This document shows positions 1 to 64,000 of a stretch of 64,000 bases of DNA, piece by piece. Positions within the stretch are counted from its first letter, which is position 1, and the number at the start of each line of letters is the position of its first letter. The stretch is from positions 1 to 64,000 of the IMG/VR virus record IMGVR_UViG_3300046028_009474; one strand, written 5' to 3'. The position numbers and the translations under genes are program-made. Source of the stretch: a virus. The notes below the pieces were generated by a model. The model saw only the letters and a list, made by a program, of their open reading frames with translations, was not told the DNA's origin and ran no database searches.

Positions 1-3000
1 AATAGCGCTACTGGTTCATTCGTAACAACTGGAGCTACTGGTGCATTTTTAACAACTGGCGCTGCTGATTTGAGGTACGTTGAATTTATTGATCAGCCAG
101 TTTTTCAAACGGGAAATCAAATAGTCTCAGGAACCAAAACCTTTCATAGCGGTTTACTAGTTCAGAATGGCAATGTTGGCATTGGCACGCTCGCGCCAAC
201 CGCCAAGTTAGAAGTCGTTGGAGATTCTAAAATATCTGGCAACTTAACTATCACCAACTACAATAGTGGAGTAGATGCTCTTGATAGGTTTGCTATTGAT
301 GGTTTTAATGGTAGGTTATTTGGAGTGTCTGATAGTGTAACTGGCACGATATTTTCCGTGAACGATGCGGCTGGCTTGCCAGTGATTGAAGTGGAGTCGA
401 ATCTAACAGATAAGATTACCATGGGTACTTACGGTAGTAATGCTCTGGTTGTAAATGACACTAAGGTTGGTATCGGCACCGCAACTCCTTCGGGCAAATT
501 AGAAGTTATTGGTGACACTAAAATATCTGGCAATTTAATATTCACAGATGGCGGCACTAGAACTATTTCTGGAGCATCAAACACTGTAGCTGGAGCTGGT
601 ACATCTTTGAATATTCGAGGAGGCAATGCTAATACAGCTGGTGTGGGTGGTAGTATTAATCTTATCCCAGGTATTGGAGCTGGAGGTCCAGGTAATGGTG
701 ACATTAATATTGGTTCTAGTGCATTAGGTCTCCCTTATAATATTAATTTAAATGCTGGAGCTGGAACTTTTATAAATTATACAGGTCCAAATGTAGGAAC
801 TACATTGACAGTTAATGGCGGCGGTAGAGAGTTGATGAGTTTTAATTGGGACAATATTAACAACGTCACATCATTAAAGAGTAGCAGCGCATCATCTATA
901 AGATTATCTGGAGCATTAGACTATCAAATAATGGGCAGTACTCCCACATCTTCTAGAGCTGCATTAAACGTAGTAAACTCTAATAACTCTAGTATAGCTT
1001 ATTTTAGAAATGATGGGAACGTTGGGATTGGAACGACAACCCCTTCTGGTAAATTACAAGTTGTAGACTCGACAACGACAATGAGTCTTAAAGCAAGTTC
1101 TTTAATTAGTAATAATTTTGGGCTTGAAATATATGGACCACAATCTGGAACTTATGGTGTGTGGACATTTGCATCTAATATATATGGGAGTGCTGGGATA
1201 TATCAAAATAACTCTCCTAAAATTTATGCAGATGCAAATTCAAGTTTTATAACTGGAAATGGTGCTTTAGTTACAGCTGGAAATCTAGACGCAAGTATTT
1301 CAAATACTTATAGCAAAATTAATTTATCTCCATCATGGGTTGAGAATGCTATACAGTTTTTTGGCAATTCAAATTCAGAAAAAATGCGTATATCAAGCGC
1401 TAATGGTAATGTTGGAATTAATACAACAACTCCTTCTGGCAAATTACAAGTAAATGTAAACGCTGGAACTTCACAAGAAGCGCTTAGACTTGTTACTACT
1501 AGTGCTAGTTTAAATACTGGTTCATACATGTCATTTTTTAGCGACACAGCTGAATTAGCAAGAATTAAAGGATACACAACATCTCTTGGCGCAAATGTCG
1601 GGCAAATTCTTTTAAATCCAGTATACAATGGAACTGAAATGAATGGCGTTAAAATATTTGCTACGTCAGCAGGAGGAGCAGTTGGAATCAATACCACAAC
1701 AACAAACTCCACACTAACTGCCAAATCTCTATATAATGGAGCTACAATTCTCTCCCTATTAGATCACGCAGATGTTGAAAAATTTACTGTATTAAATAAT
1801 GGTAACCTTGGAATTGGAACTGGAACCCCTTCAACTAAATTAGAAATACTTACATCTGCTGCCGCTGACGGAATTAAATTAACAAGAGCTGATGGAGAAA
1901 GAGCAGCTTGGTTAGTTGATGATGCAAATGGTATTGGGGCTTTATATTTATTTAATGGAGGTAATAGTAATAGTGTTTATTTGGCGGGTAATGGTAGTAG
2001 CTTTATAAACGGCGGTAATCTCACTATGAATGGAGGAAACTTCGGCATAGGTACTGGAACTCCAGTTTCTAAATTAACTATTAGAGGATCATCCACATCA
2101 GAGCAAATTGGTACAGTTTATGATTCTACTAACACTGAAAGATTAGCTTTTTCATATAATGCTAATGGAACGACTGTAAGTAGTTATGGAGGAGTAGGAA
2201 CAAGCCAATTAATATTAAGAAGCAATAATAATTCAGATACAACTGTAGCGGCCCATAATGGAAGCATAAATATTAATCCAGGTCCATATGATGGAATTAA
2301 TAGTTTTGCATTTAATGCGGGAGCAATAAGTTCATACGTTACAAATGTAGCACTTGCTAAAACTCAAGCTTCACAAATCACAACTTCGTTACACGATAAC
2401 TCTGGTAACTATGGTCAAATTTATTTACAGCCATATATAAATGGAACTGCTCAAGTGGGTTTGATGGTCAAAGCAGTAACTGGTGGAGCTAATGTTGGAA
2501 TCAATACTATTAATCCTACTGCAAAATTAGAAGTAATTGGAAACACTAGAATATCTGGAAATTTATCTTTCCCAAACACAGGATCAGCTCAGATTGCTAG
2601 TACTGGTAGTTTAAACATAAATGTTGGTGGGTCTGGAAGAATAAATATTACTAGCGCTGGGCTTGTTAGTGTAATGCCAAACCAAACACCAGTACAAGGT
2701 GCAGGTTTTAGATTATATGATAATAATGCTGGCAGCTATCACGAGATTCATCAACAATATGGAGATTTTGCTTTTAATACAACAGCTGGTAATACGAGAT
2801 ATACCTTCTATGCTAATGGAAATAGTCTAGCTCACTTTTCTAGCACGAATAGCTATTTTATTGCACCAGGAAATTTTGGCATCGGCACATCTACCCCTAC
2901 TGCTAAGCTCGACATAGTAGATGCAACATTAGCAGGTTCTGCTAGTTTATCAGGATCAGCTTTAAACATTGCCCAAACTTGGAATACGTCGGGAACTCCT

Positions 3001-6000
3001 ACTGCCATCAAGTTAAATATTACTGACACCCTCTCTAATGCTTCCAGTAATTTAATGGATTTGCAAACTAGTGGCATTAGTCAGTTTAGAGTGAATAAGA
3101 GTGGGAGTTTTATTAAAGACTCTTTAGAAATAAATACTTCGGCTCCTGGAGTTGGTGGAGTCAAGCCTGTTTTAACTCTGTATAGAAATGGCAGCGGTGG
3201 TGATGGATCATCTATTTTATGGAAGAGAGATGGAGGTCAAGAACTTGGAGACTTGAGACTTTTGGGATCAGCTACTCTTCCAACTTTGGCTATAAATTTA
3301 AGAAATAACTATCTAGCTCAAACTGATGTAGCGAGTTTTAATCTAGTTGGATCTAATAGAAGTTCTATTTTATTTGGTACTCCAAATGGAGTGAGCAGTT
3401 CTACATTAAGCATTTTTAATAGTAGTGCCGCTCAAAATACTACGGGAATCATTCTTGGCAACATGTCTACTAGTGCCAATTCTAATGTAGACATAAGATT
3501 TCATAACTATTTAGGTAATCCTCATGCAGCGATAAGAGGGTTGTATACTGCGGGGGGAGGAAATCAAATAGGGGGATTAGGATTTCTCACAGCAAACGGA
3601 GGATCTCTAGTTGAAGCTATGAGAATCACTCCTACTAATAATGTTGGAGTGGGAACCACTGCTCCAACTGCGAATTTTGAAGTTGTGCAGCCTACCGTGG
3701 GAGTTGGCACCATTTCGATTGGAGATTATGGAACTACAGTTACTGGAGTTAATACTCAATTTTTAAATACTTTTAAAGCTGGAGACACTATTACTGCATC
3801 TGGTCAAACTATAACAATCTCAGCAGTTTCTTCAAATACATTAATGACGACTAGCCTTGCGGTTTCAGGAGTATCTGGAGCAGCTTATTCATTGGTTGGT
3901 GGTTCAAGATTTAGAGTATATGGCAATGGCGACATGACGCTAGGTAGCACATCAGTTGTCGAGAGAACAGCTAATATTGATGGAGTAAATGCTAATAGAT
4001 TACTTATTGCTGGGAATTTTGGTTTTGGTGGTGGTGGGTACGCTGTCAGATCATCTACTATAAATAGTAGCTCTAGATTGGTAGTTAGTTCTCCTAATAA
4101 TTCATCAGCAACATCTGCTTATTTATTAGGTACTGATGGATTGCAGAGAGATAAAGGTTTAATATATGATAATAGTGGTGATTATATATCACTTGTCAAT
4201 GGTTCTAATTCTAATAATGATTCTTATACTAGAAGATTAACTATTTTAAATAATGGCAATGTTGGAATAGGCACTACAACCCCAACAGAAAAACTAGATA
4301 TTATTGGCAATGCTAAAATATCAGCATCTCTCTCAACTAATACTCTTGGAGTTTCGGGGGCTAGCGTATTCAATTCATCCGCAGCGTTTACAGTGCGACC
4401 AACGGTTAATAGCTCTGGAGTTTTATTAGAGGGAGAGTTATCTACTGGAGCATTCTTAACGACTGGCGTTGCTGATACAAGATACGTAGCAACTGGCGCT
4501 ACGGGATCGTTCTTAACAACTGGCGTTGGAGATGCGCGATACGCATTTAGCAGCGCTACGGGATCGTTCCTAACAGCGACTACTGCTAACGCACTTTACG
4601 TTGAACTCGCTGATCAGCCAGTTTATCAAACTGGCACTCAAACGATTTCGGGATTAAAAACGTTTGCTGACGTTTTGAATTTAACAACGCAAGCGACTGC
4701 CTCAAATCACGCTGTTCGTGCTGACCGCAACTTTTCAGCAGGAGCTGGGCTTCTTGGTGGCGGCGATTTAACTTCTAACAGAACATTCTCCGTTGACACA
4801 TCAGCAGTGGTGACAACAGTGGGAACGCAAACGATTGCGGGAGTGAAAACATTTACCGAAAGACCTACAGTCAATAGCTCTGGCGTTTTATTAATAGGAG
4901 ACTCTGCCACTGGCGCATTTTTAACAACAGGCGCTGCTGATTTGAGATATGTAGCAACTGGCGCTACGGGATCGTTCTTAACGACTGGCGCTGCTAATTT
5001 ACAATATGTTGAATTTGCTGATCTTCCAGTTTTCCAAACTGGTAATCAAACGATTTCGGGAGTCAAAACGTTTGCGACTGGTTTATTAGTTCAAGGAGAC
5101 ATACAAGCTACCTCTATTACTACGAGTTCTATTACTACAAATTCTGCTACAGCTTTAAGTTTGCAATATGCTGCGGCTGGACATGTTGCTATACATACCA
5201 ATTTAAATATAGTTCCAGCAGGAGGTTCTATTTCAATAAATAACAACACATTCCTTACTAGCCGTGGAGCTGCTAATTTTAGACTAGGAGCAGCAGATGC
5301 TGCTGCACCAGTAGCACAAACACTTTCTGTTCAATCTGTAGCTGCTGGAATGACTAATACTGCTGGAGCAAACTTGACTGTGACTAGTTCTCAGGGAACA
5401 GGAACTGGAGTTGGTGGATCTATAATCTTCCAAGTAGCTCCAGCAGGAAGCTCTGGTACTAGTCAAAATGCTTTAATACCCAGAGTAATTTTCCCAGCAA
5501 CAAGTGCTGGTGGAGTAGTTATAGCATTTAATGCTTTAGACTCTTCAAACGTAGCTTTACGATCAACAGGAACAACTCTAGATATTGTTAGAGCGGATGC
5601 GGGAGCTTTTGCAAATTTAACAGCTCAGAATATTACAGCCCAGGGAACTATAACTACTAATAATTTTGCTATTATTTCTAATGTTAATGTTGCTGCAACA
5701 ACTGGAGAACAAATTGCATTCATTGCAAGCACTACAAGTAATGGCACTGCTGCTAATGGATTTGGCACACGCATCTCTTTGCGCACAGAATCTAGCACAA
5801 CTGCTAATAGAGATTCTGGAGCTATTGCTGCTGTTTGGAGCGATGCTACAGACGCTACAAGAACATCAGACTTACTATTATATAATACACTTAGTGGTAC
5901 ATTAACAGAGTGTTTAAGGATTTTAGGTACTAATGGTAATGTTGGCATTGGGACGGCAACTCCATCATATAAACTCACAGTAAATGGAGGAATATATATT

Positions 6001-6948
6001 TCCGCTGGAAATAGTCTAAATCTTGACACAGCTTCAAGTGGTGTAAAAACAATAACTGCATCAGGAAATGATATAGTAATCGGTGGCGGCGCTCATATAA
6101 TATCGGGTTATGGACTCTGGGCTAGAGGAACACGGTCAACAGGTATTGACGCTGTTGGTGCTGGAAGCGATTTACAATTAATTACTGCGGGCGCAGAGAA
6201 GGTGAGAGTTACAACAGCAGGCAATGTTGGCATTGGAACAACAACTCCATCTGAAAAATTAGAAGTTTCAGGCGGCAATGCTAAGATTAATGGAGTAGAC
6301 TCGGTGAGTTTAACTCTTAATAAATCAACTTCAACTAATAGCTCTTCTCTCTCATTTACAACATCAGGCTCTACTAATGCAACTATCCAACATGCTGCAT
6401 CAGGCAATTTTATTATACAAGGCCCTAATAGTTATACAACTCAAGTCGTTGCGGGAAATGGTGGAACATTATCATTGGGAACGGGCAGCAACGGCACAAT
6501 CATATTTAGTATTAACAGTAGTGAGGCAATAAGAATTTTAACAAACGGAAACGTTGGCATTGGAACGTCAACCCCAACAGAAAAACTAGAAATTGGCGGC
6601 AACGCTAAAGTCTCTGGTCACTTTTCTGCCGCAACCAAATCATTCTTAATTCCTCACCCCACTAAACCAACCAAACAACTTCAATACGCTTGTTTGGAAG
6701 GTCCAGAAAATGGCGTTTACATTCGCGGCAAGACTAATGAGTCTGTTATCATTCTCCCAGATTATTGGAAGGAGTTAGTAGACGAAGACTCTGTCACTGT
6801 CACAGTCACACCAATTGGTAAGTTTCAGCAGCTATTTGTTGCATCTCAGACTTCTGAGAGTGTAGAAATAGGTAATGTTGATGGTTTTTATAATTACGTA
6901 ATTTATGGAGAGCGTAAAGATGTTGATAAACTACAAACAGAAATTTAA
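1..6948 (+). CDS. Giant repetitive tail fibre protein (5' end outside window)
   Basis: Probable receptor-binding or long side-fibre structural protein. The frame is open from base 1, so the gene starts upstream; the TTG at 70 is only an in-frame codon, not the start. About 13 copies of a G(N/x)VGIGTxTPxxKLE-type repeat run along the protein, interspersed with variable beta-rich segments. Blocks of a second repeat, TGSFLTTGxxDxRYV, lie at the left edge and near 4440-5010. The last ~100 residues (from about 6640) are non-repetitive, with motifs SFLIPHP, LEGPENGVYIRG and YGERKD, a C-terminal domain familiar from marine phage fibre proteins. No peptidase S74 intramolecular chaperone is evident. 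It shares near-identical blocks with the fibre at 8920-12600. Structural role is confident; receptor and exact virion position are inferred. Confidence 0.85.
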   Translation, partial: NSATGSFVTTGATGAFLTTGAADLRYVEFIDQPVFQTGNQIVSGTKTFHSGLLVQNGNVGIGTLAPTAKLEVVGDSKISGNLTITNYNSGVDALDRFAIDGFNGRLFGVSDSVTGTIFSVNDAAGLPVIEVESNLTDKITMGTYGSNALVVNDTKVGIGTATPSGKLEVIGDTKISGNLIFTDGGTRTISGASNTVAGAGTSLNIRGGNANTAGVGGSINLIPGIGAGGPGNGDINIGSSALGLPYNINLNAGAGTFINYTGPNVGTTLTVNGGGRELMSFNWDNINNVTSLKSSSASSIRLSGALDYQIMGSTPTSSRAALNVVNSNNSSIAYFRNDGNVGIGTTTPSGKLQVVDSTTTMSLKASSLISNNFGLEIYGPQSGTYGVWTFASNIYGSAGIYQNNSPKIYADANSSFITGNGALVTAGNLDASISNTYSKINLSPSWVENAIQFFGNSNSEKMRISSANGNVGINTTTPSGKLQVNVNAGTSQEALRLVTTSASLNTGSYMSFFSDTAELARIKGYTTSLGANVGQILLNPVYNGTEMNGVKIFATSAGGAVGINTTTTNSTLTAKSLYNGATILSLLDHADVEKFTVLNNGNLGIGTGTPSTKLEILTSAAADGIKLTRADGERAAWLVDDANGIGALYLFNGGNSNSVYLAGNGSSFINGGNLTMNGGNFGIGTGTPVSKLTIRGSSTSEQIGTVYDSTNTERLAFSYNANGTTVSSYGGVGTSQLILRSNNNSDTTVAAHNGSININPGPYDGINSFAFNAGAISSYVTNVALAKTQASQITTSLHDNSGNYGQIYLQPYINGTAQVGLMVKAVTGGANVGINTINPTAKLEVIGNTRISGNLSFPNTGSAQIASTGSLNINVGGSGRINITSAGLVSVMPNQTPVQGAGFRLYDNNAGSYHEIHQQYGDFAFNTTAGNTRYTFYANGNSLAHFSSTNSYFIAPGNFGIGTSTPTAKLDIVDATLAGSASLSGSALNIAQTWNTSGTPTAIKLNITDTLSNASSNLMDLQTSGISQFRVNKSGSFIKDSLEINTSAPGVGGVKPVLTLYRNGSGGDGSSILWKRDGGQELGDLRLLGSATLPTLAINLRNNYLAQTDVASFNLVGSNRSSILFGTPNGVSSSTLSIFNSSAAQNTTGIILGNMSTSANSNVDIRFHNYLGNPHAAIRGLYTAGGGNQIGGLGFLTANGGSLVEAMRITPTNNVGVGTTAPTANFEVVQPTVGVGTISIGDYGTTVTGVNTQFLNTFKAGDTITASGQTITISAVSSNTLMTTSLAVSGVSGAAYSLVGGSRFRVYGNGDMTLGSTSVVERTANIDGVNANRLLIAGNFGFGGGGYAVRSSTINSSSRLVVSSPNNSSATSAYLLGTDGLQRDKGLIYDNSGDYISLVNGSNSNNDSYTRRLTILNNGNVGIGTTTPTEKLDIIGNAKISASLSTNTLGVSGASVFNSSAAFTVRPTVNSSGVLLEGELSTGAFLTTGVADTRYVATGATGSFLTTGVGDARYAFSSATGSFLTATTANALYVELADQPVYQTGTQTISGLKTFADVLNLTTQATASNHAVRADRNFSAGAGLLGGGDLTSNRTFSVDTSAVVTTVGTQTIAGVKTFTERPTVNSSGVLLIGDSATGAFLTTGAADLRYVATGATGSFLTTGAANLQYVEFADLPVFQTGNQTISGVKTFATGLLVQGDIQATSITTSSITTNSATALSLQYAAAGHVAIHTNLNIVPAGGSISINNNTFLTSRGAANFRLGAADAAAPVAQTLSVQSVAAGMTNTAGANLTVTSSQGTGTGVGGSIIFQVAPAGSSGTSQNALIPRVIFPATSAGGVVIAFNALDSSNVALRSTGTTLDIVRADAGAFANLTAQNITAQGTITTNNFAIISNVNVAATTGEQIAFIASTTSNGTAANGFGTRISLRTESSTTANRDSGAIAAVWSDATDATRTSDLLLYNTLSGTLTECLRILGTNGNVGIGTATPSYKLTVNGGIYISAGNSLNLDTASSGVKTITASGNDIVIGGGAHIISGYGLWARGTRSTGIDAVGAGSDLQLITAGAEKVRVTTAGNVGIGTTTPSEKLEVSGGNAKINGVDSVSLTLNKSTSTNSSSLSFTTSGSTNATIQHAASGNFIIQGPNSYTTQVVAGNGGTLSLGTGSNGTIIFSINSSEAIRILTNGNVGIGTSTPTEKLEIGGNAKVSGHFSAATKSFLIPHPTKPTKQLQYACLEGPENGVYIRGKTNESVIILPDYWKELVDEDSVTVTVTPIGKFQQLFVASQTSESVEIGNVDGFYNYVIYGERKDVDKLQTEI
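280..500 (+). repeat. Fibre repeat block A, copy 1
   Basis: This 221-base coding block is collinear, without gaps, with 9079-9299 in the second fibre gene. Both encode the series GRLFGVSDSVTGTIFSV, NDAAGLPVIEVESNLTDK and ITMGTYG. Most differences are synonymous third-position changes, so the block is shared by duplication or recombination and kept under protein-level selection. Confidence 0.85.
2911..3081 (+). repeat. Fibre repeat block B, copy 1
   Basis: This 171-base block is collinear with 9301-9471 and, with a short deletion, with 11053-11220. All three encode D-x-T-L-A-G...LSGS, QTWNT(S/T)G, PTAIKLN and SNLMDLQ. It is the most widely reused module in the two fibre genes. Confidence 0.8.
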
Positions 6949-6950
6949 AT

Positions 6951-7601
6951 ATGGCATGTAATTATCAAAGCAAAATTGTTACTAATGGACTGGTCTTGTG
7001 CTTGGACGCTGCGGATAAGAAGAGTTATCCTGGAAGCGGCACTGTTTGGACGGATAGAAGTGGGAATGGTAATAATGGGACGCTTATAGGTGGACCGACT
7101 TACAATAGCGCTAATGGAGGATCTATTGTTGTTGACGGAATTGATGATTATATTTCATCATTAACTCTAAGCACGTTATCTATAACAGATATTACTATTC
7201 AAGTATGGGTGTACCCAACTAATATAGCAGGAAATTATGTAACTGTATTTGATACTACTAGTAGACATTTATCATTATGGATTGGAAATAATTTTTATGG
7301 CTTAGGAGGAGCTTCAGCGCCAAGTTATGCACCATTTAATTGGCAAAATAATAATTGGGTTTGTATAACCATGGTAAAGTCTTCTACTACAGGACAAATT
7401 ATTAAAAATAATTATGATGTTTTTGAGAACATCTCAGCTGGATCTGCATTTACAAATCAACTACAGTTTGGATCAAATCCTTCTGGAGGTGGAAGCTCAT
7501 TTACGGGTAGATACGGTAGTATTAAATTATATAACAGAGCCTTAACCTCCCAAGAAATCAAACAAAACTTCAACGCCACAAGAGGAAGGTTCGGAATATG
7601 A
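6951..7601 (+). CDS. LamG/concanavalin-like adhesin, paralogue 1
   Basis: This 216-residue protein has the pattern of a LamG-like jelly-roll domain, a fold that binds sugars or proteins and is common on phage virions. Visible signatures are IVTNGLVLCLDAADKKSYPG at the N terminus, WTDRSGNGNNGTL, VDGIDDYI, and a C-terminal strand with YNRALTSQEIKQNFNATRG. It starts 2 bases after the giant fibre stop and overlaps the next paralogue by ATGA, so translation is probably coupled. No signal peptide or membrane segment is seen. A role as a fibre-tip or accessory adhesin is inferred from position between two fibre genes. Confidence 0.8.
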   Translation: MACNYQSKIVTNGLVLCLDAADKKSYPGSGTVWTDRSGNGNNGTLIGGPTYNSANGGSIVVDGIDDYISSLTLSTLSITDITIQVWVYPTNIAGNYVTVFDTTSRHLSLWIGNNFYGLGGASAPSYAPFNWQNNNWVCITMVKSSTTGQIIKNNYDVFENISAGSAFTNQLQFGSNPSGGGSSFTGRYGSIKLYNRALTSQEIKQNFNATRGRFGI

Positions 7602-8239
7602 GCTTGAGTCACTCTCCTAAAATTGTAACTAATGGGCTGGTCTTGTGTTTAGACGCCGCCGATAAGAAGAGTTATCCTGGAACTGGAACTACTTGGTTTG
7701 ATAGAAGTGTAAATAAAAATCATGGCACTCTAGTTAATGGAGTTGGATATGATAGTGGCAGTGGCGGATCTTTGACTTTTGATGGAATCGATGATTATGT
7801 ACAATTTGGTACAATTACCACTCAAACTGTTTGTTTTTGGGGTAGAATGGCTGTAGGCATACCAAGTTTTGCAGCATTAGTAGCTAGTTCTGTTGCTGGC
7901 GATGGCGCTCTTAGAACATATCCTGCTGGAACTTTTTCTATACCTGGTAATAGCGAGGATTATCATTTTGGTTTTAATTCCTCTTTTATGATAAATGGAG
8001 TATCTAACTTACCTAATAATGGAAGCAATGGTTTTGTTATTCCTAATGGCAGAACTTTATACCAAGATTTTTATGTTGGAGCAATAGGTCCAGCCAGAGG
8101 AATTTCGGCAATATCACATACCTTTGCTGGAAGACTTTTTAAAGGTAGAGTTTACGCTGTCAGTTTATATAATAGGCAGCTTACTCAAGCAGAACTTACA
8201 CAAAACTTCAACGCCACAAGAGGGAGGTACGGAATATGA
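7598..8239 (+). CDS. LamG/concanavalin-like adhesin, paralogue 2
   Basis: This is the second of three tandem paralogues (213 residues). The N-terminal (KIVTNGLVLCLDAADKKSYP) and C-terminal (LYNRQLTQAELTQNFNATRG) ends are almost identical to its neighbour's, while the central sheet residues (about 65-185) are completely different. That pattern fits a conserved attachment frame with a diversified binding face. ATGA overlaps occur at both ends. The ligand is unknown. Confidence 0.8.
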   Translation: MSLSHSPKIVTNGLVLCLDAADKKSYPGTGTTWFDRSVNKNHGTLVNGVGYDSGSGGSLTFDGIDDYVQFGTITTQTVCFWGRMAVGIPSFAALVASSVAGDGALRTYPAGTFSIPGNSEDYHFGFNSSFMINGVSNLPNNGSNGFVIPNGRTLYQDFYVGAIGPARGISAISHTFAGRLFKGRVYAVSLYNRQLTQAELTQNFNATRGRYGI

Positions 8240-8901
8240 GTTCTAGTGCTAGTCCTGATATTGTGACAAATGGTTTGGTATTGTGTTTAGACGCGGCGGA
8301 TAGGAAAAGTTATCCTGGCAGCGGCACTGTTTGGAATGATCGAAGCAGTAATAACAATCATGGAACATTAATTAATGGCCCCACATTTAGTGGTATTAAT
8401 GGTGGGTCTATTGTGTTTGATGGGAGTAATGACTTTGTAAGTTCTAACTATATGCCACCGACGGGCACAAATCCTAGAACTGTTTCTATATGGTTTAATC
8501 CTGATATAATACAAAATAAAAATCTATTAGGATATGGAACCGCTGGTCCATTGCAGATGTGGGATATATTATTATATACTGGCTCTGTTCAAGTTCATTT
8601 ATATGGATCAGATAATGTAGCAATTACTCCTTACCAAATTAATAAATGGCAAAATATTGTATTTACTTTTACGTATCCAACAATAACTGCGTACATGGAT
8701 GGCATACTAAAAAATAGCTATACAAATTCAGCAATAAACACTGGAACTGGAAATTCTTTAAGCTTATCAAAGGGGGTTTATAGCCCATACTCTTATTTCG
8801 ATGGATTGATGTCAAATGTTCAAATCTATAATCGCGCTTTATCAGAAGCAGAAATTAAACAAAACTTTAAAAATACTAAATCCAAATTCAACATCCTTTA
8901 A
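8236..8901 (+). CDS. LamG/concanavalin-like adhesin, paralogue 3
   Basis: Third tandem paralogue (221 residues). It keeps DIVTNGLVLCLDAADRKSYP, WNDRSSNNNHGTL, FDGSNDFV and the closing IYNRALSEAEIKQNF motif; the middle differs from the other two. The start overlaps the previous stop by ATGA. An 18-base gap with no evident ribosome-binding site precedes the next fibre gene. The same virion-adhesin role as its neighbours is inferred. Confidence 0.8.
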   Translation: MSSSASPDIVTNGLVLCLDAADRKSYPGSGTVWNDRSSNNNHGTLINGPTFSGINGGSIVFDGSNDFVSSNYMPPTGTNPRTVSIWFNPDIIQNKNLLGYGTAGPLQMWDILLYTGSVQVHLYGSDNVAITPYQINKWQNIVFTFTYPTITAYMDGILKNSYTNSAINTGTGNSLSLSKGVYSPYSYFDGLMSNVQIYNRALSEAEIKQNFKNTKSKFNIL

Positions 8902-8919
8902 AACTAATAAACAATCAAC

Positions 8920-11900
8920 ATGGCCAATATATTAATCATCCCCGCATCAGGCGCTATTATTTTCGACTCGCAATCCGCAGGTTCGAGTGGAATTTCGTCT
9001 CTTACTGGCGCACCAAGATTGCTGTACGACAATGCTGGAGGTTTAAACATCACTAGCTACACTACTGGATCGGGAACGCTTGATCGATTCACAGTGGATG
9101 GAGCTTATGGCAGACTATTTGGCGTTTCTGACAGCGTGACTGGCACGATATTTTCAGTGAATGATGCGGCAGGATTGCCAGTGATTGAAGTGGAGTCTAA
9201 TCTCACAGATAAAATCACCATGGGAACTTATGGCACCAACACTCTGGTGGTGGACAACGTTAGTGTGGGAATTGGAACTGGAACGCCATCTGGCAAATTG
9301 CACATAGTAGATGCAACTTTGGCGGGAACGGGATTTTTATCAGGATCAGCTTTAAATATCCAGCAAACTTGGAATACATCAGGTGCTCCTACAGCCATCA
9401 AGTTGAACGTATTTGATATAGCCTCTACAGGAACTAGTAATTTAATGGATTTGCAAGTGAGTGGCACTAGTAAACTTACAGTAAGAAAAGATGGTCAAAT
9501 TATTGGGTCCGCTGGATCAGCTCTATTACCGACATATGGTTTTTTTGATGCAAATTGGGGAGCTGGTTTCGCGGGTTGGCATAAATTTGGTGATACGGTC
9601 GCTTGCTCTGCTGCGGGCGGAACTCAAACCCCTTTTAGTATATCTCATGTAGCTATAAGAATTCAACATTCTATTCCTTTTGGGTGGACCAATGGTAATG
9701 CGGCATCTGCTCTTGATACCATCCTAATTCGTGATGGTGCCGCCAATATTATAGCTCAGCGTAATGGATTAGCTCCTCAAGAATCACGCATTTACGGAAC
9801 ATATACTAACGCTACTAATTTTGAAAGATTAAACTTAAAATACAACTCAACCGACTCCGCATTCCAAATAGGAACAGAAAAAGGCTTTTCAGGAACCGCT
9901 AGACCGCTTCAGTTACAAACTGACGGCGCAACGCGCATGACATTATCAACTGGAGGCAATGTCGGCATTGGAACAACGACTCCCGACACAAAATTATATG
10001 TCGTTGGTAAATTAGCAGTAAATAGCTCCAATCTAGGAGGCAAAGCTTTAGATGTTTATACTGCTGAAGCTGGATCGCCAGTAGTAATCCAAAGCAATGG
10101 ATTGACAAATGGTGATGGTATTCTTCAACTGGCTGGCGCAGCTTCTAGTGGAGTTGCGTATGCGCTTAGAGGAAGTGTTCAATCTAACGGAGCTGGCATT
10201 ATAACTATACAACAAAACGGCGTTGGGGATGCGGTGCTTGAAGCATTGTCAATAAGCGTGGGAGACTCTATGTCTCGCTATTTAATCAACGGTGGAGCAT
10301 CATACTCTGTTGGAATTGATAACTCTGATGGCGATAAGTTCAAGATTAGTAATAGTAGTGTCTTGGGTACAAATGATCGATTAGTAATTAACGATTCGGG
10401 TTATATCGGCATTGGAACAATAACTCCATCTTCACTCCTAAACATTTACGGAGCAGGCCCAAAGATTACTCTCGAAGGAACAACAAACTCTAGTCCTGGA
10501 GTACTGTTTAAAAATTCCGCAGGAACTATATCTTTGGGCACGAACTCTGTTCGAGACTTAACTGTAAATGATAATACAGCTGGTACAAGCAGACTTGTAA
10601 TTAGATCAAATGGAGCTGTTGGAATTGGAGATTATTATGGTCCTTCAAACTATCCACAAAATAAACTATCAGTTAATGGCTCGGCTTCTATTGGTTATGC
10701 AACAAGTGCGGATGTTGCTGCCCCATCAAATAGTTTAATTGTGAATGGTAGCGTAGGAATTGGAACTGGAGCTCCAGATTATAAATTAGATGTAAATGGA
10801 ACGACTAGACTAGGAGGAAATGTAATCGTCAATGCTGATAGTTTAACTATGGCATCAAGTGGTTGGGGGCAATCCTTTGGCCTTAATTATGGAGGCCCCG
10901 TCACTCACCGTTTATCAACTAATTATGATCTTGAACTTATTGGTGGAGTTGGAGCTGGAAGATATGTTGCTATTAAAAATGGAACTGCAAGTATTGCCAC
11001 ATTTACAGAGGGAAAGGTTGGCATTGGAACAGGAAGTCCTTCTGGAAAATTAGATATTCTAGACACTACTTTAGCTGGTCCTGGTTTATCAGGATCTGTT
11101 TTAAATTTAAATCAAACATGGAATACTACTGGAATTCCAACTGCAATAAAGCTGAACGTGACTGATACAGCCTCTAATGCTGCAAGCAATTTAATGGATT
11201 TGCAAGTTACTGGAGTTAGTAAACTTAAAGTAGATAAGAATGGAAGCGTAATTATTAGCAGTACTGTAAATGGTACTACATATATAGGCGTTGGTAGCCC
11301 AACACATGGAGCATTATATAATAGAAAACTCAGTTTAGATGATGGTGTGTTTGTAACTGCTGCTGGGGATACTTTTGGAAGTAACGGCTGGGGATTTAAT
11401 AGTGCAAATGGGTATAGTTTTAAAATCTCAACTAATACCCCACTAAGAATACTTCCTGCGGGTATCATTTTAAGCGCTCCCGTAGAACATAGGAGTGGAC
11501 TTTCTCCACAAACATATAGAATCTATAACACATACACAAGCGACACCAACTTTGAACGATTAAACTTCAGATGGGACTCTCTTGTTGCTAAAATAGGCAC
11601 TAGTCAAGGAAGCGTTAGTGGACTTGCGCGAGATTTAGTATTAGAAACAAGTGGTACTGAAAGAGTGAGAATCACTGCTTCAGGATTGTTTAGCGCTGAT
11701 GGCGTTTCATTTGGCAAAGGCGGATCTGGCATAGCCAGTAATTTAGCAATTGGTCAGAGCAGTTTAGTTAAAAATATATCTGGAAATAATAATCTAGCAA
11801 TCGGACAAAATACTTTATCCGAAAATACAAATGGTAATTTTAATGTAGCAATAGGCAAAGACAGTTTAAAATTTGGCACTGGTGGATTTAATAATATAGC

Positions 11901-12600
11901 AATTGGTCAAAATGCTTTAGCTAATGAGCAAGGCTCTTATACTGTAGCAATAGGTCAAGATAGCTTATCTAATTCAAGCAATGGTAATTTTAATGTAGCA
12001 ATAGGTCAAGCTAGTTTAGGAAATGCTAATCAATCCTATAACAATGTAACTATAGGTTATAACGCTGGACTTTATGACGTTTCGTCAGGTATTATCAATG
12101 AATTATATGATAGCGTTTTTATAGGTTCTGAAGTATCACCTTATGGAGCTGGCGGCGAGTTTAATTGTATAGCTATTGGCTATAAAGCTGGCGGTATGAC
12201 CGACAACTCAGCAGTTTTTGGCAATGATAGTATAACTAATACTTATCTAAAAGGAGTTGTCCAAATACATAAAACAGGCGCAAATTTAACCAACTATGAA
12301 CGCATTGCAATGCGATGGAATGGTGATATTGGCACAATTGGGACTAGTAAAGCGGGTACTGGAGTAGCAACAGCTTTAGCATTTGAGACGAATGGAACTG
12401 CTCGCATGACTATTGCTGCTGGCGGCAATGTAAGCAACTCTGCACTGTTTTCAACCAGTGGATTTGCCTATACTGGAATTGCTCCAGCCACAACTGGAGC
12501 GCCTGGAGTGAGCGGAGAAATGGCATTTAGCGCCAACTTCCTTTACCGTCACAATGGAACTAATTGGCAAAGAACAGGCATTGGTTTTGCCAATTGGTAA
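8920..12600 (+). CDS. Large repetitive tail fibre with YadA-like head repeats
   Basis: This 1226-residue fibre is related to the one at the left edge. It carries about six VGIGTxxPxxKL repeats, block A (9079-9299) and two copies of block B (9301-9471, 11053-11220). Residues ~940-1080 hold a different repeat, AIGQxSL...NxNxNVAIGQ, resembling the left-handed beta-roll head of trimeric autotransporter adhesins (YadA/Hep_Hag type). The C terminus (GEMAFSANFLYRHNGTNWQR and a final W) looks like a typical fibre end. The start ATG at 8920 has no Shine-Dalgarno sequence. The gene meets a minus-strand gene head-on with a 3-base gap. A trimeric fibre that touches the host is likely. Confidence 0.85.
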   Translation: MANILIIPASGAIIFDSQSAGSSGISSLTGAPRLLYDNAGGLNITSYTTGSGTLDRFTVDGAYGRLFGVSDSVTGTIFSVNDAAGLPVIEVESNLTDKITMGTYGTNTLVVDNVSVGIGTGTPSGKLHIVDATLAGTGFLSGSALNIQQTWNTSGAPTAIKLNVFDIASTGTSNLMDLQVSGTSKLTVRKDGQIIGSAGSALLPTYGFFDANWGAGFAGWHKFGDTVACSAAGGTQTPFSISHVAIRIQHSIPFGWTNGNAASALDTILIRDGAANIIAQRNGLAPQESRIYGTYTNATNFERLNLKYNSTDSAFQIGTEKGFSGTARPLQLQTDGATRMTLSTGGNVGIGTTTPDTKLYVVGKLAVNSSNLGGKALDVYTAEAGSPVVIQSNGLTNGDGILQLAGAASSGVAYALRGSVQSNGAGIITIQQNGVGDAVLEALSISVGDSMSRYLINGGASYSVGIDNSDGDKFKISNSSVLGTNDRLVINDSGYIGIGTITPSSLLNIYGAGPKITLEGTTNSSPGVLFKNSAGTISLGTNSVRDLTVNDNTAGTSRLVIRSNGAVGIGDYYGPSNYPQNKLSVNGSASIGYATSADVAAPSNSLIVNGSVGIGTGAPDYKLDVNGTTRLGGNVIVNADSLTMASSGWGQSFGLNYGGPVTHRLSTNYDLELIGGVGAGRYVAIKNGTASIATFTEGKVGIGTGSPSGKLDILDTTLAGPGLSGSVLNLNQTWNTTGIPTAIKLNVTDTASNAASNLMDLQVTGVSKLKVDKNGSVIISSTVNGTTYIGVGSPTHGALYNRKLSLDDGVFVTAAGDTFGSNGWGFNSANGYSFKISTNTPLRILPAGIILSAPVEHRSGLSPQTYRIYNTYTSDTNFERLNFRWDSLVAKIGTSQGSVSGLARDLVLETSGTERVRITASGLFSADGVSFGKGGSGIASNLAIGQSSLVKNISGNNNLAIGQNTLSENTNGNFNVAIGKDSLKFGTGGFNNIAIGQNALANEQGSYTVAIGQDSLSNSSNGNFNVAIGQASLGNANQSYNNVTIGYNAGLYDVSSGIINELYDSVFIGSEVSPYGAGGEFNCIAIGYKAGGMTDNSAVFGNDSITNTYLKGVVQIHKTGANLTNYERIAMRWNGDIGTIGTSKAGTGVATALAFETNGTARMTIAAGGNVSNSALFSTSGFAYTGIAPATTGAPGVSGEMAFSANFLYRHNGTNWQRTGIGFANW
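9079..9299 (+). repeat. Fibre repeat block A, copy 2
   Basis: Collinear with 280-500 in the first fibre; the same amino-acid series with mainly synonymous differences. The constant offset of 8799 bases along the whole block shows that no indels have accumulated. Confidence 0.85.
9301..9471 (+). repeat. Fibre repeat block B, copy 2
   Basis: Collinear with 2911-3081. It directly follows block A here, whereas in the first fibre the two blocks are about 2.4 kb apart, so the modules have been shuffled. Confidence 0.8.
11053..11220 (+). repeat. Fibre repeat block B, copy 3
   Basis: Third copy of block B, three bases shorter than the others near the LSGS motif. It lies within the same gene as copy 2, so an internal duplication is implied. 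Confidence 0.75.
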
Positions 12601-12603
12601 CTA

Positions 12604-13692
12604 TTAATTTGGAATTTTATACTCATCCTCACCATCATCTTTAGCCAAAGATTTAAAAACTATATCATGAATAAAAGAATAATGTTTTTGAATTGCTGGA
12701 ATTTTTGTAAAACTCTCACTATTCAAAGCGAATAAATTTACAATATTAAAAATTTTGGATGGTCTATTGCCCTCAAATTCATAAGTTTCTTGAATCAAAT
12801 CAAATAACAATTTTAGCATTTTGACTCTGATTAGAATGTTGAAGCAATTTTTATATTCGCCCCAAAGAGTTTTAGAGTATTCTAAATTTTGGTTTTTAAT
12901 AAATTCCAAAAAGAATTCTTTTTCTAGAGTTTCATTTAAATTAAATTCAACTACAATTGCTGCAAAGTCAAAATAACTATTACCGTAAAAGCTTTTTGTA
13001 AAATTCACAAATTTAAAAATATCATTTCTGAATAAAATATTTTCAGAGTTTATGCTTCCATGGCAAAATTCTTTTTTGTCTACCACTCCTATTGTATAGT
13101 AAGATGATAAATCAGTTTTAATTTCTTCAATAATAGACTGCATATTGTTGAAAGATTCATCTGTTTTAAACAATTCGACAATATCCTCCGACAAAGATTC
13201 TACTGAGCACTCTGCAAAGATGTTTGATAAATAGTCTTTTAAACTAATTCGCGGCAAGTTATTATTCTGCAACGAAAAATAACATTTCATAAATGCTTCT
13301 AGATTTTCAATGACCACTCCTCTTCCTGCCTCATAAATAGTTTCAGCATTTTCAAATGATGTGATTGAGTAAGATATTTCATCACCGAATTTTACAATTC
13401 CATATTTAAATGGTTTTGGCTGCATTGCTAGCTTGCTGCTAGATAGAATGTTATGCTCATATTCAAAACCCTTATAATCAACATCTAAACTATATTTAAT
13501 ACAATAAGAGTATCCATTAATACTAGCTTTATAAACATCGTAATTGTAATTAGATGCAACAAATTCAATACTAGAGCTCTCGCCAAGTTCACAGTGTTTA
13601 ATAATTTCATCAATAATTTCAAAGTCTTCGCCTTTGTTTTCTACTCTTTCAAACAAGAAGGCTGTATTTTTTACTACTGATTTTAAATTCAT
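12604..13692 (-). CDS. Kinase-fold protein (APH/choline-kinase-like) with degenerate active site
   Basis: The ~362-residue protein follows the aminoglycoside/choline phosphotransferase layout. An N-lobe has a Lys in the strand YSYCIKYS. A catalytic-loop-like CHGSINSENIL follows, then KFVNFTKSFYGNSYFDFA. In active members these read HGD..x..N and (I/V)D(F/W)...Gdp..D. Here the catalytic Asp of HGD is Ser and the metal-binding Asp is Asn, so it may be a pseudokinase. I chose the ATG at 13692 rather than an upstream TTG at 13707. The gene lies just after a terminator and ends 3 bases from the convergent fibre gene. Substrate and role are unknown; fold assignment is by motif only. Confidence 0.55.
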   Translation of the reverse strand: MNLKSVVKNTAFLFERVENKGEDFEIIDEIIKHCELGESSSIEFVASNYNYDVYKASINGYSYCIKYSLDVDYKGFEYEHNILSSSKLAMQPKPFKYGIVKFGDEISYSITSFENAETIYEAGRGVVIENLEAFMKCYFSLQNNNLPRISLKDYLSNIFAECSVESLSEDIVELFKTDESFNNMQSIIEEIKTDLSSYYTIGVVDKKEFCHGSINSENILFRNDIFKFVNFTKSFYGNSYFDFAAIVVEFNLNETLEKEFFLEFIKNQNLEYSKTLWGEYKNCFNILIRVKMLKLLFDLIQETYEFEGNRPSKIFNIVNLFALNSESFTKIPAIQKHYSFIHDIVFKSLAKDDGEDEYKIPN

Positions 13693-13705
13693 GACATTTG
13701 TATAC

Positions 13706-13739
13706 AAAAAAAATGGGATGCGCTAATAGCGCACCCCAT
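13706..13739 (-). terminator. Rho-independent terminator after the small Sm/SH3-like gene
   Basis: On the minus strand a 10-12 bp GC-rich stem (GGGGTGCGCT / AGCGCATCCC, one G-U pair, loop ATT) is followed by eight T residues. It ends the long minus-strand replication block just before the kinase-like gene, which therefore depends on read-through or on its own promoter. Confidence 0.85.
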
Positions 13740-13752
13740 ATACTATTCACTA

Positions 13753-14004
13753 TTAACCAACAACATATTCCTTTTTGGAAATTCGCACCTTAGCAATAGA
13801 CTTTTTACTAAAGCTCCTAAACTGATCAGCGTTACGATCATAAACTGTCATGTAACAATTAGTCTCACCAACAAAACGCGCATTGAGAGTTTCACCTTGA
13901 ACTGTATCCAATCCAAAGTACCTGCCGCGAGAACCTCTGAGAGCGGAAACTGTTTCGTTTAAAGTAGAAGAGCGTCGTTGATGTGATGTGGTTGTGTTAT
14001 TCAT
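13753..14004 (-). CDS. Small conserved basic protein, possible Sm/SH3-like barrel
   Basis: This 83-residue protein has a Ser/Thr/Arg-rich flexible N terminus (about 1-25). A compact segment of alternating beta-strand pattern follows: GRYFGLDTVQGETLNARF, then CYMTVYDRN and FRSFSKKSIAKVRIS. That strand-turn pattern is like small nucleic-acid-binding barrels (Sm or SH3), but no family can be named. It starts 10 bases after the Clp-type gene in the same direction and is followed by a strong terminator, so it is the last gene of that transcription unit. No classical ribosome-binding site precedes its ATG. Confidence 0.6.
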   Translation of the reverse strand: MNNTTTSHQRRSSTLNETVSALRGSRGRYFGLDTVQGETLNARFVGETNCYMTVYDRNADQFRSFSKKSIAKVRISKKEYVVG

Positions 14005-14014
14005 ATAGGAGATA

Positions 14015-16324
14015 TTAACTCAACAACAGCTTATTGTCAACAACTTTAATAGAAATCTTTAAGGTTTTAGAGTTTTTTAAGTAGAATTTTGCCAAGGGAG
14101 CTTCGATTTGATTTCTAATAATTGAGTCAATGTTGCGAGCATTATTTTCTTTTTTAACAATGCTGGACAAGTGTGCGAGAGTCTTTTTGCAGAATGATAA
14201 TTCTACCTCTTTTTCTTTTAAAATGCTTTTAATTGAGTTGAGCTTGGTGCTGATAATCTGTTCAAAATGAGAGAGTTCCAAGCTTTTAAAAACAATGATT
14301 TCATTGATTCTAGCCACTAGTTCTGGTCGCAGATATTTTTTTACAGAAGCTAAGAAGGAGCTTTCATTAGACACTTTTTGAGAGATGAATCCCACTTGTT
14401 TCTGACTTGCCTCTTCATTACCAATGTTACTGGTCATGATGATGATGCATCTGGAAAAATTGATTTTACGATTAAAGTTATCAGATATACAAGCTTCGTC
14501 CAAAATCTGAAGCAAGAGATCCAAAGTATTTTTGTGACACTTGTCAACTTCATCAAACAAGATGACAGAATTAGGATTTTTACGAACAAACTCTGTTAAA
14601 ATACCGCCCTCTTCAAATCCAACATATCCAGCACTAGTTCCAATCAGCTTGGAAATAGAAGTGGTTTCTTGATATTCACTCATGTTTAATTGGAGAATAT
14701 TTTTTGGATTGCCGTAGAATTTACAAGCAATCTCTTTAGCCGTGAATGTTTTGCCTACACTAGTTGGTCCCACAAAAAAGAAGCTAGCAATAGGCTTGTT
14801 TGGTTTTTGAAATCCAAATTTGGAGCAGCTTAAAACATCGTAGATTTTAGAGATGTTTTGTTCTTGACCTAGAATTTTTTTGTTTAAATCAGTTTCAAAG
14901 TTGTGAAAAGCATTGTTGTAGTTTTGCTTCATCGAAGCAACGTCAACGTTGATTTTATTAGCTACTACTTCATAGATGCAATCTAGAGAAACTTTGGGGG
15001 TTCTAGTTTTTTTGTTTTTAATTTTAGTTTTAGTAGAAGCTTGATCAATGATGTCAAAAACTTTATCTGGAAATCTTTTATGCGGCAAGTAAGTTTCGCA
15101 CAAATCAATTGTCAAATTCAAAACGTTTTCAGGATATTTAACTTTGTGAAATTTTTCATAACTAGGCAGAGCTTTGAATGACATTTCTTTAGTCATTAAT
15201 TTTGAAGGCTCATCAATGTTAATCATGTCAAATCTTCTAGCAAGTGCAGCATCTTTTTCAAAAGCTTTTTTATACTCTTCGATGGTTGTTGCTCCAATAC
15301 ATTTAATTTCCCCGCGAGCCAAGGCTGGCTTAATCATGTTAGCCACATCTAAAGAGTTTTCTCTATTGCCAGCACCAATCATTGTGTGAATTTCATCAAT
15401 GAAAAGAATGAGTTCTTTGTGAAGTTTCAACTGCTTGATGACTTTTGATAAGCGATCTTCTAGTTGACCTCTGTATCTAGTGCCAGCAGTTAAGAGTCCC
15501 ATGTCGAGACTATAGATTTTATTGTTTTGCAGCGGTCCAGAGTACTCTTCAGTAGAGATTAACTGAGCAAATCCCTCTACTATACTTGTTTTACCAGTTC
15601 CAGCTTCTCCAACTAGAATACAATTACTTTTTACTTTTCTGCAAAGAGACTGTTCGATTAATGCAATTTCACTATCTCTGCCAGAAATCTTTGGAAACGA
15701 TGGTTGATTAACTTCATCATTTAAAATGCTGCCAAATTTTTTGAGATAGCCATATTCTACATCTCCATAATCATTTTTAACTCCATCTGGAGAATCATCT
15801 TCTTCATCCTCCCCGTCTTCGTCATCATAATACTCTTCATACTCGCTCTCGTCATCTGCAAAAATATTTCCAGATACGAAAGATTCAATGCAAGTTTTAA
15901 AGTGCTCTGTATCAATGTCTTGAGTTAAAAGAAAGCTGCAAAATTCATCAGGAGTATTGAGTATTCCGTACAATACATGTTCAACTCCAATAAAATAATT
16001 GTTCTTTTTATAAGCAAAGCTCAAAGCTTCAGCTATTGAAGAGGTTGTAGAAGAGCTAAAAACCACCTCTTTCTTTTCCGAATCAAACAAATAAGGATAC
16101 TTTAACGCAAATCTAGAAATGAATCTCTCGACTTTTTCATCAGAAAGCTCCACGCCGCGAGAGAAAATATACTCTTTAAAATTCTTATTAGCATTTTGCC
16201 ATGCGCTGCAAAATAGATAGCAATTATTAACGATATTTTGGTCGCTACTAGAGACTTTTAGTTTAACATTGTTAAACGCTCTTTCAACACTAGGAGTAAA
16301 CTTAATATTATTAATGTCCATCAT
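14015..16324 (-). CDS. ClpA/ClpC-type AAA+ unfoldase
   Basis: A two-ring Clp ATPase of 769 residues. Its order is: Clp N-domain-like helices (about 1-150, second repeat ending in FIGVEHVLYGIL); a very acidic linker (about 155-190); AAA-1 with Walker A GEAGTGKT (239-246), Walker B LILFIDE (to 311) and ARRF (362-365); AAA-2 with Walker A GPTSVGKT (519-526) and Walker B VILFDE (to 592). There is no ClpB middle coiled coil between the rings, so it is ClpA/C-like rather than a disaggregase. AAA-2 carries a VGF tripeptide (644-646) where ClpP-docking loops have (I/L/V)G(F/L). It could feed substrates to host ClpP. ATG at 16324; a second ATG follows at once. Confidence 0.9.
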   Translation of the reverse strand: MMDINNIKFTPSVERAFNNVKLKVSSSDQNIVNNCYLFCSAWQNANKNFKEYIFSRGVELSDEKVERFISRFALKYPYLFDSEKKEVVFSSSTTSSIAEALSFAYKKNNYFIGVEHVLYGILNTPDEFCSFLLTQDIDTEHFKTCIESFVSGNIFADDESEYEEYYDDEDGEDEEDDSPDGVKNDYGDVEYGYLKKFGSILNDEVNQPSFPKISGRDSEIALIEQSLCRKVKSNCILVGEAGTGKTSIVEGFAQLISTEEYSGPLQNNKIYSLDMGLLTAGTRYRGQLEDRLSKVIKQLKLHKELILFIDEIHTMIGAGNRENSLDVANMIKPALARGEIKCIGATTIEEYKKAFEKDAALARRFDMINIDEPSKLMTKEMSFKALPSYEKFHKVKYPENVLNLTIDLCETYLPHKRFPDKVFDIIDQASTKTKIKNKKTRTPKVSLDCIYEVVANKINVDVASMKQNYNNAFHNFETDLNKKILGQEQNISKIYDVLSCSKFGFQKPNKPIASFFFVGPTSVGKTFTAKEIACKFYGNPKNILQLNMSEYQETTSISKLIGTSAGYVGFEEGGILTEFVRKNPNSVILFDEVDKCHKNTLDLLLQILDEACISDNFNRKINFSRCIIIMTSNIGNEEASQKQVGFISQKVSNESSFLASVKKYLRPELVARINEIIVFKSLELSHFEQIISTKLNSIKSILKEKEVELSFCKKTLAHLSSIVKKENNARNIDSIIRNQIEAPLAKFYLKNSKTLKISIKVVDNKLLLS

Positions 16325-16337
16325 AAAATTTTACACT

Positions 16338-17525
16338 TTACTTTACATCAGATAGCTTCATATAAATTTTATCTTCTAAGGGAGAGAGGCTATTGATGCT
16401 GATGATATCATTGCTTTTTCTTCCAGTCAAGATGATAACTTCTCCTTTTTTGGGAAGAACTTTTCCAGATTGAATGAAATTGGAGTATGTGGCATTTTGT
16501 TGAGAGTCCATCATGAGTGCTGTTAAATTGCCAGATTCATCAGACATTTCTAGTCTAGCATATTTGTTTCCTCTAGCGCTAGTTCTAGAGATGACATCGC
16601 TCACAGTTCCGACAAATTTAATTTTTTCATTGTTTCCAAGCTCAGAAATTCCACTAGAAGAGATTAGTGTTTCTCCAGAGTTTTCAGTAAAAACTTCTCT
16701 AATATTAGTAGAGTGACTGTATCCCAACAGCTTAGTTTCAAAATACCAATTAGCGAATTTTAAGTGCTTGTGATTTTTTTCATAAATTACTTTGTATGGT
16801 TCGTACTTTGATTTAAAGGTGACGAATCTTTTTTCAGAAAAGATTAATTTATTATTGTCATCTACAAGTGATTGAGTTGTGCATTCGTGAATGCACTTCA
16901 AAACATCATAGTTGAAACGCTCTCCAAGAGCTATCACGCTACGCTTCTCCTTGTCAGTGAGCAGGTTGAACGCCTGCGCCTCTAGAACGAGCCTACAGCG
17001 ATCTTTATTCAAGAAGTGATCAAGCACCCCAGCTTGAATCAAAGCGGATAAGACGCCAATATTAAGCCCCGCTTGCTTGGCAGCTAAAAAAACCTCGTAC
17101 TTGTTCTTGAACTGCCCTTCGCGAAACTCAATCAAACTCTCTAATGATTTAGTAGACACTCCTTTGATAGAATTTAATCCATAACGAATATCCTTGCCTT
17201 GAATTGTAAAATCAATTTCAGACTGAGCTAAATCTGGAGCTAAAAGCTTGATGTCGAACAATGGAAGCTCTTGTGTGATTTTCGAGATTTCCTCATGAGG
17301 ATTCGGTTCAAATTGAGCATACTTTAAAAGACTCAAATAAAACTGTTGTGGATAATTGAATTTTAAATAGATTGTAATGGCTGCAAGATTCGCATATGAA
17401 ATGGAATGCGAATTTGATGTAATTAAGTTTTTAAGATAAAAATTATGATCAGTGGAATCGACTTCCAAATCAATAGTTTTTTTAATACCTAATGGTTTAA
17501 AAGATTTAATTCTTGTAGCTTGCAT
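16338..17525 (-). CDS. dnaE: DnaE C-terminal fragment preceded by a C-intein
   Basis: Residues 1-38 are the C-terminal half of a split intein, ending in LITSN. From Ser39 the sequence SHSISYA continues the DNA polymerase III alpha fingers (usual form FNKSHSxAYA...YLK..YP). Then come the rest of the fingers, a helix-hairpin-helix-like region (about 130-170) and an OB fold (about 300-375, IKFVGTVSDV...YARLEMSD). After trans-splicing this completes the polymerase begun at 18441-20216. No clear QxxLF-type clamp-binding motif is seen at the C terminus. The start overlaps the end of the homing endonuclease gene by 37 bases. The Clp gene follows after 13 bases. Confidence 0.9.
   Translation of the reverse strand: MQATRIKSFKPLGIKKTIDLEVDSTDHNFYLKNLITSNSHSISYANLAAITIYLKFNYPQQFYLSLLKYAQFEPNPHEEISKITQELPLFDIKLLAPDLAQSEIDFTIQGKDIRYGLNSIKGVSTKSLESLIEFREGQFKNKYEVFLAAKQAGLNIGVLSALIQAGVLDHFLNKDRCRLVLEAQAFNLLTDKEKRSVIALGERFNYDVLKCIHECTTQSLVDDNNKLIFSEKRFVTFKSKYEPYKVIYEKNHKHLKFANWYFETKLLGYSHSTNIREVFTENSGETLISSSGISELGNNEKIKFVGTVSDVISRTSARGNKYARLEMSDESGNLTALMMDSQQNATYSNFIQSGKVLPKKGEVIILTGRKSNDIISINSLSPLEDKIYMKLSDVK
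17412..17525 (-). other. C-terminal half of split DnaE intein (38 aa)
   Basis: Intein block F/G-like sequence TIDLEVDSTDHNFYLKN followed by LITSN, then extein Ser. The terminal Asn and +1 Ser fit class 1 splicing. The penultimate residue is Ser rather than the common His. Partner of the N-half at 18444-18731. Confidence 0.88.
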
Positions 17526-18439
17526 GTTAAAATATTTTTAAATTCTTCGTTATTTATTTCAGTCTCCCATAACTCTATCATAGTCCAACCCTTTTTGTCA
17601 AGAAATTTTTTCTTAGATTTATCTCTTCCAAAGTTTCTTTTTTGTATTTTCCCAGATGGTCCATTTGGGTAGAATCGAGGATCTATATGGAAATAAGTTC
17701 CTTGGCATTCAATTGCAATTTTAAATTCAGGAAATGCAAAATCTAAAGAAAAATATACTAAATGATACTCTTCTTCAAATAAACATTTAAGTGGTATTTC
17801 ATTTAAAAATTCTCTTACTTTGATATGTATAGAAGTTTCCCTTTTAAAAGTTCCGTCGCTATATCTTTTTGCTGTAATTTCACTTAATTTATTTTTAGTC
17901 TCTTCTGAGTGCTTCTTTCCAGAGTGGCCGTGAATTTTTCTAACTAAAGCAGATTGAGATTGTTTTATTTTTGTTTCATCTGAAGTTATTGACCCCAATC
18001 TTCTATTTCTGACTTGCTCCCCCCATTTAAGATCCCCTTTATTCCAAGCTTCTTTTCCAAACATTGGATTTGCAGATCCCATTCTCTCTATAGAGATTCT
18101 TTCGCAAAACTTTTTAAACTTTTCATTTTGTTTATTAGTGCCTTTCCCAAGTTTATAATTAGAAAATAATACTCCAGCGCCAATAAGTTGAAAATTAACA
18201 TCTTCATTCGTCTCTAAGCATTTAGGATATTCTTGCAAATATAATTTAATATAATTAGCAATATCAGTATTGTGATATTTTTTTAAATAATTATTGAATT
18301 TATTTAAATAATAAGCTCCATCCTGTCTAGTTGGAAATAATTTAATTATTGTTTTTTTATCTACGTTGTCTAATAGACAAAAATTGAATTCTTCTGCTGG
18401 AATTAATCTATGATTAGAATCGGTTTTAATTAGTCTCAT
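17489..18439 (-). CDS. NUMOD3/Vsr-like homing endonuclease between intein halves
   Basis: This 316-residue free-standing endonuclease lies exactly between the two halves of the fractured dnaE. The middle (about 120-200) has NUMOD3-like DNA-binding motifs (NPMFGKEAWNKG and HSGKKHSEETKNKLSE). The C-terminal third has a Vsr/PD-(D/E)XK-like core: SLDFAFPEFKIAIECQGTYF, then a His, a DKSKKKFLDKKGW segment and LWETEI. This class of nuclease is known from fractured split-intein genes in environmental phage sequences. It begins 1 base after the N-fragment stop and overlaps the C-fragment start by 37 bases. It should cut intein-less dnaE alleles and spread the split-intein cassette. Cut site is inferred. 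Confidence 0.85.
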   Translation of the reverse strand: MRLIKTDSNHRLIPAEEFNFCLLDNVDKKTIIKLFPTRQDGAYYLNKFNNYLKKYHNTDIANYIKLYLQEYPKCLETNEDVNFQLIGAGVLFSNYKLGKGTNKQNEKFKKFCERISIERMGSANPMFGKEAWNKGDLKWGEQVRNRRLGSITSDETKIKQSQSALVRKIHGHSGKKHSEETKNKLSEITAKRYSDGTFKRETSIHIKVREFLNEIPLKCLFEEEYHLVYFSLDFAFPEFKIAIECQGTYFHIDPRFYPNGPSGKIQKRNFGRDKSKKKFLDKKGWTMIELWETEINNEEFKNILTCKLQELNLLNH

Positions 18440-18440
18440 A

Positions 18441-20216
18441 CTAATTATTACACATAATTAGCCAATTATTTTCAAGAATATCTTTAATAGGATGCATTTT
18501 TAAATCATGCTCACATAAAAACTTATGCTCCATAGAGCATTTGATAGAAACCCCATTCTCCATTTCAAATTCAAAAATTTCTTTTTCATTTTTCATTATA
18601 TCTAATACTCGAACATAATGATCCTGCTCGTTTTGAATATCGAACGCTTTGATATAATCTCCGCAATTAATATCTTTCAACATTTTTATTTCTCCCGAAT
18701 CTAATTCAACTGTCTCTTCTTCAAAAATGCACTTATTAAAACTATAATTTGCGGAGTCTGATGCAACCTTCCAAAAAACATCTCCAACAATTGGATCAAG
18801 ATCGTTTTCTATAATTTTATCTTTAATTTTACCCTGCCAGATAGCCATTTGATCCACTTTCTTTTTACCAATAATTCTTCTAAGCTGTTCGGCTTCATCC
18901 AAGCTGAATCCAATTTTCTTACACATTTGAAGTGTTTGTTCTTGGTATAAACATAATCCTCCAGTAGATGAAAGCACATCATCAAAGAATAGATGAATAG
19001 ATTGAAACTCTCCAGTGCGAGAATAATCTGCATAACGATCAACGAAGTCTAAAGCTCCAGGTCGAGCCAAGGCTACCACCGCAGAGAGTTCTTGCAGATT
19101 TTTCGGAGCTACTTTTTGAGCTACTCTAAAATTAGTATCAGCTTCAATTTGAAACAATCCCTTGGGGCTTTTCAAGATTTGCATTGCTGCATAAATGCTA
19201 GGATCTTCAACATTAATGTCGTCCACGTTAATTCCAATCATAGAACAAACATCATGAATCACCGACAGAGTTCTGAGTCCTAAGATGTCGAATTTAACAG
19301 TCAGTGCTGAGACGCTGTTCATGTCGTATCCAGATACAATAGCATCTTCGCCAGTCTTTTGGATTGGCATAATGTCTGGAAGATTATAAAAACTAATCGC
19401 AATCCCCGAAGGATGAACTCCAGTATTTTTGTTTAAGCCCTCTAGTTTGTTAGCAATAGTATATACCTTTTTGTGGGACAGTGCAAAAGCTTTAAAAACT
19501 TCGCTCTCTTCAAAAGCATCTTTTAGCTTGAGAACTTTGCCGAATTTTTTAGGAATAGAATCACTAATAATGTTCACCTCTGTTTCTGACATTTCAGCAA
19601 CAATTTTCCCGCACTCTTTAACACAGAGCTTGCCACTCAAAGTATTCATTGTGAGAATTTTAGAAGTTTTTCCTTTATATTTATTATTAATATATTCGAT
19701 CACTTCATTTCTGCGCTCATAGCTAATGTCATTGTCAATGTCTGCGAGAAGAGATCCGTCGAGATAAATCTCCCCTTCGCTTTCAATGATTTTAGCTCTG
19801 CTTTTAGAAACAAATCGTTCAAAAAAGAGATCGTATTTGATTGGATCAATGTTTGTAACTGCAATGCAATACAAGACTAAACTACCTGGAGCACTTCCTC
19901 GCCCAGCCCCTACTGGAATTTTATTCTCATGACAATAGTTGATAACATCCCAATTCAAAAGAATATAATCAATGAATCCTAATTCCTTTAGGATTGACAG
20001 TTCCATTGTTAATCTTTCATAGTAAACTTGCTTGTTTGGAAGCTCGTCAATTTTTCTTTTCTTAACACCTTCAAAGCAAAGCTTGCGCAAAAAGTTAAAA
20101 TTAGAAATGCTTGATTGGCATCCAAGAAGATCGTAGTATTTTTGGTCTACACGAATTTCTGGAAGTTTAACCCCAGCTGGAAATGGACTTTTGTAAGGAG
20201 AAAAACTAGTAATCAT
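18441..20216 (-). CDS. dnaE: DnaE palm/fingers fragment with C-terminal N-intein
   Basis: A bacterial replicative polymerase (PolIII alpha) fragment of 591 residues. Visible are the palm GAGRGSAPGS (103-112), the catalytic D159-I-D161 pair in LADIDND, and KFDILGL with the third Asp at 310. The fingers end at ANYSFNK (495). Cys496 starts a 96-residue N-intein that runs to the stop. The PHP domain is not in this ORF; it is encoded separately at 20835-21587. The start overlaps the exonuclease stop by 4 bases (ATGA). Active alone only after splicing with the fragment at 16338-17525. Confidence 0.92.
   Translation of the reverse strand: MITSFSPYKSPFPAGVKLPEIRVDQKYYDLLGCQSSISNFNFLRKLCFEGVKKRKIDELPNKQVYYERLTMELSILKELGFIDYILLNWDVINYCHENKIPVGAGRGSAPGSLVLYCIAVTNIDPIKYDLFFERFVSKSRAKIIESEGEIYLDGSLLADIDNDISYERRNEVIEYINNKYKGKTSKILTMNTLSGKLCVKECGKIVAEMSETEVNIISDSIPKKFGKVLKLKDAFEESEVFKAFALSHKKVYTIANKLEGLNKNTGVHPSGIAISFYNLPDIMPIQKTGEDAIVSGYDMNSVSALTVKFDILGLRTLSVIHDVCSMIGINVDDINVEDPSIYAAMQILKSPKGLFQIEADTNFRVAQKVAPKNLQELSAVVALARPGALDFVDRYADYSRTGEFQSIHLFFDDVLSSTGGLCLYQEQTLQMCKKIGFSLDEAEQLRRIIGKKKVDQMAIWQGKIKDKIIENDLDPIVGDVFWKVASDSANYSFNKCIFEEETVELDSGEIKMLKDINCGDYIKAFDIQNEQDHYVRVLDIMKNEKEIFEFEMENGVSIKCSMEHKFLCEHDLKMHPIKDILENNWLIMCNN
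18444..18731 (-). other. N-terminal half of split DnaE intein (96 aa)
   Basis: It starts with Cys directly after the extein sequence SFNK and shows block A-like ETVELDSGEIKMLKD...GDYIKAFD and block B-like VSIKCSMEHKFL, where H69 is the usual block B His. The ORF stops after 96 residues with no endonuclease domain, as in split inteins. The C-half is 38 residues in a separate ORF about 0.9 kb downstream. Confidence 0.9.
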
Positions 20217-20845
20217 ATTTCAATATCGTAGATTTGTTTGAGGAAAATATCGAAATTCATTTCAATATCGTACAAGGCATCATGCAACTTGCCCTGATCA
20301 AATGCGATACCATAGTGCTTGAGCAAGGTCAACTGAGATGTTTTAAGACCCTTCTCTTTAACATGAAGAAGCTTGTACTGCCAACTAGTAAAGTTATTCT
20401 TGTCGGGCCAAATGTTTTTAAAGATTGCAGCAGCAATTGATTTAGTGTCAATGATTCGATCAATGAAAGAGTAGTCGGATTTTAATCCCATTTCTTTTCT
20501 CCAAATATTAATCATATAAACATCAAATCCTAGAAGATTCTGCCCGATTATTTTATACTCTGGATTGTAAAGATAAGGTTTTAGCTTATTAAAAACTTCC
20601 ATGGGATCTTCGGCGAGTCTTTCGTATTTCTCCATGGAGAATCCAGTCACTTTAGCAGCACCTTCGGAGACTGTTAGATTCGGCCACTTGATAAAGTGGC
20701 TGTGCTTAGATTTGATTTGTTTGCCTTCTGCAACAATCCAAGCAACTTGCCATGGTCTAGACTTTACTAGATTTAATGATTCTGTTTCCGTGTCCAAGAC
20801 TATATATTTCTGAGAATTATTAAAGCGAAGTAGATTATCGTTCAT
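20213..20845 (-). CDS. dnaQ: DnaQ-like 3'-5' proofreading exonuclease
   Basis: DEDDh exonuclease of 210 residues. ExoI is VLDTETE (D18, E20), ExoII is GQNLLGFDV (D108), and ExoIII is LHDALYD (H188, D193). It should remove mismatched 3' ends for the phage DnaE polymerase. Its ORF sits between the stand-alone PHP-like ORF (11-base overlap at its start) and the palm ORF (ATGA overlap at its stop). That order recalls PolC, where the exonuclease is inserted near the PHP domain. Translation of the three ORFs is probably coupled so they assemble together. Confidence 0.92.
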   Translation of the reverse strand: MNDNLLRFNNSQKYIVLDTETESLNLVKSRPWQVAWIVAEGKQIKSKHSHFIKWPNLTVSEGAAKVTGFSMEKYERLAEDPMEVFNKLKPYLYNPEYKIIGQNLLGFDVYMINIWRKEMGLKSDYSFIDRIIDTKSIAAAIFKNIWPDKNNFTSWQYKLLHVKEKGLKTSQLTLLKHYGIAFDQGKLHDALYDIEMNFDIFLKQIYDIEI

Positions 20846-21587
20846 TAGTTTGTTCTAGATAAGATTCCCAGCAAAATTCATCACTTCCAAAGTGATTGAG
20901 ATTAGGAGAGGATAGTGTAGCTTGGCGGCCAAAGGTTCGATTGCAAATAATTTTATAAGTTTGAAAAGCTTCTACATCACACTTATCTTTATAATAAATA
21001 GATTTAGTTTTTTGCACTTCAAACTTTTTACCGTTTTCAGTAAATTTTAAAACTTCTCTTTCCAGAGCCTCATCGAATGGAAGATTGTTAGACTCTATAA
21101 AAAAGACTGGATTGATATCTCCAAACTCTTGAATGCAGCTTTGAAAGTAAAAATTATTCTGATGAATGAATGAATCATAGAATGGAACAGCCAACTTCAA
21201 GTTGTCTGTCCATGCTAATTGCAATTGCTCATGAGTGATTCTACCATTAAAATCAACATAAATTTTAGAGTAAAGACTATACAAATCTTTGCACCCTTGA
21301 TCATTTTTAGCAAAAACAATTAGTTTGTGAGTTGACGCTGCATTATCAAGCTGATCACAGCATGTGATTCTCAATCCAAAAATCAATTGAATGCCAAGAG
21401 CTTGACTGATTCTAAATGCGTCGAAAAATCCAACCATAGAATCTTCCACAAGAGTAATTGTTTTTAAATTATTATCAACAGCAATAGAGAAAATGCTATC
21501 TGGTCCGTTCTCATGACAATTATTAGGATCATTTAGAGTTAGGATACTGCGTCCAATAGAACAGCTTGATTTGAAGAGAGCGAGCAT
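20835..21587 (-). CDS. Stand-alone PHP-like N-terminal domain of DnaE
   Basis: This 250-residue ORF matches the N-terminal PHP region of PolIII alpha. SIGRSILTL replaces the usual SDYS...G start. Then come ITLVEDSMVGFFDAF (usual AiTD...g...F), ALGIQLIFGLRI (usual GIkpIiG.E), KLIVFAKNDQGCKDLYSLYS, and a C-terminal stretch with FGRQATLSSPNLNHF. The metal-ligand HxH motif is absent, so phosphoesterase activity is unlikely and a structural role is expected. It ends where palm sequence would begin in a normal DnaE, and the palm is in a separate ORF. The start is the first ATG; the gap to the nuclease gene upstream is 29 bases. Confidence 0.75.
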   Translation of the reverse strand: MLALFKSSCSIGRSILTLNDPNNCHENGPDSIFSIAVDNNLKTITLVEDSMVGFFDAFRISQALGIQLIFGLRITCCDQLDNAASTHKLIVFAKNDQGCKDLYSLYSKIYVDFNGRITHEQLQLAWTDNLKLAVPFYDSFIHQNNFYFQSCIQEFGDINPVFFIESNNLPFDEALEREVLKFTENGKKFEVQKTKSIYYKDKCDVEAFQTYKIICNRTFGRQATLSSPNLNHFGSDEFCWESYLEQTNER

Positions 21588-21616
21588 CTTCTATGATACT
21601 GCACCTTGAGAACAAG

Positions 21617-22657
21617 TCAAGAGCGTTTTAGATGTGCGGGGCAACCTGCGTAGTATCTCTTCTCGAAAGAATGGTCGCTCTCCACTAGAGATTCATCAAA
21701 GTCTTTTTCAAAAAATGATTTAGTAACTTTTCCATCTTTTAAAATGACATAATAATGAAAGTCAAACTTCATGGAACACGCCCACTTGGGCTTTCCATCT
21801 TTTTTTAGTTCTCCTTTGTATTTGGCAAATCCACATTGGAGCGGACCACTGAAAGATTTGTCTGTTGGAAATGGAAAGTTTTTAGCAAAATTAGATTTAG
21901 CATCAATTTCTGAAAGTTCATCTATGTATTTTTGAATTGAAGTTAATTGATGCTCGAATCCATCCAAATCATCTTCGTTGATTCTTTCCATTACTACTGC
22001 TCCATCAGATTTTTGAAGAAGCTTTTGATCTAGTTCAAACTTTAAAAAAAGAAATTCGCTAACCCTTTTTTTGAACTCTGGGAACATGTGGCGAACTGCA
22101 AGATTATACATGTAATCCTGCAAGTTATCAGAGATTTCTTTTCCTTTAAATTTTTCTTTGCTAGTTTTAAAGTCGCGAATAATTGCTAAGTTTTCATCTT
22201 TGTATAAAAATAACTTATCAATGAATCCTTTGATCTTATAAGAAATTCCAGCTTTTTCATCTTGACGAACAATTTCAAAGTCTTTCTCTGAAAAAGATTC
22301 TGAAATCAATCCATTAGCTCTGCCGTAGAAATCATACTTGAGTCCATTTAGAATCATAACTCTGATGGACTCTAAATTTTCCTCGTCAGCAACTTCTAAT
22401 TTTAAAGCATGTTTTAATACTAATCGTTTAACTGCGCTATGAGAAAAGGGATCATTATTATCAATAATATATTGATGAATCGACTCTCTTCTTGGTTTGC
22501 CTAGAAGCTCAAAAATGAAGTGGCACACAGTACCACGTTTCGCGCCATCATTAGATGGATCTGGAAGATTTAATTTATACTTGCACCAATATAACCAACT
22601 ACAACTTTGAAGAGTTTTAATTCTGCTTGCGGATAATGTAGTTTTAGGTTCAGTCAT
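21617..22657 (-). CDS. RecB/Cas4-like PD-(D/E)XK nuclease
   Basis: This 346-residue protein has the RecB-family nuclease core: GFIDKLFLY...AIIRDFKTSKEKF (GxxD...DxKT) and a following QDYMYNLAV helix (QxxxY). The N terminus LSASRIKTLQSCSWLYWCKY is typical of this family. A Cys near position 19 and three C-terminal Cys (in QCGF, WACS and AGCP) could form an Fe-S cluster as in AddB/Cas4; this is inferred. Its start overlaps the primase stop by 8 bases. A role in phage recombination or end processing beside RecA is likely. Confidence 0.85.
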   Translation of the reverse strand: MTEPKTTLSASRIKTLQSCSWLYWCKYKLNLPDPSNDGAKRGTVCHFIFELLGKPRRESIHQYIIDNNDPFSHSAVKRLVLKHALKLEVADEENLESIRVMILNGLKYDFYGRANGLISESFSEKDFEIVRQDEKAGISYKIKGFIDKLFLYKDENLAIIRDFKTSKEKFKGKEISDNLQDYMYNLAVRHMFPEFKKRVSEFLFLKFELDQKLLQKSDGAVVMERINEDDLDGFEHQLTSIQKYIDELSEIDAKSNFAKNFPFPTDKSFSGPLQCGFAKYKGELKKDGKPKWACSMKFDFHYYVILKDGKVTKSFFEKDFDESLVESDHSFEKRYYAGCPAHLKRS

Positions 22658-23723
22658 AATGGTTCAAAATTTTCATCAAAGACTCTACATCTTTTTGTTT
22701 AAAGATTGTTTTATGATTGTGAACGTAGTATTTTAAATTTTCAATATACTTTTTACGATCTATTTCTTGATTGCGCCAAGACTGCAAATTATACTTGTCT
22801 TGATGAGCATCTGAAAAATCATTGTATGATTGTGGAGGAAGACGAATTTCAATCTGATCAAAGTTAAAGTACTTGATCAAGGAGAGTAGAATCTTAATTG
22901 CTCCATTGTATCCATGATTGATGGACGATTCAAAGTCGTTGTTTGTAGATATAATTATTTTCTTTACTGGGAAAGAATTTAAATAACTAATAATCGCGGG
23001 ACTCACTCCTAGTCCAAAAGTTACAAGGTTGTTGGGAATGTTGTTTTCATAAAGAGCCATGCTGTCTCCAATGCTCTCTACTAATATCACTTCTTCTTTT
23101 TCTTTTATCCAAGAATCTACTGTTTTAACTGCGGGAATGTGCGCTGGATAAATCCAGTTTTTTCTTTGTCCCAAGTGCTTCCATTTTGGAATCTTTTCAA
23201 AGTTATCAATTTTTCTACCGCTGAATCCAATGATTTGACTGTTCTCGTTATAAATTGGAAACACCATGCGGCGATACATTTTGCCCTCGCCAGCAAATCC
23301 AGTTTTATAAAATTTAAGAGTTGATTCTTTATAATTCTTCTTCGTATAAAAAGAGTAATTAGGAAATAGCTTCTCTAATATTGAGTCTGGGTAAATTCGT
23401 TCCATTTCGATTAATTGTTTAGGCTCATAAAAAAAGTCTTCTGATTTATTTAAAGAATCAAGAATCTTGTTAAGTTTTTTCTTGTCTCCAGAGACTGTTA
23501 ATTGTAGCAGTTTTTCTAGTGGAAAAGATTGAGAACCAGATACGAAATCCGTCCACACTCCAGTGTTTTTATATATTCTAATAGAAGTGGAATTGTCTCC
23601 ACCTCTATAAAGAGCACTAGTTCTCCAATGATTTCCAAAATCCATTAGCTTGTAGCCAACAGATTCTAGAGTGCTTTTGATCTGATTGGGATCAACGGAA
23701 ACTTGGCAAGTCGTCATCTTCAT
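22650..23723 (-). CDS. DnaG-type primase with Toprim domain
   Basis: This 357-residue primase-like protein should lay RNA primers for the phage replisome. The N-terminal ~75 residues align in pattern with the CHC2 zinc-ribbon region (HWRTSALYRG...SIRIYKNTGVWTDFVSG) but lack the zinc-binding Cys/His. The Toprim domain shows VILVESIGDSMALY (E216, D220) and IIISTNND...NHGYNGA (261-275). The usual first Asp of the DxD motif is Asn. Its 5' end overlaps the DnaB gene by 32 bases. No helicase domain is fused. Confidence 0.85.
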   Translation of the reverse strand: MKMTTCQVSVDPNQIKSTLESVGYKLMDFGNHWRTSALYRGGDNSTSIRIYKNTGVWTDFVSGSQSFPLEKLLQLTVSGDKKKLNKILDSLNKSEDFFYEPKQLIEMERIYPDSILEKLFPNYSFYTKKNYKESTLKFYKTGFAGEGKMYRRMVFPIYNENSQIIGFSGRKIDNFEKIPKWKHLGQRKNWIYPAHIPAVKTVDSWIKEKEEVILVESIGDSMALYENNIPNNLVTFGLGVSPAIISYLNSFPVKKIIISTNNDFESSINHGYNGAIKILLSLIKYFNFDQIEIRLPPQSYNDFSDAHQDKYNLQSWRNQEIDRKKYIENLKYYVHNHKTIFKQKDVESLMKILNHYD

Positions 23724-25200
23724 CGGTTTCTAGTTCTCCATTTGTATCCATTGAGTTAGCGATGTCTCGAAGATCACCCCGTTCACTAATGGAGAAGTTT
23801 TTAAAATCTAAATTGATGAAGTTCTTTCTAAGAGTATCTCCGATTCTAATAGGCTCAACTGCCCCAGCAATATCTTGACCAAGATGTCGAGCTTTCACAT
23901 TGATGAGTTTATGAGTTCCAAAGTTACGACCTTCAGACTCAATTTCATCAGCAGTTTTGTTTCTAAGAATAAACATGTGAGAGCAGAACTGAGTGATTCG
24001 ATCAGAAAGAGAAACCACGCTTTCGTCATCAATAACATTTGATGAGTTTCTATTGTTTGTAATTCCACTTCGGTTAGACTGAACTGATGTAATCATTGGA
24101 ATGATGGGATTTCCATCATGCAAGATTTCTTTCTGGACGCACTTTTTAAACTTGTCCACCATCTCACCAACAACTTGCCACTCATTCTTTCCTCCCCCAG
24201 ATTCAGAAGTAGTTTTGATATAGTCGAATGAGAAGATCATTCGATTGCCACGACCAACTTTTCCATAATAAAAACGCTTGAGAGTTTTAATCATAGAGTC
24301 AACATCCATACCGCCAACATTGTAGTAATAGAATTGGAGATTTTTAATTTGGCTCCAGACTGATCTAATTTTGTCAACTACATCTTGTCCAGCTTTACGC
24401 CAGTTTCCAGTTTCAATCAAATGCATGGGAACTCCAGAGAGTGCAGCGCATTGCCGCATAATGAGTTCTTCTTTGCTCATTTCTCCATTGTCGAAGTGTA
24501 ATACTGGGATGCCATACTTGACGGCAACCTTGGTGCTGTAATCCATGCAAAATTGAGTTTTACCAACACCACTTCTAGCAACGATCACAGTGATGTTGCC
24601 AGGGCGAAGAAGAGATCCATAGATTTGATTTACTTTTTTATGCGGACCCATCATGCCGAATTCGACAACTGGATTGTTTCCTCTCTCCTCAACGAGAGCT
24701 TCCATCTCTTCGTAGATATTTTCTGGAGTATCGTTTCCTAATTCATACAAATTAATGCGAGAATTATAAATTTGATCTGCTTGGGAAATGATGTCTGTGT
24801 AAGTAGAATCAGGACTAATGCCCTTCATTTTCTTAGCGACTTCGCGAGCAGACTCGTAGATTTCTCTACGCACCGTGTATTTTTTTAACTCCTTAGCTGT
24901 TTTAATCAGGTTTCCTTTGGGAACTTTTCTCATTCCTAAAGACCGAATATAATCAGATGGATTAACATTATCCTCAAAAGATAATCCTAGAGAATTTACT
25001 CTTTGAGCAATGATAACCTCATCCACCCCTTCGCTCTTATCAATAGCTTGCTTGATAATTGAAAAGATTGAAGAGTGTAAATTAGTATTGTCAGAGTAAA
25101 AATCTCTAGAGTTAATAAAATTAGAAATCTCACAATAATCATCTGGCTCTTTGATTAAAGCTGCAAGCAACTGTTTTTCTAATTCATAATCGTAGATCAT
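23692..25200 (-). CDS. dnaB: DnaB-type replicative helicase
   Basis: A replicative helicase of 502 residues. The N-terminal DnaB domain (about 1-110) starts with EKQLLAALI. The RecA-like ATPase has Walker A ARSGVGKT (208-215), a catalytic-Glu region DNGEMSKEE (about 238) and Walker B MIFSFDYIK (D326). Further motifs include SNRSG and a C-terminal region with GDLRDIANS. It unwinds the fork and recruits the primase encoded just downstream with a 32-base overlap. A 42-base gap separates it from the nuclease gene upstream. No intein is seen in it. Confidence 0.93.
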   Translation of the reverse strand: MIYDYELEKQLLAALIKEPDDYCEISNFINSRDFYSDNTNLHSSIFSIIKQAIDKSEGVDEVIIAQRVNSLGLSFEDNVNPSDYIRSLGMRKVPKGNLIKTAKELKKYTVRREIYESAREVAKKMKGISPDSTYTDIISQADQIYNSRINLYELGNDTPENIYEEMEALVEERGNNPVVEFGMMGPHKKVNQIYGSLLRPGNITVIVARSGVGKTQFCMDYSTKVAVKYGIPVLHFDNGEMSKEELIMRQCAALSGVPMHLIETGNWRKAGQDVVDKIRSVWSQIKNLQFYYYNVGGMDVDSMIKTLKRFYYGKVGRGNRMIFSFDYIKTTSESGGGKNEWQVVGEMVDKFKKCVQKEILHDGNPIIPMITSVQSNRSGITNNRNSSNVIDDESVVSLSDRITQFCSHMFILRNKTADEIESEGRNFGTHKLINVKARHLGQDIAGAVEPIRIGDTLRKNFINLDFKNFSISERGDLRDIANSMDTNGELETDEDDDLPSFR

Positions 25201-25242
25201 ATATATGTATAGGTGAGACTAGTAGTTTTGTCAATGGCAGAT

Positions 25243-25650
25243 TTATAGTTCAACTCCAAAATTCAAGAATAGCTCCCGATTGAGAACGTCTTTGGGGTAA
25301 ATTTCTATTAAAACTATTTCATTCACTTCGCAAAACTTTAACTTTTTGTCATCTCTTTTTAATTGTTTTAAGTATTGCAGTTTATTCCTATGAAAGAATT
25401 TAACATATTGAGTGTGCTGTAAACCTTGCACTTCAACAGCAACTTTTTTATTATAGTTGTAAAAGTCTAAAGACAAAGCTGTTCCAACAACACGCATTTC
25501 TTCAAACACTTTATCATTTTGCCAATAAAGTTTTAAAAAGTTTTTAACAGTTGTTTGGAATTTGCTACGGCTATCAACTTCCCAATTGATCGCGTATTTC
25601 TTAGAGTTCTTTAAAAACGATGGATTGCCATTGATGTTTTTAAACTTCAT
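25243..25650 (-). CDS. Vsr-like/PD-(D/E)XK small endonuclease
   Basis: A ~135-residue protein with LSLDFYNYNKKVAVEVQGLQ, then His, a KRDDKKLKFCEVNEI segment and a terminal VLIEIYP strand. This is the Vsr/very-short-patch-like core also seen in the C-terminal third of the homing endonuclease at 17489-18439. I chose the ATG at 25650 (11-base overlap with the recA stop) over a TTG at 25677. Its position between RecA and DnaB suggests a recombination or repair endonuclease; a free-standing homing nuclease is the alternative. Confidence 0.65.
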   Translation of the reverse strand: MKFKNINGNPSFLKNSKKYAINWEVDSRSKFQTTVKNFLKLYWQNDKVFEEMRVVGTALSLDFYNYNKKVAVEVQGLQHTQYVKFFHRNKLQYLKQLKRDDKKLKFCEVNEIVLIEIYPKDVLNRELFLNFGVEL

Positions 25651-26776
25651 TATTGATGAGCTTCTTAAAGTATCCAATCAAGAAGGCTGCTAATTTAACA
25701 TCGTTCTCAATGAACAAGAATAAATTGTCAGCCCCTTGAATTTTCTCAGGAATTATAATAGCAGTTTCTTCTAGCACTAATTGCCGAAACTCTTCTGAGA
25801 TGTTGATCCAAGCTCCTTTGCGAGAGATGAACTCCCATGCATAAAGCATATCAACGATTTCTTTTTCGATCCAAATTGAATTGCCATTGCTTCTTCCATA
25901 TTTAATAGGATATGGAATTGTTAAGTTGGTCTTTTCATTTGGAGACTTCTTCACTGTGGCTTTTGCAAAGTGACCAATGATTGGATTATTGATTAAATCA
26001 ATTTTATTATCGTTGGGATTTTTGAGAATAAGATCTCCCTTGAATCTTGGTTCAAACTCAAGAATCCAGTTGGCAAAGTGAAGCAGAGCGTTGCCGCCAG
26101 TAGCAGAGGTTTGGCGCACTGGAGCTTTGGAGTATGGATCAAGTTTGATATCTGCACGAACTTGACTGATAAAAATTGCCAAGTGACCCCTCTTGCACAG
26201 AGAGATTGACATTCGCTTCATAAAGTTACCAGCAATCACTGCTCCACCAGCAACCTTATTGCTATCCTCAAATCCCTTGTCCAAATCTCCTTTAGAGATG
26301 AGTCCATCCACAGAGTCTAAAAGGAAAAAGTAGAATTTATTTTCATCATTTTTACCCACTAGTTGTCGCATAGCATCAACAGCAGTTTCATAAATATTTG
26401 TTTCAAATACAAAACAAGTTCCATCAACCCATTCATCCGCAGAGAAAACAAATTTAATACCAGACCTTTCTCTCATTTGTTTGGAGAGGCGACCTTCAGC
26501 TTTGATGTAAAAACCTTTGCGATTAGCACCACCATCTAAAAAGCCCTTCATGAATGAGAGGGCGCAAGATGTTTTTCCAGTTTCATTTGGCCCGCAAAAT
26601 CTGTGCAGTCCTGGTCCCAATCCGCCATCTAAATGCAAGTCCAATTGCAGAGATCCACTAGAAACTTTATAGTCAATTTCTTCTTCAAAATTATAGTGAT
26701 CTTCAGAATTTTGCTTGAGGAATGATCCCAGAACATCGGATGATTTTACAAACTCTTTATCTTTAATTTTGCTCAT
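25640..26776 (-). CDS. recA: RecA/UvsX-like recombinase
   Basis: This 378-residue protein is the phage strand-exchange recombinase. Visible motifs are Walker A GPNETGKT (62-69), YIKAEGRL with the likely catalytic Glu94, Walker B FFLLDSVDG (about 151-158), and an L2-like RQTSATGGNALLHFAN region with the conserved GGNAL. It coats single-stranded DNA for recombination-dependent replication. It overlaps the upstream unknown gene by 14 bases and the downstream nuclease by 11. Confidence 0.92.
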   Translation of the reverse strand: MSKIKDKEFVKSSDVLGSFLKQNSEDHYNFEEEIDYKVSSGSLQLDLHLDGGLGPGLHRFCGPNETGKTSCALSFMKGFLDGGANRKGFYIKAEGRLSKQMRERSGIKFVFSADEWVDGTCFVFETNIYETAVDAMRQLVGKNDENKFYFFLLDSVDGLISKGDLDKGFEDSNKVAGGAVIAGNFMKRMSISLCKRGHLAIFISQVRADIKLDPYSKAPVRQTSATGGNALLHFANWILEFEPRFKGDLILKNPNDNKIDLINNPIIGHFAKATVKKSPNEKTNLTIPYPIKYGRSNGNSIWIEKEIVDMLYAWEFISRKGAWINISEEFRQLVLEETAIIIPEKIQGADNLFLFIENDVKLAAFLIGYFKKLINNEV

Positions 26777-27137
26777 TTAGAAAGTCTTTGATGGTTTTAG
26801 TTTTATTAATGATAGATGCATCAGAATCACACTTATCGCCTAGATCATAACTCTCATACCTTGAAGTGTCAACGGTAAAGTTAAAAGCTCTGAACTTTTG
26901 ATCTAACGTCTCTTTAAGCTTTTCGCTAACTAGATATGCTAAAGAATCAAACTGTTTATCAAAAGAAGCAACTTCCATAAACTCTTCAGAATATCTCTCG
27001 CATAAAATATTCAAAAAATGCATTTCTCGCATATAAAAAAGGCGCTTATCCTTTGCGGGAATAAGCACCAATCTTATGAGGATTTTCTTTTTGTTGACTT
27101 TTTTTTGAGATTTTGGCTTAGTCTTTTTAGCAGGCAT
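26763..27137 (-). CDS. Small basic protein of unknown function
   Basis: Not recognised. It has 124 residues with a strongly Lys-rich N terminus (first ~24 residues, possibly DNA- or RNA-binding), then a predicted mostly helical region and an acidic end. It overlaps the recA start by 14 bases and is read in the same unit, so it may act with the recombinase. No cysteines in pairs, Walker motifs or membrane segments are visible. Confidence 0.65.
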   Translation of the reverse strand: MPAKKTKPKSQKKVNKKKILIRLVLIPAKDKRLFYMREMHFLNILCERYSEEFMEVASFDKQFDSLAYLVSEKLKETLDQKFRAFNFTVDTSRYESYDLGDKCDSDASIINKTKTIKDFLNEQN

Positions 27138-27156
27138 TCACCATTATACAATAGTC

Positions 27157-28272
27157 TTAAAGTTCGTCAAGGTCATTTTGTACCATCTTGCGAACGAGAT
27201 TTTCAAAAGATGTTTTTGGAATCCAGTTTAGTTCTGTGCGAGCTTTTGTAGAATCTCCCCAAAGAAGTTCAACTTCGGCAGGTCGATAAAATTTAGAATT
27301 AATTGCTACTAATACTCTTCCGTTGTTTTCATCAACATACTTTTCATCAATACCGATTCCTTCCCAAATGCCATAAATTCCAACTTCTTTAAATGCCAAC
27401 TCCACAAATTCTCTAATAGAGTGTGTTTCATTAGATGATAAAACATACTCCTTGGGAAATTCTTGATTCAGCATAAGCCAAATTCCCTCTACAAAATCTT
27501 CAGCATCACTCCAGTCTCTTTTGGCATCTAAATTTCCAAGCTCAAGAATATTATAAGGCCCTTCATTATTAATAGCATTTTTGATACGAGCAACTGCTTT
27601 TGTAATTTTTCTAGTTACAAATTCTTCCCCCCTGCGAGTGCCTTCGTGATTGAATAGCCAACCCTGTACTGCGTAGAGATTATAAGAGTCTCTCCACACC
27701 TTAACTAGCTGTCTAGAAGCTGTTTTAGATGCTCCATATGGACTTCTAGGGCGCAATGGGTGCAGTTCGTCTTGAGGGTTGTAAGCCACATCCCCGAACT
27801 CTTCTGAAGAGCCAGCTTGATAAAATCTGCAAGTTGGATGGTAGAGCCTAATAGCCTCTAAAACATGAAGTGTAGAAGTTGAGTTGGTCTCCCAAGTTTG
27901 ATGGGCAAAATCCCAGCTACTACCAACAAAGCTCTGTGCAGCTAAATTAATAAAATAATCTGGTTTGATTTTTTCAATAATTCTTGCAATAGAATGGCTA
28001 TCAATAAGATCGAAATTAATCAAATGAAATCGTTCATTATCGATGTGCGAAATGTTTTTATGATTATAAACGCTAAGCCTGCGAACGCATCCAAAAATTT
28101 CATAGTCCGTATTAGCTAAAAGATAATCAACCATATGACTGCCATCCTGACCAGTAACTCCTGTGACAATTATTGATTTTTTGTCAACTGATTTTTTTGC
28201 TGCGTCTTCGATGTTTAATATGTCCATATGATCTATTTTTTTGCCTGTGTATTTTTCTTTAAGGTTGTTCAT
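27157..28272 (-). CDS. gmd: GDP-mannose 4,6-dehydratase
   Basis: A short-chain dehydrogenase/reductase of 371 residues that converts GDP-mannose to GDP-4-keto-6-deoxymannose, the precursor of GDP-fucose, rhamnose and related sugars. Motifs are the NADP-binding VTGVTGQDGSHMVDYLL (near 36), INLAAQSFVGSSW, GSSEEFGD with the catalytic Ser/Glu region, and YGASK (YxxxK). The family signature PRSPYGASK is intact. No GDP-fucose synthase (WcaG) or reductase is found nearby, so the host probably supplies the next step. It starts with a 14-base overlap with the FkbM gene upstream and heads the sugar island on its 3' side. Confidence 0.93.
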   Translation of the reverse strand: MNNLKEKYTGKKIDHMDILNIEDAAKKSVDKKSIIVTGVTGQDGSHMVDYLLANTDYEIFGCVRRLSVYNHKNISHIDNERFHLINFDLIDSHSIARIIEKIKPDYFINLAAQSFVGSSWDFAHQTWETNSTSTLHVLEAIRLYHPTCRFYQAGSSEEFGDVAYNPQDELHPLRPRSPYGASKTASRQLVKVWRDSYNLYAVQGWLFNHEGTRRGEEFVTRKITKAVARIKNAINNEGPYNILELGNLDAKRDWSDAEDFVEGIWLMLNQEFPKEYVLSSNETHSIREFVELAFKEVGIYGIWEGIGIDEKYVDENNGRVLVAINSKFYRPAEVELLWGDSTKARTELNWIPKTSFENLVRKMVQNDLDEL

Positions 28273-28936
28273 TATTTTTCAATATAAATTTTTCAGCCGT
28301 ATTATTAAATTCGGGATTCAAGAAAATATTAAATATGATTTCATCAATTTTATCTTTTTTTACATACCAATCTTCAAATGGTAGATCAATATCTGCATTG
28401 CAGATATCACCACCAATTAATTCATATCCATTAGATTTAAAAATTTGACGAGATTCATTTCTAATTTCTATGGAAGAATTATGGTAATCTGTTTCATATG
28501 TAATAACTGAAAAATTATATTTATCAAATGGTATTTTTTTAAGACATTCTAATGTGTTATGCGCTGGCTCAATATCTATTTGAAGATAATCAATATCAAT
28601 GGGCATATTATTATCCTCAAATAATTTTTTATAATCAATTTCTAAAGCATTTTGAACAATTAATTTAGATTTTCTTTGAGATTCAAATCCATGAATATTA
28701 TTGATATCAATTGATACTCCACTCCATCCAAATTCATTTTCTAATAAAAAAGTATTACTGATTTCGGTTGGATGGAAGGTTCCTATTTCAACAAAATATC
28801 CGTTTCGTTTGCCGTCTAACATGCTCAATACGAACATATCTTGATATGCTTGAGAATAATTCTTATTTATTAATTTGCAATCTTTAAATTGAAATTTTAA
28901 TTTATTTAATTTTGATATATGGTAATAGTCATTCAT
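28259..28936 (-). CDS. FkbM-family methyltransferase 1
   Basis: This 225-residue protein has the FkbM SAM-dependent methyltransferase pattern: SQAYQDMFVL, then GYFVEIGTFHP (motif I), FGWSGVSIDIN, IDYLQIDIEPAHNTLECLKK, and a following VITYETD strand. Such enzymes usually O-methylate sugars. It overlaps gmd and the next FkbM gene (8 bases), consistent with methyl-capping of the glycan made by this island. Its acceptor is unknown. Confidence 0.85.
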   Translation of the reverse strand: MNDYYHISKLNKLKFQFKDCKLINKNYSQAYQDMFVLSMLDGKRNGYFVEIGTFHPTEISNTFLLENEFGWSGVSIDINNIHGFESQRKSKLIVQNALEIDYKKLFEDNNMPIDIDYLQIDIEPAHNTLECLKKIPFDKYNFSVITYETDYHNSSIEIRNESRQIFKSNGYELIGGDICNADIDLPFEDWYVKKDKIDEIIFNIFLNPEFNNTAEKFILKNNEQP

Positions 28937-29558
28937 GTTTTTTTAAGTAAAATGCATCTCCCCAAGGATGGTTTGAATAAAGATATTTTTCTTTTCTCTC
29001 AAAGTTGAATTTATTTAAAAATTCATCAATTTCATTTGTTTGCGAACAATTTTTATAAACTTCTGAATCATTAATTTCTATATAGATAGATTTAATAGAA
29101 TCTAAATGATCCGTTAAACCTTGTAAGGCTAATAATTCAGCTCCTTGAATATCTATATTTAGAAAATCAATTTTTTCTAAAAATACCTCTTCAGACAAGA
29201 TTGAATTTAGTGTTTTCGTAAATCTTTTTTCTTCATGAGTGTAGTAAATATCTGGAAATAAATTAGAATGTTCGCCTAAATCTAAAATAGATGAAGATTG
29301 AGTGTTATTGGCTATTTTAAATATGACTTCTTTGTCGTCTTCATTAGATACTACAGCATTAGTAACTTTATGAATAGATGCATCTAAACGATCAGATAGT
29401 TTGTTAGCTAAATCGGTATTGGCCTCTATCCAATGAATTTTTTTTGCTCCGCATTGAATATAATCATCTAGTTCTTGACCTTCGTGTGCGCCAACGTGTA
29501 GAATATTTGTTAGATTAAGATTATACTTTTCCTTTAAGTGATTTAATGGTATAAACAT
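28929..29558 (-). CDS. FkbM-family methyltransferase 2
   Basis: About 209 residues. Motif I is NILHVGAHEGQELDDY; then IHWIEAN, VVSNEDDKEVIF, and IDFLNIDIQGAELLALQG, the classic FkbM D(I/V)QG(A)E block. The C-terminal SNHPWGDAFYLKK also fits the family. I place the start at the ATG 29558, 5 bases after the preceding stop, rather than at 29648, which would overlap the fucosyltransferase-like gene by 85 bases. SAM-dependent sugar O-methylation is expected. Confidence 0.88.
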   Translation of the reverse strand: MFIPLNHLKEKYNLNLTNILHVGAHEGQELDDYIQCGAKKIHWIEANTDLANKLSDRLDASIHKVTNAVVSNEDDKEVIFKIANNTQSSSILDLGEHSNLFPDIYYTHEEKRFTKTLNSILSEEVFLEKIDFLNIDIQGAELLALQGLTDHLDSIKSIYIEINDSEVYKNCSQTNEIDEFLNKFNFERKEKYLYSNHPWGDAFYLKKHE

Positions 29559-29563
29559 GTTTA

Positions 29564-30247
29564 TTAATTTTTTATTGATACTTCTTTCCAGTTTAAAAAT
29601 GGAAATATATCTCCATGCCATTCTCTGTATTCTTTTTGAACTGGGCAAATAACATTATTTTGATTTCCCAAAAATCCAATCCACCAACTAAATGTTCCTA
29701 AAGATAATATTTTATTTTCAAATTGAGATCCAAATATTATAGTTTTTTCGGGAGAGTTTTCAAAAATTTGTAAATTAAATTGATCACTAAGTTTTTTTAT
29801 TATATCATTATTTGGAGAATCACTAGATATGTATCCACCACTTAATCCTTGCAAGGATTTTTGATAATATTCAATTTGACAACACCCTTTATCATTAACA
29901 ATATCACCAAGTCGAACATGAACAAATGATCCTTTTTTTATTTTACCTTCATTAAGAAAAAAATGTTTATTAAATTTTAAAAACTCTAATATTACTCTAT
30001 TTTGGAAAAATCCATCCAATATTATATTTTCATTTATATTTGTTTCTTTTAATAAATCGTATATATTATCATCATTTATTATTAAATTATTTTCATAAAT
30101 ATGACTATTTTTACTAGCATCGAATTTAAAAATATTATTTAATAACGGATTAGCAATTGATTGATTGAATTTTTTAGATAAAATTAATGATGCAAAATAT
30201 TGAAAAAGATTATTTCCGAACCTTCCTTGATAATTTATATTTATCAT
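29564..30247 (-). CDS. Alpha-1,2-fucosyltransferase-like (GT11) protein
   Basis: This 227-residue protein starts with YQGRFGNNLFQYFAS, the N-terminal GT11 donor-site signature G(R/G)xGNxLFQY. It continues with SFVHVRLGD (HxRxxD-like GDP-fucose site) and TFSWWIGFLG followed by a Pro-containing strand (motif SWW..xL). It should transfer fucose or a related 6-deoxy sugar from a GDP donor, matching the gmd gene in the same block. It is shorter than typical GT11 enzymes (about 270-300). It overlaps the gene upstream by 4 bases. Confidence 0.82.
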   Translation of the reverse strand: MININYQGRFGNNLFQYFASLILSKKFNQSIANPLLNNIFKFDASKNSHIYENNLIINDDNIYDLLKETNINENIILDGFFQNRVILEFLKFNKHFFLNEGKIKKGSFVHVRLGDIVNDKGCCQIEYYQKSLQGLSGGYISSDSPNNDIIKKLSDQFNLQIFENSPEKTIIFGSQFENKILSLGTFSWWIGFLGNQNNVICPVQKEYREWHGDIFPFLNWKEVSIKN

Positions 30248-31107
30248 AATATGTATGAATTATTAAAAAATGGTTGGGATGGATACGTTTCTTCTAGCGA
30301 GGTATTTCTTAATTGATATTTTTTTGGTTGATAAATAATATCTTTATTAATACAAGCGGTTAAACAGAACGATGAGTTGGAAGATATTATATTTTTTGAT
30401 AAATGTAAACATGTCCAATCTATGTAGTATTCATTTTGAATAAATTCTACATTAAATAAACTATCAATTTTTTTAATAAATGAAACTAATTCTAAACCCT
30501 GTTTTGTATCTTCTGAAAAAATAAAAATATTTTTTATATTTTTATGATGCTTCTTCATGTGGAGAATACACTTTTCGTAATAATTAAAAGGCAATCTTAA
30601 ATCATAACCTAAATGTCCATTAAAATCTGTTCCCCTATAATGTATGGATATAGAATCTTGATGTAAAACTTTTTTTAAATTTGATTCTATATAATTTATT
30701 ATGGACTTTTTAATTTTTATTTCATCAAAAAAAGAATAATTAGGGTATAATGGAACATTATAAAACCAACCAGAAAAATATATGTTGCTAGGTATTAGCA
30801 AACTTTTATCATTAAGAATTTGTAAAGATTTTTTTAAATTTGCTTCATCTGATATTTTTAATTCATGAATATCAGAACTGAAAGATTCAGAAAAATAATT
30901 GATTAAATTATCTTCAGGATTACTTTTAAAATCCTCTAATTCAAAAACTTCATCTAAATTGGATTGTGTGGTAATTTTTAAATTAAAATTTCTTTTTTTG
31001 CTGAAATTATAACAAAATAATAAATGCGATAGATGGTTTCCAAACGATTGATTTGGGCCATGAATTTTTAAATTATCCGAATTAAGAAAGATATTTTTTA
31101 ATGCCAT
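30244..31107 (-). CDS. Fucosyltransferase-like protein (HxRxxD family)
   Basis: A 287-residue GT-B-like glycosyltransferase. An N-terminal FGNHLSHLLFCYNFS is reminiscent of the GT11 GNxL motif; SIHYRGTDF matches the HxRG(T)D GDP-fucose signature; and a C-terminal DWTCLHLSKNIISSNSSF fits the family's final donor-site strand. A second deoxysugar transferase beside GT11 suggests at least two such linkages. Overlaps: ATGA-type at its 3' end and 10 bases at its 5' end. Confidence 0.72.
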   Translation of the reverse strand: MALKNIFLNSDNLKIHGPNQSFGNHLSHLLFCYNFSKKRNFNLKITTQSNLDEVFELEDFKSNPEDNLINYFSESFSSDIHELKISDEANLKKSLQILNDKSLLIPSNIYFSGWFYNVPLYPNYSFFDEIKIKKSIINYIESNLKKVLHQDSISIHYRGTDFNGHLGYDLRLPFNYYEKCILHMKKHHKNIKNIFIFSEDTKQGLELVSFIKKIDSLFNVEFIQNEYYIDWTCLHLSKNIISSNSSFCLTACINKDIIYQPKKYQLRNTSLEETYPSQPFFNNSYIL

Positions 31108-31661
31108 TCTATAATTTCTTGATTTTTATTTTGGAACCTTTTAATTATATTCTGTTTTTCTATTTCATGATTTTGATTATGAACATGAAATTCACAATAT
31201 ATTTTTTTGAATTTAATATTATTATTTAATATTTGATTCAACACATCGTACTCCACGCCCTCGGCATCAAGCTTTAAAATACACTCTTCCGTGTCTATTT
31301 TAAATTCTTCAATGATATCTAGTATTGTAGTTGTAGATATATTATAATAATTAAATTCATCAACTTTGATATTCCATCGACCCAAGCTATCATTCATGAA
31401 TTTTTCTCCCATTATGGTAGCTCCAATACATTTATTTTCATCAGCTCTCGTCATTAAAGTGACATCTTTAACTTCTACATCAAGACCCTTTTTAATTAAA
31501 AAAGAATTTTTTATAGACTTAATATCTTCCTCCAAATCTTGCCAGCATTCTGGGTTAGCTTCTACAAAAATTTTTACATCTTCATCATTTATAATTTCAA
31601 AGTTTTTTAAGAAATTAAATCCAGCCAAATTATTGCATCCTACATCTAAAATTGTTTTCAT
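31098..31661 (-). CDS. FkbM-family methyltransferase 3
   Basis: A short (187-residue) FkbM member: TILDVGCNNLAGFNFLK (motif I), VKIFVEANPECW, ECILKLDAEGVEYDVL (D-EG-E block) and IYCEFHVHN near the end. It starts directly at motif I without the usual leader. It overlaps the exostosin-like gene by 4 bases. Third methyltransferase of the island, so the product glycan is probably multiply methylated. Confidence 0.82.
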   Translation of the reverse strand: MKTILDVGCNNLAGFNFLKNFEIINDEDVKIFVEANPECWQDLEEDIKSIKNSFLIKKGLDVEVKDVTLMTRADENKCIGATIMGEKFMNDSLGRWNIKVDEFNYYNISTTTILDIIEEFKIDTEECILKLDAEGVEYDVLNQILNNNIKFKKIYCEFHVHNQNHEIEKQNIIKRFQNKNQEIIEWH

Positions 31662-32551
31662 TTATTTATTAATTTTTTTATGTAATTTTTAAAGTTATTT
31701 TGTCCAAATTGTCTATAAGCTTTTAAACAATTTTGTTTCATTAATTCTTCCTTGTCTTGAGGAATTTTATCAATAATATTAATTATATCTATATATGACA
31801 AATTATCAAATTCATCTTCTGGTATGGAAATTATTGTATTACTCCAATCCCATTCTGGTAAAACCCAATCATCTGAAATTAAAATAGGTATTGATCCAGC
31901 AGCTAAACTTTCCCAAAATCTTACAGATGATGGTGATGATCCTCTTGGGCATAATGAAAACCTACTTCTTTCAAGAATATCTTTATACTCTTCTTCTTCT
32001 TTTTTTCTGTAATTTTCTATAGAGAATGAATTTGAATCTATATGGTAACTATCTCTGTAGATGATATTATTACCATTAATTTTATTTAGCATTCTTCCTC
32101 TAATTGGATGAGATGTATAAGTTCCTACAAAAGATACTGGAATATTTTTATTTTTTGTATCATCAAAATTAAAACTACAGGTAAATGCTATTGGAATAAT
32201 ATTAATTCCTTTAGTAATGAAATTATTTTTATCATGTAATGGAGAAAATACAGTATTAATATTTAAAAATTTAAAAATATCAATAAGTCGCATATAGTCA
32301 TCATGTTGGCAAATAGTAAAATTATTTTTTTGTTCTATATTTAATTTTGAAATTTCATTAATATAGTACTGCATTGGTTGTTTATTTGGAAAATCTAGCC
32401 AATTAGAATTTAGTATTTGCGTCCAAGGAATAGCAATATAATTAATATCCCGTTCATCTTTAAGCTTTTGAAAACATAAATATTCAACGGGAAATTTATC
32501 ATATGGAAAAATATCTTCAAAATAAGAGTAAATCATATATTTATATATCAT
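31658..32551 (-). CDS. Exostosin-like glycosyltransferase (GT47-type)
   Basis: This 297-residue protein shows the exostosin C-terminal signature SRFSLCPRGSSPSSVRFWE, then SLAAGSIPILISDDWVLP and a WDW motif. The earlier region has PVSFVGTYTSHPIRGRM. Exostosin-type enzymes transfer nucleotide-activated sugars to a growing chain. Its start shares one base with the stop of the upstream gene (TAATG type). Confidence 0.85.
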   Translation of the reverse strand: MIYKYMIYSYFEDIFPYDKFPVEYLCFQKLKDERDINYIAIPWTQILNSNWLDFPNKQPMQYYINEISKLNIEQKNNFTICQHDDYMRLIDIFKFLNINTVFSPLHDKNNFITKGINIIPIAFTCSFNFDDTKNKNIPVSFVGTYTSHPIRGRMLNKINGNNIIYRDSYHIDSNSFSIENYRKKEEEEYKDILERSRFSLCPRGSSPSSVRFWESLAAGSIPILISDDWVLPEWDWSNTIISIPEDEFDNLSYIDIINIIDKIPQDKEELMKQNCLKAYRQFGQNNFKNYIKKLINK

Positions 32552-33186
32552 TAAGCATTTAAAAAATCAAATACTTTTTGCATTAATTGTGTTTTGAGAT
32601 TCAAGTTGGGAGAAAAATTTGCATGGAAAATATTCAATTCTTTAGGAAGTGTTATTTCACAATCCTCACTATACATTTTATTTAACATTCCAATAGTAAA
32701 GCATTTATAGTCAAATAAATCCCATTTAAGATTTGCGAATTGATCAATTGATAATAAATGATTAGCGCAATATTGATCATCTTTATGCAAATCTATATTA
32801 GATAGCAGTTCATTGAAAAATCTTACTGTTAAATCATTTTTAAAACATGCGAAAAATCCCATGCACACCCCAGATGAATCCCATTGAAAAACTATATCTT
32901 TATTTAATAAAGATTCTTTAATATAATCTTGTATATTATTACATATCAATACATCGCAATCAGAATGAATCATGATTTCACCTTCATTACATTGATTTAA
33001 ACTATCAATAATATATTGTATTTTGCTTACCATCGACTCTTTCCATCCATTTGAATGATAGTCACCAGAGCATTTTTGATCTATTTTTTTAATGATTAAA
33101 TCTAAATTGCAGTTTTTAAAAAAAGATTTTAAAAAAATATCTAATAAATGTTTATGTGAATCACTATAGAATGTAAAAATTTTCAT
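32551..33186 (-). CDS. GT-A type glycosyltransferase with DXD motif
   Basis: A 211-residue protein with IMIHSDCDVLI, a DxD-type metal/nucleotide-sugar site, followed by GFFACFKNDLTVRFFNELL and DDQYCANHLL, as in small nucleotide-diphospho-sugar transferases. C-terminal HANFSPN could supply the conserved His. The family is not certain. It is coupled to both neighbours by 1-base and 4-base overlaps. Confidence 0.7.
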   Translation of the reverse strand: MKIFTFYSDSHKHLLDIFLKSFFKNCNLDLIIKKIDQKCSGDYHSNGWKESMVSKIQYIIDSLNQCNEGEIMIHSDCDVLICNNIQDYIKESLLNKDIVFQWDSSGVCMGFFACFKNDLTVRFFNELLSNIDLHKDDQYCANHLLSIDQFANLKWDLFDYKCFTIGMLNKMYSEDCEITLPKELNIFHANFSPNLNLKTQLMQKVFDFLNA

Positions 33187-33887
33187 TGATATTTTTTTCT
33201 AATTGATAATACCTCATCTATTGCTTTTTGTAAAGTGTTTTTATCACTAGAAATCCCAGATGGATTTCTATAGTAAAGTCCAGAAATGATATTCATTTTA
33301 CTTAATTTTCCCCCACCTTTTAACACTCTAAACCACATATCATAATCTGCACCAGAAAAATAGTTGATATCAAATACTCCAAATCTATCATGAATAGATT
33401 TTTTCCAAACTGGAAGGCAATGTGGCGAATTATGAATTAATTGGTTTTCAAAAGTTCCATCTAATGCTGGATGAATTGTTTTAGATTCGCAATATTCAAA
33501 AATTTCATTTTCTTTATAACTAACTATAGTCTGTCCATAACAAACATCTGAATCTAAATTAGACTCTAAAAATTCAACTTGTTTTTGAAGTGAATTATAA
33601 GATCTTCTATCATCAAGATTCCAATTGCTTAATAGATCTGATGAAGATAGCTCTATTCCTTTGTTCCAGGCTTCATACACAGAACATTTTCCAATATTAA
33701 TATATTTAATATTATTAAAAGATAAATAAGGTTTTATCGCAGATACTTCATCATCTGGAGAATCCGCATCCAATAAAAGAAATTCACATTCGTGAAAAAT
33801 AGATTGTCTTTTTATATCAGTTAAAAAGCCATCAATAAATTTTCCACCTTTGAAAATTGATGTAATTATTGATGCTCTATACTTCAT
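33183..33887 (-). CDS. GT2-family glycosyltransferase
   Basis: This 234-residue protein begins with a GT2 nucleotide-binding strand, YRASIITSIFKGGKFIDG, with ECEFLLLDADSPD and YEAWNKGIELSSSDLLSNWN (the usual G...A.G.yi..lDsDD region; here NLDDR). It also has a later FSGADYDMWFRVLKGG, matching the ED acceptor motif. It is the first gene of the sugar island in transcription order, 25 bases after the unknown phage protein. No membrane segment is present. Confidence 0.85.
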   Translation of the reverse strand: MKYRASIITSIFKGGKFIDGFLTDIKRQSIFHECEFLLLDADSPDDEVSAIKPYLSFNNIKYINIGKCSVYEAWNKGIELSSSDLLSNWNLDDRRSYNSLQKQVEFLESNLDSDVCYGQTIVSYKENEIFEYCESKTIHPALDGTFENQLIHNSPHCLPVWKKSIHDRFGVFDINYFSGADYDMWFRVLKGGGKLSKMNIISGLYYRNPSGISSDKNTLQKAIDEVLSIRKKYQ

Positions 33888-33912
33888 GTCTATGCATGAT
33901 TATAAGCAATCT

Positions 33913-34875
33913 TCAAAAATCTTCAAGGCTTTCTTGAATATCTCTTAGCTCTGGAAGATGCGTAAACAATTCCTCTTGATCTACGAAAGTATCATCTAAC
34001 CACTCGTCTTCATCTTCATCAATATCATCATAGTCCTCAGAAGCTAAAGAAGACACTGGCTTGCTGCTCCAAAATTTACAACTCCAATAATTCGCTTTCC
34101 ATTTTGGACCAACGTTAGTATCACATTGATGTCTTGCTCGATAATTTTTACGCCGAGCAGGATCATCGCGTTTGATTTCCATGTTAGGATCTCCAAACTT
34201 TACAACAACAATGTTTCCTTTGTCATTTTTAACATAAACTCCGAATTTTTTATTCGATCCACTTGGAAGTCTAAATGGTTTATTGAGAGTTTTCTTTTCA
34301 GCTTCAGAATAATCAATATCTGATAAATCGATATTTGCTTCGTCAAATAAATCTACTCCAGCTTTGATTAAATCAATTCGAGCGAGATCAAAATCAATTG
34401 AGTCAAACTTCCAGAAACAATCCTCTGGTTTTTCTTCATAGTAAGCTTCACTTCCAGATGCAACGTCTTGATCAGCAGACCTATAGGAATCTTTAACTTT
34501 TTCTCCACGAAGCATTTTTAAAAACATATTAACTCTAGCCATTGCCCAACTGCTTCTACTTTGACCTGGACGATGAGAGAAAGAAAATGCCCCAAGACCT
34601 CTTCTATAGATTTTCTTCAGTTGAGATAAGGAAACTTTCTTATCATGATTTTCATTATGAAATCTTACTTTTTCCTGTAAAGAATTTATGATTTTTTCAG
34701 CAAATTCAATTTTACCACCATCTTCTCCAGCTGATCCTTTAGGATTTTTAGACGATCCTTTTTTACGTTCATCTGGAAGAGATGGAGTTTGCGCTGCGCT
34801 TTTTGGTCCAGATCTTTTTGCTGATTCTGAAGTGTCAAAGAGTTGTTTAATTCTATCTGAAAAATCTATTTCCAT
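33913..34875 (-). CDS. Conserved phage protein with LKKIYRRG and ARHQCD motifs
   Basis: Function unknown; 320 residues. The first ~55 are low-complexity (Ser/Lys/Gly). Residues ~80-140 carry SQLKKIYRRGLGAF and SWAMARVNMFLKML, a small domain seen in various virus proteins. Residues ~205-275 carry KFGVYVKNDKGNIVVVKFGD, KNYRARHQCDTN and KANYWSCKFW, another recurring phage motif with His/Cys residues. A very acidic stretch (DDIDEDEDEW) precedes the end. It lies between nrdA and the sugar island. A nucleic-acid or assembly role is possible but not shown. Confidence 0.7.
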   Translation of the reverse strand: MEIDFSDRIKQLFDTSESAKRSGPKSAAQTPSLPDERKKGSSKNPKGSAGEDGGKIEFAEKIINSLQEKVRFHNENHDKKVSLSQLKKIYRRGLGAFSFSHRPGQSRSSWAMARVNMFLKMLRGEKVKDSYRSADQDVASGSEAYYEEKPEDCFWKFDSIDFDLARIDLIKAGVDLFDEANIDLSDIDYSEAEKKTLNKPFRLPSGSNKKFGVYVKNDKGNIVVVKFGDPNMEIKRDDPARRKNYRARHQCDTNVGPKWKANYWSCKFWSSKPVSSLASEDYDDIDEDEDEWLDDTFVDQEELFTHLPELRDIQESLEDF

Positions 34876-34914
34876 AAATATTAATACACTTTTTTTTAAA
34901 TAATTTAACTGGAA

Positions 34915-36609
34915 TTATGCTTGGCATGATTCGCAGTTGAGAATGGATCTGGCTAATTCTTGTGCTGGGTTAGCGCTCTTTTGATAATACAAACCTTTGA
35001 TTCCTTGCTCCCATGCAAAAATCATAAGTTGATTAACTTCTTTAGCGGATGCCGAAGGAGGAATCATGATGTTCAAACTCTGTCCTTGGTCGATGTATTT
35101 TTGACGCTGAGCAGCTTGAATGATGATTTCTTTTTGAGAGATTTCTCCAAAAGTTTTGAAAGTAGCTTTTTCATTTTCAGACAAGAAATCTAAATGAGCA
35201 ACAGATCCACCTCTAATTAAAATAGATTTCCAAACTTCTGCGGAGTTTTGATTTTTTTCAATTAGTAATTTTTCCAAATAGGGATTTTGATAGGAAAAGT
35301 CTCCCTTGGCTAGTCCTTTAACAAAGTAGTTTCCATTTAAAGGTTCGATGCCCTGAGACACTTGACCAAGAATGAAACTGGAGCTTACTGTTGGAGCAAC
35401 AGCGATTGTAGTTACATTGCGACGACCATAGCCTTCGAGTAACGCTGGTTCGCCATAGATCTCAGCTAATTGCTCAGTAGCCGCATCAGCACGATTTCTG
35501 ATCGTTTTCCAAATTTGATTATTTAAAATTTTAGCTTCCATTGATTCAAAAGGAATCATTTTAGATTGAAGCAGTGAATGCCAGCCAAGAACTCCAATGC
35601 CAAGCGCTCTTTGATTGATTGCAAAGTTGCGAGCATGAGTCATGAATGCCATGTTTTCAGTTTTATTAATAAACTCTGTCATGACAGCATCCAAGAAAAA
35701 CACCATTGTTTCAACAGCATCAGTATCTTTCCACTCTTCCCACTTATCAAGATTCAGAGATGATAAATTACAAACAAAAGATTCTGTTGGAGAATCAGCG
35801 AGCATAATTTCATTACAGAGATTTGAATGACTGATTTTTAAATTTTTATCTTTATAAACTTGAGGAGCTTGATCGTTAGCATTGTCAGAGAAAAAGATAT
35901 ACGGATATCCGCTTTCAAATCTCTTTTGAATCACAAGGCCCCAAATTCTTCTGTTCTCCTTGTTTCCATCAATCATATCCTGCATCCATTGATTAGAGAC
36001 ACAAACTCCAATTGAGAGTTCCTGAATGTCATTTCCTTCAGATTTAATCTTTAAGAACTCTTCAATATCACCATGATCAATTGGAAGGTATGTTGCGCAA
36101 GCTCCTCTTCTAGTGTTTCCCTGAGAAACAACAGTCATCATCTTATCGTAGAGTTCCATGAAATGAACTGAACCCGTTGATTCTCCACCAGATGAAATTT
36201 TAGATCCTCTAGGACGAACATTGCCAAAGAATGCGCTAGTGCCTCCTCCAGACTTTGTCATCATGCTGATTTCAGCAAGTTTGTGACCAGTAATAGACTC
36301 TATAGAATCTTCTAGGTAAGTTCCAAAACAAGAAATTGGAAGACCTCTTTTTCTGCCAAGATTAGACCAATTAGGAGATGATAGTGAATAAAATCCACGC
36401 TCAACATAGTCAGCAAACTTCTCAGCAAAGCTTTTGCATTTGAGGTAAGCATTAACTTTAGCAATGCAATCTCCGCTTACAGACAAAAGACTTTCTGCTG
36501 TTTGTGCAACATCAGATATTCTTTGCTCAGCAGTTTCGCCGTCCATCAAGTAGCCACTGCTTAAAAATTTGCGAGAATCTGCATTGAGCCAGTAAATATT
36601 TTTTTCCAT
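34915..36609 (-). CDS. nrdA: Class I ribonucleotide reductase, large subunit
   Basis: This 564-residue enzyme reduces ribonucleotides to deoxyribonucleotides with the NrdB radical subunit. Visible are PISCFGTY (first redox Cys), NLCNEI (the N, C, E active site), FVCNLSSLNL (second redox Cys), APTVSSSF (phosphate site), the GLYYQK Tyr pair for radical transfer and a C-terminal CESC thiol pair. No N-terminal ATP cone is present, so dATP shut-off is probably lost. It is shorter than E. coli NrdA (761). nrdB lies 37 bases upstream in the same unit. Confidence 0.95.
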   Translation of the reverse strand: MEKNIYWLNADSRKFLSSGYLMDGETAEQRISDVAQTAESLLSVSGDCIAKVNAYLKCKSFAEKFADYVERGFYSLSSPNWSNLGRKRGLPISCFGTYLEDSIESITGHKLAEISMMTKSGGGTSAFFGNVRPRGSKISSGGESTGSVHFMELYDKMMTVVSQGNTRRGACATYLPIDHGDIEEFLKIKSEGNDIQELSIGVCVSNQWMQDMIDGNKENRRIWGLVIQKRFESGYPYIFFSDNANDQAPQVYKDKNLKISHSNLCNEIMLADSPTESFVCNLSSLNLDKWEEWKDTDAVETMVFFLDAVMTEFINKTENMAFMTHARNFAINQRALGIGVLGWHSLLQSKMIPFESMEAKILNNQIWKTIRNRADAATEQLAEIYGEPALLEGYGRRNVTTIAVAPTVSSSFILGQVSQGIEPLNGNYFVKGLAKGDFSYQNPYLEKLLIEKNQNSAEVWKSILIRGGSVAHLDFLSENEKATFKTFGEISQKEIIIQAAQRQKYIDQGQSLNIMIPPSASAKEVNQLMIFAWEQGIKGLYYQKSANPAQELARSILNCESCQA

Positions 36610-36646
36610 GTTAGTTATAATGTCTTATTAATAAATCTCTAGTTTT

Positions 36647-37618
36647 TTAGAATAAATCGTTTTCATCGAAACTCTTATTGTCTTTAGAATACTCTACTGG
36701 AGTACTGTAAAAGAAATCAGATGCTGTGTTTCCGTATAAACTCTCGTCAAACCATTTTGTTTTAGCAAGAAGTTCGTCGTCGATTGAGAAGGCTTTCTTG
36801 AATCCAATCAAACCAAATGATTCATTGATTCTATTTTTCACAAATTCTTTAAGAATTGGGGCGGATAACAAATCTTCTTCGGCTCCATTAACAATCCAAT
36901 CAATAATTTTAGACTCTGCAATCAGAGCTTCTTGAGCTTCGTGCAGAATTCTCGCCTCAAGTTCAGCATCAAATAATTCTGGGAACTCTTTTCTAATATC
37001 ATTAATGATCTGAATCCCGATAAGACCATGAATCATCTCTTCGTTTTTAGTATATCTAACCTGCTGATTAGTATCTTTTAGTAAGTTATTTTTACCGAAC
37101 CAGTTAATAACATAAAACTGGCTAAACAGCGAAGCGTTTTCGACAAAGAGAGTGAATAGTATGATGCTATAAAGAAACTGCTTTTTAGAATCTTTGTAGA
37201 AACGATGAGTATACTTTTTCAAATACTTCACTCTTCCTTGAATCCAATCAAGCTTGAGGTTCTCCTCAAATACATCATTTAAATCAAGTATTGTTAGCAG
37301 TGCTTCATAAGCATTATTATGAACAACTTCTGTATTTGCCATTACAAAACCAAGATCTTGAATAGCTGGATGCGGAAGATTATCTCCTAATTTTGCCCAA
37401 AATGTTTTAACAGCAACTTCAATTTGCCCAATTGCAGACAATGTGCGAATGATGATTTCCCTGTCTCTCTCACTCAAGGAAACTTTAAAATCTTGAACGT
37501 CTGATTTAAAATTCCACCTTTTATGAGACCACGCATTGTTATGCATAGCATCAATAAATTGCTCTGTCCAGGGATAAAGGTTGGGTTTTCTAGATACTTG
37601 TTCGTCAAAAATACTCAT
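36647..37618 (-). CDS. nrdB: Class I ribonucleotide reductase, small subunit
   Basis: Radical-bearing subunit, ~323 residues. Metal ligands are QIEVAVK (Glu in place of the usual first Asp), EVVHNNAY (ExxH), FVENASLF (Glu) and EEMIHG (ExxH). The Tyr of EVVHNNAY is at the radical position (four after His). The start is taken at ATG 37618 (MSIFDEQ), not at 37660, because residues before it do not look like the family. First gene of the long minus-strand unit, facing the divergent control region. Confidence 0.93.
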   Translation of the reverse strand: MSIFDEQVSRKPNLYPWTEQFIDAMHNNAWSHKRWNFKSDVQDFKVSLSERDREIIIRTLSAIGQIEVAVKTFWAKLGDNLPHPAIQDLGFVMANTEVVHNNAYEALLTILDLNDVFEENLKLDWIQGRVKYLKKYTHRFYKDSKKQFLYSIILFTLFVENASLFSQFYVINWFGKNNLLKDTNQQVRYTKNEEMIHGLIGIQIINDIRKEFPELFDAELEARILHEAQEALIAESKIIDWIVNGAEEDLLSAPILKEFVKNRINESFGLIGFKKAFSIDDELLAKTKWFDESLYGNTASDFFYSTPVEYSKDNKSFDENDLF

Positions 37619-37685
37619 GGCTAATATCTTACACCATAGTCTAGGAATCAAGAATAGCAAATGGAATTTTTCTTTAATTTTGCCG

Positions 37686-37714
37686 TTGACAGATTAAAAT
37701 TTGATATACATAAT
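37686..37714 (+). promoter_or_regulatory. Sigma-70-like promoter, module 1
   Basis: TTGACA (37686-37691), a 17-base spacer, then CATAAT (37709-37714), matching 6/6 and 5/6 of the bacterial consensus. The -10 box runs directly into the first hairpin. It points to the 38008 unit, with a leader of almost 290 bases. Confidence 0.6.
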
Positions 37715-37734
37715 ACTGAGCGAAGCGAAGTATT
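37712..37734 (+). repeat. Hairpin repeat, copy 1
   Basis: A 23-base element with arms AATACT / AGTATT around loop GAGCGAAGCGA. It recurs exactly at 37872-37894. The shared GAGCGAAGCGA core also appears, less exactly, at 37738-37749. Confidence 0.85.
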
Positions 37735-37778
37735 ACCGAGCGAAGCGAGGTTGCCGTTAAATTTGTAGATGCTCTGAA

Positions 37779-37805
37779 TAATTAATTTGCTTCGCAAATT
37801 AATTA
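37779..37805. repeat. Perfect 12-bp hairpin
   Basis: Perfect inverted repeat with 12-bp arms (TAATTAATTTGC and its complement) around TTC. It touches the hairpin at 37804-37828. There is no adjacent T-tract that would make it a simple terminator on the plus strand. Confidence 0.8.
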
Positions 37806-37828
37806 AAGATTTTTGAAAAAAATCTTTA
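37804..37828. repeat. Perfect 11-bp hairpin
   Basis: Inverted repeat with arms TAAAGATTTTT and AAAAATCTTTA around GAA, directly abutting the previous hairpin. AT-rich arms would melt easily. Confidence 0.75.
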
Positions 37829-37846
37829 TTCATTGCACTTTTTCAC

Positions 37847-37874
37847 TTGAATTGTGGAACTGCACTAATATAAT
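37847..37874 (+). promoter_or_regulatory. Sigma-70-like promoter, module 2
   Basis: TTGAAT (37847-37852), a 16-base spacer, then perfect TATAAT (37869-37874), which again forms the left edge of the hairpin repeat. The element is palindromic at its ends (TATAATACT / AGTATTATA), so a -10-like box also faces left. It is the nearer promoter candidate for the 38008 unit. Confidence 0.55.
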
Positions 37875-37897
37875 ACTGAGCGAAGCGAAGTATTATA
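37869..37897 (+). repeat. Hairpin repeat, copy 2 (9-bp arms)
   Basis: Copy of the 37712-37734 element with longer arms: TATAATACT / AGTATTATA around the same GAGCGAAGCGA loop. A degenerate gagcgagagcgag follows. Confidence 0.85.
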
Positions 37898-38007
37898 CGA
37901 GCGAGAGCGAGTTTAAAATGAAAACGTAACGCTTTTCAACTACGTGCAAATATATTTTTACTTTATGTATAAATTTTACTTGACAGCATACAATTCTATG
38001 CTTAATT

Positions 38008-38283
38008 ATGTTAATGGACGAACCACAACAAGAATATTTATGCTCTAGCGCTAACTGGGAGGTATCAGTATCGGCAAAATCTGCTGAAGAAGCAGCATCA
38101 CTAGCAGTTCAAAAAATAGTCGATGGTTCAAAAGTTGTAAACTTTCCAATTGGAGCTATGATTGTTGTTATACCAATTGTGAAAGATCTGGAAAATTTAC
38201 ACATGATTTATGCTCCCAAAATCTTGGCAGACGTTGGTCTTCATGAATTCTCATCAGATTTAATCAAATTTATAAATGAATAA
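38008..38283 (+). CDS. Small acidic protein of unknown function
   Basis: Not recognised; 91 residues. A helix-forming SAKSAEEAASLAVQKIV (about 22-38), a hydrophobic strand GAMIVVIPIV, and a C-terminal ILADVGLHEFSSDLIKF. First gene of the nucleotide/SSB unit after the control region; it overlaps dut by 8 bases. ATG 38008 or 38014 could be the start. An upstream TTGACA at 37980 is too close to the ATG to leave a normal leader. Confidence 0.65.
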   Translation: MLMDEPQQEYLCSSANWEVSVSAKSAEEAASLAVQKIVDGSKVVNFPIGAMIVVIPIVKDLENLHMIYAPKILADVGLHEFSSDLIKFINE

Positions 38284-38779
38284 ACTTAAAGTCAATAACA
38301 TTTCTTTGATTAGCCCTCCATCTAATGGAGATGTTGGCTATGATATTTTCGCAAATTCAGAGCCAAATATTGTTGGTGAATACACTGAATCACTAGGCTA
38401 TACTCACATTGATTACATTGAGTATGACTCTGGATTGATTATTGATCCAGGGTCTGAGTATCATACTTTGCTTTTTCCCAGATCTTCAATTTCAACTAAA
38501 AATCTTGCTCTCTGCAATAGTGTTGGAGTTATTGATTCTAGCTATAGAGGAACTATCAAAGTAAGGTTCAAATACATTCCTTCTCCAGAAGATGTTAATA
38601 ATATTGGACGATTCGTTGCTAGACACGCTATCGATGTTAATTCTCAGTATATTTATAAAAAAGGCGATAAAATCGCACAATTAGTTTTTCAGAAATCAAA
38701 TTTCGTTGAGCTTGAACAGTGTGATTCTTTTGAACCAACACAAAGAGGAGAGGGGGGCTTTGGTAGCACAGGAGTATGA
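38276..38779 (+). CDS. dut: dUTPase
   Basis: Trimeric dUTP diphosphatase of 167 residues; it removes dUTP and makes dUMP. All five motifs are visible in order: GDVGYDIFA (1), PRSSIS (2), NSVGVIDSSYRG (3, catalytic Asp), YKKGDKIAQLVF (4) and RGEGGFGSTG (5, C-terminal P-loop-like). An extra ~20 residues between motifs 1 and 2 is unremarkable for the family. It overlaps the next gene by ATGA. Confidence 0.95.
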   Translation: MNKLKVNNISLISPPSNGDVGYDIFANSEPNIVGEYTESLGYTHIDYIEYDSGLIIDPGSEYHTLLFPRSSISTKNLALCNSVGVIDSSYRGTIKVRFKYIPSPEDVNNIGRFVARHAIDVNSQYIYKKGDKIAQLVFQKSNFVELEQCDSFEPTQRGEGGFGSTGV

Positions 38780-39354
38780 ACGATAGAATTATTGGAATTT
38801 GTGGACCAGCTAGAAGTGGCAAAGATACTTTAGCTGATAGCTTCGTTGAAATTTTTAAAGAGTATAAAGTTAAAACTCAAAAATTATCTTTTGCTAAAGA
38901 ATTGAAATATGAATGTAAAAGTTTTGTTAAAAAAACTTTAGGCATTGACATTTTTACAGAAGTTACAGAAGAAAAAGATATTATTCGACCGCTTTTAGTA
39001 ACATGGGGAACTCACGTAAGGCGCAAATTAAATGATAACGTTTGGATTGATGCTCTTGAAAAAAGAATGCATTCTAATAAAATAGTAATCATTAGCGATG
39101 TTAGATTTGAGAATGAATTTAATTGGGTAAAAAAACAAGGAGGAAAAATTATATTTGTTAATAGAACTCTTCCAGATGGAAGTTTAGTTCCAAATGCAAA
39201 TGAAGAGGAGGAGAAAAACAATTCTTTCTTACAGCAAAATGCTGATTCGGCTTTTACATGGGACACTATGAATGATGAAAGATGGATTCAAGCTATTTCT
39301 CATACAATTTTAACAGGGATCGTTCCTAAAGATTGGATTAACCGTGGACTCTGA
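38776..39354 (+). CDS. Deoxynucleoside monophosphate kinase
   Basis: A P-loop kinase of 192 residues, like T4 gp1: Walker A GICGPARSGKDTLA (8-21), a middle WGTHVRRK, and VIISDVRFENEFNWVKKQGG with IIFVNR. It phosphorylates dNMPs to dNDPs. It fits between dUTPase and RNR in the precursor pathway. Its end overlaps the sigma-like gene by 11 bases. Confidence 0.88.
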   Translation: MNDRIIGICGPARSGKDTLADSFVEIFKEYKVKTQKLSFAKELKYECKSFVKKTLGIDIFTEVTEEKDIIRPLLVTWGTHVRRKLNDNVWIDALEKRMHSNKIVIISDVRFENEFNWVKKQGGKIIFVNRTLPDGSLVPNANEEEEKNNSFLQQNADSAFTWDTMNDERWIQAISHTILTGIVPKDWINRGL

Positions 39355-39910
39355 TTTATCTCTCATCAATAAAATTAAAGAGAATCGCGATGATGAAAGT
39401 TTAAAAGAACTCATTAATCGCCACTCTGGGATTTATTTAGAAATGGTTAATCGTGTTATTCCAGACTACTCTGGCATTGTTAATAAGCACGATGTTTTGC
39501 TGGAAAAAGATTTTACAATCTATTGTGCTGCTTTAAAATATGAGCCAGATAGAAATACAAAATTCTCAACTCACTTAGCTAACGAAACAAGATGGAAATG
39601 CTTGAATCTTTATAATAAAAATAAAAAGATGATGGAAGAGCCTCTTGATAAAATCATCGTCGAACCTTTTTGCGAAGACTTTACAAAGTCTATTCACAAA
39701 CAAGAACTTATTCAAAGCATTCTTGATTATGCAAAAAAATATCCTGATGCTAGAGTAAGAAAAATGATTGACATGAGATACGACTCGATGTATAATAAAG
39801 TCGTTCCTTGGAAATTAATTGCTAAAGAACTTGGAATGAGCATTCAAGGCTGCATAGATATTCACAATAAATTCATTATTAAAGCCAAAAAAGAACTAAA
39901 TTATGTATAA
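39344..39910 (+). CDS. Sigma-70-like RNA polymerase sigma factor
   Basis: This 188-residue protein looks like a reduced sigma factor, comparable to T4 gp55. The region-2-like part (about 15-85) has LINRHSGIYLEMVNRV and YEPDRNTKFSTHLANETRWK. The region-4-like part (about 125-185) has RKMIDMRYD, PWKLIAKELGMSIQGC and IHNKF. It probably redirects host RNA polymerase to phage genes. The start is GTG at 39344, inside the previous gene. Promoter preference is unknown. Confidence 0.75.
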   Translation: MDSDLSLINKIKENRDDESLKELINRHSGIYLEMVNRVIPDYSGIVNKHDVLLEKDFTIYCAALKYEPDRNTKFSTHLANETRWKCLNLYNKNKKMMEEPLDKIIVEPFCEDFTKSIHKQELIQSILDYAKKYPDARVRKMIDMRYDSMYNKVVPWKLIAKELGMSIQGCIDIHNKFIIKAKKELNYV

Positions 39911-40328
39911 CAAAATCATCGGAATTGGACACGTAGTAAAAGATCCAGAATCGCGAACAACCTCTACTGGCAAGCAAGTTTGCACGTTGAGAGTTTGCAT
40001 TTCTGACTCTCAAGCAAAAAATAAATGTTTTATTGATTGCGAGTGCTGGGACAAGCTCGCTGAAATTTGCGTTAAATTCGTGAAGAAAGGAAAAGAAATT
40101 ATGATTGAAGGCGAACTTAACATGTCATCTTGGACTGGAAAAGATGGCTCTACTCAAACTAAGCCATATATTCGCGCAGATAAAGTTAAGTTTTTGAATT
40201 CCGCTCCAAAGCAGGAAGCTGGATCTGAAGATGAAAGCTTCTCAGATTCAAAATCTGATGGAAAAAAGACATTTTCTAAACCCAAACAACAAGTTGAAGA
40301 GATCGACTCTGAAGACATTCCATTCTAA
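39903..40328 (+). CDS. ssb: Single-stranded DNA-binding protein
   Basis: An OB-fold SSB of 141 residues: IIGIGHVVKDPESR...VCTLRVCIS, FIDCECWDKLAEI and GKEIMIEGELNMSSW (residues ~1-105), then a low-complexity linker. The acidic tail ends DSEDIPF, the bacterial SSB tip that recruits helicase, primase, RecO and others. It starts by an 8-base overlap and its stop shares one base with the next start (TAATG). Confidence 0.95.
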   Translation: MYNKIIGIGHVVKDPESRTTSTGKQVCTLRVCISDSQAKNKCFIDCECWDKLAEICVKFVKKGKEIMIEGELNMSSWTGKDGSTQTKPYIRADKVKFLNSAPKQEAGSEDESFSDSKSDGKKTFSKPKQQVEEIDSEDIPF

Positions 40329-41401
40329 TGAAACTCCTAGTACAAGCAGCCCTTAATAATTTAAGTTTTGGAAACGTTAGTGTCAACATTCTTAAAGAAT
40401 TTTTTAATAAAAATATTGAAATCGGCTTGTTTCCTTTTGGGAATATTGATTTGTCAGTTTTCAATTTATCTAACGAATTTAAAGATTTTCTTCAAAAGTC
40501 TATCAATCAAAGATTTGATGCTTTAAAAAAAGATGTTCCAGCATTTAAGTTGTGGCATTTGAATAGCTCTGATGATCGCAAAAATCCTAATCAAAATCTT
40601 TTAACATTCTACGAGTGTAGTGAACCCACAAAAACAGAAGTGGCCATTGCGCAAGCTCAGGACAAAATCTTTTTTAGCTCAACTTATGCTCAAAATAAAT
40701 TCATTGATCTTGGATGTGAAAATACTAGTTTTGTGCCTATGGGTTTCGATCCTGATCTTCACATCACAAATAAAAAGTATTTAGATGTAGTGCATTTCGG
40801 TTTGATGGGCAAATTTGAGCATCGAAAACACACTCAAAAAATCATTAAAACTTGGCTTAATAAGTATGGCAATAATAACGATTACCAGCTTTCTTGCTGC
40901 GTTACTAATCCATTCTTTAAGCCAGAGCAAATGCAAGCCATCATTAGCAATTTGTTAGATGGAAAGAGATATACTAATATTAATTTTCTTCCCTACTTAC
41001 AAACAAATCAAGAAGTCAATGAATTTTTAAATGCTATTGATATTGATTTGACTGGCTTGAGTGGCGGCGAGGGTTGGAATTTACCATCATTCAATGCTAC
41101 TTGCTTGGGCAAATGGTCAATTGTTTTGAATGAAACCTCTCATAAAGACTGGGCAACATCTGAGAATTCCATCTTGGTTGAATCAGATGGAAAAATTCCA
41201 GCGCACGACGGAGTTTTCTTCTTGAAAGGACACGAATTTAATCAAGGCGAATTTTACTCTTGGAGCGAAGAAGCTGTAGTTGCCGCTATGGACTCTGCTG
41301 TTAAAAAGTACAAAGTCTCCAATGTTTCTGGAATTGAAATGAGCAAAAAATTCTCGTATAAAAACACTGCTGAAATCATTTTAGACAAAGTTTTTTCTTG
41401 A
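40328..41401 (+). CDS. GT-B glycosyltransferase
   Basis: A 357-residue protein with a GT4-like two-domain pattern: an N-terminal QAALNNLSFGNVSVNILKEF, a middle VVHFGLMGKFEHRKHTQKII, and C-terminal IDIDLTGLSGGEGWNLPSFN, where G-EGWNLP is the donor-binding signature. It is separate from the sugar island, in the nucleotide unit, and follows ssb with TAATG coupling. Acceptor unknown: DNA, host glycan and virion protein are all possible. Confidence 0.8.
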   Translation: MKLLVQAALNNLSFGNVSVNILKEFFNKNIEIGLFPFGNIDLSVFNLSNEFKDFLQKSINQRFDALKKDVPAFKLWHLNSSDDRKNPNQNLLTFYECSEPTKTEVAIAQAQDKIFFSSTYAQNKFIDLGCENTSFVPMGFDPDLHITNKKYLDVVHFGLMGKFEHRKHTQKIIKTWLNKYGNNNDYQLSCCVTNPFFKPEQMQAIISNLLDGKRYTNINFLPYLQTNQEVNEFLNAIDIDLTGLSGGEGWNLPSFNATCLGKWSIVLNETSHKDWATSENSILVESDGKIPAHDGVFFLKGHEFNQGEFYSWSEEAVVAAMDSAVKKYKVSNVSGIEMSKKFSYKNTAEIILDKVFS

Positions 41402-41426
41402 CTTTTAATTAAAAATATATTATTAT
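41398..41426 (+). promoter_or_regulatory. Sigma-70-like promoter for the Hsp20 gene
   Basis: TTGACT (41398-41403) at the end of the glycosyltransferase gene, a 17-base spacer, then TATTAT (41421-41426). The Hsp20 ATG at 41433 is about where transcription would begin, so any transcript would be leaderless or nearly so. Weak but well-spaced. Confidence 0.4.
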
Positions 41427-41432
41427 AACAAT

Positions 41433-41774
41433 ATGATTGAATCAAAAACTGAACAATATTTTAATAGCCTTCTATATCCAGAAAGCAATTGTTGCTTTAA
41501 TGGAGCAGTTAAAATTAAGACTCTTGAAAATCATTATGAAGCATTGATGATTATGCCTGGCTCTGAAAAAACAGAGGTTAATATCACCGCATCTAGCAGT
41601 CTTCTTGAAGCAAAAAGCTCAAATGTTGATTATCCTTATGGATATCAAATCAAGCTTTCTAAACTGGTTGACGTTGAAAAGATTTCATCCTCTCTTAAAA
41701 ACGGAGTCTTGAAAATTACAATGCCTAAGCAAAAACTTCAAGCTTCTGACAAGTTTAAAGTTCCAATCTCGTAA
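41433..41774 (+). CDS. Hsp20/alpha-crystallin small heat shock protein
   Basis: This 113-residue protein fits the alpha-crystallin domain: a strand-rich middle (KIKTLENHYEALMIMPG), the signature SSLKNGVLKITMPK (LxNGVLxI.xPK), and a C-terminal V-P-I that could serve as the IxI tail motif. It would be a holdase chaperone, perhaps for capsid or fibre folding. No membrane or signal segment. A terminator follows at 41801. Confidence 0.85.
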   Translation: MIESKTEQYFNSLLYPESNCCFNGAVKIKTLENHYEALMIMPGSEKTEVNITASSSLLEAKSSNVDYPYGYQIKLSKLVDVEKISSSLKNGVLKITMPKQKLQASDKFKVPIS

Positions 41775-41800
41775 GTCGGTTAATAAATAAACAAATAATA

Positions 41801-41832
41801 AAACAGGTAGTGAAAACTACCTGTTTTTTTAT
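41801..41832 (+). terminator. Rho-independent terminator after Hsp20
   Basis: Arms AAACAGGTAG and CTACCTGTTT around TGAAAA, followed by T-rich sequence. It ends the 38008-41774 unit before the next small gene. Confidence 0.85.
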
Positions 41833-41840
41833 TATATAGT

Positions 41841-42230
41841 ATGCCCCTTTACATTTACCTCAATGAATCAACAAATGAATATCGCGAAATTCTCCAAGGA
41901 ATGAATGACCCTCACGAATACTTTGGAGAAGACGGTGAACTCAATGAGCCTTGGCAGCGCGTTTTTACTATTCCTAATGCATCTATTGATACGCAGATCG
42001 ATCCATTTAACTCTAATCAATTTGTGGACCGTACAGGATCTAAGAAGGGTTCCTATGGAGATATGCTCGACTATAGCTCAGAGATGAGCCAACGCCGCGC
42101 AGATCAAGCAGGAGGAGTTGATCCTGTTAAAGAAAAGTACTTTAAAGAGTATTCAAAAAAGAGAAAAGGAGCTAAACACTTTGAACAAATGAAAACATTT
42201 GAGAGTAAAGGAATTGAGGTTAAATATTAA
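41841..42230 (+). CDS. Small FmdB-like protein without zinc cysteines
   Basis: This 129-residue protein starts MPLYIYLNE, like the FmdB family and its phage relatives (MPxYxY...), but has no Cys pairs for zinc. It continues with Asp/Asn-rich DPFNSNQFVDRTG and ends basic (EYSKKRKGAKHF). Function unknown. It starts 8 bases after the terminator, and its stop overlaps the stop of the convergent fibre gene. Confidence 0.5.
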   Translation: MPLYIYLNESTNEYREILQGMNDPHEYFGEDGELNEPWQRVFTIPNASIDTQIDPFNSNQFVDRTGSKKGSYGDMLDYSSEMSQRRADQAGGVDPVKEKYFKEYSKKRKGAKHFEQMKTFESKGIEVKY

Positions 42231-44503
42231 AAAGAGGATAAGAAAACTCGACCCCACCCACTTCCAGCAGTTCCTGTGCAGATGTAAAGACCAGATCCAC
42301 TAACTGCCATTTCTCCAAATTTTCCAGTTTGATTAGACGCTCCAGCAAAACGCGGAAGGCTAAAATAAGTTCCACTAGCGAAATCTAACGTGCAAGCTTG
42401 TGTAGCTCTTGATAAATGAACTCTACTTTGACCATCAGCTATTACTGTAGATCCAGCGTGAGATGCTGGAATTTGAGCGCTTCTTCCGCCTAAAATACTC
42501 GCATACTCACCACTATTATAATGATTTCCACCACCTAAAATACATGAATAATTTCCACTTATTAAATTAGTATCACCACCTCCGATTGTTGAAAATCCTC
42601 CAGAAATATTATTTAAAAATCCACCTCCAATAGAAGAGTAAATATTTCTAATTTTATTATTCGCTCCTCCTGCTATTGTTGAATAGGAAGATAAAGCTTC
42701 GTTTCCAACCCCTCCCCCTACAGCAATATAATTTCCACTAGCAATATTAGTGTATCCGCCTAATATTGAACAGTTAATTCCAATAGAAGTATTAACATTT
42801 CCTCCTACTATAACACTATGATTTCCACTTATAATAGTATTAGTCTCCCCACCACCAATAAATGAATAGTTTGAATTTTGGGTATTCTCAAACCCACCGA
42901 CAATACAGGAACCATCTGCACTTAAATTATTAAAAAATCCACCTACAACTAATGAAAGATTTCCATAACAAGTGTTTGTGTGGCCTCCAACTATTACGTC
43001 ATGAGTTCCATTGGAGGTATTACTCTGCCCTCCACCAATTGCTGAATAATTTCCAGCTGCAATTGTATTAGCATCTCCACCCCCAAGAAATGAACTGCTT
43101 GCATTGCATTCATTACCTCCTCCTCCACAAACAATTGAAAGAGTCCCGTTTACACGGTTTGCCGTTCCACCATTAATTGATGAATATTGACCACTAACTT
43201 GATTATCTTCTCCTCCATTAATATTACAAGTTGAAGATTTAATTATGTTGCCTATTCCACCTAAAATTGATGAATGCTCCCCACTAACTATATTGTCTTG
43301 ACCACCACCAATGCATGAATAATTTGTATAAAGTTCATTTGCATTTCCTCCTCCAATAAATAAATAATCTCCACTGGAACTATTAGATGCTCCACCAGCT
43401 ATAACATTACTTGGTCCACCTTTAACGTGATTATCTTGTCCGCCACCAACAACTGAATAATCGCTACTTTCACTGATTGTATTTCCTGCTCCTCCATTGA
43501 TATTTGAGTATGCAGTAGAAATTGAATTAGCGTATCCACCCTCTATGGCTGAGTAGGTAGCCCCAACTCCACTAATTACATTATCCCATCCTCCATCAAT
43601 GTTAGAGTATGAATTATAAATTTTATTATTTAATCCACCACCAATTGCTGAATAATTTCCACTGACTATATGATTTTGCCCTCCATTGATATTTGAGTAT
43701 GGAGCTAAAATTAAATTATTTAATCCGCCAATAATTGATGAGTGATTATTTCTAATTTTATTAGACTGTCCACCTCCAATAAATGAGTAATCTCCGCTAG
43801 TAATTCCACTAACTCCTCCAACTATACTAGCGTATAATCCACTATTTAAATTAAGATATCCCCCACCAATGAAACCATAATTTTTTATATTAAAGTTATT
43901 AAATCCTGCGCCAATAAACGAATGTGTACCGCTTGCTTTGTTATATTCTCCATTACCAATTGCCGCAAAGTCAGAATATATAATATTAGAATATCCGCCA
44001 CCAATAAACGACTGACTTCCATTTGTTGTATTAAATGCTCCAGCTGATATATATGATGATGCATTATTTTGCAAATTGTCATTTGCGGAGTTTTTAATTT
44101 GGCTTTGAAATGTTTTAACTCCAGATATATTTTGAGCTCCAGTTACAACTACAACGGTAGATGTATTAACTGCAACCGCATTTGCTGAAGTTATAATTCC
44201 ATATCCAGTTGCAACATTAAATGTAAGATCATCATATAAAAACCCTCCTCCTACTAACCCACTTCCAGCAAATAACTGCCTATCTCCACGAACTGCGTGA
44301 TAAATTCCATTTGCTTGAACATTTAATTCAAGCGCACTATGAAATCTTTTAATTCCGCTAATAACTTGATTTCCACTTTTGGCGACAACTCCCCCAACCT
44401 CCCAATCAACTGCCCCATTATTCCCAAGAGTAATTAAATTAGCTCCACTTTGATTTAAAACAAATGGATATGTTAAGCTTACTTGTGTTGGTCCTAAGTT
44501 CAT
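42227..44503 (-). CDS. YadA-like repeat fibre/adhesin
   Basis: This 758-residue protein is almost wholly built from ~16-residue repeats of the form IxGGxxNxIxSxYSxI-GG, some with SFIGGGxxN (about residues 150-680). This is the left-handed parallel beta-roll of trimeric autotransporter heads (Hep_Hag). The N-terminal ~130 residues (NLGPTQVSLTYPFVLNQ, SGVKTFQSQ) look like phage fibre-attachment sequence. The C-terminal GKFGEMAVSGSGLYI is a fibre tip like that of the 8920-12600 protein. Last gene of the tail unit, 16 bases after the previous one. Receptor binding inferred. Confidence 0.85.
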   Translation of the reverse strand: MNLGPTQVSLTYPFVLNQSGANLITLGNNGAVDWEVGGVVAKSGNQVISGIKRFHSALELNVQANGIYHAVRGDRQLFAGSGLVGGGFLYDDLTFNVATGYGIITSANAVAVNTSTVVVVTGAQNISGVKTFQSQIKNSANDNLQNNASSYISAGAFNTTNGSQSFIGGGYSNIIYSDFAAIGNGEYNKASGTHSFIGAGFNNFNIKNYGFIGGGYLNLNSGLYASIVGGVSGITSGDYSFIGGGQSNKIRNNHSSIIGGLNNLILAPYSNINGGQNHIVSGNYSAIGGGLNNKIYNSYSNIDGGWDNVISGVGATYSAIEGGYANSISTAYSNINGGAGNTISESSDYSVVGGGQDNHVKGGPSNVIAGGASNSSSGDYLFIGGGNANELYTNYSCIGGGQDNIVSGEHSSILGGIGNIIKSSTCNINGGEDNQVSGQYSSINGGTANRVNGTLSIVCGGGGNECNASSSFLGGGDANTIAAGNYSAIGGGQSNTSNGTHDVIVGGHTNTCYGNLSLVVGGFFNNLSADGSCIVGGFENTQNSNYSFIGGGETNTIISGNHSVIVGGNVNTSIGINCSILGGYTNIASGNYIAVGGGVGNEALSSYSTIAGGANNKIRNIYSSIGGGFLNNISGGFSTIGGGDTNLISGNYSCILGGGNHYNSGEYASILGGRSAQIPASHAGSTVIADGQSRVHLSRATQACTLDFASGTYFSLPRFAGASNQTGKFGEMAVSGSGLYICTGTAGSGWGRVFLSSF

Positions 44504-44519
44504 ACTAATTTCTACACGT

Positions 44520-45716
44520 TTATTCTAAAGATTGCCAATTAACATTAATTCCGCTCCATAAATTAGATATTGCACTCCAAAGCAATGGAGTTTTTACAGT
44601 TTTTCTATCAATCAAAAATCCCGCAGAGTCATTAGTTTCTACTGAAAATTCTGCTGTAAAATTTAAAACATCATTAACTGCCATTGAATAATTAAAATTA
44701 TCAAGTCTAGCATTAGTTATGCTATAAAATCCAGTGGCAAATTTTGTTGGCTCTGAAAATGATATGTCAAAATTATAACCGCTTTCGTTATACAGCATTC
44801 CGCTTAAAAATCCGCTAGAAAATCCAGATACTTGAGCGGATAAACTTACTGATCCATTGATGGGATATTCTAGTTTTCTATTGTAAACATAATTACTTCC
44901 CAGTCCATAAAGCGGGGTTCTTGGTAAGTCAAAATTTAAAGACAAACTTTGCAATATAGGCTTTGATTGTGTTGATAAAGACACTCCTCCCACTTGTAAA
45001 TTTTGCAAAGAGAATGTGCAATAAGATGGAACAACTACTGGAGGATTATATTCTGTTTTGCCATTAGACGCTCCAGTAATAAAGCTTCCAGTTAATGAAG
45101 AATAAAATCCAGACAAATTCAACGAACCAGCATTAACCGAATTTCCAACCATGCTATTAATGGCTGGAATAGTGATTGAGTTTCCAGTCAAAACATCAAA
45201 TTTCATATTAGAAGCTTCAAATCCAACTGAAACTGTAGGAATTTCATTTAAACTAAAATTAACACTATATTTATTTAAATAGCAATTTCCAAAAGATAAA
45301 ACATTAAATCCGCTATAGCTAGTGTTTGTAATAATTGGATTTTTAGGCTGATCGAATGCATCTCTAAGATCTTCTGGATCGATAACAATATAAAAATTAT
45401 TATCTGTGTTTTTCATATTAATAAACGCTCCCATGTTATCAACAGTTTTTTGCTGAAAGTTCATGGCTAATTCATTAGTAATATAAGGAGATAAATAATA
45501 ATCAAAAGACAATTCTACATTTGGCGCTCTTACTAGATCATTAACTGCGTAGCTTTTGTTTCCAATTTGTTTTAATTTTTGTCTCTCATTGCTAACTGAA
45601 AAATTACAGTTTTGAACCAACGAAAATAATCGCGCAGAATCATTGCCAGTAGTCCACGATGGAGACTGACCAATAGCTACAAATGCTGAATTGCTTTTTA
45701 AAATTGTTCTGTTCAT
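44520..45716 (-). CDS. Tail tube-like protein, paralogue of 58828-60006
   Basis: This 398-residue protein shares landmarks with the probable tail tube at 58828-60006: CYLNKYSVNFSLNEIPTVSV with GFEASNM, DLPRTPLYGLGSNYVYNRKL and EYPINGSVSLSAQVSG. The relative spacing of these blocks is also conserved. It lies downstream of the tape measure gene with two other tail proteins. It could be a tube-terminating or baseplate-hub tube homologue. Four-base overlap with its upstream neighbour. Confidence 0.65.
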   Translation of the reverse strand: MNRTILKSNSAFVAIGQSPSWTTGNDSARLFSLVQNCNFSVSNERQKLKQIGNKSYAVNDLVRAPNVELSFDYYLSPYITNELAMNFQQKTVDNMGAFINMKNTDNNFYIVIDPEDLRDAFDQPKNPIITNTSYSGFNVLSFGNCYLNKYSVNFSLNEIPTVSVGFEASNMKFDVLTGNSITIPAINSMVGNSVNAGSLNLSGFYSSLTGSFITGASNGKTEYNPPVVVPSYCTFSLQNLQVGGVSLSTQSKPILQSLSLNFDLPRTPLYGLGSNYVYNRKLEYPINGSVSLSAQVSGFSSGFLSGMLYNESGYNFDISFSEPTKFATGFYSITNARLDNFNYSMAVNDVLNFTAEFSVETNDSAGFLIDRKTVKTPLLWSAISNLWSGINVNWQSLE

Positions 45717-46654
45717 GAGCCTGTTGGTACTATTCCTAGCGGATCTTCAATTAAAGAAACATCAACATCGTGAGAATCAGTAAATTTCCATGAGTGATTC
45801 CAAGATGGAGAGTAAAAAACTTTTGTTTGATTGTAAACTGATGGAGGTTCACTATAGAATCTGCGATAGCCACCCTTATTCTCTAAGAAGTGAAGAATAG
45901 CTTTTGTTTTTTTAGTTGATGCGCTGGAAAATTTATAAGAAAATTCGGTTTGAGCAATATTTTTTCTATTTTTAATTCTTTGAATAAAAGAATTTTTAAA
46001 TTCTATTTTATCTACTTTTAAAGATACATCATTCTGAAGCCCAACATCTGGTTCAAAAAAGAAATATTGAGACCACTTACTATCAGTTCCAGTGGGACCA
46101 TCTAAGCTTTCAGATGATGCGGCATGATCTCCAGAACAGTAGTAATAATTATTAAGTTTATTTTTACTAACTCCGCTATATATTATATCATATTTTTCAT
46201 AAGAGTTCCCAGAGATCCAGTTAGCAAAAGTATTATTTACAAAATTCATTCCTGACCAGTTAAAAAGATTTGGCGCTTCATTTACAGAAAATGAAACTGC
46301 AACCTCATAATGATTTTTATTAACATGATTAATAGAATAAGAGTCTGAAACTCCACTTATTGTTTTATAAATTTGAGATGGATCTGTAAAAGTAAAAAGA
46401 TTTATACCGCTAGAGTCTTCTATAAAATAAACAATTTTTTGAGCGTCAGTTTCATTTACGTCAAATCTTAATTGATACTCAGCATTTAAACTGTTTATTG
46501 ATAATGGTATAGAATTATAATATCCATTTTGAGTTTCATAATTATTAGAAAGACTACTGAAAGCCACCCTAGATCCATATGATGGAGAATAATTTAAACT
46601 AGTTATTGGCGTTACTCCACTAATGTTTAAATCTCTATTATAGAAAGCATTCAT
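45713..46654 (-). CDS. Probable distal tail/minor tail protein
   Basis: Unassigned tail protein of 313 residues, beta-rich. The C-terminal half contains KAILHFLENKGGYRRF and an aromatic-rich SPSWNHSWKFTD, a pattern seen in minor tail proteins near the tail tip. The N-terminal half has SLNAEYQLRFDVNETDAQ. It sits between two tube-like paralogues and is coupled to both by 4-base overlaps. A baseplate/distal tail role is inferred. Confidence 0.55.
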   Translation of the reverse strand: MNAFYNRDLNISGVTPITSLNYSPSYGSRVAFSSLSNNYETQNGYYNSIPLSINSLNAEYQLRFDVNETDAQKIVYFIEDSSGINLFTFTDPSQIYKTISGVSDSYSINHVNKNHYEVAVSFSVNEAPNLFNWSGMNFVNNTFANWISGNSYEKYDIIYSGVSKNKLNNYYYCSGDHAASSESLDGPTGTDSKWSQYFFFEPDVGLQNDVSLKVDKIEFKNSFIQRIKNRKNIAQTEFSYKFSSASTKKTKAILHFLENKGGYRRFYSEPPSVYNQTKVFYSPSWNHSWKFTDSHDVDVSLIEDPLGIVPTGS

Positions 46655-47436
46655 AAGTGGCCAATGTAGTTAAGCGTTAATTTTACACCTCCATCAGCAC
46701 TACTAGAAAGACTTTCAGAAACTAAAGATGCATTTGGTATACTTAAAGTTTGAATAGTATTAGTTAATGTTTTATCTTTGATGGAAAACTCGACTGTTTT
46801 ATATTGACGAATGGTTAAAAATTCAAAAGAATTTTGAAGAAAAGCATCATCAACATCAATCTGCACAGAAGCTGTATATTGTGGCGGCAAAATTGTGACC
46901 ACTTCATAAGGATTTTTAGCTCCTAATATGTAGATTGGCTTTTTGCCAATTTTTATTGAATAATCAAATCCTACAACTCTGTTTGTTGAAGAGTAATCGC
47001 AAATCAAAGAGATGCTTCCCTGATTGGGAATATAAATATCAGTACTGCCTATTGGTGATGGACGATCTCTAGTAACAAGCTCATCAAATATAACAAAATT
47101 AGTAGAAACTTTTGGTATCGATCCTACTGCGCAATTAACTATGTAATCAGTTAAATATCCATTTGAAAATCCGCAGGATTTGTTATTATAAACCAAGTCG
47201 GCACTTAATGATCTTCCATCCACGTAAGAATAAATTGGATCATCATAAATTAAATTTCTAGAAACTGAAAGTTGTTGAGAAGCTGCACCTCCAATTGCTG
47301 TGAACGAAGAGCTTCTTCCCAGCATTTTTGAAACAACTGCTGAATTGCTATATGATACATCAATACTCTCAACTCCTAATATTTCTTGATTAAGAATGTA
47401 TAATTGATTTTCGTAGTTGCTGGTAGAATTAAACAT
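46651..47436 (-). CDS. Shorter tail tube-like protein
   Basis: This 261-residue protein is directly downstream of the tape measure gene (1-base gap). It carries the same landmarks as the tube paralogues in shorter form: YLTDYIVNCAVGSIPKVSTN, then KPIYILGAKNPYE and YTASVQIDV. It may be a tube adaptor or distal tube ring. Good SD-like AGAGGAA before the ATG. Confidence 0.55.
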   Translation of the reverse strand: MFNSTSNYENQLYILNQEILGVESIDVSYSNSAVVSKMLGRSSSFTAIGGAASQQLSVSRNLIYDDPIYSYVDGRSLSADLVYNNKSCGFSNGYLTDYIVNCAVGSIPKVSTNFVIFDELVTRDRPSPIGSTDIYIPNQGSISLICDYSSTNRVVGFDYSIKIGKKPIYILGAKNPYEVVTILPPQYTASVQIDVDDAFLQNSFEFLTIRQYKTVEFSIKDKTLTNTIQTLSIPNASLVSESLSSSADGGVKLTLNYIGHL

Positions 47437-47437
47437 A

Positions 47438-50400
47438 TTACATTCCTCTTCTTAATTGACCTCCAAGGCGTTTTTCATCTTGAATAACTTTTAAAACAAC
47501 ATCTTTAATGTTTTGAGCGAATTTTTGACGATCTTGCGTTGATCCAGCGCTTGATTGTGATGAACTTGTTGTTTTGTTATCTGTTGAATTTATGCTAATG
47601 CTAACATTCCCTTTTGATTCGGAAGATGCTCCAACTAATTCGTCTAATTTTTTAATGAGCTTATCATTTAATTCTACAGATTTTTCTTCTGTTATCATGG
47701 AAGAAGATCCAGCATTCATTGCTTGAAGAGGTCCAGCGCCAATGTTTTGAGCAGCAGCGCGATTCATAACAAACTCTCCACCAGATAACATTGTTGGAAT
47801 AGTATCTATGCCAGGTCTTTCAGAAATAAGTCCACCAGTAGCTGCTCTTGATGCCTGTCTCCAAGCGTCAGAAAATGGAATCATTGGATCTTGAGCATCT
47901 GGTTTGGTTAAATCTATTATACCAGGTGGAAATAAACCAGCATTAGGACCAGGCTCATAACTATTCTCCCTATAATTCATCATTGATGTTGGAGTTTCTG
48001 CTGTGGGTTTTTTAGTAAAAATTCCACTCAATCCAGACAACAAATTACTTCCAAAACTTCCGCTAGTAGCTTTTTTCGCCGCAACCGAAGAGTTTAGTTT
48101 ACTAGCCCCAAATCCTACTACCGTTGATCCAATGAGCATTAAAATAGAATTCATGATTTGTTTTTTCATGGATTTTTTCTCAGCCTCTTCTTGCATTTTC
48201 TTTTCTCTCGCAGCAGTCTCTTCTTGAGCCATAATGCCAAATGCTTGAGATTTAACCTCTTTGGTATAATCATTCAAAGGAGTTTGTCTTCTACGACCAA
48301 AGTTAGTCAAGCGAACGCTTTCTGGCTCTAAAGCTATAGATTGAAATCCATTTCCAGAACGAATTTTATCTTTAGATCCACTAGTATAAGCTTGAGTGGC
48401 AAATCCTAACCAATCATTTTTACCAGACAAGCTTTTACGCTTATACGATCCTGGCACAAAATAATCTTTTACTTTTCCACCTTTAGCATATCCTTCTAAA
48501 TTGCCAGAGTTAATAGCATCTAAAAATGCTGGTCCATATTTATTAACTGATTTTTTATTAATAACATACTCTCCACCCATGAGCATTGCTGGAACGTCAT
48601 CTTTGCTGCCGCTTCCGCCAGAAACAGAGCCTCCTGATGCCATTTTTTGACCTCCTGGTGCTGAGAATAAAGAGGTTGCCCCTCCGATAACGCTATCAGC
48701 AACGTTTCTCAAGGCGGCTCTAGTCATTTCTCTTGTGAAGTCCATTGCAGCAGAGACTAAAATTTCTTTTAAGCTCTTACCAGACTCTACAGCTTGAATC
48801 ACTCCATCAATCATTGTGTCGCGGAATTTAGTTGCGCCATCAACTAGTGCAGTGTTTAATCTGTCAATTTGATCAGCTTCAGAAGTGGCAAAAGCTTCTT
48901 TGAATCTTTGACCCAATGATTTGTTAATCTCTAAACGTTTCTTCTCAAGTTCAAGAATTCTAGCCTCCTGATCAGCTGTTAATTCCAGAGCGTCAACGTT
49001 CTCTTGTTTAATTGCTAGAATTGCCTCATTTACTCCTACATCATATTCAAGCTTAACTCTTTCTGACGCAGAGCCAGCTAACGCTACCCTTCTCTCATCT
49101 GCTCTCGCAGCTTCATTAGCATAAGCTTTAGAGATTCCTGATGAGCTAGTGCCAGCAGATTTTATTTCTAGATCACGTTTTTTCTTAGATGCTGCATCTA
49201 ATAATCCACTTCCAGTGGTCGCAGATAAAAATTCAAATTTCCCTTGTTCTATTGCAGCATCTATTCCATCATTTAAATCAATAACATAGTCTGAGAATTT
49301 TTTAATAGTTGGCGCTAATTGAGATTTTTTAAGCTCATCAGTAGCAGCCGCAAGACTCCCAGCAGCTGCGGCATCAGCTTGATCGAGTCCTGCTATTGTT
49401 TTTGCAAGTATATCTTTATATTTAGTTAAATTCTGTTTATTAGATCCCATTAACCATGGAGTCTCTGCATTTTTTTTAAGTTCACTTTGATTATTTGAAT
49501 TTCTAATTATATTTTGCAAATTTTGCAATTCAGTTGGTTTTAGACCTAATAATGAACCAGCTTCACTACTTAAAGATTGTTTTGCCTCATTTAATTTTTT
49601 TAATCTATCAGCTGGAGCTTGAACTTGCATTAATTCATATCTCTTTTTTGCAATTTCAGATTGTTGAGCTCTAGCAGCTGGCGCATTCTGTGGCTGATTA
49701 AGTTCTAATCTTCTTATTTCTTTTTCAATTTCATTTGTTTTTATTGTAGCAGTCAAATCAATCTCAAAATTTTGCATGGTTAACAAATTATTAGTTGATT
49801 CTATTATTCTATCAATTGCTTCCTTTTGTCCTGAGAGGGCATCTTTTGAATCTAAATCTAGTTTAAGATTATCTCTTTTTTTAATAGAAAGACTATCTGT
49901 ACTATCTAATTGAGCTTCAATAAGCTCTTGAGCTTTAGCTAATGCTTGTTCAGTTAAATCTTGCTTTTTTAAAATTTCTATAACTTTCTTTAATGTAGAA
50001 CCTTTAGTAGCTAAATCTTCTGCTGATAGACCAGCAAATGCTTTTTGAATCTTTAATCGATCACCATCAACTACTCCTATCTCAGCGCTTTTGTTTGCAA
50101 GTTCAAATATGATAGATCGTCTTTCCTCAACAGTCCCTGCGAATTGATCTTCTAGAGCTACTGATCTCTCTAAATTTCTAATTTGTTGTTGAGATGAATT
50201 TCCTAAAATTTGCGCGGCCTGTAATTTTTGTTTATTAGATCCCAATGTTAAATCTGCTTCTTCGCGATTTAATGCGGATATTTTTAATGCTGTATTAAGA
50301 TTTAATTTAAATAAATCGCTGCTAATTTGTTGAATAGACACTTTTTGCTGTTCAACTTTCGCTTCTTCTTTAGAAATTAAAAGAGTTCTTTCTTTCGTAA

Positions 50401-53400
50401 GCAATTGATTTTGAGCTTCAGTATCTGTTACTCCAGAAACTGCCATTTTTTCTCTATAAACTTTAAATGGATCTTCAGTTGTATTAGCCTTAGCAAGATT
50501 ATTAGCAAAATCACTTGGTTTTCCACCAGTAAAATCTCCAGCTCCAGTGCCAGTTGCATTTAAATCTCCAAAAGCATTAGTAGCAGCATCTTTAGTAGCA
50601 TATATTAAGTCACTAATAGCATTACTCGCTGCGGTAGCTTCTTCCTTGGTAATTTCGCCATCACTTTTAGCATTTTTAAATATATTTTCAATATTACTAT
50701 TTGCAATTCCAGCAGCTTTAGCAAACGATATCTGTTCAATCATGCTTTTATCTAAAGCATCTGTCCACCCTTCAGTACTAGCTTTTACGTCAAATGTATT
50801 TGTTTGAGCCTTGTAATCCGCTCCAATACTAGTGACTGATTTTTGCGTACTTATAGCTTTATTAAATGTTTTTTCAGCTTCTTTTTTAATTTCAGCTTGC
50901 TGTGCTGGTGAATAGTCTGTCAACTTAACCGCAGCACTCTCAGCAGCTTTAGAAACTTTATCTAAAGCTAATGCTGCTGAACTAGCAACTCCATTATATT
51001 CATCAGCTATTTTTGAGCCTTCTTTAAAAGCTGTAAATAATCCAGTTGCGACTATTGCAGCTGGACCTAAAGCTCCAGCAAATTTTCCAATATTGCCACC
51101 CATTGCAGATAATCCTTGAGCGGCAAATGCCACTGTTGTCATGTTGCTTGCAACAGATGTCAATCCTTGTGCAAATTTAGCAACATCTCCAGTAGCCTCT
51201 CCAACTACTCCCTGAAGAACGGATAGCGCTCCTTGAACTGCAAAAATAGTTCCAAGCATTTTTTCACTACTAGCTTTAGGATCTTCAACTGGAGCTTGCT
51301 TTATAGATGCATTTGGTTTAGCTGGCGTTGGCAGTGGCAATTTAATAGCAGCTGTAACCGCAGCAGCAATTGCGCTTGCAGCTGCACTCACTGCTGCTGA
51401 TTGATTTGTTGGCGATTGAGTATTAAAGGTTGAGTTACCTGGCGTTTGAAATGATCCACTAGTAGCGTAGTTCGGCACGAATCCATTAGCAGCGCCATAA
51501 GTCATTGGATTAGCTCCCTCTTTACGCGCTCTAGCGATGCCCTGAGAGCCTCCCATTGGCTCATCAATACGATTAGCAACCATGAGTCCATTAGGATTCA
51601 TAGCGCCCTTTAATGATGAATTCTGATCAATATAAATTTGAGAAGCTGGAACGCCAGCACTCATTTCTCTTCCAATAGCAGCTTGAACTGGATCAGCAAA
51701 GTTTGGTAAAAATCCTTTAGCTCCAGATTTAGTAGTAGCTTTAACAAGAAGTTTAGTTAATTTATCCTGAAGAGTTTTGCTAACTTTTAAACCATAACTT
51801 TCAGCTCCTTGGACAAACTTTACTGCATTTGGGCCAGCAAAAGATGCTGAATACATTGCGCTATCTTTAATAGTTTTAAAGATGCCTTCAGTCTCTAATC
51901 CATGACCAGCATCTCCCAAAACTAAGTCTGCAAAAAATTTCTCTGGAAGAACCTTGAATAAATTACCAATGGTTCCAGAGGCGCTTCTATATTTTTGAGC
52001 TTTTGCAGATCTTTCTCTCTGTCTTCTTTCGTACTCTGCATTTTTAACCATGGGAACCATGGATACAGGAGGCATTGGTGGGTCTGCAAAGTTTGGAATG
52101 AATCCTCTAGCAGCTTTGGCGGGGGCAGCAGCAATTTTTTCAGCAATACTAGCAATGTTTGATTCATTGAGGGAATTTTTAAAATCAGCAACTTGAACTC
52201 CCCTTAAATAACCATCTATGGGCTGATTTAAAATTCCACTTTTTTTCATTACTCCAGCAAATTGTTGAACTAATCCTTTAGTTGGTAAATCCCAAGTAAT
52301 ATTATTTGGACTTACATTTCCTATCGATGATTGAAAGACGCTTTCAAAAACAGTCCCCAAAGCACCTTGAACAGATCCTTGATTTAAATTATCGCTAATT
52401 CCTTTTGCGAATTTCTGCTCATTAACGATATCTGGATTTAATTGTAATCCTTTAGCATATTGCAGTCCTGCATCTATTAGTCCTTTTTCAATTTGTTCAT
52501 ATAATAAAGAAGATGGACTTGTTTTTACTGGAATAAATTTTACTTCGTCTTGGGTTTTTCCAATATATCTTGCTACAATTCCAGCTGATGAATCCCTTGA
52601 TGTATCTGGATACATCATAGCATATTTAACTTTATCTCCTGTTGGCGTAGTCGATCTGTTACGAGATTTTTCAGCTGCATCAGCTGATAGAGCAGAGTTT
52701 ACTGCCCCCTGTTTATAAATATCAGATTTTTGAAATTCAGTTGATATTTCTGTATATTTTTTTGGATTAGTAGTTTTTAAATTATTTAATGAACGATAAT
52801 TTTCTAATTTAATATCATCTCTCGTTGCTTTCCACTGCTGAAACAGAGGTTCTAAATCTTTCGCAGCATAATTTGGAACAAAACCTCCAGCAGAATTAAT
52901 TTTTTGCGCTCCAACAGGCATTCCCATTTTTCTCACCATGTCTCTATTGAAAATGGCGCTTCCGCCACTTCCATTAAAGTTTGGAACAATGTGCTCACCA
53001 GAGTTTGCCACCATGGTTCCACGCTTTCCGCCGCCAAAGTTGAAGTTTGGAATGACTACTGGTTTGTCAGAAGGTTTAGCTCCACCCACTCCACGATTAA
53101 TACTGGCAGCTTCTTGAGAAACTGCTGGCATATATCCATCAGCAGCTTTTGGTACACGCAAGCCTTGCCCTGTTGATCTAACGCCACCTCCATATAAACC
53201 AGGAGCAATTGCAGCAGATGTGCTAGCAATTCTTCTGAGCATAGCTTCTTGACTAATAATCTCAGCGCTAATAACTCTTAATTGAGCTGCTCGATCTCCT
53301 TCAAGAGCTAATAGTCTTTGCTGTAAAGAAACATTCGTGGATAATGCTTGAGCAACTGATTTTTCAACATTAGCAATGTCTCTAGCAGCTTGACCAATGC

Positions 53401-54769
53401 CAAAAAAACTTTTTAAACTAGCAAATCCAAACTGAACAAGATCTTTGGAAAGCTTGAGAATAATAGCTCCAAACAATGCCAATCCTGGCCCCGAAACTAA
53501 ATTGCCAATACCAGCAACTAATCCTCTGAAAAATTTACCAATTCCGCTATCTTCTTGCAGAATACTTTGAATTCCGTCTAAGAGCTTGTTGAAAAAATCT
53601 AAAATACTTTTTAAGTTATCAGTCACGCCCAATTCGCCCAATGTAGCCCCAAGTTGTTGCGCACTAACTGATGTTCTATTTAAGATGCTCTCTAATGTGG
53701 TATTTAAAGCTATATTTTTTTGATAAGCTTGATCTGCTGCTCCCTGGGCCACTTTAACAGCTCCAGCATATTTAGACTGCTCACTTGATAAATCTTGGAG
53801 AGCTGCGAGTAAATTTCCCAATTGATAAATGCCACCCAGCTTTTCAGCAATGTCAGCTTGTCCAATTCTTGAAAAATCGTTAAACTTTGAGGCTAAACCC
53901 TCCATGATTGCAGTGGCTGGAAGAACTTTTCCCTCCAAGTCTGTAACCCCAATTCCTAAATTGCTTAAATATTCAAGAGTTCCTTTGTCTTGAAGTCTAG
54001 CAAAAATAGTTTTAAACGAGTTGCCAATAACCGCACCACCTCTGGCAGTTCTTTCTTGCACAGCAGTAATCAAACCTGCAAGTTCATCAAAAGAAACTCC
54101 AGCTTGTTGCGCTGTAGATCCAGCTCTTTTAATACCCTCAACAAGATCTTTTTCAGAAACAGCGTATTTTTGAGAAACGGCAACTAATTTATTAAGAATT
54201 TCAGTAGTTGTGATGCCAGTGTCGGCAAAAGAGTTGTATGCTGCGCTCAAGCCTTCTACCGCAGCAGCAGAGTCTAATCCAGACAATCTGGTTAAAATAA
54301 GAGAGTCGTTTAACCTTTTTAAAACTTCTTGAGAGTTTAAACCTTGGCGGGATAATTCTAAAGCAGCATCAGCAGCAGCTTGAAATGATTGCCCAGTATT
54401 TTTAGCAGCTTGAAACAATCCGTTTTCAAAATCTTTAGAGCTGGATCCCGCTTTGTCTAAAACGGAATAAATTTTAGCTAAAGCGCTCTCAACTTCAATA
54501 GTGCTTTTAACAAGTCCAGTAAACGCTTGAGAAACGCTATTGATGATTCCAACAGATGCTCCGAATGCAAAAACGCGAGCGTTTGCAGCTTCCATTGATT
54601 TTGTAAACTGATCTGCTTGACCAGTGATTCTACCAAGTGGTTGAGACAGAGAGGAGATTTGCTTGGCACTAGTTCCCAAATTAATCACAGCACTCTTACC
54701 AGCATTTTTCATTGCTGCTTGAATGCTCGCTTCTAAACCTGTTTGTACTACTGGAAGTTGTAATGCCAT
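47438..54769 (-). CDS. Tape measure protein
   Basis: The longest complete ORF (2443 residues), the tail-length ruler. The N-terminal ~350 residues match phage tape measures (ESALAKIYSVLDKAGSSSKDF, LAGLITAVQERT, GNSFKTIFARL). Hydrophobic stretches appear near 410-450 and ~1170-1210. Several G(F/Y)(I/V/L)PN(F/Y)A motifs lie between residues ~545 and 1100. Long Lys/Glu/Leu helical segments follow to ~1900. Two late motifs, GGEYVINKKS and GGEFVMNRAA, are common in tape measures. AAAGGAG precedes the ATG (54777-54784), one of the few clear ribosome-binding sites here. At ~0.15 nm per residue a fully helical ruler would span about 370 nm; the real tail is probably shorter. Confidence 0.93.
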   Translation of the reverse strand: MALQLPVVQTGLEASIQAAMKNAGKSAVINLGTSAKQISSLSQPLGRITGQADQFTKSMEAANARVFAFGASVGIINSVSQAFTGLVKSTIEVESALAKIYSVLDKAGSSSKDFENGLFQAAKNTGQSFQAAADAALELSRQGLNSQEVLKRLNDSLILTRLSGLDSAAAVEGLSAAYNSFADTGITTTEILNKLVAVSQKYAVSEKDLVEGIKRAGSTAQQAGVSFDELAGLITAVQERTARGGAVIGNSFKTIFARLQDKGTLEYLSNLGIGVTDLEGKVLPATAIMEGLASKFNDFSRIGQADIAEKLGGIYQLGNLLAALQDLSSEQSKYAGAVKVAQGAADQAYQKNIALNTTLESILNRTSVSAQQLGATLGELGVTDNLKSILDFFNKLLDGIQSILQEDSGIGKFFRGLVAGIGNLVSGPGLALFGAIILKLSKDLVQFGFASLKSFFGIGQAARDIANVEKSVAQALSTNVSLQQRLLALEGDRAAQLRVISAEIISQEAMLRRIASTSAAIAPGLYGGGVRSTGQGLRVPKAADGYMPAVSQEAASINRGVGGAKPSDKPVVIPNFNFGGGKRGTMVANSGEHIVPNFNGSGGSAIFNRDMVRKMGMPVGAQKINSAGGFVPNYAAKDLEPLFQQWKATRDDIKLENYRSLNNLKTTNPKKYTEISTEFQKSDIYKQGAVNSALSADAAEKSRNRSTTPTGDKVKYAMMYPDTSRDSSAGIVARYIGKTQDEVKFIPVKTSPSSLLYEQIEKGLIDAGLQYAKGLQLNPDIVNEQKFAKGISDNLNQGSVQGALGTVFESVFQSSIGNVSPNNITWDLPTKGLVQQFAGVMKKSGILNQPIDGYLRGVQVADFKNSLNESNIASIAEKIAAAPAKAARGFIPNFADPPMPPVSMVPMVKNAEYERRQRERSAKAQKYRSASGTIGNLFKVLPEKFFADLVLGDAGHGLETEGIFKTIKDSAMYSASFAGPNAVKFVQGAESYGLKVSKTLQDKLTKLLVKATTKSGAKGFLPNFADPVQAAIGREMSAGVPASQIYIDQNSSLKGAMNPNGLMVANRIDEPMGGSQGIARARKEGANPMTYGAANGFVPNYATSGSFQTPGNSTFNTQSPTNQSAAVSAAASAIAAAVTAAIKLPLPTPAKPNASIKQAPVEDPKASSEKMLGTIFAVQGALSVLQGVVGEATGDVAKFAQGLTSVASNMTTVAFAAQGLSAMGGNIGKFAGALGPAAIVATGLFTAFKEGSKIADEYNGVASSAALALDKVSKAAESAAVKLTDYSPAQQAEIKKEAEKTFNKAISTQKSVTSIGADYKAQTNTFDVKASTEGWTDALDKSMIEQISFAKAAGIANSNIENIFKNAKSDGEITKEEATAASNAISDLIYATKDAATNAFGDLNATGTGAGDFTGGKPSDFANNLAKANTTEDPFKVYREKMAVSGVTDTEAQNQLLTKERTLLISKEEAKVEQQKVSIQQISSDLFKLNLNTALKISALNREEADLTLGSNKQKLQAAQILGNSSQQQIRNLERSVALEDQFAGTVEERRSIIFELANKSAEIGVVDGDRLKIQKAFAGLSAEDLATKGSTLKKVIEILKKQDLTEQALAKAQELIEAQLDSTDSLSIKKRDNLKLDLDSKDALSGQKEAIDRIIESTNNLLTMQNFEIDLTATIKTNEIEKEIRRLELNQPQNAPAARAQQSEIAKKRYELMQVQAPADRLKKLNEAKQSLSSEAGSLLGLKPTELQNLQNIIRNSNNQSELKKNAETPWLMGSNKQNLTKYKDILAKTIAGLDQADAAAAGSLAAATDELKKSQLAPTIKKFSDYVIDLNDGIDAAIEQGKFEFLSATTGSGLLDAASKKKRDLEIKSAGTSSSGISKAYANEAARADERRVALAGSASERVKLEYDVGVNEAILAIKQENVDALELTADQEARILELEKKRLEINKSLGQRFKEAFATSEADQIDRLNTALVDGATKFRDTMIDGVIQAVESGKSLKEILVSAAMDFTREMTRAALRNVADSVIGGATSLFSAPGGQKMASGGSVSGGSGSKDDVPAMLMGGEYVINKKSVNKYGPAFLDAINSGNLEGYAKGGKVKDYFVPGSYKRKSLSGKNDWLGFATQAYTSGSKDKIRSGNGFQSIALEPESVRLTNFGRRRQTPLNDYTKEVKSQAFGIMAQEETAAREKKMQEEAEKKSMKKQIMNSILMLIGSTVVGFGASKLNSSVAAKKATSGSFGSNLLSGLSGIFTKKPTAETPTSMMNYRENSYEPGPNAGLFPPGIIDLTKPDAQDPMIPFSDAWRQASRAATGGLISERPGIDTIPTMLSGGEFVMNRAAAQNIGAGPLQAMNAGSSSMITEEKSVELNDKLIKKLDELVGASSESKGNVSISINSTDNKTTSSSQSSAGSTQDRQKFAQNIKDVVLKVIQDEKRLGGQLRRGM

Positions 54770-54806
54770 TATCCTTGCTCCTTTAAGAGCTTTACACTAA
54801 AAAATC

Positions 54807-55784
54807 CTAACCATCCATCAATTTCATCATTTGTTCCATATTAAGACTTCCGCCATTTTGCCTCACAGCATCCTCTAAAGAAATGGTGCGAGCATTAGGA
54901 TCTATTTGCTTCAAATCTTCTTTTGTAGCTCCAAAAACCACTGTTGATTCAGAATCCCTCGACTGTCTTTGAGATCCTTGCTTGCCAGTCTTTTTGCTTT
55001 CGGAAAATCTTAAAATTGCAGATGGATCTTTTTTAATATTATCTGGAAGATCTTCGTTGTATTGGAATATATTAAAAAAGACTCTAGCATACAAAGCTAG
55101 TTTTAATTGAAAGATTGACAATTGAATAATTGGCTTGCCATAAAATGCTGATACATTCTCTGTTTGAGATAGATACATGTTAAAGAAATCTCTCAACACA
55201 CAATTTTGAATATTGTCTTCATTTAGTCTAGCGTTAGAGTTTGAATAAGTTTTAACTAAATAATTTATATTATAATCTTCCAATTCATCAAACTCTTCTT
55301 GCGAAAACAAATGTTCCTTTAACGTTTCATCTTTGAATAAAATGTATCTGATAAACTCTTCATTTGTTCTATTAGAAGCGTAAGATTCCGCTGTGTTTCC
55401 AACAATGTCTCTTTTAGAGGATAGTAATTTATTTAAGTCGTTATTTTTTTCAATAATGGTTTTATTAAATTTAGTTTTTTGAGATGGCAAGTAAGCTGCT
55501 TTTTGCGAGTCTTTTAATCTAGCAATTTCAGCCTCTAAACTAGCAATTTTTAATTCATCAGAATCATCCCACAAGTTGTCATTTTTTAGTCTAGCTAAAA
55601 TTTCTTTTTCACTTGGTATTCCTTTTTTTAAAGCAATACTTTTATACTTCTCATAGTAGCGATGAATGTATCGCTGATCTCTAATTGAGAAATGCTTCAA
55701 GTACGCTGGTTCGCCAGCGTACTCAAATTCTGTGTAGCCATCAAATATTTCTCCAACTATAGAAATATACTCTTCTTCACTCAC
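54807..55784 (-). CDS. Probable tail assembly chaperone 2
   Basis: Placed directly upstream of the tape measure gene (37-base gap), where tail assembly chaperones normally lie. 325 residues, helical and charged, with a coiled-coil-like stretch ELKIASLEAEIARLKDSQ (about 75-95). The end NMEQMMKLMDG is acidic. Start is GTG in a GTGA overlap with the 251-residue gene. No sequence family is recognised; the role is positional. Confidence 0.5.
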   Translation of the reverse strand: MSEEEYISIVGEIFDGYTEFEYAGEPAYLKHFSIRDQRYIHRYYEKYKSIALKKGIPSEKEILARLKNDNLWDDSDELKIASLEAEIARLKDSQKAAYLPSQKTKFNKTIIEKNNDLNKLLSSKRDIVGNTAESYASNRTNEEFIRYILFKDETLKEHLFSQEEFDELEDYNINYLVKTYSNSNARLNEDNIQNCVLRDFFNMYLSQTENVSAFYGKPIIQLSIFQLKLALYARVFFNIFQYNEDLPDNIKKDPSAILRFSESKKTGKQGSQRQSRDSESTVVFGATKEDLKQIDPNARTISLEDAVRQNGGSLNMEQMMKLMDG

Positions 55785-56536
55785 AATTCATTACTTTCGA
55801 GTCGTTTCATCAATCCATCAAAAGAGTCTTTGTCAGAAGCTTGGTTGAAGAACCAGAAAGCTAAAACTGTTGCAGCCTTTTTAGTAATCAAGAAGTACAA
55901 AGGATCTTCACCCTCTTCTCGCTTGTAGTATTCTTCCATCTTGTCTTCAAAAGATCCCTTGCCAAAAAATGGCTTTGGATTCTCATCGCCCTCTTCTTGA
56001 ATATGAGTCAACATGATTACATACCAGAGAATGAGTCGGTTCTGCGCTCTAACATCTGCTGTATGATCAAACAAAGATTGATAGTTGCTTTCAAACTCTA
56101 CAATTTGGCGACGAACTTTAACAAGCTCAGTTGAGACTTCTTCCACTCTTTCTTTTTGCTTGTCAGTTTTATTTTGAACAATTTCTAGGCGAGAGAATTC
56201 ATTTTGCAAATCAAAAATCTTTTTATAAGAATCCACCAAAGACTGAGCGTCATCTTCGCTCATCAAGCCGCCAGTATCGCTATACTTTTTGGCTAACATA
56301 GCTTTTGTCAAGATGCCCTTCTTAACACATCGACTCATTTCAACGCTAAACTCCAACTCAGCTTCTTCCAATTCTCTGCGAGAAGGACGCTTAAGTTTAA
56401 TAATTACTGGAACCTTTTCCTTGACTGTTTTTTTAGTGATAGTTTCCTCGCCGCTTTTCTTATCTTTCTTAGAAGACTCGATGATTTTTTCCACTTCTTT
56501 ATCTACTGTAAAATTGTATAGTTCTTTAAATTCCAT
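55781..56536 (-). CDS. Probable tail assembly chaperone 1
   Basis: This 251-residue helical protein has a Lys-rich start, SRRELEEAELEFSVEMSRC, and a long coiled coil with KQKERVEEVSTELVKVRRQI (about 120-145). It is followed by the 325-residue gene through a GTGA overlap. The pair precedes the tape measure gene, as chaperones G and GT do in other phages, but I see no slippery heptamer that would fuse them. Function inferred from position. Confidence 0.5.
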   Translation of the reverse strand: MEFKELYNFTVDKEVEKIIESSKKDKKSGEETITKKTVKEKVPVIIKLKRPSRRELEEAELEFSVEMSRCVKKGILTKAMLAKKYSDTGGLMSEDDAQSLVDSYKKIFDLQNEFSRLEIVQNKTDKQKERVEEVSTELVKVRRQIVEFESNYQSLFDHTADVRAQNRLILWYVIMLTHIQEEGDENPKPFFGKGSFEDKMEEYYKREEGEDPLYFLITKKAATVLAFWFFNQASDKDSFDGLMKRLESNEL

Positions 56537-56551
56537 ATGCCTTAATTTATT

Positions 56552-56842
56552 TTAATTTTTAAATACAAAAGTTACAGTATATTTTTCAAATTCATCAGAA
56601 AAATCTCTGATAGCTTCATTTCCAATGTCTAAAATTCGTTTTCTCAATCGAACTGACTTGTCATCTGTTAAATAATTCGCGGCATAAATTACATTATGAT
56701 GCTCAGATGGCAAAACATCTAAGATTTTTCTAAATTGCAAGTCGTGTTCAAACTTCAAATCCTCAATGATGACTAGCATATCCTTAAACAAGCTAGACAT
56801 TGACCTTTTGCACCTCTCTTCTAAAGAATTTTTAGCATTCAT
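56552..56842 (-). CDS. Small helical protein of unknown function
   Basis: 96 residues, not recognised. Charged and mostly helical (LEERCKRSMSSLFKDMLVII). First gene of the leftward tail unit and 15 bases before the chaperone candidate. ATG at 56842 with AAGG directly upstream, closer than usual for a ribosome-binding site. It could be a small tail or head-joining factor. Confidence 0.6.
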   Translation of the reverse strand: MNAKNSLEERCKRSMSSLFKDMLVIIEDLKFEHDLQFRKILDVLPSEHHNVIYAANYLTDDKSVRLRKRILDIGNEAIRDFSDEFEKYTVTFVFKN

Positions 56843-56857
56843 CCTTATACCTTTATA

Positions 56858-56866
56858 TATAATACT
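56858..56866 (+). promoter_or_regulatory. Promoter-like TATAATACT before the neck/tail unit
   Basis: A perfect TATAAT -10 box followed by ACT, identical to the left arm of the hairpin repeat at 37869-37877. It is 22 bases before the 56888 ATG in the 45-base divergent gap. No -35 consensus is found at 16-18 bases, so it could be a phage-specific (sigma-like factor) promoter. Confidence 0.35.
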
Positions 56867-56887
56867 TTTTAAAGTGTAAATTTCAAT

Positions 56888-57337
56888 ATGGCTAGTTTAC
56901 TTAACGCATCAAAACAAATAGCAATCAATAGTATTTATGTTAATCTTCATGATACTTTTTCAAGAGCAATTGTTGTTTATAAAAATGCTCAAAAATCAGT
57001 GTCAACATCTAACGCTAAATTTAACGGTATTTACGGTAATGCTGGCAAAACTACTAGCATTGTAAATCAAGAAGTTAGCCAAACCATTCAAGCAAGAGTT
57101 TATTATACAAATTTAAAAGAAGAAATTTTATCAGATCCAAATTCTCCAGCTAGTAAAATTATACTGCCACAAGGCTCTGTTAAAATTATTGTAGATTTTG
57201 CAGGTGCTGAATTTATAAGAGAAGCTCGTCGAGTAGAATTCGATGGTAAAATATTTGCTATTAAAAGCGAATGGACTCCAATTTGTTTGTTTGATAATTT
57301 ATATTATGAGTTTTACTTGAGTCCAATTGATTCTTGA
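56888..57337 (+). CDS. Probable neck/head-closure protein
   Basis: 149 residues, beta-rich, no family recognised. Contains SVSTSNAKFNGIYGN and SVKIIVDFAGAEFIRE. First gene of the short rightward unit that ends with the tail tube. Phages usually place head-closure and tail-completion genes just before the tube, so a neck function is likely but unproven. Confidence 0.5.
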   Translation: MASLLNASKQIAINSIYVNLHDTFSRAIVVYKNAQKSVSTSNAKFNGIYGNAGKTTSIVNQEVSQTIQARVYYTNLKEEILSDPNSPASKIILPQGSVKIIVDFAGAEFIREARRVEFDGKIFAIKSEWTPICLFDNLYYEFYLSPIDS

Positions 57338-57339
57338 TT

Positions 57340-57915
57340 ATGAAACTTCCCAAAGACGTACAGAGCATTATAGATGCTCAAACTCCAAAACTCTTACGAG
57401 TTCCTTTTGAGCAAGCTCTTCAAAAAAGATTTGAAACTTTAAAAAATCAAATGATTAATGAGTTTTTGAATCACCCAGTTTCTCAAGAAATTTCAGGTGG
57501 TCCAGAAGCATCAAATTCGAGCGGTTCTCTTGGGGGATATGGAAATTTATTTTCATTCATTGGATTTGAAGAGGATGATGAACCTCTCAAACCAATTTTA
57601 GAACAGCTACAAGCAACAAACTTTATATACTCTGGAGAAATTGCTTCTGGAGTTAAATTCTCAATACTACTTCCAACAGCTAAGGAGATTTTTGAGGTTA
57701 CTCCCATGCCATGGGCCTCTGGTAGAAGTTGGGCCAAAGGAATCGAAAGTGGAATCTCTGGACTAGGATTTTATTTAAAATTAAAAAGTAAAAATAGTAG
57801 ATCTGGCGAAGGAATACAAACTAGTGTAAAAGCTAATACTAGAAGATTTAAAAATCAACAATACATTTCTCTTTTGATTAATAAATACTCTAACTTATTC
57901 GCTCAATTAAAATGA
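57340..57915 (+). CDS. Probable tail completion/neck protein
   Basis: 191 residues from the ATG 57340; an earlier TTG at 57334 lies in the previous gene's stop. N-terminal helical part FEQALQKRFETLKNQM, then a Ser/Gly loop and IYSGEIASGVKFSILLP; basic C-terminal QTSVKANTRRFKNQQY. The pattern recalls HK97 gp10-like tail completion proteins only loosely. It overlaps the next gene by 4 bases. Confidence 0.45.
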   Translation: MKLPKDVQSIIDAQTPKLLRVPFEQALQKRFETLKNQMINEFLNHPVSQEISGGPEASNSSGSLGGYGNLFSFIGFEEDDEPLKPILEQLQATNFIYSGEIASGVKFSILLPTAKEIFEVTPMPWASGRSWAKGIESGISGLGFYLKLKSKNSRSGEGIQTSVKANTRRFKNQQYISLLINKYSNLFAQLK

Positions 57916-58760
57916 TAGAACAATTCCAACACAGAGCCACGACTTCTTTTTTACTATGGTTTGACAATTTCTTGTTACGCAAGGGAGAAGCATTTTCCAA
58001 TCAAACTGGAAAGTTTTTTAATTATGCTGATGATCGCTTAGATTCTAGATACAAGCCATATGGCAGTGCTTATAAACAATGGGTCACAGACTCTTCTATA
58101 CCTAATGCTGTGGTTCCTAGCGGAGTTCATATCAGTGGAACTTTTTTTCCAAGAAGCAACTCTTTGATCATTGATTTTGAAAATGGAAGAGTTTTGGCTA
58201 GTGGAGTTGCTGTATCCGCTCCAATTACAGGATCATTCTCCGTAAAAGATTTTAATATTTATTTTACCAATGACTCTGAGGATGATTTGATTGTGGAGAG
58301 AAAGTATATTCAAAACTCTCGAATCTCTAGTCCTGATGAAAGCTATATTTCGCCGTATGATCAAGTAGTACCCGCTATTTTCTTGTCTAGTGATTCTATG
58401 AAGAATGATGGATTTGCATTTGGCGGAATGGACACTACTAAAATCAATATGAAAGCTGTAATTTTAGCTGAAAATGCTTATCAGTTAGATGGAGTTTTAT
58501 CTATTTTTGCAGACTCATACAATGAAAACATTTGCAACGTTCCATTTTCTGGTCACCCACAAACAGAGTACGGAGATTTAAAAAATGGATCTTATTCTTA
58601 TGCAACTTTAAAGTCAACTTACGCTTCTAATACTTCATTTTTTATCAACAGCGTTAATGCTTCTAAATTAACTGACAAAGCTAGAACAACTTTAACGGAC
58701 AACTTATATGTTGGATTTTTAGACTTTGAAATACACCAACAAAGATTCCCTAGACAATAA
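57912..58760 (+). CDS. Structural protein of unknown type (before tail tube)
   Basis: 282 residues, beta-rich with many aromatic residues; motifs RATTSFLLWFDNFLL and VPSGVHISGTFFPRSNS. No family is recognised. Its place between neck candidates and the tube suggests a tail terminator or connector. A 67-base A/T-rich gap without a Shine-Dalgarno sequence separates it from the tube gene. Confidence 0.5.
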   Translation: MIEQFQHRATTSFLLWFDNFLLRKGEAFSNQTGKFFNYADDRLDSRYKPYGSAYKQWVTDSSIPNAVVPSGVHISGTFFPRSNSLIIDFENGRVLASGVAVSAPITGSFSVKDFNIYFTNDSEDDLIVERKYIQNSRISSPDESYISPYDQVVPAIFLSSDSMKNDGFAFGGMDTTKINMKAVILAENAYQLDGVLSIFADSYNENICNVPFSGHPQTEYGDLKNGSYSYATLKSTYASNTSFFINSVNASKLTDKARTTLTDNLYVGFLDFEIHQQRFPRQ

Positions 58761-58827
58761 AAAAAATTCTCTTTAATATTTATAAACTGTAAATAAAACG
58801 AACCCAAATTAAACCTATTTAACTACC

Positions 58828-60006
58828 ATGGCTAGAAATCGAGTAATTTATCAATCAGAAGCATTATACGCGAGCAAAAATATCCTTTCGACACTGAGTG
58901 GAGCTCACGTTCAACTTGATCGCGTTCAAAGCGCAAACTATAGCTTCACTGTTAATCGTCAAGATGTCAACCAATTCGGCGAACTTTCACGCATTGGATA
59001 CGTTGTTCTTGAACCTCCAACCGTTAATCTTGATTTCTCTTACTATTTAACAGATGGAAGTAATGAAAGAGCTATGAATTTCCACGTAAGAAATACTGTG
59101 GTAGGACAAAACGTAGATAAAACTTTTCTTTCTGGACATATGATTTCAGACTATACTGGACAAAATTTTTATATCTTAACATCCACAGAAGGAAATGATG
59201 TTAATAATACTACTGGAGATGCTGGCGTTGGACCAAACGCATACATTAAGAGTGCTATTGGTATTGGAAATGCATATATTACAAACTATAGTCTTGACGC
59301 ATCAGTTGGCAACTTAGCAACAGTTTCAGTTTCATTTGAAGGCTCTAATATGAATGCTGTTACTAATGTTGGCATTAATACTGGAGCTGGATTTACTGGA
59401 GGTTACAGTGGATTGCAAAATGCATCAGTTCAGCCAGAATCTGGAACTGCTAATTCTGGAATTGCAGTCTTCCTTCCACCTGCTAGAACTACTTTAGGAG
59501 CTAGCGGAATTATTGCTCTGCGCCCTGGTGATATCACGTTAAATTTAAATAATTTTGATGACAATGGAAGTGGAATTTTTGCTAAAGTTAGCGGAGCGGG
59601 AGAATCTATTCATATTCAGTCTGCCGCATTGGCTATTCCACTCGCTAGAACTCCAATTCAGCGCCTTGGAAGTAGATTTGCATTCTCTAGACCACTAGAG
59701 TTGCCTGCAAGCGCTACTCTTTCAGTTTCCGCCATTCTTAACGAAATGAGTGCTGATAATCTTGCAGCATCTATGGATTTAATTTATGAAAAAGATATTA
59801 CTCTCACTATTAATGCGCCAGGAACTAATAATGCAGCAGTAGTTTATACTCTTAGAAAATGCCGCTTAGATAGCGAATCATACTCTAGTAGCATTGGTGG
59901 AAATAAAACTGTTGATCTTGTTTTCTCTACTCAATACGCCAGTTTAAATGATACTGGACGAGGAGTATTTATGAGCGGAGCTTGTCCTGGAACAATCTTC
60001 TCTTAA
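58828..60006 (+). CDS. Probable major tail tube protein
   Basis: 392 residues. Best tube candidate because it is the last, separately spaced gene of the unit, is followed by a strong terminator, and has two paralogues around the tape measure. Landmarks: AYITNYSLDASVGNLATVSV with SFEGSNM, IPLARTPIQRLGSRF, and PASATLSVSAILNEM. Length is above the 150-250 typical of simple tubes, so extra surface domains are likely. The start lacks a Shine-Dalgarno sequence. Confidence 0.65.
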   Translation: MARNRVIYQSEALYASKNILSTLSGAHVQLDRVQSANYSFTVNRQDVNQFGELSRIGYVVLEPPTVNLDFSYYLTDGSNERAMNFHVRNTVVGQNVDKTFLSGHMISDYTGQNFYILTSTEGNDVNNTTGDAGVGPNAYIKSAIGIGNAYITNYSLDASVGNLATVSVSFEGSNMNAVTNVGINTGAGFTGGYSGLQNASVQPESGTANSGIAVFLPPARTTLGASGIIALRPGDITLNLNNFDDNGSGIFAKVSGAGESIHIQSAALAIPLARTPIQRLGSRFAFSRPLELPASATLSVSAILNEMSADNLAASMDLIYEKDITLTINAPGTNNAAVVYTLRKCRLDSESYSSSIGGNKTVDLVFSTQYASLNDTGRGVFMSGACPGTIFS

Positions 60007-60016
60007 TCGCTTAAAT

Positions 60017-60050
60017 AAAAAAGGAGCATGGGCAACCATGCTCCTTTTTT
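60017..60050. terminator. Bidirectional terminator
   Basis: Stem AAGGAGCATGG / CCATGCTCCTT with loop GCAA, flanked by A-run and T-run, so it can end transcription from both the rightward tube gene and the leftward head unit. Confidence 0.92.
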
Positions 60051-60062
60051 GTGTCTTAAAAT

Positions 60063-60521
60063 CTAGTAGCCCAAGTTTACGTCCGTTTCAATTCCACCCA
60101 ATTGAAGTGGCTCAGATTGATACATGTTATATTTATGACTCATAGAATCAATTTTGCTTTGGCAATCTGTTGCCATGGACTTGTACACTTTTGCAACTTC
60201 GTTTTTATTGGTGAACGATACTGAGCTATTTCCATCTCGTAAGCTTAAAACATCTCCTCCATTAGATGTTGCGAGTATTCCTCTAAGAGCGTTGCGAGAC
60301 TGTTTATTGTAATAACTACAGAGATACATCTCTTTGTAAATGGCGCTAGACTCTAAATCCAAAAGCGCTCCGCTGCCGCTATACGATGTATTAATAAGTG
60401 TATTTAATTGCCCAAGATTTGCATTTAACCAAGAGGTGATATAAGACTCTGGAACAATGCCAGAATCTCCATCAAATTCAGTTTGAAAAATGCCAGAACT
60501 TAAATCACTAATAGCGCTCAT
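60063..60521 (-). CDS. Probable head-tail connector protein
   Basis: 152 residues, mainly helical, no family recognised. SYITSWLNANLGQLNTLI and IYKEMYLCSYYNKQSRNAL give the helical pattern of head-completion adaptors. Last gene of the leftward head unit and 14 bases after its neighbour. Role inferred from position and size. Confidence 0.5.
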   Translation of the reverse strand: MSAISDLSSGIFQTEFDGDSGIVPESYITSWLNANLGQLNTLINTSYSGSGALLDLESSAIYKEMYLCSYYNKQSRNALRGILATSNGGDVLSLRDGNSSVSFTNKNEVAKVYKSMATDCQSKIDSMSHKYNMYQSEPLQLGGIETDVNLGY

Positions 60522-60535
60522 ATAAACATTTTACA

Positions 60536-60982
60536 CTAAATGTCATTGATAATTTTCATTAAGTGTTTATGTTCAGGATTATTAGGGTCCATTACAAAGC
60601 TGTTCATGGAAGTTGGCATGATGTTTCTGCGGCTATTGCGGGTAGAAGCAGAGAACTCTTTTAACAAGTTTTTCTTTAGAGTGGGATAATCGTGAAAAGG
60701 ATTGAGTCCAACTTTTTGCGCGAGTTTTTGAATTTCTGATAAGCTCATGCCAGATAAGGACTCCTGAAATACTTCTAGTTCGTTGGTGCCAAATGGGCTA
60801 ATTTGAGATACCCCTAATAGGATTTCTAACTCTCTCATTTTAGCTACAAATTCTGGAGTGTTTGTTGAATTTGAAGCTCTCATTTCATTGATTTCTTCAA
60901 TCAATGTGCGGCTGGAATATGGATTAGATTCATAACTAGAGGTTACTCCGTTGGCAGTTTCCATTTGATTTGTGTTGCTCAT
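60536..60982 (-). CDS. Small head-region protein with SAP/LEM-like helices
   Basis: 148 residues. N-terminal ~30 Ser/Asn-rich; residues ~80-110 (SGMSLSEIQKLAQKVGLNPF...KKNLLKEF) look like a SAP/LEM or Rho-N helix-turn-helix. C-terminal NPEHKHLMKIINDI. It follows the capsid terminator, so it is expressed by read-through or from a separate start. Function unknown. Confidence 0.55.
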   Translation of the reverse strand: MSNTNQMETANGVTSSYESNPYSSRTLIEEINEMRASNSTNTPEFVAKMRELEILLGVSQISPFGTNELEVFQESLSGMSLSEIQKLAQKVGLNPFHDYPTLKKNLLKEFSASTRNSRRNIMPTSMNSFVMDPNNPEHKHLMKIINDI

Positions 60983-61015
60983 ACTATATTATAAATTAAA
61001 TATAGCGTTTTTAAA

Positions 61016-61045
61016 TAAAAAGAGCCGCCTCTTTCGAGGCGGCTC
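61016..61045 (-). terminator. Terminator after major capsid gene
   Basis: On the minus strand, perfect 10-bp GC-rich stem GAGCCGCCTC / GAGGCGGCTC with a GAAA tetraloop and a following TTTTT. It lies 18 bases past the capsid stop. Confidence 0.95.
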
Positions 61046-61063
61046 AGTTTAAGAAAGACTAGC

Positions 61064-62206
61064 TTATGCTAATCCAGAGACGATTTTGCCAACAAGGGCG
61101 CGAGTGTCAAGCACCATGCGACCTTCTTCGAGGCTACCAAAGTATCCAATCTTGTTCTGACGGATTGAGTACTGGTCATCAGCGATGAGGCTGAATTCAG
61201 AGCCTGTATCAGAGTCCGTAGCAACTGCACGAATAAGAGACTCGCGACCACGGTCAATACCAATGATGATTTCATCGGCAGCGCCATCGAATGCTGCTCC
61301 ATTTCCGCCAGCAGCATTAGTGAAGCTTGTGGCTCCAGCAACGTTATCAAAGATGGTATTAAAGCGCTGACCACGGCCAAGCTCATTAATTTCCATGATT
61401 GAAACTCCATAAAACTCTGGAATACCAGCACTGTTATAGATTGCTGTTCTCATGTCTTCTGGGGCTGCAATACCATCAGTAGGAGTTCCGCCAGCAGGAC
61501 TTCCTTTTGTGTTGATAGGATTGTAAGCCATTGCGCGAAGCTCTTGAACAACTTCTGGGGAAACAATGATGTCAGTAATACCACGGCCACTACGGCTCTC
61601 TGGAGTGCCTTTGAGCCATGATGTGTTGATTCTCTTGGCGAGAGTGAAGAGTTCGTTGAGATCAGCTAAGAGGAAGCGTCCGTTGCTTGTAGCACGCTGA
61701 ACGTGACGTTTACCGTTGGTTGTTGCTCCAGCCAAAGCTGCGAGAAGCAAGTTGGCAGAAGTTTTCTCTTGCTTGAAGAGAATTTCTTGAGCCATGCGAG
61801 TGAAAGTTTTGCTAATCACATCCATGCGGCTCTTGGATGCATAACGCTTATCAAAGCTGAGTGCAGAGTCGAGGGAATAGGTAGCAATTTTCATTTCGCT
61901 CACAGTTGGGAGCACTTGGTTCTGGGGAAGACCACCAGCAACGCTCTGACTGTAAACAGTGATATAATCTTCAGCAGAGATATCATAGTAGAGGTCGAGA
62001 GGAATGCTAGGATTATCATCCTTGTTGAACTGGAACACTGTAAACAAGTTACTGAGTGTTGGAGCGTTGTTGATAACTTCAGCTAAAACTGGACCGATAA
62101 ATTCAGCGAGAGCTGTCTGCGCTTCTGATGCAACAGCACGGTTTTTCGAGGCCATAGCCTTGATCAACTCGATTTGTTCAGGAGTTCTTTTGAGAGTAAT
62201 TTTCAT
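61064..62206 (-). CDS. Major capsid protein (HK97 fold)
   Basis: 380 residues. The N terminus is charged and helical (possible delta domain). Then GGLPQNQVLPTVSEMKIATY (E-loop/spine region), SPEVVQELRAMAYNP, and the A-domain-like end DDQYSIRQNKIGYFGSLEEG, typical of HK97-type capsids. Neighbours fit: scaffold/protease and decoration candidate upstream, strong terminator downstream. The base composition is slightly richer in G+C than its neighbours, common for highly expressed capsid genes. The start ATG has only an A/T-rich leader. Confidence 0.9.
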   Translation of the reverse strand: MKITLKRTPEQIELIKAMASKNRAVASEAQTALAEFIGPVLAEVINNAPTLSNLFTVFQFNKDDNPSIPLDLYYDISAEDYITVYSQSVAGGLPQNQVLPTVSEMKIATYSLDSALSFDKRYASKSRMDVISKTFTRMAQEILFKQEKTSANLLLAALAGATTNGKRHVQRATSNGRFLLADLNELFTLAKRINTSWLKGTPESRSGRGITDIIVSPEVVQELRAMAYNPINTKGSPAGGTPTDGIAAPEDMRTAIYNSAGIPEFYGVSIMEINELGRGQRFNTIFDNVAGATSFTNAAGGNGAAFDGAADEIIIGIDRGRESLIRAVATDSDTGSEFSLIADDQYSIRQNKIGYFGSLEEGRMVLDTRALVGKIVSGLA

Positions 62207-62228
62207 TTATATTTTAAAAGGGTTAAGA

Positions 62229-62864
62229 TTAGATTCCAAGAGCAATGATAGCGTAAGCGCCAGTGGTTGTTCCTGCGAATTGATCGGGAATGGATGTTGA
62301 AGGGATACGAGATCCTGTTGCCATGACGAATGCCACGCGAGTAGGATCGGTGATTGCACAACCAGTGAGTTTTCCACTAACTCCACTAGGAAGTTTCAAT
62401 CCTCCTCCAATAGTAATAGCGCCAAGATAAGCGGCATCAGTAATGGTGAAAAAGCCTTTGGTGGCGACTGGGACAGATTGCCCTGGAAGAACGCACTGCA
62501 ATTCAGCAGCTTTCTGAGGATAATAGAGAAGCTTTTCTCCATTTTCATCAGTTTTAGCAGTCTGATTGAGGGTGAGTCCAAGAAGAGCATCTCCAGATGT
62601 TGCTGGTTTAACAGAGAGAGTGACTCTTGGATAGGAATTACTTCCAACAAAAGCATAGTCTGTTTTACCTAAATACGATGCATAAGTGTTATCAAATGTG
62701 ATAGTATCAAGGTTTAAATTGCCAGAACTCATAGTAACGAAAACGCCAGCGTCTCCGTTAGTAGTTCCAGTTGTGCTTTCACCAACATGTGCTGCATCAA
62801 GTGCAAACATGTTAATAACGTTGGTTTCGTGATATTGTCTAAATGGTAAGATTCGGAGTGCCAT
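62229..62864 (-). CDS. Probable head decoration protein
   Basis: 211 residues, almost wholly beta-strand and small residues; Cys-poor; no coiled coil. FALDAAHVGESTTGTTNGDA, TDYAFVGSNSYPRVTLSV and KGFFTITDAAYLG are typical of capsid-surface proteins. It lies between the scaffold and the major capsid gene, a usual place for decoration proteins. The family is not recognised. Confidence 0.6.
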   Translation of the reverse strand: MALRILPFRQYHETNVINMFALDAAHVGESTTGTTNGDAGVFVTMSSGNLNLDTITFDNTYASYLGKTDYAFVGSNSYPRVTLSVKPATSGDALLGLTLNQTAKTDENGEKLLYYPQKAAELQCVLPGQSVPVATKGFFTITDAAYLGAITIGGGLKLPSGVSGKLTGCAITDPTRVAFVMATGSRIPSTSIPDQFAGTTTGAYAIIALGI

Positions 62865-62876
62865 ATATTTTTTTAA

Positions 62877-64000
62877 TTAGGAAATGATAATGTTGTTGCG
62901 GTTAAAAGCTGCTGCGAATTTATCGCGCAGAGATGGTTCGGAACGAGAAGACGTTTCATTTGAGCTAGAAATGCCAGCTTCAGAAGCTTCAGCATTTTCA
63001 ATAGCATCAGGAATTGAATCAGACTCTTCTGGTTCTTTTTCAGCTTCTTTTTCTTCAGAAGCTTTTGATAATTTGAGTTTAGCGATTTTCTTTTCAACTT
63101 CAGCATCAATTTTGTCTTGAATGCTCTTGTCAATAGAAGCTTTAGCTTCTTTGTTTTTGTGTTTCCACACAACTGCTAATTTGCCTTGGAATGAAGCGAA
63201 GCTCTCTTCTGTTTCATCCAAAGACTTGAGTTCTTGAACTAAAAATTGTCGATCTTCAGCATCTAATTCATAGCTCTGATCAACAGTGTCCATGCGAGAA
63301 TTGAATCGGGCTAAGCCTTCTTCAATTTTCTTAAAAGCTTCAAATTCTGCAAGCTTTTGACTGGAAACTTCAAGCTGTTCACGAATTTCAGCCATGGAAG
63401 CTTTGAGAGCTTCACGCTCAGCGGCCAATGCTTCTTTTTCTTTTGAAGCGGCAACCAAAGACTCTTTGTATTCAGCATCTTTCTGCTTGATAGCATCAGC
63501 GAATGTGTTGGTCATGTTAGCCACGGCTTCTTCGGAAAATTTCTTTTCCAAAAGAACATCTTTTAACTCTAAGAGAATTTTTTCTACTTCCATAGTCTTT
63601 ATTTTTGTGTTATTTACAGCAAGAATTTTATCTTGTGAAATTTTAGATTTATTTTTTTCATTGAAGAGTGGATGCTTCATATTGAAAATTGATTTTTTTT
63701 CTTGAACTGGAAACGCATTGAATTCGGATTGATCTGAGAACAAACCTTTAACATCTGCTGCTGGATTTGTTGTGAATCCAATTCCTAGTGGGAAAACTTC
63801 TCCTTTTAAAATGCGATAAACTTTAGAACCATCACTCAATCTGCCAGGACCACCATAAGCTTTGAGTTTAGCTTTCATTTCTTCAAAGTGTTTTGGATTA
63901 GTGATTAATTCACAATCTGCGAAGTCCTCACCACCAACTGCAATTGTAAAATCATTAAAACCAATCTCCCAACTAGTAGAAATGTGTTGATACATAGTAT
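62877..64000 (-). CDS. Prohead protease/scaffold protein (start outside window)
   Basis: The reading frame runs to the window edge. Residues 1-90 of the visible part carry SWEIGFNDFTIAVGG, KLKAYGGPGRL and GIGFTTNPAADVKGLFSD, the end of a prohead protease-like domain. From ~135 on the sequence is helical, coiled-coil and charged (scaffold-like: KEKEALAAEREALKASMAEI), ending with a Ser/Glu-rich linker and a basic tail, SLRDKFAAAFNR. So protease and scaffold seem to share one ORF. Catalytic His and Ser would lie mostly upstream. An internal ATG at 63593 could start a scaffold-only product. Confidence 0.8.
   Translation of the reverse strand, partial: TMYQHISTSWEIGFNDFTIAVGGEDFADCELITNPKHFEEMKAKLKAYGGPGRLSDGSKVYRILKGEVFPLGIGFTTNPAADVKGLFSDQSEFNAFPVQEKKSIFNMKHPLFNEKNKSKISQDKILAVNNTKIKTMEVEKILLELKDVLLEKKFSEEAVANMTNTFADAIKQKDAEYKESLVAASKEKEALAAEREALKASMAEIREQLEVSSQKLAEFEAFKKIEEGLARFNSRMDTVDQSYELDAEDRQFLVQELKSLDETEESFASFQGKLAVVWKHKNKEAKASIDKSIQDKIDAEVEKKIAKLKLSKASEEKEAEKEPEESDSIPDAIENAEASEAGISSSNETSSRSEPSLRDKFAAAFNRNNIIIS

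Follow-up and report, generated by a model that had tools for sequence, protein, structure and literature searches.

A replication-linked phage Clp unfoldase and its putative docking on host ClpP through a conserved VGF loop

'Clp protease ATP-binding subunits' have long been annotated in phage genomes with no evidence for joint action with ClpP. One such protein is encoded in a 64,000-nucleotide stretch of viral DNA (termed the window; positions 1 to 64,000 of IMG/VR record IMGVR_UViG_3300046028_009474), and it raises the question of whether a phage unfoldase docks on ClpP and, if so, on whose. A first-pass annotation, made from the sequence alone, suggested that the protein may redirect host ClpP to substrates chosen by the phage. 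The reading favored here, with a probability of about 0.72, is that a virus-specific double-ring Clp would dock on host ClpP via a VGF tripeptide in its second ring (D2), to give a hybrid phage–host AAA+ protease. The gene and its parts are as follows.

14015..16324, minus strand: phage Clp/Hsp100 unfoldase, 769 aa, two AAA+ rings (phrog_4871; Pfam AAA, AAA_2, ClpB_D2-small)
15872..16324, minus strand: Clp N-terminal domain, eight helices, residues 1–151 (model secondary structure and homologue alignment)
15785..15874, minus strand: very acidic disordered linker, residues 151–180 (composition and pLDDT)
15017..15745, minus strand: D1 AAA+ ring, residues 194–436 (invariant alignment columns)
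14981..15025, minus strand: position at which the ClpC-type M domain is missing, 14 aa against ~60 (alignment, trees)
14018..14929, minus strand: D2 AAA+ ring, residues 466–769 (alignment)
14357..14419, minus strand: flexible D2 P-loop carrying VGF, residues 636–656 (low-pLDDT coil in the model)
14387..14395, minus strand: VGF tripeptide, V644-G645-F646, predicted ClpP H-site docking motif (alignments, conservation)

The phrog_4871 profile matches the window Clp over its full length (E 2.9e-189). In the Pfam search AAA, AAA_2 and ClpB_D2-small are matched, and the N-terminal part does not reach the Clp_N threshold. Phage Clp ATPases are already known under phrog_4871, and the gene is therefore not new in kind. 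Both motors are intact in the alignment. D1 has Walker A and B, the pore tyrosine and the arginine fingers; D2 has Walker A and B, the pore loop GYVG, the sensor-1 asparagine, the arginine finger and the sensor-2 arginine. With an N domain and two rings that carry Walker A/B motifs and pore tyrosines, the protein is a class I Clp/Hsp100 member. Purifying selection on the gene is strong (dS 0.86, dN 0.07 and dN/dS ~0.08 between the window and its relative L001). The AlphaFold model has a mean pLDDT of 81.8, and its best structural matches are ClpC in ClpC–ClpP complexes and ClpA in ClpAP (Z 32–33). The linker had been described as very acidic, and residues 151–180 indeed contain 17 D/E and no K/R among 30 residues; pLDDT is below 50 at residues 155–189. 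The acidic linker is lineage-specific, being found in the window and L001, and weakly in L017, only.

The earlier label 'ClpA/C-type' calls for a refinement: the window Clp is a member of a clade made up of viral proteins alone, apart from cellular ClpA and ClpC, and the other members have an M region of ClpC size that the window's branch has lost. In the D1–D2 tree, the window belongs to an entirely viral clade of 24 rows (SH-aLRT 100), separate from cellular ClpA, jumbo-phage ClpA-like proteins and Bacteroidota-like phage ClpCs; the trees come from fast IQ-TREE runs supported by SH-aLRT alone, and deep branching orders are tentative. Many of the first matches, 'phage' records from Listeria, Staphylococcus, Enterococcus and Acinetobacter MD-2021a, look like bacterial contamination. 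L015 and L016 were used solely as cellular ClpA/ClpB references, and L003 and L004, being unrelated to full-length Clp, were rejected as relatives.

With respect to known families, the best NCBIfam model is the ClpA equivalog TIGR02639, with 594 bits against a cut-off of 993. ClpB is marked by a long middle domain and the lack of a docking loop. The window Clp has the loop and, as the first-pass annotation noted, no ClpB middle domain: 14 residues are present, compared with ~133 in ClpB and ~60–70 in ClpC. The same 14 residues separate it from proteins classed as ClpC, in which an M domain of ~55–70 residues lies in D1. Bacterial ClpC (of ClpCP) has in common with the window Clp two AAA+ rings, an N domain and a hydrophobic-GF P-loop at the same place in D2. 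The window Clp, however, is ~35% identical to ClpC, has lost the ClpC-type M domain, carries the acidic linker, is phage-encoded beside dnaE and belongs to a viral clade of its own. Bacterial ClpA (of ClpAP) also has two rings, a docking loop and no M domain, but the window Clp scores below the equivalog cut-off, lies outside cellular ClpA in the tree, and arrived at its lack of an M domain secondarily. Most members of the viral clade have ~60 residues at the M-domain site, and the window, L001 and L017 have 14–21. Because L242 and L243, the sisters of these three in the D1 tree, keep the M region, its loss is secondary. The M domain is the key contact in the inactive resting state of ClpC, for which a P-loop is also described (PMC12521514). 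Since the M domain holds ClpC in its resting state and this lineage has lost it, an unregulated enzyme is naturally expected; the window Clp is probably active without a host adaptor.

The VGF tripeptide is specified by codons GTG GGA TTC at 14395..14387 (minus strand) and corresponds to V644-G645-F646 of the open reading frame 14015..16324. By phmmer, the peptide around it, NEEASQKQVGFISQKVSNES, aligns with KYVGFNVQ of the Bacillus subtilis ClpC P-loop. When viral and cellular Clp proteins are aligned together, ClpA and ClpC of cellular origin have IGF, VGF, LGF or MGF in the same column with few exceptions, and ClpB has no such motif there. The VGF coincides with the docking-loop site of ClpC, ClpA and ClpE, which is where the first-pass annotation had placed it, and residues 644–646 provide the hydrophobic-Gly-hydrophobic motif in the D2 P-loop that characterizes ClpP partners. 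By composition the tripeptide is cheap (the chance of [ILV]G[FL] at any one place is p ~0.0015), and the protein's other VGF, at residue 568, falls within the D2 pore loop GYVG; thus it is the place of the tripeptide that counts. Burial of the loop had been considered an objection to docking. In the AlphaFold model, the loop is an unstructured, low-confidence coil between helices 636–640 and 653–664, and not a buried element. VGF in the P-loop is an established ClpP motif: in ClpE it enters the ClpP H-sites, and the VGF-to-GGR change leaves the protein deficient in ClpP interaction (PMC13125188).

Which ClpP would be the partner is addressed by gene content. The absence of an encoded ClpP, noted earlier for the window, extends to the whole 65,628-base record, which is probably partial and contains no match to PF00574; no ClpS adaptor was found in this record or in the two closest relatives. 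No ClpP-family protein is present in any of the 79 records of the clade that shares the gene cassette described below (>3 Mb, mostly fragments; the first 65 records amount to 3.1 Mb, and 16 of these are at least 70 kb). The complete genome of Vibrio phage P018-4, from the wider clade, has the VGF loop and no ClpP. Because of these absences host ClpP is the likeliest partner in the window's clade, and the earlier suggestion that it is used gains support to that extent, most records being fragments. Comparison of DnaE and the ribonucleotide reductase (RNR) with those of named phages gave only distant matches, with mixed hosts. The alternative of a phage ClpP encoded outside the record, the two forming an autonomous phage protease pair, has a parallel in the ClpP-family genes of the L054 record, Phosso, RaK2, XbC2 and four records with Clp proteins that lack the N domain; set against the 79 records, the 16 longer ones among them and the P018-4 genome, it is quite unlikely.

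Phage Clp ATPases, phage ClpS and phage ClpP have been described in jumbo phages (PMC6102473, PMC7824862). The phrog_4871 proteins, termed 'ATP-dependent protease' and found in RaK2-like jumbo phages and Vibrio phages, are phage-encoded Clp ATPases with the loop, as is the window Clp. RaK2, XbC2 and Phosso differ in that their proteins group with cellular ClpA, that they have ClpP-family genes of their own, and that the gene neighborhood is another. Some phages direct the host Clp protease through proteins such as SPO1 Gp53, which modulates host ClpCP, and phage-encoded ClpS (PMC6873191, PMC7824862). These are adaptors, whereas the window Clp is the unfoldase itself.

The clp gene is part of a conserved cassette with the order dnaE – clp – 83-aa protein – pseudokinase, the other members of which in the window are as follows.

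16338..17525, minus strand: DnaE C-terminal piece, directly upstream of clp, 13-base gap (HHH_6)
13753..14004, minus strand: 83-aa conserved partner ORF, directly downstream of clp (family co-occurrence)
12604..13707, minus strand: APH/choline-kinase-fold protein, 367 aa, downstream of the 83-aa ORF (model, LicA match)

The pseudokinase family is too divergent for conserved-pattern clustering, and the 83-aa family served as the locus anchor. Among the 80 viral loci found by this family alone, clp is present in 75, directly upstream of the 83-aa gene in nearly all, and the 367-aa protein in 65. Pfam and PHROGs provide no clear name for the 83-aa protein, which may have an SH3-like fold, as similar phage proteins do. 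The model of the 367-aa protein (pTM 0.84) has the APH/choline-kinase fold and matches LicA (4r7b) with a Z of 20.3 and an rmsd of 3.7 over 275 aligned residues. The catalytic Asp of the HGD motif is Ser in the window protein. Since this Asp is found in 11 of 65 relatives and the beta-3 Lys is kept in 62 of 65, the protein is probably a pseudokinase. Both small partners are candidate adaptors or regulators of Clp.

In the window, dnaE is fractured (16338–20216, minus strand), with the N part and intein-N at 18441–20216 and intein-C and the C part at 16338–17525. A NUMOD3/homing-endonuclease-like open reading frame (17489–18439) lies between the parts; L054 shares it, with 53% identity. In L001 and L002, dnaE is split with no endonuclease open reading frame, and in most other relatives it is intact. 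Elsewhere in the window, ARAGORN calls a 92-base tRNA-Asp (anticodon atc) at 25980–26071 on the plus strand; it overlaps an opposite-strand open reading frame and is possibly spurious.

In 69 of 69 complete loci dnaE is immediately upstream of clp, with a gap of −7 to 19 bases. Such strict linkage would also suit a ClpP-independent remodelling chaperone of the replisome or of virion assembly, whose VGF would be a relic of a ClpC-like ancestor, and a role as translocase or in virion assembly has been proposed for a jumbo-phage ClpA (PMC7824862). This is improbable, because a relic should have drifted in so variable a loop as the phages diverged deeply, and should have disappeared with the D2 motor instead of turning up as a C-terminal tail. 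In the alignment, the hydrophobic-Gly-hydrophobic motif is present in every viral homologue of the clade. Across the 63 two-domain proteins of the cassette clade, the loop Gly is found in 63 and the Phe in 62, and neighboring loop columns are mostly 20–45% identical. Four relatives (L228 at 2633–4930, L258, L259 and L267) have a decayed D2 that has lost the pore Tyr, the Walker-B Glu, the Arg finger and the sensor-2 Arg; all four retain the tripeptide at the loop as MGF or LGF (in the form SMGF or LGF). The D1 motor and pore residues are invariant in every two-domain member, those with a decayed D2 included. A Clp that only occupies the ClpP H-sites as a competitor, displacing host ClpX, ClpA or ClpC and shutting off host proteolysis, would by docking alone explain both the conserved tripeptide and the tolerated decay of D2, but it is very unlikely, as a mere plug has no need of these D1 residues.

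A further branch has no D2. Its Clp proteins (L269–L288; for example, L213:3478-4974) are 494–500 aa in length and consist of the N domain, D1 and the M region. I-G-F stands at the C-terminus of each of the 19 distinct proteins, with 18 ending in IGF and one in IGFH. The tail that precedes it is otherwise variable, and 18 of the 19 have no other such motif anywhere in their sequence. A C-terminal motif of that kind is seen in 0 of the 63 two-domain proteins. A separate D2 was not found in the D2-less records. Weak AAA_2 matches, considered as a D2 split off as its own gene, fall inside the Clp gene's own frames of ~500–520 aa, and this candidate was rejected. The codons ATA GGA TTT are nearly fixed in the D2-less proteins, and the AGGA within them might double as the ribosome-binding site of the following open reading frame where the spacer is short. 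The spacers of L225, L226 and L283, at ~25 bases, are too long for this role, and IGF is still kept.

The D1 tree sets the decayed-D2 and D2-less groups apart. Thus, D2 function was lost at least two times, with the tripeptide surviving each time; D2 loss is to be counted as two evolutionary events, not as 23 independent ones. The fixed Gly and Phe, the motif kept in decayed D2 rings and the IGF tail of the D2-less proteins together argue that the loop is not a relic. The exact place, the near-total conservation and the retention of the tripeptide after decay or deletion of D2 make ClpP docking by the window Clp well supported at the level of sequence comparison. The series runs from an intact D2 with its loop, through a decayed D2 that retains it, to no D2 and a C-terminal IGF. 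It represents a natural experiment, and it indicates that selection protects ClpP docking as a function in this clade.

With regard to hybrid phage–host proteolysis, the double-ring unfoldase, both motors intact, would be made together with the phage replicative polymerase and would engage host ClpP through the D2 loop. The choice of substrate may come from the divergent N domain, the acidic linker or the two co-encoded proteins, and substrates are perhaps replication or defense proteins. Physical docking, the use of host ClpP and the identity of substrates are what we infer.

Proteasomal ATPases have C-terminal HbYX tails. The D2-less relatives resemble these, by analogy only, in that a short hydrophobic docking tripeptide ends a single AAA+ ring; they differ in having the ClpP tripeptide IGF as tail and a ClpC-type D1 as ring. 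In the literature searched, no paper on C-terminal IGF tails for ClpP was found, and HbYX-like C-terminal docking is not described for ClpP partners. A broader proposal, that the Clp proteins of one clade of aquatic phages hijack host ClpP, that docking and the second motor came apart in their evolution, that the D2-less branch docks its single D1 ring through HbYX-like C-terminal IGF tails, and that the 83-aa protein and the pseudokinase act as adaptors, is tentative and stands at somewhat less than even odds. The small single-ring proteins make ClpP docking directly testable and offer a minimal ClpP-docking tail. New elements are a viral clade whose cassette is linked to replication, the secondary loss of the M region and, most notably, relatives that lack D2 and carry a C-terminal IGF; the conserved cassette also highlights two uncharacterized partner proteins.

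Loops with a third residue other than F or L are rare. They are IGM, IGV and MGM in L054, L012 (RaK2) and L013 (XbC2), and VGY in L095. Such loops are mostly found in phages with a ClpP-family protein of their own, and they may represent co-adaptation to the phage ClpP. Lastly, L035–L091 are phage ClpC-like proteins of ~670 aa without an N domain; they form a large group near Bacteroidota ClpC, and some of these phages have their own ClpP.
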